From: Chlorobiota bacterium
Lineage (GTDB): Bacteria > Bacteroidota > Bacteroidia > Bacteroidales > JAADGE01
Assembly (NCBI GenBank): GCA_013153865.1
Contig: JAADDR010000168.1
Coordinates: 1-39,201, forward strand
Reading direction: 5' to 3'
DNA length: 39,201 bases
In this document: positions 1-39,201 of the stretch, piece by piece
Layout: each line of letters begins with the position of its first letter
Position numbering within the stretch: the first letter of the stretch is position 1
Position numbers and translations under genes: made by a program
The notes under the pieces: model-generated
The model's input: only the letters and a program-made list of their open reading frames with translations
Told to the model about the DNA's origin: nothing
The model's database searches: none

Positions 1-2078
1 AAAACAATAACGAAGATACACTTAAAATAGAAGAAGTAATTATTAACTCAAACAGGATACCCGTATTACTGAAAAATACTCCGTGTGCAATTTCATTGGC
101 AGACTCTTCCGTTTTGGATATAATGCCCAAAACTTGCGGTGCGGAAGAAGCATTACGACTTGTTCCGGGTATTCGCATAGAAAATCAGCATAACGGCGAA
201 CGAGTTCATATTTCGATTCGCGGGCAAGGTATTCTTACGGAAAGAGGTTTGCGCGGAACAGGTGTTTTAACAGACGGTATTCCCGTTAACGACCCTTCGG
301 GTTTTGCTCCGGATTTATACGATATTGATTGGGCAGCGGTAGAAAAAATTGAAGTGTTGCGAGGTCCGGCAGCCGGATTATACGGCACCGGAGGAGCCGC
401 AGGAGTTTTAAACATTACCGTTGCAAGCGGAGCGAATAAACCCGCCGAAACTTCGGTTGAGCAAATATTCGGAAGTAACGGATTTTATAAGACTTTTTTG
501 CAGGTTAAAGGAACTGAAGGTATTACCGATTACGGTGTTTTTGCTTCAAATTCCGGCGGCGACGGTTATCGCCAACACCAAGCGTTTCGCAGTGATAAGT
601 TTTATGAAAAAGTAAGTTTTCGTTTTTCCGAAAAACTTTCCGTAACACAAATTGTTTCGCATACAGATTATTTTCATCAAAATCCGGAAGGGCTGAATCT
701 GTCTCAACTTGATAATCCTAAACAGGCAAATCCTGATGCCGTTCCGTTTAACGAATATCAAAAAACAAACAGAACTTCTTCGGGTGCTTCGGCAAGTTAT
801 AAGATAAACGAAAGAAACGAAATAAAATCGTATGCTTATTACAAGACCACGGATTATAAAGAAACGAGCAATAAATGTGCGGAATATCGCAATTATAGCG
901 ATCCGGGAGCAGGTATTCAGTATAATTTTAATTTTAAAACGAAGAAAACGGATAATGTTTTGGGAGCGGGTATCGATTATAAACATCAAAAAATAAATAT
1001 GTATAAATTGCAAAGTGCTCCGGATTACGACCGTGTTGAAAGTATAGACGATACAAATATCGAAACCGATTCTTTGCTTGCAAATCAAATTATTTCTCAG
1101 ACCGGAGCGGGCTTTTTTGCTTTTTATAAGTTTAAAGCCCGAAAATTTAATTTTCTGGGAAATGCACGTTACGATTTTGTGGATAACGAACTTACCGATA
1201 AAATGCTCGGCGGCGACAGTGCCGTTACCGAAAAGGATTTTTCGCAAACTTCGTTCAGAGCAGGTATAAGTTATGATTTTTCAGATGCCGTAACGGTATA
1301 TTCGGATTTCAGTCAGGGGTTTATGCCTCCTTCGACAGAAGAACTTGCGGCTAATCCGGTCGGTTATTCCGGGTTTAATACGCATTTGGTGCCTGCAACT
1401 TCCGATTGTTTCGAGGTCGGTGCGCGCGGATATATCGGAAAAAATTTATATTATGACTTTGCCGCATTTAAGATGAATACGGAAAATGATTTTTTCCGGT
1501 TTAAGCAGTCTGACAGAGGCAACCAGGAAGTTTTTTACGGAAATGCGGGAAACAGTCGCAGATACGGATTAGAGGCTTATATTGTTTACAATATTTTAAA
1601 AAATCTTAAATTATCCGCCGCTTATTCTTTTGCCGATTATCAATATACTTCGTCTGATATTGATCCTGTTTATCTCGATACAGCATATGTGCTGACCAAA
1701 CCTCCCGCCGACGGGCAGTATTTGCCGGATTCTCCCAAACATCATTTATATGCGGAACTTCTTTATAAAGTTAAAAATCTTAAAATAAGTTTAGCTTCAC
1801 AATACGAAAGCGAAATAGTGATATATACCGATGCCGATATTTATGCCGGAAAACTTGACCCGGCAATTTACCGCAATATTCAAGACGGATATAATATTTT
1901 TAATGCCGAAGTTGCATACGGTTTTAATTTGAAAAAAATTAATGCGGAGTTCAGTATTTCCGTTCGTAATTTTACGGATGTATCTTATATGGCTTTTACC
2001 GAACCCGACCCGGACGGTAACTCATACCATCCTGCGCCCGGAAGAGAATTCTTTGCGGCTTTGAAAATAAGGTTCTGA
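1..2078 (+). CDS. TonB-dependent outer-membrane receptor, 5' end missing
   Basis: The reading frame is open to the left edge (first whole codon at position 3), so the true start lies outside the window. A TTG at 96 begins an open stretch but is only an internal codon, because the plug domain begins before it. The visible part starts in the plug domain, with the typical ...VPGIRI...ISIRGQG...LTDGIPVNDPSG...VEKIEVLRGP...YGTGGAAGVLNI pattern in about the first 140 residues. A long 22-strand barrel follows and ends in an aromatic residue (FFAALKIRF), as expected for BAM-dependent barrels. The plug resembles siderophore or FecA-type receptors more than SusC, and no SusD-like gene follows. The substrate is probably an iron complex or another small metal chelate, but this is inference. 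The gene ends at a terminator. Confidence 0.9.
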   Translation, partial: NNNEDTLKIEEVIINSNRIPVLLKNTPCAISLADSSVLDIMPKTCGAEEALRLVPGIRIENQHNGERVHISIRGQGILTERGLRGTGVLTDGIPVNDPSGFAPDLYDIDWAAVEKIEVLRGPAAGLYGTGGAAGVLNITVASGANKPAETSVEQIFGSNGFYKTFLQVKGTEGITDYGVFASNSGGDGYRQHQAFRSDKFYEKVSFRFSEKLSVTQIVSHTDYFHQNPEGLNLSQLDNPKQANPDAVPFNEYQKTNRTSSGASASYKINERNEIKSYAYYKTTDYKETSNKCAEYRNYSDPGAGIQYNFNFKTKKTDNVLGAGIDYKHQKINMYKLQSAPDYDRVESIDDTNIETDSLLANQIISQTGAGFFAFYKFKARKFNFLGNARYDFVDNELTDKMLGGDSAVTEKDFSQTSFRAGISYDFSDAVTVYSDFSQGFMPPSTEELAANPVGYSGFNTHLVPATSDCFEVGARGYIGKNLYYDFAAFKMNTENDFFRFKQSDRGNQEVFYGNAGNSRRYGLEAYIVYNILKNLKLSAAYSFADYQYTSSDIDPVYLDTAYVLTKPPADGQYLPDSPKHHLYAELLYKVKNLKISLASQYESEIVIYTDADIYAGKLDPAIYRNIQDGYNIFNAEVAYGFNLKKINAEFSISVRNFTDVSYMAFTEPDPDGNSYHPAPGREFFAALKIRF

Positions 2079-2092
2079 TTTTTTGCACTTAT

Positions 2093-2146
2093 ACAAATTG
2101 CCGGACTTAAACCGCTTTGCGACTTATTGCCCGGCAATTTGTTTTT
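2093..2146 (+). terminator. Rho-independent terminator after the TonB receptor
   Basis: A perfect 12-bp inverted repeat, ACAAATTGCCGG at 2093-2104 and CCGGCAATTTGT at 2131-2142, is separated by a 26-nt loop and followed by a T-run on the + strand. It sits between two converging genes. The minus strand has no T-run after the hairpin, so it mainly serves the receptor gene. Confidence 0.7.
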
Positions 2147-4337
2147 ATCTGTTAAAAAGTAATTCCCTGTATTTTGGCAGAGGCCAAAGTTCGTCGTCAA
2201 CAATCAGCTCCAGTTTGTCGATATGATATCTTATTTTATCTAAATACGGTTTTACCTTAAATTCGTAATTTTCGATACGTTTTACGCAAGTGTTCAAAAT
2301 ATTTGCTTTTTTTCTTTCTTCGGTCATCTCTTCCGTCAGAATACTTATTTGCGTAGTATGAACGGATATTTTTTTTACCGTTTCTTTACGTCGAGCCGTT
2401 AATTTTTTCGATTCATTATCATCTTCGATAATATCTTTTAAATCTTTTATGCTTTTTACAAGTATGTTTTGGTATTTAATTGCTGTCGGAATTATGTGAT
2501 TTATTGCCAAATCGCCGAGTATTCTGGATTCTATTTGTATTTTTCGAACATATTCGCATATCCTTATTTCGTATCTTGATTGCAGTTCTTTGCTGTTAAG
2601 CACATTATTTCTTTCGTATAAATCCGTAGTTTTTTTACTTATAAAAGCTTTGAAAGCTTCGCTTGCCGATTTTATGTTGCTTAAACCTCTTTTTTTTGCT
2701 TCTTTTTCCCATTCGGGGCTGTATCCGTTACCTTCGAAGCGAACATCTTTTGATTCCGTTATGTATTTTCTTAAGATTTGCAATATTGCATCATCTCGTT
2801 TTATTTTTTTATCGATAAGTTTATCGACTTCTTTTTTAAACCGTTTAAGTCTGTCGGCAACGGCGGTATTAAGAGCAATAAGAGGTCCCGCATTGTTTTC
2901 GTTTGATCCTACTGCTCTGAACTCAAATCTGTTTCCCGTAAAAGCAAAGGGTGATGTTCTGTTGCGGTCGGTATTGTCGAGTAATATTTCCGGTATTTTT
3001 GCTATGTCGAGTTTCAGGTTCCGGCTTACTTCTTTTGTCTTTTTTTCTTCCGGGATTTTTTGCTCTATTTTGTTAAGCATTTCATCTAACCGGCTGCCGA
3101 GGAATACCGATATTATTGCCGGCGGAGCCTCGTTTGCTCCGAGTCTGTGTTGATTTCCGGCAGACATTATTGCGGCACGCAACAGGTCGCTGTGTTCTTT
3201 TACCGCCGCAATTATGTTTACTAAAAATGTCAGGAACATCAAGTTTGTTTTAGGGGTATTCCCGGGTTTTAGCAGGTTTATGCCTGTATCGGTTGCCAGC
3301 GACCAATTGTTGTGTTTCCCGCTTCCGTTAATTCCCGCAAAAGGTTTTTCGTGAAACAAAACTTTGAAATGATGTTTCTCGGCAACTTTTCTCATTATTT
3401 TCATTAAAAGTTGGTTGTGGTCGTTAGCCAAATTTGCTTCTTCGAAAACCGGAGCACATTCAAATTGATTCGGGGCAACTTCGTTGTGTCTGGTTTTAAG
3501 CGGTATGCCGAGTTTATGCGCTTCGTTTTCGAAATCTTTCATGTAAGCTATTACCCGCTCAGGAATAGAACTGAAATAGTGGTCGCTCAGTTGCTGGTCT
3601 TTTGCGGAAGCGTGCCCCATTAAAGTTCTTCCGGTAAGTATTAAATCGGGTCTTGCTTTAAATAATGCTTCGTCAATTAAAAAATATTCCTGTTCCCAAC
3701 CTAATGTCGCAAAAACTTTTTTTACCGATTTGTCAAAATAATTACATACTTCGGCAGCGGCTTTGTCTAAGACATTAAGCGATTTCAGCAGAGGTGTTTT
3801 GTAATCGAGAGCTTCGCCGGTATATGATACGAATATTGTAGGTATGCACAGTGTTTTATCTATGATGAAAGCCGGTGATGCGGGATCCCAAGCCGTATAT
3901 CCTCGTGCCTCAAAAGTGTTTCTCAGTCCGCCGTGAGGAAAACTTGACGCATCGGGTTCTTGTTGTACAAGTAATTCGCCGTCGAATGTTTCAAAAGCGT
4001 TTCCGCCCGGTTCTATACTGATGAATGCGTCGTGTTTCTCGGCAGTATTGCCCGTAAGAGGGTGAAACCAATGTGTGTAATGTGTTGCACCTTTACTTGT
4101 TGCCCATTCTTTCATGCCTGCGGCAATTTGGTCGGCTGTTTTTCTGTTTATTTTACTTCCTGTTTCTATTGAGTTAAGAACATTCTGATATGCTTCTTTA
4201 GAAAGATATTTTTGCATTTTCGGCAGGTCGAAAACTTCCGAACCGAAATAATCGGAAACTTTTTCGGAGGGGAATGTTACTTCCGGAACTGTTCGTTCGT
4301 TGAGTTTTTCCAGAGCTTTGAAGCGGATGGTTGACAT
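2145..4337 (-). CDS. glnN: Type III glutamine synthetase
   Basis: This enzyme makes glutamine from glutamate, ammonia and ATP in the cytoplasm. At 730 residues it matches the length of type III (GlnN) enzymes of Bacteroides and is far longer than GlnA types I and II. The N-terminal half carries the GSIII-specific region; the catalytic core shows EVAPNQFECAPVFEEANLA and INGSGKHNNWSL, the glutamate and ATP-binding signatures. The C-terminal ~200 residues are a helical, charged extension typical of the class. It is transcribed alone, convergent with the TonB receptor. Upstream on the minus strand a TTTG (plus 4391-4394) lies 18 bp from a stretched TA-T7-G element near 4363-4372, an imperfect promoter match. 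Identification is firm. Confidence 0.97.
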   Translation of the reverse strand: MSTIRFKALEKLNERTVPEVTFPSEKVSDYFGSEVFDLPKMQKYLSKEAYQNVLNSIETGSKINRKTADQIAAGMKEWATSKGATHYTHWFHPLTGNTAEKHDAFISIEPGGNAFETFDGELLVQQEPDASSFPHGGLRNTFEARGYTAWDPASPAFIIDKTLCIPTIFVSYTGEALDYKTPLLKSLNVLDKAAAEVCNYFDKSVKKVFATLGWEQEYFLIDEALFKARPDLILTGRTLMGHASAKDQQLSDHYFSSIPERVIAYMKDFENEAHKLGIPLKTRHNEVAPNQFECAPVFEEANLANDHNQLLMKIMRKVAEKHHFKVLFHEKPFAGINGSGKHNNWSLATDTGINLLKPGNTPKTNLMFLTFLVNIIAAVKEHSDLLRAAIMSAGNQHRLGANEAPPAIISVFLGSRLDEMLNKIEQKIPEEKKTKEVSRNLKLDIAKIPEILLDNTDRNRTSPFAFTGNRFEFRAVGSNENNAGPLIALNTAVADRLKRFKKEVDKLIDKKIKRDDAILQILRKYITESKDVRFEGNGYSPEWEKEAKKRGLSNIKSASEAFKAFISKKTTDLYERNNVLNSKELQSRYEIRICEYVRKIQIESRILGDLAINHIIPTAIKYQNILVKSIKDLKDIIEDDNESKKLTARRKETVKKISVHTTQISILTEEMTEERKKANILNTCVKRIENYEFKVKPYLDKIRYHIDKLELIVDDELWPLPKYRELLFNR

Positions 4338-4488
4338 ATTGTATTTTTTAAAGTTTGTTTTACAAAAAAATAGTTTTTTCTTCTAAAAAGCAAATAAATC
4401 TGATTTGTTATTGTTATTTTTTGTATATTCTGTTTTTATGATTATTGTAAATGTAATGAATAATTTACATTTTTTAAAATATGCGTGT

Positions 4489-4520
4489 TTTGTTTTTCGG
4501 ACGGATTTTGTTTAACTTTG
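4489..4520 (+). promoter_or_regulatory. Bacteroidota-type promoter for the 4636 gene
   Basis: A -33 TTTG at 4489-4492 and a -7 TAACTTTG at 4513-4520 are spaced by 20 bp, matching the TTTG-(19-21)-TAnnTTTG consensus exactly. Transcription would start near 4527, leaving a leader of about 110 nt before the ATG at 4636. I see no riboswitch or strong hairpin in that leader. Confidence 0.7.
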
Positions 4521-4635
4521 AAAAATTGCAGACAGTTATCGTGTTGCTGTTTTATTTTAAACGGAAATAAAGTTTGGCGTATGTCAGTCGGTTAAGATAA
4601 TGATGCGACGGCTCTAATTATAAAAAAATTAAAAT

Positions 4636-5298
4636 ATGAATTTGAATAAGTTTTGGTTGCGAGTTGCCGGAATATCGGGTATTTCGGGAGCATTAATTTT
4701 ATTTGCGGGAGATATGCTGTTTTATTACGGTCCTTCGAGTATTGATTTGAGAGCAAATATGGGGCATGTGTCGGATTTGAGAATAAAACTCAGCGGTGTT
4801 GCGGCATTATTTGCTTCGTGGTTTTATTTGTTCGGATTGATTCAGGTGTATTATGCTTTTAAAACAAGTTCTGCAAAAGCAAGAAATATTGTAATAATAT
4901 GCTTTGCCGCAATATTAACGGCATACGGTGTTATTCACGGTGCTTATGTTGCAATTGCGGTTTCTTCGAAATTATCTGTTCAGCATAATATTGATATAGA
5001 TACCGCTACTGCTCTTTCTTTGGAGGTTAATAATTTGATGAGGTTGTTTATTTATCCGATATTTGCCGTTCTTTCTTTTGTTTTTATCAAAGAAGTTTGG
5101 AAAGGAAATACTTTATATCCCCGTAAAATTATTTTCTTTTTTCCTCTTATTCCGTTTCTGTTTCATGAGCCGTTAAAACGTATTTTAAGCGGAGGAGCAA
5201 GAATTATTATTGCCGGCGGTTTTTTTAATTTAATACTTTTGATTTTTTTTGTTGCTTCTACCGTTATTTTATGGAATAATAATCCGAATTCCGAATAA
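4636..5298 (+). CDS. Small integral membrane protein, unknown function
   Basis: The protein has 220 residues and about six hydrophobic segments, roughly residues 8-30, 52-76, 84-108, 130-152, 160-180 and 190-214. The N-terminus (IAGISGISGALILFAGD-like, here beginning MNLNKFWLRVAGISG) resembles uncharacterised membrane proteins found in many bacteria, possibly the DUF6796 type; I could not verify this family. There is no catalytic motif I recognise. It has its own promoter and is convergent with the patatin gene, with only 12 bp between stops, so it is probably a single-gene unit. Function unknown. Confidence 0.8.
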   Translation: MNLNKFWLRVAGISGISGALILFAGDMLFYYGPSSIDLRANMGHVSDLRIKLSGVAALFASWFYLFGLIQVYYAFKTSSAKARNIVIICFAAILTAYGVIHGAYVAIAVSSKLSVQHNIDIDTATALSLEVNNLMRLFIYPIFAVLSFVFIKEVWKGNTLYPRKIIFFFPLIPFLFHEPLKRILSGGARIIIAGGFFNLILLIFFVASTVILWNNNPNSE

Positions 5299-5310
5299 AA
5301 CAATCAAGGT

Positions 5311-6060
5311 TTAAAAAAAATCCGATTTTAATACATATTCGTATCCGATATTAAATGTTTCGCGTGCCTTTTTATTGCTGAAATAAGGTTGCTTATACAA
5401 TTCCGGAGGTTCTATAAGTATATCGCATTCCGAGATATATGTTTTCCGGTTGTGGTATGTCGAAACATCAAACATACGTGCGGTAAGTTGTTTGAAACTT
5501 TTAAATTCTTTGATATGTTGCAGATAAATTAAATTTACGCATATTATTTTTTCGCATTTTCCGAGCAAAGGTTTTACCGGCAAATTATCGATAAGTCCGC
5601 CGTCTGTGTATGTAATGCCGTTTATTTCCACGGGTTTCAGCAAAAACGGAACAGATGCCGAAGCAGTTACGACATCAACAAGATTGCCTGTATTAAGATA
5701 TTCCGCTTTTCCGGTATTAAGGTTTGTTACGCAGGCATAAAAAGGTATTTTTAAATCTTCGATTTTTTTTACCGAGTATGCTTCCGAAAGGACTTTCCTC
5801 AGGTTTTTGTAGTTTAATAATCCCTTTTTAAAGAAATTGAATTTTGTGTATGAAAAAAAAGGTTTCCGGGTTTGTCTGACAAATATTTCTTCGGGCGTAT
5901 AACCGTCGGCAATAAGCGAACCTGCAATTGCCCCGGCACTTGTTCCGGAAATGATATCCGGAAATATACCTTTTTCGTTAAGAGCTTTAATTATGCCGAG
6001 ATGGGCAAATCCTCTTGCACCTCCTCCGCTGAGAACAAGTCCTGTTTTAAATTTTTTCAT
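5311..6060 (-). CDS. Patatin-like phospholipase (RssA/NTE family)
   Basis: This is a serine acyl hydrolase of the patatin fold, which acts on phospholipids or lysophospholipids with a Ser-Asp dyad. At 249 residues it is the minimal single-domain form. The oxyanion loop SGGGARGFAHLG is at residues 11-22, the nucleophile elbow GTSAG at 39-43 (Ser41) and the catalytic Asp in TDGG at 152-155 (Asp153). There is no signal peptide, so the protein is probably cytoplasmic, and no POTRA/barrel extension as in PlpD-type secreted forms. It is divergent from obgE across a 125-bp gap. The physiological substrate cannot be read from the sequence. Confidence 0.93.
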   Translation of the reverse strand: MKKFKTGLVLSGGGARGFAHLGIIKALNEKGIFPDIISGTSAGAIAGSLIADGYTPEEIFVRQTRKPFFSYTKFNFFKKGLLNYKNLRKVLSEAYSVKKIEDLKIPFYACVTNLNTGKAEYLNTGNLVDVVTASASVPFLLKPVEINGITYTDGGLIDNLPVKPLLGKCEKIICVNLIYLQHIKEFKSFKQLTARMFDVSTYHNRKTYISECDILIEPPELYKQPYFSNKKARETFNIGYEYVLKSDFF

Positions 6061-6158
6061 TTTCGGTATCCGGTTTTACTGATGCCGTGAAGTTATAAAA
6101 AATACTTTATAATTGCGAACTTAAAGAAATCAAATTACTTATTCCGGTAAATACTTTG

Positions 6159-6166
6159 TATTTTTG
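6159..6166 (+). promoter_or_regulatory. -7 element of the obgE promoter
   Basis: TATTTTTG fits TAnnTTTG exactly. No good -33 TTTG is seen 19-21 bp upstream. Transcription would start near 6173, about 13 nt before the ATG at 6186, so upstream start codons at 6156 or earlier cannot be used if this promoter is real. Confidence 0.5.
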
Positions 6167-6185
6167 CATTTTCAAAATAATGTTT

Positions 6186-7175
6186 ATGGCGGAAGCAAAT
6201 TTTATAGATTACGTAAAAATACATTGCAAATCGGGAAAAGGAGGCGCCGGGTCGGCACATTTTTACAGAGATAAGAGGACAGCCAAGGGTGGTCCGGACG
6301 GCGGCGACGGCGGCAGAGGAGGGCATGTTATTTTGCGGGGAAATCGCCATCGTTGGACTTTACTGCATTTAAAATATCGAAAACACGTAAAAGCCGAATC
6401 CGGAGAACCGGGCAGGGCAAATAATAAGTTCGGAGCCGACGGTAAAGACGTTATTTTGGAAGTTCCGCTAGGAACCGTTGCCAAAGATGCCGAAAGCGGC
6501 GATGTTTTATTTGAAATTACCGAACATGACGAAGAACGTATTTTGATGAGAGGCGGCAGAGGGGGTTTGGGAAATACTCATTTTAAATCATCAACAAATC
6601 AAACTCCGCGCTATGCACAACCCGGAGAGGAAGGAAACGAAGCATGGATAATTTTGGAATTGAAAGTTCTGGCTGACGTAGGGCTTGTAGGGTTTCCGAA
6701 TGCGGGTAAATCAACTTTATTGTCGGTGCTTTCGGCAGCTAAACCTAAAATTGCCGATTATGAATTTACTACTCTTACTCCTAATTTAGGGATGATAAAA
6801 TATCGAGAAGGGAAATCGTTTGTTATGGCTGACATACCGGGTATTATAGAGGGAGCATCGGAAGGGAAAGGTTTGGGATTGAGATTTTTGCGTCATATCG
6901 AAAGAAATGCGGTATTGTTGTTTATGATTCCTGCCGATTCGGATGATATAAAGAAAGAGTATTATGTTTTGCTTAACGAATTAAAAGCGTATAATCCGGA
7001 ATTGTTGGATAAAGAGCGGGTTTTGGCAATTACGAAGTCGGATATGATTGATGAAGAACTAAGAGAATACATGAAAAAAGATTTGCCTGATATTCCTTAT
7101 GTTTTTATTTCGTCTTTTACGCAAAGCGGTCTTACGGAGCTCAAAGATATGCTTTGGCATGCTTTAAATTCTTAA
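6186..7175 (+). CDS. obgE: GTPase ObgE (CgtA), ribosome assembly
   Basis: Obg is a GTPase that binds the 50S subunit and links ribosome assembly to growth state. The N-terminal glycine-rich Obg fold ([22 protein letters not shown]) covers about residues 1-155. The G domain follows with G1 [10 protein letters not shown]2 region [10 protein letters not shown]3 DIPGIIEGA and G4 TKSD. There is no C-terminal extension after about residue 329, the short form usual in Bacteroidota. I chose ATG 6186 ([11 protein letters not shown]) because Obg homologues start there and because longer versions (TTG 6156) would include the promoter; ATG 6180 (MFMAEA) is the alternative. It converges on the BtuG-like gene with 10 bp between stops. 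Confidence 0.96.
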
Positions 7176-7185
7176 TTTTTTATTT

Positions 7186-8277
7186 TTATTTTTTGAATGC
7201 GAAAAATGACGGAATAATTCCTGTTCTGAAAGTATCGAGAATGGTTCCGTTTGACGAATATCTGTAAATATTGCCTCTTTGAATATAATCAACGGCATCC
7301 GAAACGTATATATCGGAGTTTGCAGGGTCTGTTCCTAAACCGTAAAATAATTTTCCGTCGGCGGGAATAAAACTATTGCCGGGTAATTTGCCGGAATTAA
7401 CGGACATTTTATATATTCCTTTGTAATCATCTTCGCCTGATGACCAAGACGAATTTATGAAAAATAACGTATCTCCGGAAGCATTAATTGTTAACCGGGA
7501 AGGGGAGGGTTCCAAAGACGGAAATTTAAATATTTTCTCGATACTGAAAGTTTCGGCATCTATTTTTGTGAGTGCGGCAGTATCTTGTCCTCCCGGAATA
7601 CCGTCAAAACCTCCGTCGGACAAAACCCATAATTTGTTGTTGCAATCGAGGCAAATGCTGTTTGGCTGTTTTGTAACGGTCAGGGAATCGGTCAAAATAT
7701 CGGTATCTGTATTTATTTTGTATATTTTATCGTTATACGACCAGCCGGTAACGTAAGCAAAGTTTTTGTATAAAGTGATTTGTTCGCTGCCTTTGCCTAC
7801 GGCAACAGACCCGGTTATTGTAAAATCGGAAGGGTTAATTACGGTAATGTTTGTGTTGTAAAGGTCGGTAACGTAAGCTTTTGTATCGGATATAATGCAC
7901 ATATACCGAGGAGAAGTCAGATTTGATATTGTTGCGATATGTTTAAATGTATTGGTATTTATAACCGAAATTTTTCCCGAATTGTTTATTATAAGAAAAG
8001 CAATGCTGTCTTTTATTGCAGCCGACATACATACGTCTCCGAGCGGAAAATCGTTGGCATTGTAGAAAATATCGTTAAGTATTTGTTTGTTTTCGGGGTC
8101 GTAAAATGAAAGACTCGCGTTTCCGTATGTATAATTTCCTTCGTTGCAGATAAATACGCCTTCGGATTTGTCGTATTCTTTAACCGGTTCGGGAGAGTCT
8201 TGTTTGCAAGAATAAATTGCCGACAAAAATAGTATTGCGCTTACTGTTTTTATAATCAACGTGTTTTTTTTGTTCAT
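7186..8277 (-). CDS. btuG: BtuG-like surface lipoprotein, beta-propeller (corrinoid capture)
   Basis: This 363-residue lipoprotein has a signal peptide ending in the lipobox AIYSC (Cys24). The mature part begins with GVFICNEGNYTYGNASLSF, a hallmark of the YncE/DUF5074 seven-bladed propellers next to BtuB in Bacteroidota. Repeated blade motifs such as INTNTFKHIATIS and INPSDFTITGSVAVGKG support the propeller. Known BtuG proteins sit on the cell surface, bind cobalamin very tightly and cap BtuB. Here the gene is the last of an operon that starts with a cobalamin riboswitch and lies 13 bp after btuB, which supports the same role. The residues after Cys24 (KQDSPEP) contain acidic residues but only partly match the surface-export signal described for Bacteroidota lipoproteins. 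Corrinoid binding itself is inferred from family and context. Confidence 0.85.
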   Translation of the reverse strand: MNKKNTLIIKTVSAILFLSAIYSCKQDSPEPVKEYDKSEGVFICNEGNYTYGNASLSFYDPENKQILNDIFYNANDFPLGDVCMSAAIKDSIAFLIINNSGKISVINTNTFKHIATISNLTSPRYMCIISDTKAYVTDLYNTNITVINPSDFTITGSVAVGKGSEQITLYKNFAYVTGWSYNDKIYKINTDTDILTDSLTVTKQPNSICLDCNNKLWVLSDGGFDGIPGGQDTAALTKIDAETFSIEKIFKFPSLEPSPSRLTINASGDTLFFINSSWSSGEDDYKGIYKMSVNSGKLPGNSFIPADGKLFYGLGTDPANSDIYVSDAVDYIQRGNIYRYSSNGTILDTFRTGIIPSFFAFKK

Positions 8278-8290
8278 AAAATTCGTTTTT

Positions 8291-10240
8291 TTAAATGGTA
8301 AATTTAACAGACAGAAAATATTGTCTTCCGGGCATTGCTCTCCAAAGAATTTCCTGATAGTTTTCGTTCAGCAGATTTTCGATTTTAAATTCAATATCCG
8401 TTGTTATTTTTTCTTTTTTAATTTTTTTGCCTGCCGACAAATTTTCCAGATAATATGCCGGCAAAGTATGTCTGTATTCTTCGTTTGACGAATCGGTGTA
8501 TCTTTTTCCGGTATAAATATGTGACCAGCGAAGATAATATCCTTTAAATTCGCAGTCTGCGGTTATGTTTGCTTTATGTAAAGGGATGTATGTAAGTTGT
8601 TTTCCCGCAGATAAATCGTATGTCGTTTTTTCGCTCTCGTCCGTTGTTTTGGTGTATGAGTAGTTTGCTCTTATTTGTGCGGTAAAGTTATTTGTTTTAT
8701 ATTTTTCCGACATGTATATTTCCGCACCTCTCGAGAATACTTTTCGTATGTTTTCCGCAGTCCAATATCCGTATTCTCCGGGTGTCCAAATAATCCAATC
8801 GTTTATGTATGATGCAAACAGCGATATGTTTATTTCGGTTTTAAAGATTTTGTTTCCGGAAGTATAAAAATTGAAATCCGTATCGCCGCTTATGCTTTTT
8901 TCGGTTTTTAAGTCCGGATTACCTCCGGGAATCCAATATAAATCGTTAAGCGAGGGATTACGAACATTGCGGCTTATGTTTGTTTTAATAATTAAAGGAA
9001 TATGTCCGGATAGGTCAAACTCCAGACCTGCCGAAGATATAAGAGGCAAAAAATCTTTATCGGTGCGGTTAATTCCGGTAAGTATATATCCGGCGGCGGT
9101 TTTATTAAATTGATAATGGGCGGACATAAGAATTTCCGCTGTTTTTCTGTTGCTTCCGTATCCTGTTTGCACAGTGCGGTCGAAATAATGTGCCGTATCA
9201 TATTTCAGAAGTAATTTGCCTTGCAATACCAGTTTGCTGCTTATTGTCCGGTTAATCTTATATTTTGCAAAAAATTGTTTTGTTTTACTTTCGGAATTTG
9301 TATGAAAAAATAAAGATGTTTCCGTTTTGTCTGCCAGTATGTATTTTATGTTTTCGGAAGTAAAACCCGCATTAATTTCTATTTGCGATTTTTTGCCGGA
9401 TATTTTACAGTTTGCGGAAATTCTTATGTCTTCGTCTTTTTGATTTTCGGTTCTTTCGTTACCGTCGAACGACATAATCGGAGGTATGTTACGGTCGATA
9501 TATTGCCACCATGCCGAAATATTTAATTGTCCGTTTTTTGAAAAAATAAAAGATGTTTCGTTTAAAACGGCATTTTTGTGATAGTCCGCATTTTTTTGTT
9601 TTGTGTAAGAGTTTGTTCCGTCTGCCGTGTTTAAGAAAGTAAAATCGTTGTCTGATTGTTCGTGAAAAAACTTCCATTCGCTGCGAAAAAAATCGTTGCC
9701 TGTTTTTATATCCGAAAATGTTTGATATGTATCGTTACTTCCGGCAGTTTGCATTATCGAGAACGAAAAATCTTTGTCGAAATCGGGTTCCGAGATAAGC
9801 ACTATGCTTCCGCCTAATGCTCCGCTTACCGATTTTAAAGAACTTCCGCCTTTGTCGAGTTCGGCTTTGTCGATAAAGAAAACAGGTATAAGAGAGATAT
9901 CCGCTTGTCCGAGCATGGGGTTGTTTAGAGAAATATCGTTCCATAAAATTTGTGTGTGCGATGCGCCTGTTCCTCTGAACGAAACAGTAGCGAGAGAACC
10001 TTGTCCGTATGATTTTACAAATACCGTTGTTTCGGAAGACAGTAATTCCGACAGCGAAGACATTATGTTCTCGGCTAATACGGCAGAATCGATTTCGTTT
10101 ATGTTGAATCCTTTGTTTTTTAATAAGCGAGGTTCCGTTATTTTTACTTCGCCGATGTTTATAATTGTGTCGTTGCGGTTTTGCGAAGTTGCAATGCCGA
10201 ATATTATAATGTATGATAATGTCAGTATCGCTTGTTTCAT
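8291..10240 (-). CDS. btuB: BtuB-like TonB-dependent cobalamin receptor
   Basis: This 649-residue outer-membrane receptor imports corrinoids with energy from TonB-ExbBD. A Sec signal peptide (about residues 1-20) precedes a short N-terminal segment NIGEVKITE that may hold the TonB box. The plug follows with LSELLSSETTVFVKSYGQGSLATVSFRGTGASHTQILWNDI-type sequence and the GGSSLKSVSGALGGSI turn (about residues 40-150). The remainder is barrel, ending in FLSVKFTI. There is no N-terminal CarboxypepD-like domain, so it is BtuB-like rather than SusC-like. Its ATG overlaps the stop of the upstream surface-protein gene by 4 nt (ATGA), a translational coupling. Control by the upstream cobalamin riboswitch is the main reason for assigning B12 as the ligand. 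Confidence 0.9.
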   Translation of the reverse strand: MKQAILTLSYIIIFGIATSQNRNDTIINIGEVKITEPRLLKNKGFNINEIDSAVLAENIMSSLSELLSSETTVFVKSYGQGSLATVSFRGTGASHTQILWNDISLNNPMLGQADISLIPVFFIDKAELDKGGSSLKSVSGALGGSIVLISEPDFDKDFSFSIMQTAGSNDTYQTFSDIKTGNDFFRSEWKFFHEQSDNDFTFLNTADGTNSYTKQKNADYHKNAVLNETSFIFSKNGQLNISAWWQYIDRNIPPIMSFDGNERTENQKDEDIRISANCKISGKKSQIEINAGFTSENIKYILADKTETSLFFHTNSESKTKQFFAKYKINRTISSKLVLQGKLLLKYDTAHYFDRTVQTGYGSNRKTAEILMSAHYQFNKTAAGYILTGINRTDKDFLPLISSAGLEFDLSGHIPLIIKTNISRNVRNPSLNDLYWIPGGNPDLKTEKSISGDTDFNFYTSGNKIFKTEINISLFASYINDWIIWTPGEYGYWTAENIRKVFSRGAEIYMSEKYKTNNFTAQIRANYSYTKTTDESEKTTYDLSAGKQLTYIPLHKANITADCEFKGYYLRWSHIYTGKRYTDSSNEEYRHTLPAYYLENLSAGKKIKKEKITTDIEFKIENLLNENYQEILWRAMPGRQYFLSVKFTI

Positions 10241-11646
10241 TTTGCGATGATAAGTTTTTCGGAAGTTACGGTTTCGTTTGTTTCCGTAATTATAAAGTAA
10301 ATACCTGAAGGCAGAGAAGATACGTCAATTTTGTTTCCGTTGTATTTTACTTTTTTTACGGTGCGACCGTAATTATCGGTTATGGTAATTTCGGCTTTAT
10401 TTATGTTTTTTATTTCGAAAAAATTATTTGCGGGTACGGGATATATTAAGATTTCGGAGCTTTCGGACTTGCCGATGCTTTCGGGTTCGTAAACTTCTCT
10501 TGTAATGCTCGTGCCGATATCCGGATTGTCGGTAAGATATGCCGTTATTGTTAAAGTTCCGGGTTGTGTCAGGTTGAGAATATTGTCTTCGTCGATATAT
10601 GCTCCGTCCAAATCGAGTTCGGTATTAATGTCATAAGACTGCAAACGTCCTTTGTTAAAAGCGAAAACTTCCAAAGTGTAAGATGTATCGGTATAAAGTT
10701 GCGGCGGTAAGTCTTTAATCACTACGGAAAGTTCTGTTCCGGATATGCTTTGGTCGGGCGAGATGTCAACGGCACCGCTTATTTCAGTAGATAATTCTCC
10801 AAGCATCATCATATCGGCATTTACGCCGCAATGTACTTTTACGAAATCTATTTCGTCTAAGTCCGCATAATTTCCGTTTTGGTCAACAGCCCATGATATA
10901 TCGAAAGAGTCTCCTCCCATACCTTCGGTATCGGCAGTATAGGGATTGTCCGGAACGTTTGAATTTATGTCTCCTCTGATTTTGTTGTCGGCATATCCGA
11001 AACTTCGGCAGTAAGATTTAATGTTGCCGGGATTTGAAGTATCTACTGAGGCAATTATTTTTGTTCCTTCGAGAGAGTATGCGTTTTGGTCTATATCGGG
11101 AAAATATTCTGCTGAAGGGTAGTAAGGTTGCGTGTGGTAGCTGTTTGCGTAAACGAATCCGCTGTTACCCGTATTGTCTGTCCATGCCACGTCGGCAGCT
11201 TCTTCCTGCTGAGGATTATTATATGTTATGCCGTAATTATGAATTGTGTTTGAAAAGAAGTAATCGCTTCCGGCAAGTTCGTACCATGTATCGTCCGGCA
11301 GTCCGTTGTTGTTTTCGTCTTTCATTACCGATACTATACCGGGTTCGGAGCTTTCGGCTGATGCAGGGTTTCCGAATACGGTAAAATCTATTCCGTAAGG
11401 ATTTTCAGGGTCGTTTTCTACAGGATTTTCAAATTTAAAGATAATATATCCTCCGAATGCTCCCAAACTTACGATACCGTTTGTTGTTCCGATGATTGAC
11501 AGTGCGGCGTCAGGGCTTCCGTAGGAGTCGGTATTTATAAATTGCCCCGGTGCGGGAGTATATTCGATAATTCCGGAAATATATTGAGCGTTTATTCGGC
11601 AGGCAAATATTACGATAAGCAATATCGTTAATGAAATGTATTTCAT
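10237..11646 (-). CDS. T9SS-sorted surface protein, first gene of the B12 operon
   Basis: The protein has 469 residues: a signal peptide (residues 1-20, cleavage after NAQ), a large beta-rich ectodomain and a C-terminal type A T9SS sorting domain (about 398-469, with IYPVPANNFFEI, GIYFIIT and a final SEKLIIAK). The ectodomain contains YGIDFTVFGNP and SEPGIVSVMKDENNNGLPDDTWYEL. DENNNGLPDD looks like a calcium-binding loop. I recognise this as a family of uncharacterised cell-surface proteins, and know no proven function. It is the first gene after the cobalamin riboswitch and is coupled to btuB by a 4-nt overlap, so a role in corrinoid capture or receptor organisation at the surface is likely. 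It would be secreted by the T9SS and either anchored to A-LPS-like glycan or released. Confidence 0.85.
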   Translation of the reverse strand: MKYISLTILLIVIFACRINAQYISGIIEYTPAPGQFINTDSYGSPDAALSIIGTTNGIVSLGAFGGYIIFKFENPVENDPENPYGIDFTVFGNPASAESSEPGIVSVMKDENNNGLPDDTWYELAGSDYFFSNTIHNYGITYNNPQQEEAADVAWTDNTGNSGFVYANSYHTQPYYPSAEYFPDIDQNAYSLEGTKIIASVDTSNPGNIKSYCRSFGYADNKIRGDINSNVPDNPYTADTEGMGGDSFDISWAVDQNGNYADLDEIDFVKVHCGVNADMMMLGELSTEISGAVDISPDQSISGTELSVVIKDLPPQLYTDTSYTLEVFAFNKGRLQSYDINTELDLDGAYIDEDNILNLTQPGTLTITAYLTDNPDIGTSITREVYEPESIGKSESSEILIYPVPANNFFEIKNINKAEITITDNYGRTVKKVKYNGNKIDVSSLPSGIYFIITETNETVTSEKLIIAK

Positions 11647-11708
11647 TGTTTTCAGATTTTGGTAAAAATGACGGTACGTGATTTTACAGAAAACGGTCGG
11701 CAGGCAGG

Positions 11709-11914
11709 GATGTCGAATTTGCCTGTCTGTTCGCCGCAGACTGCAAAACCGTAATCGACATCGGCAGGTCTTCTGACTTACTTCGTATTTTAAACACCTT
11801 CCCGCCTTATTGTTAAAGCAGTGGTATTTTGTTTAAAACATAGAAGCTTACAGCAGCGGGAACTGTTGCCGATTTTCACGGCATTCCCTTTTAACTCCGT
11901 AAGGAGACCGTTGT
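11709..11914 (-). ncRNA. Cobalamin riboswitch with L13-type expression platform
   Basis: On the minus strand the leader holds the B12 box AGTCAGAAGACCTGCC (11763-11778). It also holds the stem-loop TGCCG-tgaaaat-CGGCA (11867-11883), a CCCGC...CTGTAAG core, a CCACTG element near 11816-11826 and a GGGAAGG segment, in the order expected of the aptamer. Downstream, GATGTCGA (overlapping the B12-box side, 11755-11762) pairs with TCGACATC (11709-11716) and encloses an inner hairpin with loop GCGGCGAA (11730-11737). That loop can pair with TTCCCGC (11856-11862) in the L5 position, with one bulged base, which is the kissing interaction known for this class. The ATG at 11646 is about 60 nt further, with no T-run after the hairpin, so translational control is more likely than termination. 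Confidence 0.93.
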
Positions 11915-11920
11915 CTTTTG

Positions 11921-11928
11921 CAAAGATA
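11921..11928 (-). promoter_or_regulatory. -7 element of the B12 operon promoter
   Basis: Read on the minus strand this is TATCTTTG, an exact TAnnTTTG match. The transcript would begin near 11914, right at the 5' side of the riboswitch. No convincing -33 TTTG is present at the usual spacing. Confidence 0.55.
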
Positions 11929-11961
11929 ATATTTTTTATATAAGAAAAATTTATATTAAGT

Positions 11962-12000
11962 AAAAAACCGGCAAATGTTTTATTTGTTTGCCGGTTTTTT
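11962..12000 (-). terminator. Bidirectional terminator after the LRR gene
   Basis: A perfect 14-bp stem, AAAAAACCGGCAAA at 11962-11975 and TTTGCCGGTTTTTT at 11987-12000, has an 11-nt loop and T6 runs on both strands. It ends the PKD-LRR unit 21 bp after its stop and insulates it from the B12 operon, whose promoter lies just beyond. Confidence 0.9.
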
Positions 12001-12020
12001 GCATTAATTTGCGAGTATGA

Positions 12021-12941
12021 TTATTTTTTTTTCGGTATAATTATTATTGTTGCGTCGGGATTTCTTTTTTGCAGTAAAGTTTCAAATTCTTTTACTTCGT
12101 CTTCCGATATGTTTATATTTTTAGCTCTGAGCATAATTAAATTCGGGAGTCCGATAAGATAATCCAAACTTTTGGCTTTTATTTGAGTGTCGGAGCAATC
12201 TATATCTTGTAAACTTTTGACAAGTTGCAAGGGTCTGAGAGAGCTTACTTTTGTTTTTGAGCAGTCTAATCTTTGCAAATTTTTCAGTTTTGACAGCGGG
12301 GTTAAGTCGTCTATGTTTGTTTCGCTGCAATTAAGCGAGGATAGTTCCGGCATATAGTTAAGTCCTTCGAGCGAGAATAATGAAATATTTTGCGAGACAT
12401 CTAAATCCGTAAGGTTTTTTAAGTCTTTTAATATTCTTAAATCGACTATTGTCGTATAGTGCACGTCTAAATTGCGAAGTTTGTCTAAGTATCTTAAAGG
12501 CACCAAACTTTTAACCATTGTATTGCCGCAATTTATTTTTTCGAGATTGGTTAATCCTGATAACGGTATAAGCGAGTTTATGTTGTCGTTGTCGGAGCAG
12601 TCAATTTCTTTAAGGTTAATTAATCCTTCAATTCCTTCCAGACTTTTAAGTCCGCTGTTTTTTGCTTTTATTATTTCGAGAAGTTGTAATGCTTCCGCCG
12701 GTTTGAGACTTTCTATCTGCTTATTGTTTTCAATATCGAGGAAAACCATTTTGCCTATTTCGGTAAGTTGTTCGTCGGTAGGCGTTACGTCTTTGCCTTT
12801 GAAGTGTTGTTTTTGTATTACTTTTTTCCATGCCGGCGACAGACTGTTCCACCATTCGCGATTGGTTGATTGGGCATTTGTTTCGCTTAATGCGGATATT
12901 AAAAATATTGCCGAAAAAAGGTATTTGTAAAATGTATTCAT
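12021..12941 (-). CDS. Secreted leucine-rich repeat protein
   Basis: The 306-residue protein has a signal peptide (residues 1-23, cleavage near TNAQ) and a short N-terminal helical region. From about residue 75 to 290 it carries roughly nine tandem leucine-rich repeats with a 22-23-residue period. Repeat cores are of the internalin-like form, with recurring NLEKINCGNT, NLQRLDCSKT and SLQDIDCSDT units. Several repeats place Cys at the same core position. There is no lipobox and no T9SS tail, so it is probably periplasmic or released. It lies 39 bp after the PKD lipoprotein gene and before a strong terminator, so the two form one transcription unit. LRR proteins of this kind usually bind other proteins; the target here is unknown. 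Confidence 0.85.
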   Translation of the reverse strand: MNTFYKYLFSAIFLISALSETNAQSTNREWWNSLSPAWKKVIQKQHFKGKDVTPTDEQLTEIGKMVFLDIENNKQIESLKPAEALQLLEIIKAKNSGLKSLEGIEGLINLKEIDCSDNDNINSLIPLSGLTNLEKINCGNTMVKSLVPLRYLDKLRNLDVHYTTIVDLRILKDLKNLTDLDVSQNISLFSLEGLNYMPELSSLNCSETNIDDLTPLSKLKNLQRLDCSKTKVSSLRPLQLVKSLQDIDCSDTQIKAKSLDYLIGLPNLIMLRAKNINISEDEVKEFETLLQKRNPDATIIIIPKKK

Positions 12942-12980
12942 GTGTTTTGATTTTTTAGGGTTAAAAAAAAGGTTTATAAA

Positions 12981-13934
12981 TTATCTGTATTCGAGTAATG
13001 CTTCCAATTTTCTTCCGTATCCGTCGTCAAACGAAATAACGGACGGGTAAAAATCGCTTTGCAAATCGCGTGATTCTATTCTGAATGTTACAACGGGTGC
13101 GGAGTTATCTTTACTTGACCATATTTCAAATTCCAGTATGTCTCTGTTATAAATGCCGTCGAACCAGTATAAATTGTGTGTCAGGGAAAAAGTTACGGGA
13201 AAAGATTCTGTGTATTCCGTATGTCTGCTTTCTTTTTCTTCGTGTCCGGCATACCAAACAACCACAAAAACATCTTCTCCTAAGTATGTGTCAGGCAGCC
13301 AAACGGTAACTTCGTCTATTAAAATATCGTCGGGCGGAGGTTTTATTGTTATTTGTTTTGAGAATTTAGAAGTGTCTCCGTTGCAAATTGCATTAAGAAG
13401 GCATGTGTATGTGCCTTGATTTTCGTAAATATGCGAGGGGTTTTTTTCTTCGGAAGTTTCTCCGTCGCCGAATTCCCAAAGGAATGATGTTGCGTATTTT
13501 GAGTAGTTTTGAAATTCGATGAAGGCGGGCATAAACAGGGAGTCTGTTTTTGATGCATAGTCCCAATCGGAGAATACTACCGTAGAATCACCGGTAAGGT
13601 AAAGCGTTTTTGATTTGGAGTCTGATGCTTTGTTTTGCACGACTGATAAGTTTACTTTGTAAATGCCCGGTTTTTCGTATATGTGAACCGGTTTAAATTC
13701 CGATGATGTTTCTCCGTCGCCGAAATCCCATGTATATTTTAAGTCTTTTACTCCGTGTTCCGCTTCGGCATAAAAATATACAACATAAGGTGCGCTGCAA
13801 TTTTCTACACTGTCAATAATATCGAATATTTCTGCATTGCCTTTGCAGCTTGTCAGTGAAGTTACGGTAAAGACAAATAATATTAATCCGATAATAAATA
13901 TTACGAAATGTTTACCGGGTTTGTAAGTTTTCAT
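12981..13934 (-). CDS. Lipoprotein with two PKD domains
   Basis: The 317-residue protein has a long hydrophobic signal ending in a lipobox (SLTSC, Cys30). Two PKD domains follow. The first (about 38-115) contains YTWDFGDGETS and HIYEKPGIYKVNLSV, the second (about 125-200) FLWEFGDGETSEEK and HIYENQGTYTCLL. The C-terminal ~115 residues form a beta-rich region that I do not recognise. PKD domains are immunoglobulin-like folds of surface proteins that mediate protein or glycan contacts. The gene is first in a two-gene unit with the LRR gene. A cell-surface or periplasm-facing adhesive role is plausible, but nothing here shows a ligand. Confidence 0.87.
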   Translation of the reverse strand: MKTYKPGKHFVIFIIGLILFVFTVTSLTSCKGNAEIFDIIDSVENCSAPYVVYFYAEAEHGVKDLKYTWDFGDGETSSEFKPVHIYEKPGIYKVNLSVVQNKASDSKSKTLYLTGDSTVVFSDWDYASKTDSLFMPAFIEFQNYSKYATSFLWEFGDGETSEEKNPSHIYENQGTYTCLLNAICNGDTSKFSKQITIKPPPDDILIDEVTVWLPDTYLGEDVFVVVWYAGHEEKESRHTEYTESFPVTFSLTHNLYWFDGIYNRDILEFEIWSSKDNSAPVVTFRIESRDLQSDFYPSVISFDDGYGRKLEALLEYR

Positions 13935-13964
13935 TTGATTAAGGTCTTTAGGTTTAATACTTTG

Positions 13965-13994
13965 TAAAGATACAAAAAAAGAACCGAAATCAAA
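13965..13994 (-). promoter_or_regulatory. Possible promoter for the PKD-LRR unit
   Basis: On the minus strand a TTTG (13991-13994) is followed after 18 bp by TATCTTTA (13965-13972), one base off TAnnTTTG. The -7 element lies about 30 bp before the ATG at 13934. Confidence 0.35.
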
Positions 13995-14023
13995 TTTGAG
14001 TCGGAAAAAACAGTAATTTTTTT

Positions 14024-15121
14024 TTAAACATTAAACCGAATATTAAGAATATCACCGTCTTGCACCACGTAATTTTTTCCTTCTATCCGGAATTTACCTT
14101 TTTCTTTGCATTTTTGTTCTCCTCCGAGTTCGATAAAGTCGTCGTAATGCATTACTTCGGCACGGATAAAACCTTTTTGCAAATCGCTGTGTATAACGCC
14201 GGCAGCTTCAGGGGCAGTCATGCCTTTTTTAAGAGTCCATGCTCTTATTTCTTTAGGTCCTACGGTAAAAAATGTTTGGAGATTAAGTAATTTAAAAGCT
14301 GCTCTTATTAATTTATCCACTCCGGGTTCGTTCAGCCCGGCATCTTCCAGAAATTCTTTTCTTTCTTCGGGAGTTTCCAACTCGGCTATATCCGCTTCTA
14401 AAGCGGCTGCGATAATTAAGATTTCCGTGTCTTGGTCTTTAAGGGCTTCGAAAACGGCTTCGGTATATTTGTTTCCGTTAACGGCAGATGCTTCGTCAAC
14501 GTTGCAGACATACATCACGGGTTTTACCGTAAGCAGATTCAGGTCTTTTATGTATTTTTTGTGTTCTTCTTTAACGGGAGCCGAGTATGCGGGTTTAAAA
14601 TTTTCGAGATGTTCTTTGTATATGTTTAATGTTTCGAGAGCTTTTTTTGCTTCTTTGTCGCCTGATTTTGCAACTTTTTCGAGTCGTGCTATTTTTTTTT
14701 CGATTGATTCTAAATCTTTGACCTGAAGTTCGAAGTTGAGTATTTCCATGTCTCTTACGGGATCTACCGAACCTTCTACATGCGGCAGGTTGTCGTTGTC
14801 GAAACATCTTAAAACATGTATTAAGGCATCGGTATTTCGTATGTCTCCCAAGAATTTATTTCCGGTGCCTTCTCCTTCGCTTGCTCCTTTGGCGATTCCC
14901 GGCACATCGGTAATATCTACGACTGTTTGAATTATTTTTTCGGCAGGTTGAATTTTTTCGAGTTCGTATAATCTTTGGTCGGGAACTTTAATTGTTCCGA
15001 GGTTTGATTTGTCGGTGCTGAAACTGAAATCCGTAACTTCGGCTTTTGTTTCCGAGAAACAATTGAATATGGTTGTTTTGCCTATGTTTGTGAGACCTAT
15101 TATTCCGCATTTTAAAGCCAT
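14024..15121 (-). CDS. ychF: Redox-regulated ATPase YchF (Ola1 family)
   Basis: YchF is a conserved P-loop NTPase of the Obg family that prefers ATP and associates with ribosomes and stress responses. At 365 residues it matches the family. G1 is GLTNIGKTT (residues 9-17), the G3 region DVPGIAKGASEG (about 73-84), and the G4 position reads NVDE instead of NKxD, the YchF hallmark for ATP use. A coiled-coil insertion spans about 130-165 (ESIEKKIARLEKVAK). The C-terminal TGS-like domain ends in YVVQDGDILNIRFNV. It is divergent from acnB and has its own -7 element. This is the second Obg-family gene in the window, unlinked to obgE. Confidence 0.97.
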   Translation of the reverse strand: MALKCGIIGLTNIGKTTIFNCFSETKAEVTDFSFSTDKSNLGTIKVPDQRLYELEKIQPAEKIIQTVVDITDVPGIAKGASEGEGTGNKFLGDIRNTDALIHVLRCFDNDNLPHVEGSVDPVRDMEILNFELQVKDLESIEKKIARLEKVAKSGDKEAKKALETLNIYKEHLENFKPAYSAPVKEEHKKYIKDLNLLTVKPVMYVCNVDEASAVNGNKYTEAVFEALKDQDTEILIIAAALEADIAELETPEERKEFLEDAGLNEPGVDKLIRAAFKLLNLQTFFTVGPKEIRAWTLKKGMTAPEAAGVIHSDLQKGFIRAEVMHYDDFIELGGEQKCKEKGKFRIEGKNYVVQDGDILNIRFNV

Positions 15122-15149
15122 GTCATTAATGTTTTATTTATTAGGGGTG

Positions 15150-15157
15150 CAAAATTA
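15150..15157 (-). promoter_or_regulatory. -7 element of the ychF promoter
   Basis: On the minus strand TAATTTTG fits TAnnTTTG, about 28 bp before the ychF ATG (15119-15121). The -33 position is not well conserved. Confidence 0.5.
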
Positions 15158-15244
15158 GTCAATTATTCCGGAATATTGAATTTTCGTTTTTAAGTTTGCT
15201 TAATGAATTAATTTGAAAACTTTAAAAAATCATCTTAAATTTAT

Positions 15245-15252
15245 TACTTTTG
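15245..15252 (+). promoter_or_regulatory. -7 element of the acnB promoter
   Basis: TACTTTTG matches TAnnTTTG. A TTTA at 15221-15224 sits 20 bp upstream as a weak -33. The leader would be about 28 nt to the ATG at 15287. Confidence 0.5.
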
Positions 15253-15286
15253 CGAAGAATTTGAAAATTATAAAAAATAAGATATA

Positions 15287-17842
15287 ATGATTGAACAATA
15301 TTTGAAACATGAAGCAGAGAGGAATGCCATGGGTATTCCCGCCTTACCGTTAAATTCGGAACAGACTGAAGATTTATGCCGTTTGCTTGAGAATCCGCCT
15401 GCAGGTAAAGAAGATTTTTTGATGCATTTATTTACGGAAAGGATATCTCCGGGAGTTGACCCCGCTGCAAAAGTTAAAGCTGAATTTCTTCATGAAATAA
15501 TTAAAGGAGAAAAGGAATCTCCTCTTATATCGAAGAAAAAAGCCGTTGAGATTTTGGGTACAATGTTGGGCGGTTATAATGTTGCTCCGTTAATAGATAC
15601 TCTTAATAACGAGGAACTTGCCGATGATGCCGTAAAATCGTTAGGGCAAACTACTTTTGTTTATGATGCTTTTGATACTGTTGCCGAGTTGTCGAAAACT
15701 AATCCTTATGCCGAGAAAGTTTTAAAGTCTTGGGCAAATGCCGAATGGTTTACTTCTAAACCTGCTTTGCCCGAAAATATAAAAGTTAAGATATTTATGG
15801 TTGAGGGAGAGACTAATACCGATGATTTATCGCCGGCGAGCGATGCTTGGAGCCGTTCGGATATACCGCTTCATGCTTTATCGATGTTGAAAGCCCGAAA
15901 ACCCGGAAGTTTGAAAGAAATTGCCGAATGGCGTTCTGCAGGTTATAAAGTTGCGTATGCCGGCGATGTGGTAGGAACCGGTTCTTCCCGTAAATCTGCA
16001 ACAAACAGTGTTTTGTGGCATATGGGAGAAGATATACCTTTTGTTCCCAATAAGAGGAGAGATGCCGTAGTAATAGGCGGTGTTATTGCTCCGATATTTT
16101 TTAATACCGTTGAAGATTCCGGCGGTTTGCCTATTGTTGCCGACGTAACGAAATTAAATCACGGAGATGTTGTAAATATTGATACCGTAAAAGGAGAAAT
16201 TCGTTCGGAAAGCGGGGAAGTTTTATCGAGATTTTCGTTAAAGCCCGATACTCTTGCGGACGAATTCAGGGCAGGGGGTCGTATTCCGTTGATAATAGGC
16301 AGGAAATTGACCGCAGATGCGAGAGCTTTTTTTGGTATGGAAGAAGCCGATATTTTTGCGAAACCCGTAAATCCCGTTCCTAAAGCCGGACAGGCATATA
16401 CTTTGGCTCAAAAGATTGTAGGTAAAGCGTGCGGATTGGATGGTGTATTGCCGGGAACAGCCGTAGAGCCCGTTATGACTACGGTAGGTTCTCAAGATAC
16501 GACCGGACCTATGACTGCGGACGAGATTACGGAATTGGCATGTTTGAAATTTCAGACACCTTTGTTTATGCAGTCTTTTTGCCATACTGCCGCTTACCCT
16601 AAAGAAACGGATACAAAAATGCATCAAATGTTGCCTAAATTTATTACCGAAAGAGAGGGAGTTTCTTTATTTCCGGGTGACGGCGTAATTCATTCGTGGT
16701 TAAATCGTATGTTGTTGCCCGATACCGTAGGAACGGGAGGAGATTCTCATACAAGGTTTCCGATAGGAATATCTTTTCCTGCCGGTTCGGGTTTGGTTGC
16801 TTTTGCCGGAGCATTGGGCAGAATGCCTTTAGATATGCCCGAATCCGTTTTGGTTAAGTTTAAAGGAAAAGCAAAACCCGGTATTACGTTGCGCGACATT
16901 GTGAATGCAATACCTCTTAAAGCCATAGAACTCGGATATTTGACGGTAGAGAAAGAAAATAAGAAGAATATCTTTAACGGCAGAATACTGGAAATGGAGG
17001 GTATGCCGGATATAACCGTAGAACAAGCGTTTGAGCTTACCGATGCTGCTGCCGAAAGGAGTGCCGCCGCCGCTACTTATAAGTTGTCCGAGGAATCGGT
17101 GGCAACTTATTTGAGGTCTAATGTTGCACTTTTGCGAAAGATGTTAAAAGACGGCTATCAGTATGCTCCGACTATTGAAAGACGTATTGAAGCCATGGAA
17201 GAGTGGCTTAAAAATCCTAAGTTGCTTTCGCGTGACGAAAATGCGGAGTATGCTGCGGTTTTGGAGATTGATTTATCCGAAATTAAAGAACCTGTTGTTG
17301 CTTGTCCTAATGATCCGGATGATGTTAAATATATTTCCGAAGTTGCCGGAACACCCGTTCAAGATGTATTTATAGGTTCTTGTATGACGAATATAGGTCA
17401 TTACAGAGCTGCATCGAAGATATGGGAAGGTTTTGAAAGGAATGCGGAAGTGAGGACATATATAGTTCCGCCGACAAGGATGGATCAGGCAAAATTAAAG
17501 TCTGAAGGGCAGTTTGCAAAGTTTAATAAGATAGGAGCCAGAATAGAGATACCGGGATGCTCGATTTGTATGGGAAATCAGTTGAGAGTTCCTGACGGAG
17601 TAACGGTATTCTCTACATCGACGCGTAATTTTGATAATCGTATGGGTAAAGGAGCTCAGGTGTATTTGGGGTCAGCCGAGATGGCGGCAGTAGTTTCCGG
17701 TTTGAACAGAATACCTGCTCCCGAGGAGTATTTCGAATATTATGAGAAATATGTAAAACCGGCAGAGGGCGAAGTTTATAAATATCTTCAGTTTGATGAA
17801 GATTCTGATTTCGATAAAGTTTATCGTCGTCGCGATATATAA
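15287..17842 (+). CDS. acnB: Aconitate hydratase B
   Basis: AcnB interconverts citrate and isocitrate in the TCA cycle and in many bacteria also hydrates 2-methyl-cis-aconitate. At 851 residues it has the AcnB domain order: an N-terminal HEAT-like domain (about 1-160), the swivel domain (about 165-370, with GETNTDDLSPASDAWSRSD) and the three-domain core. The [4Fe-4S] ligands are in VFIGSCMTNIGHY and PGCSICMGNQ near residues 700-770, with SFCHTAAYPKETD upstream. It is monocistronic, with its own promoter and a terminator. It is unusual only in that many anaerobic Bacteroidales carry a different aconitase or none. Confidence 0.98.
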   Translation: MIEQYLKHEAERNAMGIPALPLNSEQTEDLCRLLENPPAGKEDFLMHLFTERISPGVDPAAKVKAEFLHEIIKGEKESPLISKKKAVEILGTMLGGYNVAPLIDTLNNEELADDAVKSLGQTTFVYDAFDTVAELSKTNPYAEKVLKSWANAEWFTSKPALPENIKVKIFMVEGETNTDDLSPASDAWSRSDIPLHALSMLKARKPGSLKEIAEWRSAGYKVAYAGDVVGTGSSRKSATNSVLWHMGEDIPFVPNKRRDAVVIGGVIAPIFFNTVEDSGGLPIVADVTKLNHGDVVNIDTVKGEIRSESGEVLSRFSLKPDTLADEFRAGGRIPLIIGRKLTADARAFFGMEEADIFAKPVNPVPKAGQAYTLAQKIVGKACGLDGVLPGTAVEPVMTTVGSQDTTGPMTADEITELACLKFQTPLFMQSFCHTAAYPKETDTKMHQMLPKFITEREGVSLFPGDGVIHSWLNRMLLPDTVGTGGDSHTRFPIGISFPAGSGLVAFAGALGRMPLDMPESVLVKFKGKAKPGITLRDIVNAIPLKAIELGYLTVEKENKKNIFNGRILEMEGMPDITVEQAFELTDAAAERSAAAATYKLSEESVATYLRSNVALLRKMLKDGYQYAPTIERRIEAMEEWLKNPKLLSRDENAEYAAVLEIDLSEIKEPVVACPNDPDDVKYISEVAGTPVQDVFIGSCMTNIGHYRAASKIWEGFERNAEVRTYIVPPTRMDQAKLKSEGQFAKFNKIGARIEIPGCSICMGNQLRVPDGVTVFSTSTRNFDNRMGKGAQVYLGSAEMAAVVSGLNRIPAPEEYFEYYEKYVKPAEGEVYKYLQFDEDSDFDKVYRRRDI

Positions 17843-17863
17843 AACAAGACAGTTTATTGTTTG

Positions 17864-17905
17864 ACTGTCCGGAAATGTGTATTTGCATCTTCGGACAGTT
17901 TTTTT
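17864..17905 (+). terminator. Rho-independent terminator after acnB
   Basis: Stem ACTGTCCG (17864-17871) and CGGACAGT (17892-17899), 20-nt loop, then seven T residues. It lies 22 bp after the acnB stop. Confidence 0.85.
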
Positions 17906-17936
17906 ATGTTGTATATTCGGGTAAGTTATATGTTGT

Positions 17937-20408
17937 TTATATGCGAATATATTTTTTTAAGACATCTATGAGTACTTCTTTTTTTATGGGTTTTGTGATA
18001 TAATCGTTACATCCTGCTTTTATGCTTGTTTGTTTTTCGTTTTCGAATGCGTAAGCCGATTGTGCAATTACCGGTAAATCGGGGAATAATTTTTTGATTT
18101 CTTTTACGGCATAATTTCCGTCTTTTCCGGGAAGTTGTATGTCCATTAAAACTAAATCGAATTTAATTTTTTTTACGGCATTTATTGCTTCTTTTGCGGT
18201 GCTTACATGTTGCGGGATTACGTCGTAATCTTTCAGCACTTCGGAAAGATATGCGAAGTTAAGAGGGTCGTCTTCCACTATCAATATTTTTTTACCTCTC
18301 AGATTGATATTTTGTTTTACCGTATGTTTTGATTTTTTAATTTTTGCTTTTTTCAGAGGTACCGTAAATTTGAATACGGAACCTTTTCCTTCTTCCGATT
18401 CTACCCATATTTTGCCTCCGAGCAGTTGCGTGCATGCTTTTGATATTGATAATCCCAGACCGGTGCCTCCGTAGAGTCTTTCGGTATTTACGGTTGCTTG
18501 ATTAAAACGTTCGAATATTTCTCCGAGTTTGTTTTTCGGTATTCCTATGCCGGTATCTTTTACAAAAAATGTTATGAATTGTTTGTCGGCAGTATATCCG
18601 AATTCCACATATCCTTTTTCGGTAAATTTGAGAGCGTTATTTATAAGGTTTGATAGTATTTGTTTCAATCGTGTTTCGTCTGTCAGGATTACCAAGTCTT
18701 TTTTTGTTTCGGGGATGCTTAGTTTCAGGTCTATGTGTTGTTGTTTTTTTTCTGTTTTGTAAGAGTGAAAAAAAGAATACAGTTCTCTTAGTGTTTTGTT
18801 GATATTTACCGGAGTTTTTATTATTCTGAATTCTCCGGCATCTAATTTTGATATGTCTATTATGTCGTTTATTATGTTCAGCAGATGATTTCCGCTTCGG
18901 GTAATTATTTCGGTGTATTCTTTAATCTTTTCTCTTGAGATGTCCGGAAAATTGAGAAGTTGTGCAAATCCGAGTATTCCGTTCATCGGTGTTCTGATTT
19001 CGTGCGACATATTTGACAGAAAAGCCGATTTCAGTTTGTTGCTTTCTTCAGCTTTTTCTTTTGCAAGCATTAGTTCTTCGTTAAGAGCGAGCAGTTTACG
19101 TCCGGTTTTTTTGAGTTCTTCGTTAAGTGTTTGATATTCTTCGTTTTGAGCTTCTATTTCTTTGTTTTTTTCCATAAGCAGTTTTTCTGCTTTTTTTCTT
19201 TCGGTAATATCTACGCTCAGTGTCAGGATTAATTGTACTTCTCCTTTTTCGTTTTTGATTGGTTGCCCGGCTCTTATTACATATATTTCGCTTTTGTCTT
19301 TTTTTATAAGTCGCATTTCGGCGTATTGTTTTTTTCCTTTTACCAGAAGCGGGAATTTTTTTTCGTATAGATGCATGTCATCCGGATGGATGATTTTTGA
19401 GAGATGTTGCCCTATGAGTTTGTTTGCTTTATATCCTAACATCTTTGCCGTTCCCGGACTTATGTCCGTAATTATTCCTTTCGGGTTTACTACTTCTGCT
19501 CCGTAGGGCAGGAGTTCGAACAGTATTCGATATTTTTCTTCTATGTTTTTTATGTGTTTTTCGGCAATTGTTTTTTCGCTGATATCACGGGATACTGTAT
19601 GTATAAAACTGTTATTGCCTATTTTAATGAGTTTTGCCGATATTTCCGCCGGAAAAGAAGTTCCGTCTTTTTTCAGGTGTGACGATTGAAAGGATATTCG
19701 TTCTCCTGTCATCAATTTTTTTGAAAGTTTTAAATATTCGTTTTTATTTTTTCCCGAAAAGATTTTATCTATTCCCGTTCCCGTAAGTTCACCTTTTTTA
19801 TAGCCGAGAGCTTTAAGTGCCGCTAAATTTACGTCGTTTATAACCGGCGGTGCTCCGGGGTTTAGTTTCAGAAGCATCATGAAGTCTGCGGCATTGTCGA
19901 ATATTTCTCTGAATTTGCGTTCGCTTTCTCCGAGTGCCGTTTTTAATTTTTCTTCTTTGGATATATCATGCATTATGCATATTAAGGTATTATCCGACAG
20001 TTTTTTTGATATCATTTCGACTAAAATGACATTCCCGTTTTTTTGTTTCAGGTATCTGTTGCTTTTTACGGATTGTCCTTGTAATACGAGGTCAAATCTG
20101 AGAGGTTTTTTAAGTAATTCGCTTTCGGGAAATAAATCTGAAATATTCATTTGCATCAGTTCTTCTTGGGAGTATCCGGTAAGTTTTGATGCAAATTTGT
20201 TTACGAGTATGAGGTTTCCGTTTTGGTCTCCTTTGAGGAGTACGTCTGTTTCTTGATTTATGAGCAGTTCGTAGTCGTCATCGCTTAAATCGGTTACAGG
20301 GCTGAAATATTTTGAGTGGATGTTTTTTTGCAGTTCTTCATTTTTTTGTTGCAATTTTTCTATTACGGAAATAAGTTCATCTTTTGTTTTTGTTTTGAGA
20401 TTTTTCAT
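17937..20408 (-). CDS. Hybrid sensor histidine kinase with three PAS domains
   Basis: The protein has 823 residues from ATG 20408 (MKNLKTKTKDELI); an in-frame TTG at 20432 would add eight residues but is less likely. No transmembrane segment is visible, so it is a cytoplasmic sensor. Order: short coiled coil (1-35), PAS 1 (about 45-155), PAS 2 (165-280), PAS 3 (290-405), coiled coil (405-465), HisKA with NMSHEIRTPMNG (His469), HATPase with LINNALKF, DTGIGIP and GGTGLGLSIS, then a receiver (about 700-823) with ILIVEDD and LVLMDIQLPGKDG holding the phospho-Asp. There is no HPt domain, DNA-binding domain or adjacent response-regulator gene, so its output must act through unlinked partners. Signal unknown. 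Confidence 0.95.
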   Translation of the reverse strand: MKNLKTKTKDELISVIEKLQQKNEELQKNIHSKYFSPVTDLSDDDYELLINQETDVLLKGDQNGNLILVNKFASKLTGYSQEELMQMNISDLFPESELLKKPLRFDLVLQGQSVKSNRYLKQKNGNVILVEMISKKLSDNTLICIMHDISKEEKLKTALGESERKFREIFDNAADFMMLLKLNPGAPPVINDVNLAALKALGYKKGELTGTGIDKIFSGKNKNEYLKLSKKLMTGERISFQSSHLKKDGTSFPAEISAKLIKIGNNSFIHTVSRDISEKTIAEKHIKNIEEKYRILFELLPYGAEVVNPKGIITDISPGTAKMLGYKANKLIGQHLSKIIHPDDMHLYEKKFPLLVKGKKQYAEMRLIKKDKSEIYVIRAGQPIKNEKGEVQLILTLSVDITERKKAEKLLMEKNKEIEAQNEEYQTLNEELKKTGRKLLALNEELMLAKEKAEESNKLKSAFLSNMSHEIRTPMNGILGFAQLLNFPDISREKIKEYTEIITRSGNHLLNIINDIIDISKLDAGEFRIIKTPVNINKTLRELYSFFHSYKTEKKQQHIDLKLSIPETKKDLVILTDETRLKQILSNLINNALKFTEKGYVEFGYTADKQFITFFVKDTGIGIPKNKLGEIFERFNQATVNTERLYGGTGLGLSISKACTQLLGGKIWVESEEGKGSVFKFTVPLKKAKIKKSKHTVKQNINLRGKKILIVEDDPLNFAYLSEVLKDYDVIPQHVSTAKEAINAVKKIKFDLVLMDIQLPGKDGNYAVKEIKKLFPDLPVIAQSAYAFENEKQTSIKAGCNDYITKPIKKEVLIDVLKKYIRI

Positions 20409-20484
20409 GTCAGGCAGAGATAATGTTCGCAAAAATGTTTAAAAAAGAAGATGCAACAAAAAAGCAATAAATGTGTATATGTAA

Positions 20485-20492
20485 CAAATATA
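20485..20492 (-). promoter_or_regulatory. -7 element for the hybrid kinase gene
   Basis: On the minus strand TATATTTG fits TAnnTTTG, about 76 bp upstream of ATG 20408. The -33 motif is not evident. Confidence 0.4.
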
Positions 20493-20600
20493 CAAAATGA
20501 AAACTTAACAGAGAATTTATTTTTGTGAAATGGTAATAAATGTTAGTGAATGATTACGGCGGAATGTTTTAATTTTTATTTCGGGCTCGGTTTTGTCGGA

Positions 20601-20646
20601 AAAAGCTGTTCGAAGATTTTATTTGCATGTTTTTCGAACAGCTTTT
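20601..20646 (-). terminator. Bidirectional terminator after the 20661 membrane-protein gene
   Basis: A perfect 14-bp stem, AAAAGCTGTTCGAA (20601-20614) and TTCGAACAGCTTTT (20633-20646), has an 18-nt loop. It starts 14 bp after the minus-strand stop at 20661 and leaves a T-run on that strand. Confidence 0.85.
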
Positions 20647-20660
20647 ATTTTTTAAGCGTT

Positions 20661-21467
20661 TTATATAAATCTTTTATTTTTCCATTGAGTAAGAAGTTTT
20701 TCGGCACTCGGGAAGCATAGATATATTAAAAGCCCGGTTGAGATTAACGGTGCGGGTAAGAACATTGAGAAGCGGTGTACTTCCATGATATTTACTATTG
20801 CCAATGTGTATCCTCCGGTCATTGACATTATTGCGGCGGCAATGCCGAGGGGTATTGTGTATGTTTTTCGGGTGAGTACTCCGAAACTGGCAATCAGCCA
20901 TGCTGCCGATGCGAACCATGTAACAGCAAATACTACCGCATACATTCCTTTCCATACATCGTTGTATGTTGTAGTTTGGTATTTTGATATAATTGCAACT
21001 CCGTTTACGTAGCTCAGTACGTAGGCCATTCCGGCAATAAACAGGAATATGAGAACTTTTCTGTTTACTTTTCCTATGTACATTATGCCGAACCATAGAA
21101 TTGTTGCGATAATGAAAACAGGCATTGTGGCAGCCGGCAGGTGTATGCTTTTTGCGGGTATTGTCGGGAAGAAACCTGCAAGCATTTGTAATGCCGCCGC
21201 AATTTTTCCGTATCTCCAACTCCATTCTTTGTTTTTAATAAATCCGTAGAGGACGGCTCCCCAAAGACCCGATGCTCCTATTCCTAACCATCCCAGCATA
21301 GAGTAAGTTATTTTTACCGCAAGTGCTTCGTCCGGTCTTGGCGGAATACTGCTTATTTTTCCGTTAACTACGGTCATGTAATTTTCTGCGAGCAGATAAA
21401 ATAATAACAGTCCTGTAAAGATTCCGATTACGGAGATAATGATTCCTAAATACTTGTCTTTTTTCAT
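20661..21467 (-). CDS. Multi-spanning membrane protein, unknown function
   Basis: The 268-residue protein has about seven to eight hydrophobic segments: roughly residues 7-27, 52-73, 86-100, 112-128, 137-155, 172-195, 202-222 and 238-255. A short outside loop after the first segment contains NGKISSIPPRPDEA. I recognise no family and no catalytic motif. The gene is transcribed alone between two terminators (20601-20646 and the tRNA-Leu terminator). It has a good promoter match and a 22-bp palindrome between transcription start and ATG, so it is probably regulated by a dimeric repressor. It is not similar at sight to the other small membrane protein at 4636. Confidence 0.8.
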   Translation of the reverse strand: MKKDKYLGIIISVIGIFTGLLLFYLLAENYMTVVNGKISSIPPRPDEALAVKITYSMLGWLGIGASGLWGAVLYGFIKNKEWSWRYGKIAAALQMLAGFFPTIPAKSIHLPAATMPVFIIATILWFGIMYIGKVNRKVLIFLFIAGMAYVLSYVNGVAIISKYQTTTYNDVWKGMYAVVFAVTWFASAAWLIASFGVLTRKTYTIPLGIAAAIMSMTGGYTLAIVNIMEVHRFSMFLPAPLISTGLLIYLCFPSAEKLLTQWKNKRFI

Positions 21468-21485
21468 GATATTATGTTTTAATTG

Positions 21486-21507
21486 TTAGTTAGTGTTAAC
21501 TAACTAA
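21486..21507. promoter_or_regulatory. 22-bp palindrome, candidate operator
   Basis: Arms TTAGTTAG (21486-21493) and CTAACTAA (21500-21507) form a perfect inverted repeat around TGTTAA. It lies 19-40 bp upstream of the ATG of the 268-residue membrane protein, inside the predicted 5' leader. TTAGTTAG-type palindromes of this size resemble operators of TetR or MarR-like dimers. No such regulator gene is in the window. Confidence 0.55.
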
Positions 21508-21565
21508 GATGAATAAATAAATTGTTTAATATTAATTAATTGTATAAATTAAGTTTTGTTTTAAA

Positions 21566-21596
21566 CAAATGTACGACAAATAAAAGAGTTTTTCAA
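21566..21596 (-). promoter_or_regulatory. Promoter for the 20661-21467 membrane protein
   Basis: On the minus strand a -33 CTTG (21594-21597 region; TTG at 21594-21596) and a -7 TACATTTG (21566-21573) are spaced by 20 bp. The start of transcription would be near 21558, giving a leader of about 90 nt that contains the palindrome. Confidence 0.55.
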
Positions 21597-21802
21597 GTTT
21601 CTGAAATTTGTGAAATCTGTTTAAGTGTAAAGTTTATTAAGTGGTTAAAATCCTAAATAATGCTCTAATGCTTTAAATAATAGGGAACAAAAGGTATTAA
21701 AAATACGGTGCTTATTAAAGTATAAAACCGGAAAGTTGTTGTATAACATTTAAATAAAATGTTTTTATTTCGTAAGGTAAGAATTTTGATAAGATTTTTT
21801 AT

Positions 21803-21839
21803 AAAAAAACACACTTCTCAGAGAAAAGAAGTGTGTTTT
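21803..21839 (-). terminator. Terminator after tRNA-Leu
   Basis: Stem AAAACACACTTCT (21806-21818) and AGAAGTGTGTTTT (21827-21839), 13 bp, 8-nt loop, with a T7 run on the minus strand. It starts 2 bp after the tRNA end. Confidence 0.9.
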
Positions 21840-21840
21840 G

Positions 21841-21924
21841 TACCTGAGGCCGGGATCGAACCGGCACGACATTGCTGTCATTGGTGTTTGAGACCAACGC
21901 GTCTACCAATTCCGCCACTCAGGC
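21841..21924 (-). tRNA. tRNA-Leu (anticodon CAA)
   Basis: The minus strand folds as a class II tRNA. The acceptor is GCCTGAG/CTCAGGT with a G-U first pair, followed by TGGCGGAATTGGTAGACGC as D-arm. The anticodon stem is TTGGT/ACCAA with loop CTCAAAC (anticodon CAA), then a long variable arm and the T-arm GCCGGTTCGATCCCGGC. Discriminator A is at 21841; the 3' CCA is not encoded. Reads UUG codons. Confidence 0.97.
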
Positions 21925-21942
21925 ATTGATTAACAGAGGTTG

Positions 21943-21972
21943 CAAAATTATTTAAATGTTTTTTATTGCAAA
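21943..21972 (-). promoter_or_regulatory. Promoter for tRNA-Leu
   Basis: On the minus strand TTTG (21969-21972) and TAATTTTG (21943-21950) are spaced by 18 bp, just upstream of the tRNA 5' end at 21924 and just downstream of the porZ stop. Confidence 0.6.
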
Positions 21973-21982
21973 AATTATTTTA

Positions 21983-24301
21983 TTAATTTACGAATAAAAG
22001 TTTTGTAACATAAGTTTGAGTGCCGTCGGAGTTTGAACAGAAAACAAGATATACTCCGGTATTTACTTTTCTGCCGTCAAATGTTTTACCGTCCCATATT
22101 GCTTGTCCGCCGAGGGCTGTTGTTTCGTAAACGATGTTTCCGGATATATCGGTTATTTTTACGTTTACGTCTCGAGCAAGTCCGGTTACGGTAATTTTTC
22201 CTTTATATCCGGGTCTTACGGGATTCGGGAATACATATACGTTTTTAAAAATATTATCCGCATCGGTAGCTTCGGCTCTGAAAGACATTATTCCTATGTC
22301 GGTAAGGAAAAAGACTTCTCCGGTTTTGCCGTTTACGGTAATGTCGTTAATATTATCGGATATTAACGGGCTGTTATATTTGTCGAAATGATAAATTTCT
22401 TCTTTTCCGTTGTCGGAAACCAGAAAGACACCCGAATTAGCCGTTGCTATCCATTTTCTGTTTGCTCCGTCAGTTTCTATGTCATTTATTATGTCAGTAC
22501 TTAAAAGATATTGTTCGGTGGTATCTTTTCCGTAAGATGTAAGTTGTATTCTTTCCGCAAAAAAATTATCATCGAAAACTTCGTCAGGATTGTAATATAC
22601 TACTATGCCGTTTCCCGTACCCATCCAAATGTTGTTGTTCAAATCTTCCGTTAAAGCTGTTATTTCCGTAGAAATTTGTTCTCCTTCGCTTGTTTGCGGA
22701 TATATTATTTTATGGCGGTCGTCGTCGGGGTTGAGCGGTGTATTGTTGTCGTCGAATACCAGCATTCCTTTTCCTAAACCGAGTTCGACCCATTTTATAT
22801 TACCGGTTGTGGTATAAATATCTTCGACGTAATCGTTTGTGATACTTCCTCCGAAGTTGTAACTTTTCCATTGTCCGTCTTCTGTTTTTACCGAAACCGG
22901 TTCTCCCACGCCTTGGTTTGTTACCCAAAGGTTGTTGTTGAGGTCGAAAGTTACTCCGTATATTCTGATATATCCGTAGTCGTATCCGGGTATTGCTTCC
23001 AATGTACTGTTAAGGTTATTGTATGCATTTGTCCAAGTATTGTCGTTAAATTCGAATATTCCGTATCCCCATGTTCCGAAAAACAGGTTGTTTTTATTTT
23101 TCGGGTTTACCGCAACAGAGAAGAAGTTACGTGCCGTATCCGGAGATATTCTGTATGTTTTCCATTCGTTGTTTTCGAATATGTTGTAAACGGGAGTGTA
23201 CCATCCGGTAGCTTTTATGTTTCCGTCGGTTGTTATTACTTTGTTGTCGAAAGAAACGGCTTTTGCCGTATAATTGTTAAACGGTCCGTTAGGATAAACA
23301 TAGTTTGTTTGTTTGTTGTCGTTTTCGTAAACCAGACCGAAACTGTAATCGGCAATTATGAGGTTGCCGTTTTTGTCGAGTAATGCGTCGTTCATGTATA
23401 AATCCGGCCGGTATCCGGAAAAGTTGTATGTGTCGAATGTTCTTGTAAGATTTAAGGATGTATCGAATATTTTTATTTCATGTCGCATTGTAAGTATTAT
23501 GTTTTTTTCGGAAGAACGTATTGAGCAAAGTTCTTCGATGTCATTGCCGAAGAGTTCCCATGCGCCGTCTTTTTTTATGTAAAGAGTATCGTTTCCGGTC
23601 GCGGGATTTATTTGGTTTGTTATTATGTATTTGTCGAAAGTTTCTACCATATTGTATTTACTGTCGTTATCGGGTATATCCGGAACAAGGTTCCAATTTC
23701 TGTAATCCGCAAGATTGGAGTTTGTGAAATCGGCAAATAATAAACCTTCGTCGGTTGCCGCATATATGTATGTTTCGTCGAAAGCTATATCGTTTACTTT
23801 AACGTAAGATGCGTTGTTGCCGATAAACCAGGTATCTTTAAATTCCAAGTTTTCCATATCCAGAAGAACGATACCGAATCCGCAGGCAAGATAAGCGGTA
23901 TTTCCGGCAAAAGTAATGTTGTATATTGTTTTGTCAGTGCTTATTTGCTTTCGTTTTATTTCCGAGAAGTTGTATATTGTATTGTTTTTAAGTATGTCGA
24001 TATTTGAATTTTTGTATGCGATTAAAAGAGCTTTTTGATTACTGTTCCATGCTGTTGTTTGTATTTCGGCATCGGAATATCCTTGTATTTTAGTTAATTT
24101 TTCGATTGTTTTTTCGTTTTTGTCGAACGACCACACGGCAATTTCTCCGGCAATATATATTTTGTCTTCTGCATCGGCAACATAAAGAGCTTTTTTATAG
24201 GAAAAATGATCTCGCCATGTGCCTACCGGAATTTGAGCCGGTATTTTAAGTGATACTTGGGTTATAATCAGTAACAGTATTGCTTTTTTTATCGGGTTCA
24301 T
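21983..24301 (-). CDS. porZ: PorZ, type IX secretion attachment-complex protein
   Basis: PorZ is a surface protein that works with PorU, PorV and PorQ to attach T9SS cargo to anionic LPS. This copy has 772 residues, near the usual length. A signal peptide is followed by QIPVGTWRDHFSYKKALYVADA, the typical PorZ mature start. Two-component-regulator-type propeller repeats then fill about residues 25-680 (for example NNNIWMGTGNGIVVYYNPDE and DGANRKWIATANSGVFLV). A C-terminal T9SS domain closes the protein (about 690-772, VYVFPNPVRPGYKG, WDGKTFDGRKVNTGVYLV). I start at ATG 24301 (MNPIKKAILL); TTG 24325 would add eight residues. It is last in the dut-rdgB-porZ run. Confidence 0.9.
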   Translation of the reverse strand: MNPIKKAILLLIITQVSLKIPAQIPVGTWRDHFSYKKALYVADAEDKIYIAGEIAVWSFDKNEKTIEKLTKIQGYSDAEIQTTAWNSNQKALLIAYKNSNIDILKNNTIYNFSEIKRKQISTDKTIYNITFAGNTAYLACGFGIVLLDMENLEFKDTWFIGNNASYVKVNDIAFDETYIYAATDEGLLFADFTNSNLADYRNWNLVPDIPDNDSKYNMVETFDKYIITNQINPATGNDTLYIKKDGAWELFGNDIEELCSIRSSEKNIILTMRHEIKIFDTSLNLTRTFDTYNFSGYRPDLYMNDALLDKNGNLIIADYSFGLVYENDNKQTNYVYPNGPFNNYTAKAVSFDNKVITTDGNIKATGWYTPVYNIFENNEWKTYRISPDTARNFFSVAVNPKNKNNLFFGTWGYGIFEFNDNTWTNAYNNLNSTLEAIPGYDYGYIRIYGVTFDLNNNLWVTNQGVGEPVSVKTEDGQWKSYNFGGSITNDYVEDIYTTTGNIKWVELGLGKGMLVFDDNNTPLNPDDDRHKIIYPQTSEGEQISTEITALTEDLNNNIWMGTGNGIVVYYNPDEVFDDNFFAERIQLTSYGKDTTEQYLLSTDIINDIETDGANRKWIATANSGVFLVSDNGKEEIYHFDKYNSPLISDNINDITVNGKTGEVFFLTDIGIMSFRAEATDADNIFKNVYVFPNPVRPGYKGKITVTGLARDVNVKITDISGNIVYETTALGGQAIWDGKTFDGRKVNTGVYLVFCSNSDGTQTYVTKLLFVN

Positions 24302-24340
24302 AATGTTTATATTCCGAGATGTCAATGTTTTAACGAAAAT

Positions 24341-24931
24341 TTATTGTCTAAATTGCCGTATGTTTTCCAAGAAATTAATAAGTTTCTGAGTAGCAAGGGC
24401 TCTGTGGCTTATTTTATTTTTTTCTTCGGGCAGCATTTCGGCAAATGTTTTGTTAAATCCGTCGGGTAAAAATATAGGATCGTATCCGAAGCCCGATTTT
24501 CCTCGTTTCTTGTCGATAACAGTTCCGTTTATAATACCCTCGAACAAATATTCTTTATTGTTTATTATTAGAGAAATTACGGTTTTAAAACGGGCTTTGC
24601 GATTTTTAATTCCTTCTAATTTTTGTAATACTTTTTTTACGTTATCTTCGAAAGAGCAATTTTCTCCGGCATATCTTGCCGAATATACGCCCGGTTCGCC
24701 GTTGAGAGCTTCTATTTCTAATCCGGTATCGTCGGCAAAGCAGTTTTTTTTATATTTATCGTAAATATAATGTGCTTTTTGAGAAGCATTCCCTTTAATG
24801 GTTTTTTGAGTTTCCGGTATTTCTTCAAAACAGTTTATATCGTTAAGACTTAGTATCTTGAATTTGTTATTAAGTATTTTTTTTACTTCTTCGAGTTTAT
24901 GTTTGTTGTTTGTTGCAAATACAAGTTCCAT
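24341..24931 (-). CDS. rdgB: XTP/dITP diphosphatase (RdgB/HAM1)
   Basis: This 196-residue cytoplasmic enzyme hydrolyses non-canonical purine triphosphates (dITP, XTP) to monophosphates, keeping them out of DNA. Motifs: [16 protein letters not shown] at the N-terminus, [18 protein letters not shown] and YSARYAGE in the centre, [12 protein letters not shown] and SHRALA near the C-terminus, all diagnostic of the HAM1 family. It lies 18 bp after dut, the other house-cleaning nucleotidase, so the pair is probably co-transcribed. PorZ follows after about 39 bp. Confidence 0.97.
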
Positions 24932-24949
24932 AACATTTTTTTTAGTATT

Positions 24950-25381
24950 TTAAATGCCCGTATGCCCGAATCCTCCGGTTCCTCTTTCGGTTTCGGTTAG
25001 TGTTTCGACTTCAGTAAGTTCAACTTTTTCGTATTTTGATATTATCATTTGGCATATACGTTCTCCGTCTTTTACGGTAAAATCTTTATCGGAAAGGTTT
25101 ATCAGTATAACTCCTATTTCTCCTCTGTAATCGGCATCAATGGTTCCCGGAGCGTTTACTATGCTTATTCCGTGTTTGTATGCGAGTCCGCTTCTCGGTC
25201 GTATTTGAGCTTCGTATCCTTCCGGAAGTTCTATAAAAAGCCCTGTTTTTATTAGCTTTCTTTCCAGAGGCTTTAATGTTACGGGCTTGTCGATGTCGGC
25301 TCTTAAGTCCATACCTGCCGACATTCGAGTTTCATAAGCGGGGAGGTTGTGTTTTGATTTATTTACTATTTTTATTTTCAT
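24950..25381 (-). CDS. dut: dUTP diphosphatase (trimeric dUTPase)
   Basis: Dut converts dUTP to dUMP and pyrophosphate, preventing uracil misincorporation and supplying thymidylate synthesis. At 143 residues it is of normal length. All five dUTPase motifs are present: [32 protein letters not shown] with the catalytic Asp, RICQMII, and the C-terminal [11 protein letters not shown]. First gene of a three-gene run with rdgB and porZ. It is divergent from the MFS gene over 108 bp, in which I find no exact promoter match for either direction. Confidence 0.98.
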
Positions 25382-25489
25382 ATTTTTATTGATTTTTAAA
25401 GTTCCGAATATTATAAAAAAAATTTTATAAAACCGAATGAATTTACGTTATTTGTTTTTTATTTTAAATCATATAAAAACTGAATAATA

Positions 25490-26935
25490 ATGACAGAGAA
25501 AATTAAACAATCGTTAAGAGACTCTAAAGGTGCTCGTTGGCTGGCATTGGGAATTCTTTCTTTTACAATGTTTGCCGGATATTTATTTACGGAAATTATT
25601 TCTCCCATAAAACCTTTGCTTGAATCAACCTACGGTTGGACCAGTTCCGATTTCGGGACGGTTGTAAGTGCATACGGTTGGTTTAATGTATTTTTTCTTG
25701 CACTGATATTTGTCGGAATATTGCTTGATAAATTCGGTATTCGTTTCAGCACTATGAGTTCTGCCGGAATTATGGTATTGGGTGCATTGATTAAATATTA
25801 CTCTTTTGCGGGTAATTTTGATCCTCAAGCAACAATTTTAGGAATGAATATTCGTGTGTTTTATGCTTCTATCGGATATGCCTTGTTCGGAGTAGGGGTA
25901 GAATATGCCGGTATAACGGTATCAAAAGCGGTTGTAAAATGGTTTAAAGGAAAAGAAATGGCTTTAGCCATGGGAATGCAGGTTGCGATAGCACGCTTGG
26001 GATCTTTTGTACCTTTGGCTTTCGGAGCCAAAATTGCAAAAACAATAGATATTCCCAATTATATTTTGTTGGGTGTAGTTTTTTTGGTAATAGGTTTAGT
26101 TGCTTTCTTTGTTTATAATACTATGGATAAGAAATTAGATAAGGAAATAGGAGTAAGTGAGGAAAAAAGCGACGAAGATGATTTTAAACTTTCTGATTTA
26201 AAAGAGATATTTTCAAATCGGGCATTTTGGTATATTGCAATATTATGTGTGTTGTTTTACGGAGCAGTTTTTCCGTTTTATAAATACGGACCGGATTTAA
26301 TGGTTAATAAATTCGGAGTTCCTGATGATTGGGCAGGTTTAATTCCCAGTTTAGTTCCTTTCGGAACAATATTTTTGACTCCGTTTTTCGGCGGAATATA
26401 CGATAAAAAAGGGAAAGGTGCTACAATTATGATTATAGGAGCAGTTATGTTGATTATTGTACATGTAATTTATTATTTACCTTTTATTACTAATCTTTAT
26501 GTTGCCGTTGCTAATGCAATTTTACTCGGAATAGCATTTTCTTTGGTTCCTTCTGCAATGTGGCCTTCGGTTCCTAAAATTATTCCGGAGAAACAGCTCG
26601 GAAGTGCTTATGCTGCCATATTTTATATACAAAATTGGGGGCTGATGGGAATACCGTTTGTTGTAGGAAAAGTTTTAGATAAAACAAACCCGAAAGTTGT
26701 TCAAGCTATAAAAGATTTAAATGCCGAATTAACCGCCCAAGGATTAACTCCCGACCAAATTCAGAGTAAGATTACCGAGCTTAAAGCAGCAGGAGAATTT
26801 CCTCTTTATAACTACGAAACGACTTGGTTAATTTATGTAGGGTTAACTGTTTTGGCATTGGTATTTGCATATCTTCTTAAAGTTGAAGATAAGAAAAAAG
26901 GTTACGGGTTGGAATTACCTAATATTGAAAAATAA
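25490..26935 (+). CDS. MFS transporter, oxalate/formate- or nitrate-like group
   Basis: The 481-residue inner-membrane protein has about twelve transmembrane segments in two halves with a cytoplasmic central loop (about 205-235, rich in Lys and Asp: KKLDKEIGVSEEKSDEDDFK). The loop GILLDKFGIRF between helices 2 and 3 is a variant of the MFS motif GxLaDrxGrR. A polar insertion (about 405-440) lies before the last helices. Overall layout is like MFS_1 anion or organic-acid transporters of the oxalate/formate type. The substrate cannot be told from sequence and no catabolic neighbour gives a hint. It ends at a terminator that overlaps the tRNA-Val promoter. Confidence 0.9.
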   Translation: MTEKIKQSLRDSKGARWLALGILSFTMFAGYLFTEIISPIKPLLESTYGWTSSDFGTVVSAYGWFNVFFLALIFVGILLDKFGIRFSTMSSAGIMVLGALIKYYSFAGNFDPQATILGMNIRVFYASIGYALFGVGVEYAGITVSKAVVKWFKGKEMALAMGMQVAIARLGSFVPLAFGAKIAKTIDIPNYILLGVVFLVIGLVAFFVYNTMDKKLDKEIGVSEEKSDEDDFKLSDLKEIFSNRAFWYIAILCVLFYGAVFPFYKYGPDLMVNKFGVPDDWAGLIPSLVPFGTIFLTPFFGGIYDKKGKGATIMIIGAVMLIIVHVIYYLPFITNLYVAVANAILLGIAFSLVPSAMWPSVPKIIPEKQLGSAYAAIFYIQNWGLMGIPFVVGKVLDKTNPKVVQAIKDLNAELTAQGLTPDQIQSKITELKAAGEFPLYNYETTWLIYVGLTVLALVFAYLLKVEDKKKGYGLELPNIEK

Positions 26936-26949
26936 AATAAAAAATATTA

Positions 26950-26981
26950 AAAAACCGCTTGTTTATTTGCAGGCGGTTTTT
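26950..26981 (+). terminator. Terminator after the MFS gene
   Basis: Stem AAAAACCGCTTG (26950-26961) and CAGGCGGTTTTT (26970-26981), with one G-U pair and an 8-nt loop. It lies 14 bp after the stop. Confidence 0.85.
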
Positions 26982-26988
26982 AATTTTG
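26959..26988 (+). promoter_or_regulatory. Promoter for tRNA-Val, overlapping the MFS terminator
   Basis: TTG at 26959-26961 and TAATTTTG at 26981-26988 are spaced by 19 bp. Transcription would start near 26995, only a few bases before the mature tRNA 5' end at 26998. The -33 element lies in the 5' arm of the terminator stem. Confidence 0.6.
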
Positions 26989-26997
26989 CGGAAAAAT

Positions 26998-27072
26998 GAT
27001 CCTTTAGCTCAGTTGGTTTAGAGCGCTTGCTTGACAGGCAAGAGGTCGGCAGTTCAAATCTGCCAAGGATCA
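26998..27072 (+). tRNA. tRNA-Val (anticodon GAC)
   Basis: Acceptor GATCCTT pairs with AAGGATC, D-arm GCTCAGTTGGTTTAGAGC, anticodon stem CTTGC/GCAAG with loop TTGACAG (anticodon GAC), variable loop AGGTC, T-arm GGCAGTTCAAATCTGCC, discriminator A at 27072. CCA is not encoded. Decodes GUC and GUU. Confidence 0.95.
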
Positions 27073-27075
27073 CTT

Positions 27076-27118
27076 AAAAAAAGACTTGCGTATATGTTTA
27101 TGCAGGTCTTTTTTTTTG
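27076..27118 (+). terminator. Terminator after tRNA-Val
   Basis: A7-GACTTGC (27076-27089) pairs with GCAGGTC-T run (27102-27118) with one G-U pair and a loop of about 12 nt. T-rich tails occur on both strands. Confidence 0.85.
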
Positions 27119-27207
27119 ATATAATTTATTTTTTTGTCTGAAATTAAAAAGCGGTTTATGTGTTTTATAATAGTAAATTTACTTTTTTTTATCACGTTTC
27201 TAATATC

Positions 27208-27215
27208 TATATTTG
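27208..27215 (+). promoter_or_regulatory. -7 element of the nhaD promoter
   Basis: TATATTTG matches TAnnTTTG; the -33 region is T-rich without a TTTG. Transcript start near 27222 leaves about 36 nt to the ATG. Confidence 0.5.
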
Positions 27216-27258
27216 CATATGTTTAAATTTTATTTTTAAATCTAAAAATCAGTAGGTT

Positions 27259-28887
27259 ATGTTTATTTTAATGGTTGTTATTTTTATTCTGGGGTATATT
27301 ATGATAGCATTGGAGCACCCTATAAAAATTGATAAAGCGGCTTCCGCTTTGCTTATGGGGGCTGTATTGTGGGCAATATACGCATTCAACGGACAAGAAA
27401 TTTTGAGCTTGGGATACAGTCGTGCATGGCAACATTTCAGCGAAATGAACCCGGAATTATCCGGAACGGCAGAAGGGATAAAAGAATTTATAACTAAGCA
27501 TGATGTTATGGAACATCTTGCGGATATATCGACTATACTTTTCTTTTTGCTCGGTGCAATGACTATAGTAGAAATAGTTGACCAGCATGAAGGATTTAAA
27601 ATTATTACCGACAGAATTAAGACCACCAAAAAAGTGAAATTGTTGTGGGTCTTGAGTATTCTGACTTTTTTTATGTCTGCTGTTTTAGATAACTTAACAA
27701 CAACAATTGTTATAATAGCTTTATTAAGAAAATTGGTTGACGATAAACAAACAAGATGGTTTTTTGCGGCAATGGTTGTAGTAGCCGCAAACGCAGGAGG
27801 AGCTTTTTCTCCTATCGGAGATGTTACAACCATTATGCTTTGGATAGGAGGGCAGGTTACCACGGCTAATATTATAATGAAATTGTTTATTCCGAGTTTA
27901 TTTACAATGATAATACCGTTGCTTCTTTTATCATTTACTTTAAAAGGAGAAGTAACCAGACCCGAAAACGTGCCTGCCGGTGAAGATGAAGTTACCACTA
28001 CACCTAAACAACAAATTATAATGCTTGTAATGGGAGTATCCGCTTTATTGTTTGTGCCGGTTTTTAAAACAGTAACTCATTTACCTCCTTATCTCGGAAT
28101 GCTTCTAGGACTGAGCATTATTTGGATAGCAACGGAAATCATGCATAAAAAAGCCAAATCTAATTATGAAGGAGATTTTAAATTGTCGGTAAATACTATT
28201 CTTACAAGAGTAGATGTACCTACAATTTTCTTTTTCCTCGGAATATTAACCGCCGTTGCAGCTTTAGAATCGGCAGGACATTTAGATTTGCTTGCAACAT
28301 CTCTTAAAGACTGGGGACTCGGAGTATATCCCGTTGCAATTATTATCGGATTACTGTCATCAGTTGTGGATAACGTTCCGTTGGTAGCAGCTTCAATGGG
28401 TATGTATCCGATAGATCCTTTTCATGTTCAATATATGCAAGACGGAATATTTTGGGAATTAATTGCTTATACGGCAGGAACCGGCGGAAGTATTTTAATT
28501 ATCGGCTCTGCTGCCGGAGTTGCGGCAATGGGTATGGAAAAAATAGATTTTATTTGGTATATGAAGAAAATAAGTTTGTTGGCTTTACTCGGATTCTTTG
28601 CCGGTGCGGGAACTTATTATATTCAAGAGATGTTTATGCAGGAAGGACTTGAAGCAAAAATTATTTCTTTTGATAAAATACCGGCTAAAGCACAAGAAAA
28701 AATAACAGCCGACTTTTCCGATTATACCGTAAAAGATGTAGAAAAATATATTGAGGGAGGAAAAGAACTTGTCGGATATGTTGTTGAAGCCGAAAAAGAC
28801 GGAAAGCTATATGATATTCGGTTTGATAAAGACGGAAAATTTATGGAAGTTAAAGATGACGTAGAATCTCCTCACGAGTTAAATTAA
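27259..28887 (+). CDS. nhaD: NhaD-type sodium/proton antiporter with C-terminal PepSY-like domain
   Basis: NhaD exports Na+ or Li+ in exchange for protons across the inner membrane. The membrane part (about residues 1-465) has 11-13 hydrophobic segments and typical signatures: ILFFLLGAMTIVEIVDQHEGF, VLDNLTTTIVIIALLRK, NAGGAFSPIGDVTTIMLW and VVDNVPLVAASMGMYP. After the last helix comes an extra soluble region of about 75 residues (about 465-540). It contains KIPAKAQEKITADFSDY and LYDIRFDKDGKFMEVKDD, which looks like a PepSY-like (PF11396-type) repeat. By topology this tail could face either side; this is not resolved here. Monocistronic, with its own promoter and a strong terminator. Confidence 0.93.
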   Translation: MFILMVVIFILGYIMIALEHPIKIDKAASALLMGAVLWAIYAFNGQEILSLGYSRAWQHFSEMNPELSGTAEGIKEFITKHDVMEHLADISTILFFLLGAMTIVEIVDQHEGFKIITDRIKTTKKVKLLWVLSILTFFMSAVLDNLTTTIVIIALLRKLVDDKQTRWFFAAMVVVAANAGGAFSPIGDVTTIMLWIGGQVTTANIIMKLFIPSLFTMIIPLLLLSFTLKGEVTRPENVPAGEDEVTTTPKQQIIMLVMGVSALLFVPVFKTVTHLPPYLGMLLGLSIIWIATEIMHKKAKSNYEGDFKLSVNTILTRVDVPTIFFFLGILTAVAALESAGHLDLLATSLKDWGLGVYPVAIIIGLLSSVVDNVPLVAASMGMYPIDPFHVQYMQDGIFWELIAYTAGTGGSILIIGSAAGVAAMGMEKIDFIWYMKKISLLALLGFFAGAGTYYIQEMFMQEGLEAKIISFDKIPAKAQEKITADFSDYTVKDVEKYIEGGKELVGYVVEAEKDGKLYDIRFDKDGKFMEVKDDVESPHELN

Positions 28888-28911
28888 GAAATTTTTTTAC
28901 AGATATTTACT

Positions 28912-28943
28912 GCGAGCATTATGTTGTGTAATGCTCGCTTTTT
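28912..28943 (+). terminator. Terminator after nhaD
   Basis: Perfect 10-bp stem GCGAGCATTA (28912-28921) and TAATGCTCGC (28929-28938), 7-nt loop, followed by a T-run. It lies between nhaD and map, with the map -7 element 19 bp beyond the hairpin. Confidence 0.92.
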
Positions 28944-28956
28944 ATTTATTTAGTTT

Positions 28957-28964
28957 TATATTTG
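28957..28964 (+). promoter_or_regulatory. -7 element of the map promoter
   Basis: TATATTTG matches TAnnTTTG, 21 bp before the ATG at 28986. The -33 position would fall in the nhaD terminator and shows no TTTG. Confidence 0.5.
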
Positions 28965-28985
28965 CAATCGAACATTTAAGAAAAA

Positions 28986-29777
28986 ATGATTTACGTAAAA
29001 ACAAAAGAAGAAATAGAATTAATGCGCGAAAGTGCATTGGCGGTATCAAGAACTTTAGCATTAATAGCCGAGTATATAGACGAAGGAGTTACTACCGGCA
29101 GATTAGATAAACTTGCGGAAGAATTTATAAGAGACAACGGCGGCGAACCCTCATTTAAAGGGTATCACGGTTTTCCGGCTACATTATGTATGTCTGTTAA
29201 CGAAGAAGTAGTACACGGTATTCCGGGTAAATATGCTCTAAAAAGCGGAGATGTTATTTCTGTTGATTGCGGAGTATATAAAAACGGGTTTCACGGAGAT
29301 CATGCTTACTCTTTTAAAATAGGAAATGTAAAACCCGAAGTTTCAAAATTACTGAAAATTACCAAAGAATCTTTATATAAAGGTATAGAAGCGGCAAAAA
29401 CAGGAAACAGAATCGGAGATATAGGATTTGCAATTCAAGATTATGTCCGGAAACACGGTTACTCGGTGGTCAGAGAACTTACGGGGCACGGTTTGGGGCG
29501 AGAGCTTCATGAAGAACCTCCCGTACCCAATTACGGTAAAAGAGGGAGAGGCGCAAAAATTACGGAAGGTATGGTAATAGCAATTGAACCGATGATTAAT
29601 CTCGGGAAAAAAAACGTTCGACAATTAGCCGACGGATGGACTATAGTTACCGAAGACAAAAAACCTTCGGCTCATTTCGAGCATGATATAGCAATAATAA
29701 ACGGACAGCCGGAAATATTATCCACCTTTGAATATTTAGAAGATGTTTTAAGGAAAAGAGGAATGGAAATAAGCTGA
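28986..29777 (+). CDS. map: Methionine aminopeptidase, type I
   Basis: Map removes the initiator methionine from nascent proteins. At 263 residues it is the single-domain bacterial form without an N-terminal zinc-finger extension. The five metal ligands of the pita-bread fold are visible: Asp in ISVDCGVYKNG, Asp in FHGDHAYSF, His in ELTGHGLGRELHEEP, Glu in IAIEPMINLG and Glu in SAHFEHDIAI. The substrate-pocket His is in GYHGFPATLCMSVNEEVVHG. It is not in the usual ribosomal-protein/secY operon position of many bacteria but stands alone after nhaD. Confidence 0.97.
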   Translation: MIYVKTKEEIELMRESALAVSRTLALIAEYIDEGVTTGRLDKLAEEFIRDNGGEPSFKGYHGFPATLCMSVNEEVVHGIPGKYALKSGDVISVDCGVYKNGFHGDHAYSFKIGNVKPEVSKLLKITKESLYKGIEAAKTGNRIGDIGFAIQDYVRKHGYSVVRELTGHGLGRELHEEPPVPNYGKRGRGAKITEGMVIAIEPMINLGKKNVRQLADGWTIVTEDKKPSAHFEHDIAIINGQPEILSTFEYLEDVLRKRGMEIS

Positions 29778-29780
29778 TAT

Positions 29781-29819
29781 AAAAAAGACACGAATATATC
29801 AACTCTCGTGTCTTCTTTT
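29781..29819 (-). terminator. Bidirectional terminator, best on the minus strand
   Basis: Stem AAGACACGA (29785-29793) and TCGTGTCTT (29806-29814), 12-nt loop. On the minus strand the stem is followed by an unbroken T-run (the complement of A residues 29781-29786); on the plus strand the run is interrupted (cTTTT). It therefore ends map and, more efficiently, any transcript coming from 29857-29955 on the minus strand. Confidence 0.85.
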
Positions 29820-29856
29820 AACGATAATTAAAATTTAATTATGAGAATCACAATGT

Positions 29857-29955
29857 TTACGCTTTTTCTACTAATTTAATGAATTTTTCCAATAATTCAT
29901 CAACAACTACTTCGGTATCGCTCTGGCTTTGATTATTTTTTACTTGTTCATTCAT
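29857..29955 (-). CDS. Candidate small protein of 32 residues
   Basis: The minus strand encodes ATG (29953-29955) to TAA (29857-29859), 32 residues. The N-terminal half is polar (MNEQVKNNQSQSD); the C-terminal half (DELLEKFIKLVEKA) would form an amphipathic helix. It occupies a 337-bp gap between map and bcp that otherwise holds only a terminator and the bcp promoter. A terminator with a perfect minus-strand T-run lies 38 bp downstream, which suggests a real minus-strand transcript. No exact TAnnTTTG promoter is visible upstream; TATCTTAA near 29997-30004 is two bases off. Not recognised, and too short to be sure; coding status is an inference. Confidence 0.4.
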   Translation of the reverse strand: MNEQVKNNQSQSDTEVVVDELLEKFIKLVEKA

Positions 29956-30086
29956 AGCTTTCGGGATTTTAAAGATTTAAGGTTGCTTTCTGTTTTAAGA
30001 TACGTAATTCGGACAAAAAGGTTTCATTTTTTCTTAAAAAAATGCGAAAAAAATGAAAAGAAAATTTTAAAAGCCGAAATTTCCGT

Positions 30087-30094
30087 TAATTTTG
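30087..30094 (+). promoter_or_regulatory. -7 element of the bcp-recA promoter
   Basis: TAATTTTG matches TAnnTTTG, 20 bp before the bcp ATG at 30115. The -33 is weak. I see no SOS-box-like palindrome in front of bcp or recA. Confidence 0.5.
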
Positions 30095-30114
30095 TAGTAA
30101 AAAAATATTAATTT

Positions 30115-30561
30115 ATGATAACACTGAAAGAAGGAGACAAAGCTCCCTGTATTGAAAAAATAACAGATTTAAAAAAACTGAAAGGCAAAAAACTTATTTT
30201 ATATTTTTATCCCAAAGACAATACTCCCGGATGCACCAACGAAGCGTTAAACCTCAAAGAACATTACGAAGAACTTAAAAAAGACGGCTTCGAGGTTATC
30301 GGCGTAAGTCCCGATTCGGAAGAAAAACATAAAAAATTTGCAGAAAAATATAACCTTCCGTTTAAGTTAATACCTGATACCGATAAAGAAATATTAAAAA
30401 AATTCGGTGTTTGGGGCGAAAAAAAGATGTACGGAAGAACTTACGAAGGTGTTCATCGCACAACTTTTATCATAGATGAAAACGGGACAATAATAAAGAT
30501 ATTTCCTAAAGTGAAAACAAAAGAACATTACGAACAAATAATGAAAGCATTAAACAATTAA
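30115..30561 (+). CDS. bcp: Thiol peroxidase (BCP/PrxQ-type peroxiredoxin)
   Basis: This 148-residue peroxiredoxin reduces peroxides in the cytoplasm using thioredoxin or a similar donor. The active site reads [17 protein letters not shown], with peroxidatic Cys40. Most two-Cys BCPs have a resolving Cys five residues later (CTxEAC); here that position is Leu45. The only other Cys is Cys12 (APCIEK), so the enzyme is either a one-Cys form or resolves in an unusual way. [21 protein letters not shown] and [12 protein letters not shown] are typical of the family. It is 4 bp upstream of recA and shares its promoter. Confidence 0.95.
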
Positions 30562-30565
30562 CAAT

Positions 30566-31585
30566 ATGGCAAAAAAAGAACAAGATATTAAAGCCGCAAA
30601 ATTACAGGCATTACAGTCAACACTTAATAAAATAGACAAAGAATACGGAAAAGGTACCGTCATGAAATTGGATTCTGCAGCCGTAGCCGATATCCCGGCT
30701 ATATCGACAGGTTCCATAGGATTGGACTATGCACTCGGAATAGGAGGAGTACCTCGCGGAAGAGTTATAGAAATTTACGGTCCGGAATCCTCCGGAAAAA
30801 CAACTCTGGCACTTCATATTATTGCCGAAGCTCAAAAACAAGACGGTATTGCCGCTTTTATTGACGCAGAACATGCTTTTGACAGTTATTACGCCAAAAA
30901 TTTAGGAATTGACATTGATAACCTGCTGATATCTCAGCCCGATAACGGCGAACAAGCTCTCGAAATTACGGACCATTTAATACGTTCGGGTGCCGTTGAC
31001 GTTATAGTTATAGATTCGGTTGCGGCACTTACACCCAGAGCCGAAATCGAGGGAGATATGGGCGACTCAAAAATGGGACTGCAAGCACGACTGATGTCTC
31101 AAGCATTAAGAAAACTGACTTCGACAATAGGCAAAACCAATACATGCGTTATTTTTATCAATCAATTACGCGAAAAAATAGGAGTAATGTTCGGAAATCC
31201 CGAAACCACAACCGGAGGGAATGCCTTAAAATTTTATGCTTCGGTTAGACTTGACGTAAGAAGAATAGGACAAATAAAAGACGATACGGATGTTACCGGA
31301 AATAAAACTCGAGTAAAAGTAGTAAAAAACAAAGTAGCTCCGCCTTTCAAAAAAGCCGAATTTGATATTATATACGGAGAAGGAATTTCCAAAACGGGTG
31401 AAATAACAGATTTGGGCGTAGAATATAACATTATACAAAAAAGCGGTTCATGGTACAGTTACGGAGATACAAAATTAGGACAAGGTCGCGAAGCTGTTAA
31501 AAAAATATTATCAGACAATATCGAGCTTGCGGAAGAAATAGAAAATAAAATAAGAGAACGCTTAAAAAACGGCAGTCCGGAATAA
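30566..31585 (+). CDS. recA: Recombinase RecA
   Basis: RecA forms filaments on single-stranded DNA for strand exchange and SOS signalling. At 339 residues it matches the bacterial family. Walker A is GPESSGKTT (about residues 72-80), Walker B is [10 protein letters not shown], loop L1 includes [16 protein letters not shown], and loop L2 runs through [31 protein letters not shown]. The C-terminal domain ends in the usual acidic-basic helix without an extended acidic tail. It follows bcp by 4 bp and is probably co-transcribed with it; no LexA-type operator is visible near it. It converges on the methyltransferase gene with 8 bp between stops. Confidence 0.99.
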
Positions 31586-31593
31586 AAATAAAA

Positions 31594-32349
31594 TTAATAC
31601 AACAATCGTCTTTTAAATTCGGATACGATAATTGCCGCGGCAACTGAGGCATTGAGAGATTCTCCGGTTTCGGATTCATTAAAACGGGGAATGTAAAGCC
31701 GGGTTTTTATATACCCGGCAATCGTTTCCGATATTCCGTTTCCTTCATTGCCTATTACAATTATGCCTTTGCGGCTTAATTTCGTTTCGTAAATATTACT
31801 GCCGTTTAAAAATGTACCGTAAACAGGCAAATCAGGAGGCAGGTTTTTGAAAAAATCTTTTCCCGTATAATGAACTTTTACCGAAGCAACGGCACCCGCA
31901 GTTGCCTGAACTGTTTTCGGATTGTAAACATCGGCGGTATCTTTAGAGCAAAAAATATTCTTTATGCCGAACCAGTCGGCAGTTCGTATAACAGTCCCGA
32001 GATTTCCGGGGTTTTGCAACCCGTCAAGATATAAGCTTAAAGATTCCGAAATTGTTTTTAAGTCCGTATCATACTTCGGAATTTCAAAAACACCTATTAT
32101 TTCGGGAGCGGTTTTAAGAAAACTTATTTTCTTAATATCAGAATAATTCGTTTCTATAAACTCAAATTCGTTATTGTTTTTCGGTAAATTAATATTTTTA
32201 TTTACAGAAATTATAAATTTCGGCTTGATTTCCGATTTAAGCAGTTCCGAAACAGATTTTTTACCTTCGGCAATAAATAAATTATGTTTTATTCTGAATT
32301 TTCTTAATTTTAAAGAATTAAAAAATTTAATTTTGTTTTTTGATAACAT
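31594..32349 (-). CDS. SpoU/TrmH-family RNA 2'-O-methyltransferase
   Basis: The 251-residue protein has the N-terminal SpoU-associated RNA-binding part (FNSLKLRKFRIKHNLFIAEGKKSV, about residues 10-33) and the C-terminal knotted SPOUT domain. The three SpoU motifs are LDGLQNPGNLGTVIRTADWFG, IVIGNEGNGISE and, near the end, LYIPRFNE...GESLNASVAAAI. Members methylate ribose in rRNA or tRNA with S-adenosylmethionine; the specific target is not determinable. Its start codon is only 16 bp from the start of tamL on the other strand, and the probable tamL promoter lies inside its first codons. Confidence 0.93.
   Translation of the reverse strand: MLSKNKIKFFNSLKLRKFRIKHNLFIAEGKKSVSELLKSEIKPKFIISVNKNINLPKNNNEFEFIETNYSDIKKISFLKTAPEIIGVFEIPKYDTDLKTISESLSLYLDGLQNPGNLGTVIRTADWFGIKNIFCSKDTADVYNPKTVQATAGAVASVKVHYTGKDFFKNLPPDLPVYGTFLNGSNIYETKLSRKGIIVIGNEGNGISETIAGYIKTRLYIPRFNESETGESLNASVAAAIIVSEFKRRLLY
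32328..32335 (+). promoter_or_regulatory. -7 element of the tamL promoter, inside the methyltransferase gene
   Basis: TAATTTTG matches TAnnTTTG and lies 31 bp before the tamL ATG (32366), within the first codons of the divergent methyltransferase gene. No clear -33 TTTG. Confidence 0.45.
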
Positions 32350-32365
32350 AGGAAACCGAAATTAT

Positions 32366-34945
32366 ATGAATTTACGCAAAATAAATCATTTTAATCGATA
32401 TTTTCCGATTATTGTCGGAATGATTTGGTTGCTCTTTTCATGTAATTTAACCAAAAATGTTGCCGATAACGAGCAACTGCTGGTAAAAAACAAAGTCGAA
32501 ATTAAAGCAAAACATTTTAAACAAAATAAAGCCGGATTCAACGCAAAAGACATAGAACAAATTTTAACTCCCGAACCTAATGCCCGGTTCTTGTTTTTTC
32601 CTTTAAAATTAGCAGTATATAACCTTTCCGACAAAGAAAAAATTGACCGTAAAAATAAACGCAAAACATCAAAATGCGTAAACAAAAAAGAAAAACGTCG
32701 CTCTAAACTTGCCAAAAAGTTAAAAACTTACGATAAAAAAAACGAAAACCTCTCGTCAGAATCACGCAAATACAAAAAATATGCAAGACGAATTTCTTCA
32801 TTACAAAACAGAGCAGAAAGGAACAATCTTAAAAAATGCGAAAAAAAACATTGGACAGAACGCCTCGGCGAAGCACCGGTTTTATATCGTTTAAACGATA
32901 AATACCGTAACCTTCGCAAAATAAGAATTTTCCTTAAAGCCAAAGGATACTACGACGCACGAATTACCGCCGAAAATAAAACTCGCAGATTTAACGAAAA
33001 AAAAGTAGTCGTAAAATACAAGATAGAACCGGATACTGTTCATAAAATCAGACACGTATATTACGAAATAGACGATAAAAACATAAGAAACATTGTTTTA
33101 AAAGACACCGTACATACTTTTCTTAAATCCGGAAAACGCTTTGACACGGGTTATTTGGAGAGCGAGCAGGAACGTCTGGCAAACCTGATACGAAATTCCG
33201 GTTATTATAATTTCTCCAAAGAATTTGTACGTTTTACGGCAGACACGATTAATAAACGTAAACAAGACGATATTTACGTAATAATAAAAAAAGATACATT
33301 AAACAATATATATAAAGATGTGTTCAAAAAATATATTATAAAAAACGTATTTATATACCCCGATTTTGATGCGAGAGAAGCACTTACACGCAAAGAAGAT
33401 TATTTTCTTTCCCATGACACTTTAATATATTATTCAAAAAACGATACAAAATATTATTTTCTGTATAATAAAATGCCGCGTATAAACCCTAAAGCGGTAA
33501 TGAAAGGTATTTACATAACTCCGGGCAAATATTTTAACCTGGATGATGTTAATGCAACCTACAGATATTTAGCTTCATTGCCGATAATAAAAATAGCAAA
33601 CGTAAAATTTACGGAAGATACGAAATACTCTTCAGACACACTTGCTTACTTAAATTGCGAGATTCGACTTACTCAGGCAAAATTACAATCGCGAAAAACA
33701 TCGGTGGAATTTACAAATACTTCCGGCAATTTGGGAGTGGGAGCAAATTTGTCTTATACTCACAATAATATCTTCAGAAATACCGAAGTTCTTGACCTCG
33801 GAGTAAAACTTGCTTTTAAAAGACTCTCAAAAAGCGATTCTTATGACGACAATTCATACGAAACATTCTTCGGAGGTTTTAACAGTCGCGAATACGGTAT
33901 AAACTTCAGTTTAAGATTTCCGAGATTAATGGCTCCCGTACCCATGAAAAAATTTATGAAACGAAGAAACCCTAAAACGGTTGTTTCCGGAAAATACGAT
34001 TTTTGGGATCATCCGGATTTCTCATATACCGTTGCCGGCGGAAATATCGGCTACTTTTGGAACTCCTCAAAAACAATATCTCACGGTTTTCTTCCGCTTA
34101 TCGCGGATATCGTGGAACTGAAAAATCCGAGCGACGATTTTTTGGAACTCATAAGCAAATTTCATCTCGAAGAAACATACGAAACTCATTTCATCTTCGG
34201 GTCTTCTTATAAATTTACTTACAATAACCAGTTTTACGAACGTAAAAGAAATACCGTATTTCTGTCGGCAGAAACAAAAATAGCCGGCAACAGTCTTGTA
34301 GCAATTATGGATTGGACAAACCGGGAAAAAGAAAACGGAAGTTATAAAATAAATGATATAGTATTTGCACAATTTATAAAAGGAGACATAGAATTAAGAT
34401 ATCATCTGAAACTATTAAGAGATAACGATAAAATAGCTTTTCGGTTTTTTTCGGGAATAGCTTATCCTTACGGAAACCTTAAAGTAATACCTTTCGGCGA
34501 ACGCTATTTTGTCGGAGGAGCAAACAGTATCAGAGCATGGCAAAGTCATTCGCTGGGTCCGGGTTCGTATGTAAAGAACGATTCACTCGAAAGTTTTCCT
34601 AACCAAACTGCCGACATACGTCTCGAAGCAAATATCGAATACCGCATGCATCTATTTTGGAAAATAGAAGGTGCAATATTTGCGGACGCAGGTAATATTT
34701 GGGCGGTAAACAGTCGCGATACGCGACCCGGAGCATTATTTCAATTCGATACTTTCTATAAAGAAATAGCCGTAGGAACAGGATACGGATTACGTCTCGA
34801 TTTAAGTTTCGTGTTGTTGCGGCTGGATATGGGGCTGAAACTTCGAGACCCGGAACTTCCGGAGTCAAGGCGTTGGATTATAGGAAACAGACCTTTTAAC
34901 CGGGATGATTGGACATTATTCTTTGCAATAGGATATCCGTTTTAG
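32366..34945 (+). CDS. tamL: TamL, Omp85-family lipoprotein assembly factor
   Basis: TamL is the Bacteroidota TamA-like Omp85 protein, a lipoprotein that works with TamB in outer-membrane biogenesis. I start at ATG 32366 (MNLRKINHF), which gives a lipoprotein signal with lipobox LLFSC (Cys26) and 859 residues. An in-frame codon at 32174 would only add residues translated from the opposite gene. POTRA-like regions follow (about 35-90 and 165-420, with LGEAPVLY and FLKAKGYYDARITAENK), then the surface-antigen/barrel domain (about 440-859, with FGERYFVGGANSIRAWQSHSLGPGS before a C-terminal aromatic FFAIGYPF). A very basic insertion (about 88-163) interrupts the POTRA region. Its stop overlaps that of ksgA by 4 nt. 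Confidence 0.9.
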   Translation: MNLRKINHFNRYFPIIVGMIWLLFSCNLTKNVADNEQLLVKNKVEIKAKHFKQNKAGFNAKDIEQILTPEPNARFLFFPLKLAVYNLSDKEKIDRKNKRKTSKCVNKKEKRRSKLAKKLKTYDKKNENLSSESRKYKKYARRISSLQNRAERNNLKKCEKKHWTERLGEAPVLYRLNDKYRNLRKIRIFLKAKGYYDARITAENKTRRFNEKKVVVKYKIEPDTVHKIRHVYYEIDDKNIRNIVLKDTVHTFLKSGKRFDTGYLESEQERLANLIRNSGYYNFSKEFVRFTADTINKRKQDDIYVIIKKDTLNNIYKDVFKKYIIKNVFIYPDFDAREALTRKEDYFLSHDTLIYYSKNDTKYYFLYNKMPRINPKAVMKGIYITPGKYFNLDDVNATYRYLASLPIIKIANVKFTEDTKYSSDTLAYLNCEIRLTQAKLQSRKTSVEFTNTSGNLGVGANLSYTHNNIFRNTEVLDLGVKLAFKRLSKSDSYDDNSYETFFGGFNSREYGINFSLRFPRLMAPVPMKKFMKRRNPKTVVSGKYDFWDHPDFSYTVAGGNIGYFWNSSKTISHGFLPLIADIVELKNPSDDFLELISKFHLEETYETHFIFGSSYKFTYNNQFYERKRNTVFLSAETKIAGNSLVAIMDWTNREKENGSYKINDIVFAQFIKGDIELRYHLKLLRDNDKIAFRFFSGIAYPYGNLKVIPFGERYFVGGANSIRAWQSHSLGPGSYVKNDSLESFPNQTADIRLEANIEYRMHLFWKIEGAIFADAGNIWAVNSRDTRPGALFQFDTFYKEIAVGTGYGLRLDLSFVLLRLDMGLKLRDPELPESRRWIIGNRPFNRDDWTLFFAIGYPF

Positions 34946-35721
34946 ACTTTTTCGTTATAAATCAAATCGGTAAGATATACAAACTCATCTGTGCTCAGTT
35001 GCTCCGGACGGCGGTCGAAAATCTTATTATCTGTATTAACGCCGGAAGTTAAGCTCTTCAAAGAATTACGAAGCGTTTTACGTCTTTTGTTAAAACTTGT
35101 TTTTACTATTTGCATAAAAAAATCTTCGTTGCAACTCAGTGTTTTATTCTCTTTGCGTTTTAACCGTATAACTCCCGATTTTACCTTAGGCGGAGGATAA
35201 AAAACATTTTCGTTTACGGTAAACAAATATTCCGTATCAAAATATGCTTGAACAAGAACACTTAATATACCGTATGTTTTGCTTCCGGGACCTGCGGTTA
35301 TGCGTTCGGAAACTTCTTTCTGAAACATACCGACAACTTCACCAACAACAGAACGTTCTTCGATAATCTTGAAAATAACGGGACCCGAAATGTTATACGG
35401 AAAATTTCCCGTTACGGCAACAATTTTATTCTTAAAATAACCGCTTAAATCAAACTTTAAAAAATCTTCGTTTAACAAATTATCCTTTAATTCGGGAAAA
35501 TGAGACTTTAAATATTCTACGGACTCTCTGTCTATTTCGATTACATGAAGACGTATGTTTTTTTTAAGTAAAAAACCCGTTAAAATACCCGTCCCTGCAC
35601 CCACCTCCATAACATCTTCGATATTATCGGCTTGTAATGAGTCAACAATCTTTTTTGCAATATTCTTATCTTTCAAAAAATGCTGACCGAGATATTTTTT
35701 CGGCTTTACCGTATTCCTCAT
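34942..35721 (-). CDS. rsmA: 16S rRNA dimethyladenosine transferase
   Basis: RsmA (KsgA) dimethylates two adjacent adenosines in helix 45 of 16S rRNA late in 30S assembly. At 259 residues it is of normal length. Start KKYLGQHFLKD is the family signature. Rossmann motif I is VMEVGAGTGILTGFLL, the acidic SAM ligand is in HVIEIDRESV, and the catalytic motif NFPYNISGPVIFKI corresponds to NLPY. The C-terminal domain carries FNKRRKTLRNSLKSL. Its TAA overlaps the tamL TAG tail to tail. It is divergent from porX with a 101-bp gap. Confidence 0.98.
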   Translation of the reverse strand: MRNTVKPKKYLGQHFLKDKNIAKKIVDSLQADNIEDVMEVGAGTGILTGFLLKKNIRLHVIEIDRESVEYLKSHFPELKDNLLNEDFLKFDLSGYFKNKIVAVTGNFPYNISGPVIFKIIEERSVVGEVVGMFQKEVSERITAGPGSKTYGILSVLVQAYFDTEYLFTVNENVFYPPPKVKSGVIRLKRKENKTLSCNEDFFMQIVKTSFNKRRKTLRNSLKSLTSGVNTDNKIFDRRPEQLSTDEFVYLTDLIYNEKV

Positions 35722-35773
35722 AACAATAAAATCAACCGTATTAAAGTTAATGCAAGTATAAGGATATTTTCCG

Positions 35774-35781
35774 TATATTTG
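35774..35781 (+). promoter_or_regulatory. -7 element of the porX promoter
   Basis: TATATTTG matches TAnnTTTG, about 41 bp before the porX ATG (35823). The -33 region has no TTTG. Confidence 0.5.
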
Positions 35782-35822
35782 TAAATCTCTCTGTTTTTTA
35801 TTTTTAAAAAAATAAATGTAAT

Positions 35823-37379
35823 ATGACTGAAGTTAAAGTTTTATGGGTTGACGACGAGATAGACCTTCTGAAAATTCAAATCCTTTATCTCGAAGAAAAA
35901 GGACATAAAGTATTTACCGCAAATAACGGTTACGATGCCGTTGAAATGATAAAAAACAACAGCTACGATATAATTTTTTTAGATGAAAACATGCCCGGAA
36001 TTTCCGGATTGGATGTTCTTACAAACATAAAAAAAATAAAACCTTCCGTTCCGGTAGTAATGGTTACAAAAAACGAAGAAGAAGACATTATGGACGATGC
36101 CGTGGGAGCTAAAATAGACGATTATCTCATAAAACCCGTAAACCCCAAACAAATAATTCTTGCAATTAAAAAAAACGTAGAAAACAAACAACTTATAAGC
36201 GAAAAAACAACTTTAAGATACAGAGCCGGATTTTCCGATTTGAGTATGAAAATAAATGATGCCTCAACATGCAACGATTGGAAAGAACTTTATAAAGACC
36301 TCGTATATTGGGAACTCGAACTTGACAAAACCGAAGACGATGCAATGGACGATGTATTGATACAACAAAAAAAAGATGCCGATATAGAGTTTTCGAAATT
36401 TATTAAAAAAAATTATATAGAATGGTTTGAAGAAGACAACGAAAAACGCCCCGAGATGCCTTTCGATTTTTTCAGAAAAGAAGTTATTCCGCTTTTAGAC
36501 CGAAAAGAAAAAGTATGTGTAATAGTAATAGATAACTTGCGTTACGACCAATGGAAAGTTCTGCAACCCGTTATTTCACCCTATCTCGAAACCGTAAAAG
36601 AAGAACTTTGGTTCTCGATACTTCCTACCGCTACTCAATATGCGCGAAATGCCTTTTTTGCCGGACTTATGCCTCTCGATATAGCAAAACGCTACCCCGA
36701 ATATTGGCTTAACGACGACGAAGAAGGCGGGAAAAACGCTTACGAAAAAGAATTACTCGCCGAACTTTTTCAAAGATACAGACGAAAAGTTAAATTCTCA
36801 TACGATAAAGTTTTAAACAACAAAACAGGCGAGAAATTAAACGAAAGATTTGCCGATATTATGCAAAACCGATTATCGGTAATAGTATATAATTTTGTGG
36901 ATATTTTATCGCATGCACGCACCGATACCAAGATGATAAGAGAACTTGCCGACGGCGAATCGGCATATCGCGATTTAACGTTAACATGGTTTGAACATTC
37001 GCCTCTTTTAGAAACCGTAAAACTCCTGTCACGAGAAAATATTACCGTATTTATAACTACCGACCACGGTTCGGTTAATGTCGATAATCCGGTAAAAGTG
37101 GTGGGAGACCGTAATACAACCACAAACTTGAGGTATAAACAAGGCAGAAATTTAGCATATAACCCTAAAGAAGTCTTCGAAATTACAAAACCGGAGCAAG
37201 CAGGTTTGCCGGTTTCAAACATCAGTTCCACTTATATATTCGCATATAACTTTGATTTTTTTGCATATCCCAATAATTACAATCATTACGTAAAATACTA
37301 CAAAAACACTTTCCAGCACGGAGGAATTTCACTTGAAGAAATGATAATTCCTTACATCATGCTTAAACCCAAAAAATAA
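35823..37379 (+). CDS. porX: PorX, response regulator with PglZ phosphatase domain
   Basis: PorX regulates the type IX secretion system together with PorY and an ECF sigma factor. At 518 residues it has the known layout. The receiver is at residues 1-120 (VLWVDDEIDL, phospho-Asp54 in FLDENMPG, Lys in YLIKPVNP), followed by a helical linker (about 130-205). The rest is an alkaline-phosphatase-superfamily PglZ domain with VIDNLRYDQW, the nucleophile region LPTATQYARNAFFAG, ELADGESAYRDLTL and FITTDHGSVNV. Metal-binding Asp and His residues are all visible, so the enzymatic domain looks intact; the family has phosphodiesterase activity on oligonucleotides. It has its own promoter; tsaE follows after 53 bp with a separate -7 element. 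No porY or sigP is in the window. Confidence 0.93.
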   Translation: MTEVKVLWVDDEIDLLKIQILYLEEKGHKVFTANNGYDAVEMIKNNSYDIIFLDENMPGISGLDVLTNIKKIKPSVPVVMVTKNEEEDIMDDAVGAKIDDYLIKPVNPKQIILAIKKNVENKQLISEKTTLRYRAGFSDLSMKINDASTCNDWKELYKDLVYWELELDKTEDDAMDDVLIQQKKDADIEFSKFIKKNYIEWFEEDNEKRPEMPFDFFRKEVIPLLDRKEKVCVIVIDNLRYDQWKVLQPVISPYLETVKEELWFSILPTATQYARNAFFAGLMPLDIAKRYPEYWLNDDEEGGKNAYEKELLAELFQRYRRKVKFSYDKVLNNKTGEKLNERFADIMQNRLSVIVYNFVDILSHARTDTKMIRELADGESAYRDLTLTWFEHSPLLETVKLLSRENITVFITTDHGSVNVDNPVKVVGDRNTTTNLRYKQGRNLAYNPKEVFEITKPEQAGLPVSNISSTYIFAYNFDFFAYPNNYNHYVKYYKNTFQHGGISLEEMIIPYIMLKPKK

Positions 37380-37397
37380 TTTAAAATTTTTATTTTA

Positions 37398-37405
37398 TAT
37401 CTTTG
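37398..37405 (+). promoter_or_regulatory. -7 element of the tsaE-ald promoter
   Basis: TATCTTTG matches TAnnTTTG. With transcription starting near 37412, the first usable start codon is ATG 37433; an apparent TTG start at 37403 lies within this element and can be excluded. Confidence 0.5.
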
Positions 37406-37432
37406 TTTCTTAAAAAACAAAAACACACAAGC

Positions 37433-37861
37433 ATGAAAAAATATATTGTCGAAAAACTTGAAGACCTGCCGAAAACAGCCGCAGATATCGTAAAAAATTT
37501 CGACACCGAAAATCTTTGGGCTTTTTACGGAAAGATGGGCAGCGGAAAAACAACACTTATAAAAGAAATATGTAAGGTGAAAAATGTTACCGATAACGTT
37601 ACCAGTCCGACTTTTTCCGTTGTAAACGAATATCATACCTCTACCGAAGACATTATTTATCATTTCGATTTTTATCGTATTGAAAAAACAGAAGAAGTTT
37701 TTGATATGGGATACGAAGAATATTTCTATGCCGGTAATTTATGTTTAATAGAATGGCCCGAATTAATAGAACCTCTGCTTCCTGAAAAATATCTTAAAAT
37801 TGAAATAGACGAAAAAGAAAACGGTTTTAGGTATATATCTTGCAGTAAAATAAAACGTTAA
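37433..37861 (+). CDS. tsaE: tRNA threonylcarbamoyladenosine biosynthesis ATPase TsaE
   Basis: TsaE works with TsaB and TsaD to make t6A37 in ANN-decoding tRNAs. It has 142 residues from ATG 37433 (MKKYIVEKLEDL). Walker A is FYGKMGSGKTTLIKEI (about 31-46), a switch region with VTSPTFSVVNEY follows, then YHFDFYRI and LIEWPELIEPLLP, all diagnostic. It ends 16 bp before alanine dehydrogenase, and the two are probably co-transcribed. I recall porX-tsaE-ald order as common in Bacteroidota, but could not check. Confidence 0.95.
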   Translation: MKKYIVEKLEDLPKTAADIVKNFDTENLWAFYGKMGSGKTTLIKEICKVKNVTDNVTSPTFSVVNEYHTSTEDIIYHFDFYRIEKTEEVFDMGYEEYFYAGNLCLIEWPELIEPLLPEKYLKIEIDEKENGFRYISCSKIKR

Positions 37862-37877
37862 AAAATATAACTTACAA

Positions 37878-39095
37878 ATGACTTTATCCGATAAAACCCC
37901 GGGGCAATTCTCATACGGCGAAAAATTGATGCCTCAAGCCGAAATGCTTGAAGAAAAAAAGAACAAAAGAAATCTGACCATAGGCATTCCGAAAGAAAAA
38001 GACAAATACGAAAACCGCATTATTTTAAGTCCTCAAGCCGTAAAGCAACTTACCGAAGAAGGACATCGAATAATCATAGAATCGGGAGCCGGAATGAGAA
38101 GCCGCTGGTACGACGCCGATTACACAAAAGCCGGAGCTCTGATATCCGACCGCAAAAAAGTATTTGCTTCGGAAATTATTCTTAAAGTATCACCTTTCGA
38201 AAGCGAAGAAATTAAACTGATGCCCGCTAACCGGTTTCTGATTTCGGCTTTGCACTTTAATACGCAAACTCCCGAAAGAATAAATGCTTTAAAAGCAAAA
38301 AAAATGACTTGCATAGCATTGGAACTTATAGAAGATACCGACGGATTTCGTCCTTTTGTTCAGAGTATGAGCGAAATATCCGGGATATTGGCTATTAACA
38401 CGGCAAGCGAATATTTAAGCAATCCCGTTACCGGCAAAGGCATTTTGCTCGGAGGCATTACCGGTATTCCGGCTGCGAAAGTGGTTATTTTCGGTGCAGG
38501 CACCGCCGGCGAATATGCCGCACGCGCGGCAACGGCACTCGGCGCACAAGTTAAAATATTCGATAACTCGCTGTTACGTTTACAAAAATTGAAAAATAAA
38601 CTCGGCATTCATCTTTTTACTTCCGTTTTTCAGTCGGAAATTATTATGAAAGCCCTGAAAACAGCCGATGTGTTAATCGGTGCTTTGGAAGAAACATCCG
38701 ACGAAGATTTGTTTATTATTACCGAAAAAATGATTGCCGGCATGAAAAAAGGTTCGGTTATTATAGACCTTAATACCGACAGTGCTTCGTGTATAGCAAC
38801 CTCGAAAGTTACGCATCTCGGAAATCCGGCTTTCGAAACTCACGGCATAGTGCATTATTGCGTTCCGAATATCGCATCGAAGGCGGCACGCACGGCTTCG
38901 GTGGCTTTAAGCAATACGATTTTTCCGTTGCTGCAAAAAATAAGTCGCGAAAAAACGGTTCCGAATATTATAAGAAATATTATCGATTTGCGTAACGGAG
39001 CTTATATTTTTGAGGGTATTCTTACTAACGAAAGATTAGGCAAAAAGTTTAATATAGATTATAAAGATATTGATTTGCTGTCGGCGGTTTTTTAA
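37878..39095 (+). CDS. ald: Alanine dehydrogenase
   Basis: Ald converts L-alanine and NAD+ reversibly into pyruvate, ammonia and NADH in the cytoplasm. At 405 residues it is a little longer than the classical enzyme (about 370) because of an N-terminal extension of about 32 residues (ending KKNKRN) before LTIGIPKEKDKYENRIIL. Substrate-binding residues lie in ALHFNTQT, and the Rossmann motif VVIFGAGTAGEYAARAA is near residue 200, followed by VKIFDNSLLRLQKL. The later part, IDLNTDSASC...VPNIASKAARTASVALSN, resembles the family but the C-terminal end is more divergent. It could be a paralogue of the alanine dehydrogenase/PntA superfamily with changed specificity. Likely last gene of the tsaE unit. 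Confidence 0.9.
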   Translation: MTLSDKTPGQFSYGEKLMPQAEMLEEKKNKRNLTIGIPKEKDKYENRIILSPQAVKQLTEEGHRIIIESGAGMRSRWYDADYTKAGALISDRKKVFASEIILKVSPFESEEIKLMPANRFLISALHFNTQTPERINALKAKKMTCIALELIEDTDGFRPFVQSMSEISGILAINTASEYLSNPVTGKGILLGGITGIPAAKVVIFGAGTAGEYAARAATALGAQVKIFDNSLLRLQKLKNKLGIHLFTSVFQSEIIMKALKTADVLIGALEETSDEDLFIITEKMIAGMKKGSVIIDLNTDSASCIATSKVTHLGNPAFETHGIVHYCVPNIASKAARTASVALSNTIFPLLQKISREKTVPNIIRNIIDLRNGAYIFEGILTNERLGKKFNIDYKDIDLLSAVF

Positions 39096-39104
39096 AAAAA
39101 ATAA

Positions 39105-39134
39105 CTTGACAAAAATTTATTCTTTTTATTATTG
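39105..39134 (+). promoter_or_regulatory. Possible promoter for the gene starting at 39181
   Basis: CTTG (39105-39108) and TATTATTG (39127-39134, one base off TAnnTTTG) are spaced by 18 bp. A second near match, TAACATTG, is at 39147-39154. Both precede the ATG at 39181. Confidence 0.35.
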
Positions 39135-39180
39135 CACGTAAATTTATAACATTGCAATTTAAAAACCGGAAAACATTTTA

Positions 39181-39201
39181 ATGATTAAATTTCTTAAAAA
39201 A
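39181..39201 (+). CDS. Start of a gene cut by the right edge
   Basis: ATG at 39181 opens a frame reading MIKFLKK that leaves the window. It follows a promoter-like region after ald. With seven codons visible nothing can be said about its function. Confidence 0.4.

What the first reader, a model, noticed from the sequence alone, without database searches (positions are those of the whole stretch)
29781..29955. A 32-codon gene with its own terminator between map and bcp
The minus strand has a complete small frame with a polar head and an amphipathic tail (DELLEKFIKLVEKA). A hairpin 38 bp downstream has a clean T-run only on that strand. The gap (337 bp) is otherwise unexplained. Small helical peptides of this type can be toxins, membrane-associated regulators or peptide signals.
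Basis: partly seen in the sequence, partly recalled or inferred. Interest (0 to 1): 0.5.

Follow-up and report, generated by a model that had tools for sequence, protein, structure and literature searches.

The report
Stress-promoter small protein beside bcp–recA
The tiny 32-codon gene is real: it is conserved across its bacterial genus, sits next to an antioxidant and DNA-repair operon, and always carries an alternative-sigma (ECF-type) promoter, so it most likely makes a small soluble helical protein during a stress response rather than a toxin.

Summary
The frame at 29857-29955(-) is a genuine gene. Homologues occur in 13 of 14 genomes of the genus, always divergent from bcp–recA (or recA), and none was found outside the genus. 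The protein is under purifying selection, with invariant V…L.EK…L residues; for the closest informative pair pS is 0.45 and pN 0.07. This is the ECF sigma-factor type. The same promoter precedes a conserved, Rfam-unmatched small-RNA-like element in 12 genomes, and in some genomes SiaC, DUF4388 and other genes: a small stress-type regulon of 1-6 sites per genome. The hairpin is real but probably serves map as well. The protein is acidic (net −2 to −8), is predicted as one helix, matches no family library, and does not look like a toxin or membrane peptide. Best reading: a σECF-induced helical protein that docks on a partner. Partner and function are inferred, not shown. It is a new protein family of a known kind (sigma-controlled small proteins).

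The parts
29857..29955 (-). 32-codon small protein gene (stop included)
   Evidence: ORF; homologues in 13 of 14 genus genomes; purifying selection; AlphaFold helix 3-31, mean pLDDT 85
30021..30026 (-). -35 element TGAAAC of an ECF-type promoter
   Evidence: TGAAAC-N16-CGTA in 12 of 12 readable homologues; 2 of 48,000 shuffles; only match in the window
30001..30004 (-). -10 element CGTA of the same promoter; inferred transcription start about 29994
29781..29818 (-). Terminator hairpin of the small gene, probably shared with map on the + strand
   Evidence: RNA folds: -16.3 kcal/mol, z -5.3 on minus; -11.4, z -4.8 on plus; GACAC…GTGTC-type hairpin kept in syntenic relatives
30087..30094 (+). 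TAATTTTG, a TAnnTTTG housekeeping -7 box for the divergent bcp–recA operon
   Evidence: sequence; conserved in the seven-genome alignment; consensus from PMC9723704
30115..30561 (+). bcp (AhpC/TSA peroxiredoxin), the conserved divergent neighbour
   Evidence: PF00578 E 2e-36
30566..31585 (+). recA, downstream of bcp
   Evidence: PF00154 E 3e-141
28986..29777 (+). map (methionine aminopeptidase), convergent neighbour; not conserved at this place in all relatives
   Evidence: PF00557 E 5e-48; other genes on this side in G001, G004, G005, G009, G011

Best explanation
Shown: a conserved small-protein gene, divergent from bcp–recA, with its own ECF-type promoter (TGAAAC-N16-CGTA) and a terminator, giving an expected single-gene transcript of about 210 nt. 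Shown: the same promoter type precedes a conserved small-RNA-like element and, in some genomes, SiaC or DUF4388 genes. Inferred: an alternative (ECF) sigma factor switches these genes on under a stress signal. Inferred: the product is a soluble, acidic, single-helix protein whose conserved hydrophobic face (V18, L21, L22, F25, I26, L28) docks on one specific partner to tune that response. The most likely partner is a regulator of the same circuit (the sigma factor, its anti-sigma, or a SiaC-type switch component).
For: Homologues in 13 of 14 genus genomes, beside bcp–recA or recA. pN/pS 0.32 over the core with pS near saturation; G003/G012 pS 0.45 vs pN 0.07; third codon positions vary most (769/599/1101). 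Promoter in 12 of 12 readable copies, shuffles 2 of 48,000. 42 such promoters in 14 genomes vs 3 for the reversed pattern; 24 of the 42 precede this gene or the small-RNA-like element. Helix prediction pLDDT 85. Net charge -2 to -8. Flavobacterium ECF promoters also carry a CGT -10 box (PMC9723704).
Against: No expression data. The cognate sigma factor is not identified: none of the sigma genes examined has exactly this promoter upstream. A single-helix prediction for a 32-mer says little about folding in vivo. The partner is pure inference; the only constant neighbours are bcp–recA, which read from a different promoter.
Confidence: 0.6

Rival explanations
1. The product is a feedback inhibitor of the sigma factor itself: a minimal anti-sigma or partner-switch ligand made from a promoter of that sigma factor. 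This is the specific form of the best explanation.
For: Small acidic amphipathic helix and single-gene unit with an ECF-type promoter; a SiaC-family gene shares the promoter in G006.
Against: No sequence match to any anti-sigma family; not next to a sigma gene in the loci examined.
Confidence: 0.25
2. The transcript is mainly a regulatory RNA, or a dual-function RNA, and the frame is secondary.
For: Transcript of about 210 nt with its own terminator; a small-RNA-like element uses the same promoter; a TCATAAT stretch just after the stop is kept in the seven syntenic genomes.
Against: Selection acts on amino acids; the frame and protein core persist in G001, G004, G005, G009 and G011, where flanking RNA is not recognisably similar; the full transcript does not fold better than shuffles (z -0.8).
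Confidence: 0.1
3. A membrane-active peptide: toxin, membrane regulator or peptide signal.
For: Amphipathic helix (hydrophobic moment 0.51).
Against: Acidic in all homologues, mean hydrophobicity near zero; no export signal by eye; no antitoxin partner; chromosomal core position beside bcp–recA.
Confidence: 0.06
4. A chance frame in an intergenic region.
For: Short frames are common around it.
Against: Conserved frame, codon pattern and promoter in 12-13 genomes.
Confidence: 0.02

Closest known systems
Bacillus Sda and SinI (small helical inhibitors of regulatory proteins; from memory, not tested)
   Same: Very short cytosolic, helical proteins produced under dedicated control that act by docking on one regulator
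   Different: No sequence relationship tested or found in any library; Sda is a helical hairpin, this is predicted as one helix; partner unknown here
NepR-type small anti-sigma factors of the alphaproteobacterial general stress response (from memory)
   Same: Small helical protein inside an ECF-type regulon
   Different: NepR is longer and usually encoded beside the sigma/PhyR genes; no family match here, and not next to a sigma gene
ECF (SM6) promoters of Flavobacterium psychrophilum (PMC9723704)
   Same: CGT-containing -10 box attributed to an ECF sigma factor in a Bacteroidota species
   Different: That regulon is type IX secretion and band-7 genes; here it is a small protein, a small-RNA-like element and SiaC/DUF4388 genes
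Bacillus sigma-W promoters (TGAAAC-N16-CGTA, from memory)
   Same: Same -35, spacing and -10
   Different: Different phylum; cognate sigma factor not identified here

Membership tests
ECF-sigma-controlled gene | ECF-type promoter with GAAAC-like -35, 16-17 nt spacer and CGT-containing -10 | tested here: met
   12 of 12 readable homologues exact, a 13th with TGCAAC
ECF-sigma-controlled gene | Expression depends on a specific ECF sigma factor | not testable with these tools
   No expression data; eight non-RpoD sigma genes in the genome, cognate one not identified
Anti-sigma factor | Sequence match to a known anti-sigma family | tested here: not met
   No match in Pfam or NCBIfam
Anti-sigma factor | Encoded next to or in an operon with its sigma factor | tested here: not met
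   Neighbours are bcp–recA and map or others
Anti-sigma factor | Binds and inhibits a sigma factor | not testable with these tools
   Needs pull-down or reporter assay
Membrane-active toxin peptide | Hydrophobic or cationic amphipathic sequence | tested here: not met
   Net charge -2 to -8, mean hydrophobicity about zero
Phage-borne small protein | Match to a phage protein family | tested here: not met
   Best PHROG E 0.16, one of 14 members
Dual-function small RNA | Conserved RNA structure beyond the terminator | tested here: inconclusive
   Transcript of the window copy z -0.8; single-sequence fold only, no covariation test on the whole transcript

The most novel reading that the evidence does not exclude
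An ECF sigma factor of this Bacteroidales genus runs a compact regulon in which it makes both a small regulatory RNA and a minimal single-helix protein that feeds back on the sigma factor or its SiaC-type switch: an RNA arm and a protein arm of one stress response.
Probability: 0.2. Interest if true: 0.7.

Novelty: new member of a known kind. Interest (0 to 1): 0.5.

Why it matters
It adds an unannotated protein family of 32-40 residues, absent from the Pfam and NCBIfam libraries, in an uncultured Bacteroidales genus. It ties the family to a sequence-defined ECF-type promoter. That promoter links the protein to a conserved small-RNA-like element, SiaC and DUF4388 genes, and so defines a candidate stress regulon in a phylum where many ECF regulons are unmapped. 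The promoter also gives a direct way to find further members.

Tried and rejected
Promoter scan with the sigma-70 consensus found nothing useful; the promoter appeared only on comparing relatives. Rfam search of the regulon loci gave no credible match. Pfam, NCBIfam, PHROG and PDB sequence searches with the protein gave nothing significant. A first impression that the gene had moved in G001/G004/G005/G009/G011 was wrong: bcp–recA (or recA) stays beside it and only the map side changes; my first notebook entry still carries that error. Weak profile hits inside larger proteins (E about 0.01-0.02) looked like chance helix matches. Promoter matches L069, L114 and L115 lack an adjacent downstream start and look as if they lie inside coding sequence, so were discounted as chance. 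One promoter-like match in G000 (C191, upstream of an acyl-CoA ligase) lacks the extended TATA and is doubtful. The cognate sigma factor could not be assigned: the sigma genes examined lack the exact motif, and the sites upstream of some of them are TGCAAC or TGTAAC variants with different spacing or -10. No structural-library search was run, because a single helix would match everything.

Full report
Observation. The frame ATG…TAA lies at 29857-29955 on the minus strand and encodes MNEQVKNNQSQSDTEVVVDELLEKFIKLVEKA. It lies in the 337-bp gap between map (28986-29777) and bcp (30115-30561), which is followed by recA. Frames of this size are common by chance in this region, so the ORF alone is not evidence.

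Relatives. A DNA search found the intergenic region in other genomes of the genus, and a protein profile found the small protein in them. Copies beside bcp–recA occur in 13 of 14 genus genomes; in G009 only recA is there, and in G002 the frame runs into masked or unknown bases. G013 has only a divergent paralogue. No convincing homologue was found in seven genomes of other genera of the family or 39 of other families of the order, or in 118 other genomes of the class. The sensitivity for so short a protein is limited. Named relatives are uncultured MAGs labelled Bacteroidales, Bacteroidetes, or Chlorobi/Chlorobiota.

Coding evidence. Six columns are invariant in the 14-sequence alignment (M1, V18, L21, E23, K24, L28), and T14-E15 and D19 are kept in nearly all. 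Summed over all pairs the core gives pS 0.63 and pN 0.20; G003 against G012 gives pS 0.45 and pN 0.07. Differences by codon position are 769, 599 and 1101 over all pairs, 2-4-9 for G003/G012 and 5-6-13 for G000/G003. Pair sums reuse sequences and are not independent. Inserts and deletions fall outside the core and preserve the frame.

Promoter. All 12 readable copies have exactly TGAAAC-N16-CGTA, ending 31-49 nt before the ATG; 2 of 48,000 first-order shuffles of the upstream regions do. G002 has TGCAAC-N16-CGTA. It is the only match in the 39-kb window. The -35 and -10 are of the ECF sigma type (Bacillus sigma-W is the textbook case, from memory; a CGT -10 box is assigned to an ECF factor in Flavobacterium psychrophilum, PMC9723704). 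The divergent bcp keeps a TAnnTTTG housekeeping box.

Terminator. The hairpin at 29781-29818 folds at -16.3 kcal/mol on the minus strand (z -5.3) and -11.4 on the plus strand (z -4.8). The syntenic relatives keep a GACAC…GTGTC-type hairpin at this place. It probably ends both genes. The predicted transcript of about 210 nt does not fold better than shuffles as a whole (z -0.8).

Regulon. The pattern TGAAACNTTTN12CGTA occurs 42 times in the 14 genus genomes against 3 for the reversed control. Twelve are the small gene. Twelve precede a small-RNA-like element with the invariant core AATAATTTTTTGGTGTTTTTATGGTTT followed by a GC-rich hairpin and T-run. Nothing in Rfam matches it credibly. Others precede a SiaC-family gene (PF09345, E 3e-26) and a Cys-rich protein in G006, a DUF4388/roadblock-like gene in G013 (a near-match precedes its relative in the window's own genome), an Rrf2 regulator in G001, and a 41-residue small protein in G012 and G013. 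Some matches are probably chance. [quoted passage not shown]

Protein. AlphaFold gives one helix, residues 3-31, mean pLDDT 85, pTM 0.44. All 12 homologues are acidic, net -2 to -8, with mean hydrophobicity near zero in the most amphipathic stretch. No family library or PDB sequence matches. This disfavours a membrane-active toxin and favours a soluble helix that docks on a protein partner.

Mechanism. Shown: a conserved coding gene, an ECF-type promoter, a terminator, and promoter sharing with other genes. Inferred: sigma-dependent induction under stress, and action by docking on a regulator of the same circuit. The cognate sigma factor was not identified. The genome has three RpoD-like and eight other sigma genes, and none of those examined carries the exact motif upstream.

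Verdict. A real, conserved, promoter-defined small protein gene, with a function still to be tested.

Noticed in passing
L053 (minus strand, promoter at 1501 on the reversed locus; G000:C167:9653 on minus); also L054, L063-L065, L067, L070, L071, L074, L080, L119, L120: A small-RNA-like element in 12 genus genomes with the same ECF-type promoter, an invariant core AATAATTTTTTGGTGTTTTTATGGTTT and a terminator hairpin; no credible Rfam match. Its core was not found (one mismatch allowed) in the other genera sampled from the order, except one hit without the promoter.
   Followed up: partly
[quoted passage not shown]
   Followed up: partly
L104 1270-1300 (G000:C37); also L152, L153, L154: One of three RpoD-like sigma genes has a conserved TGCAACATTT-…-CGTA ECF-like site upstream in all four genomes checked, suggesting one sigma factor controls another.
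   Followed up: partly
L124 2721-2900 (G006:C15); L117 (G010:C165); L125 (G000:C158): Promoters of this type precede a SiaC-family gene and a 78-residue Cys-rich protein; a near-match precedes a DUF4388 gene in the window's own genome, with a SiaC-like gene nearby.
   Followed up: partly
L051 (G012:C18) and L073 (G013:C347, two promoter copies 1.5 kb apart): A second small protein of 41 residues (MDYN…DTEIKE[IV]AD.LV..YI) with the same promoter; weakly similar to the helix of the 32-codon protein (one of two copies E 8e-5 in a 4-sequence test, the other not significant).
   Followed up: partly
L048 1501-1599 (G009:C71), L044 822-920 (G013:C596): A paralogue (MEESDKN…ENKELVEELLEKFIEL) at another locus, without the exact promoter.
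   Followed up: no
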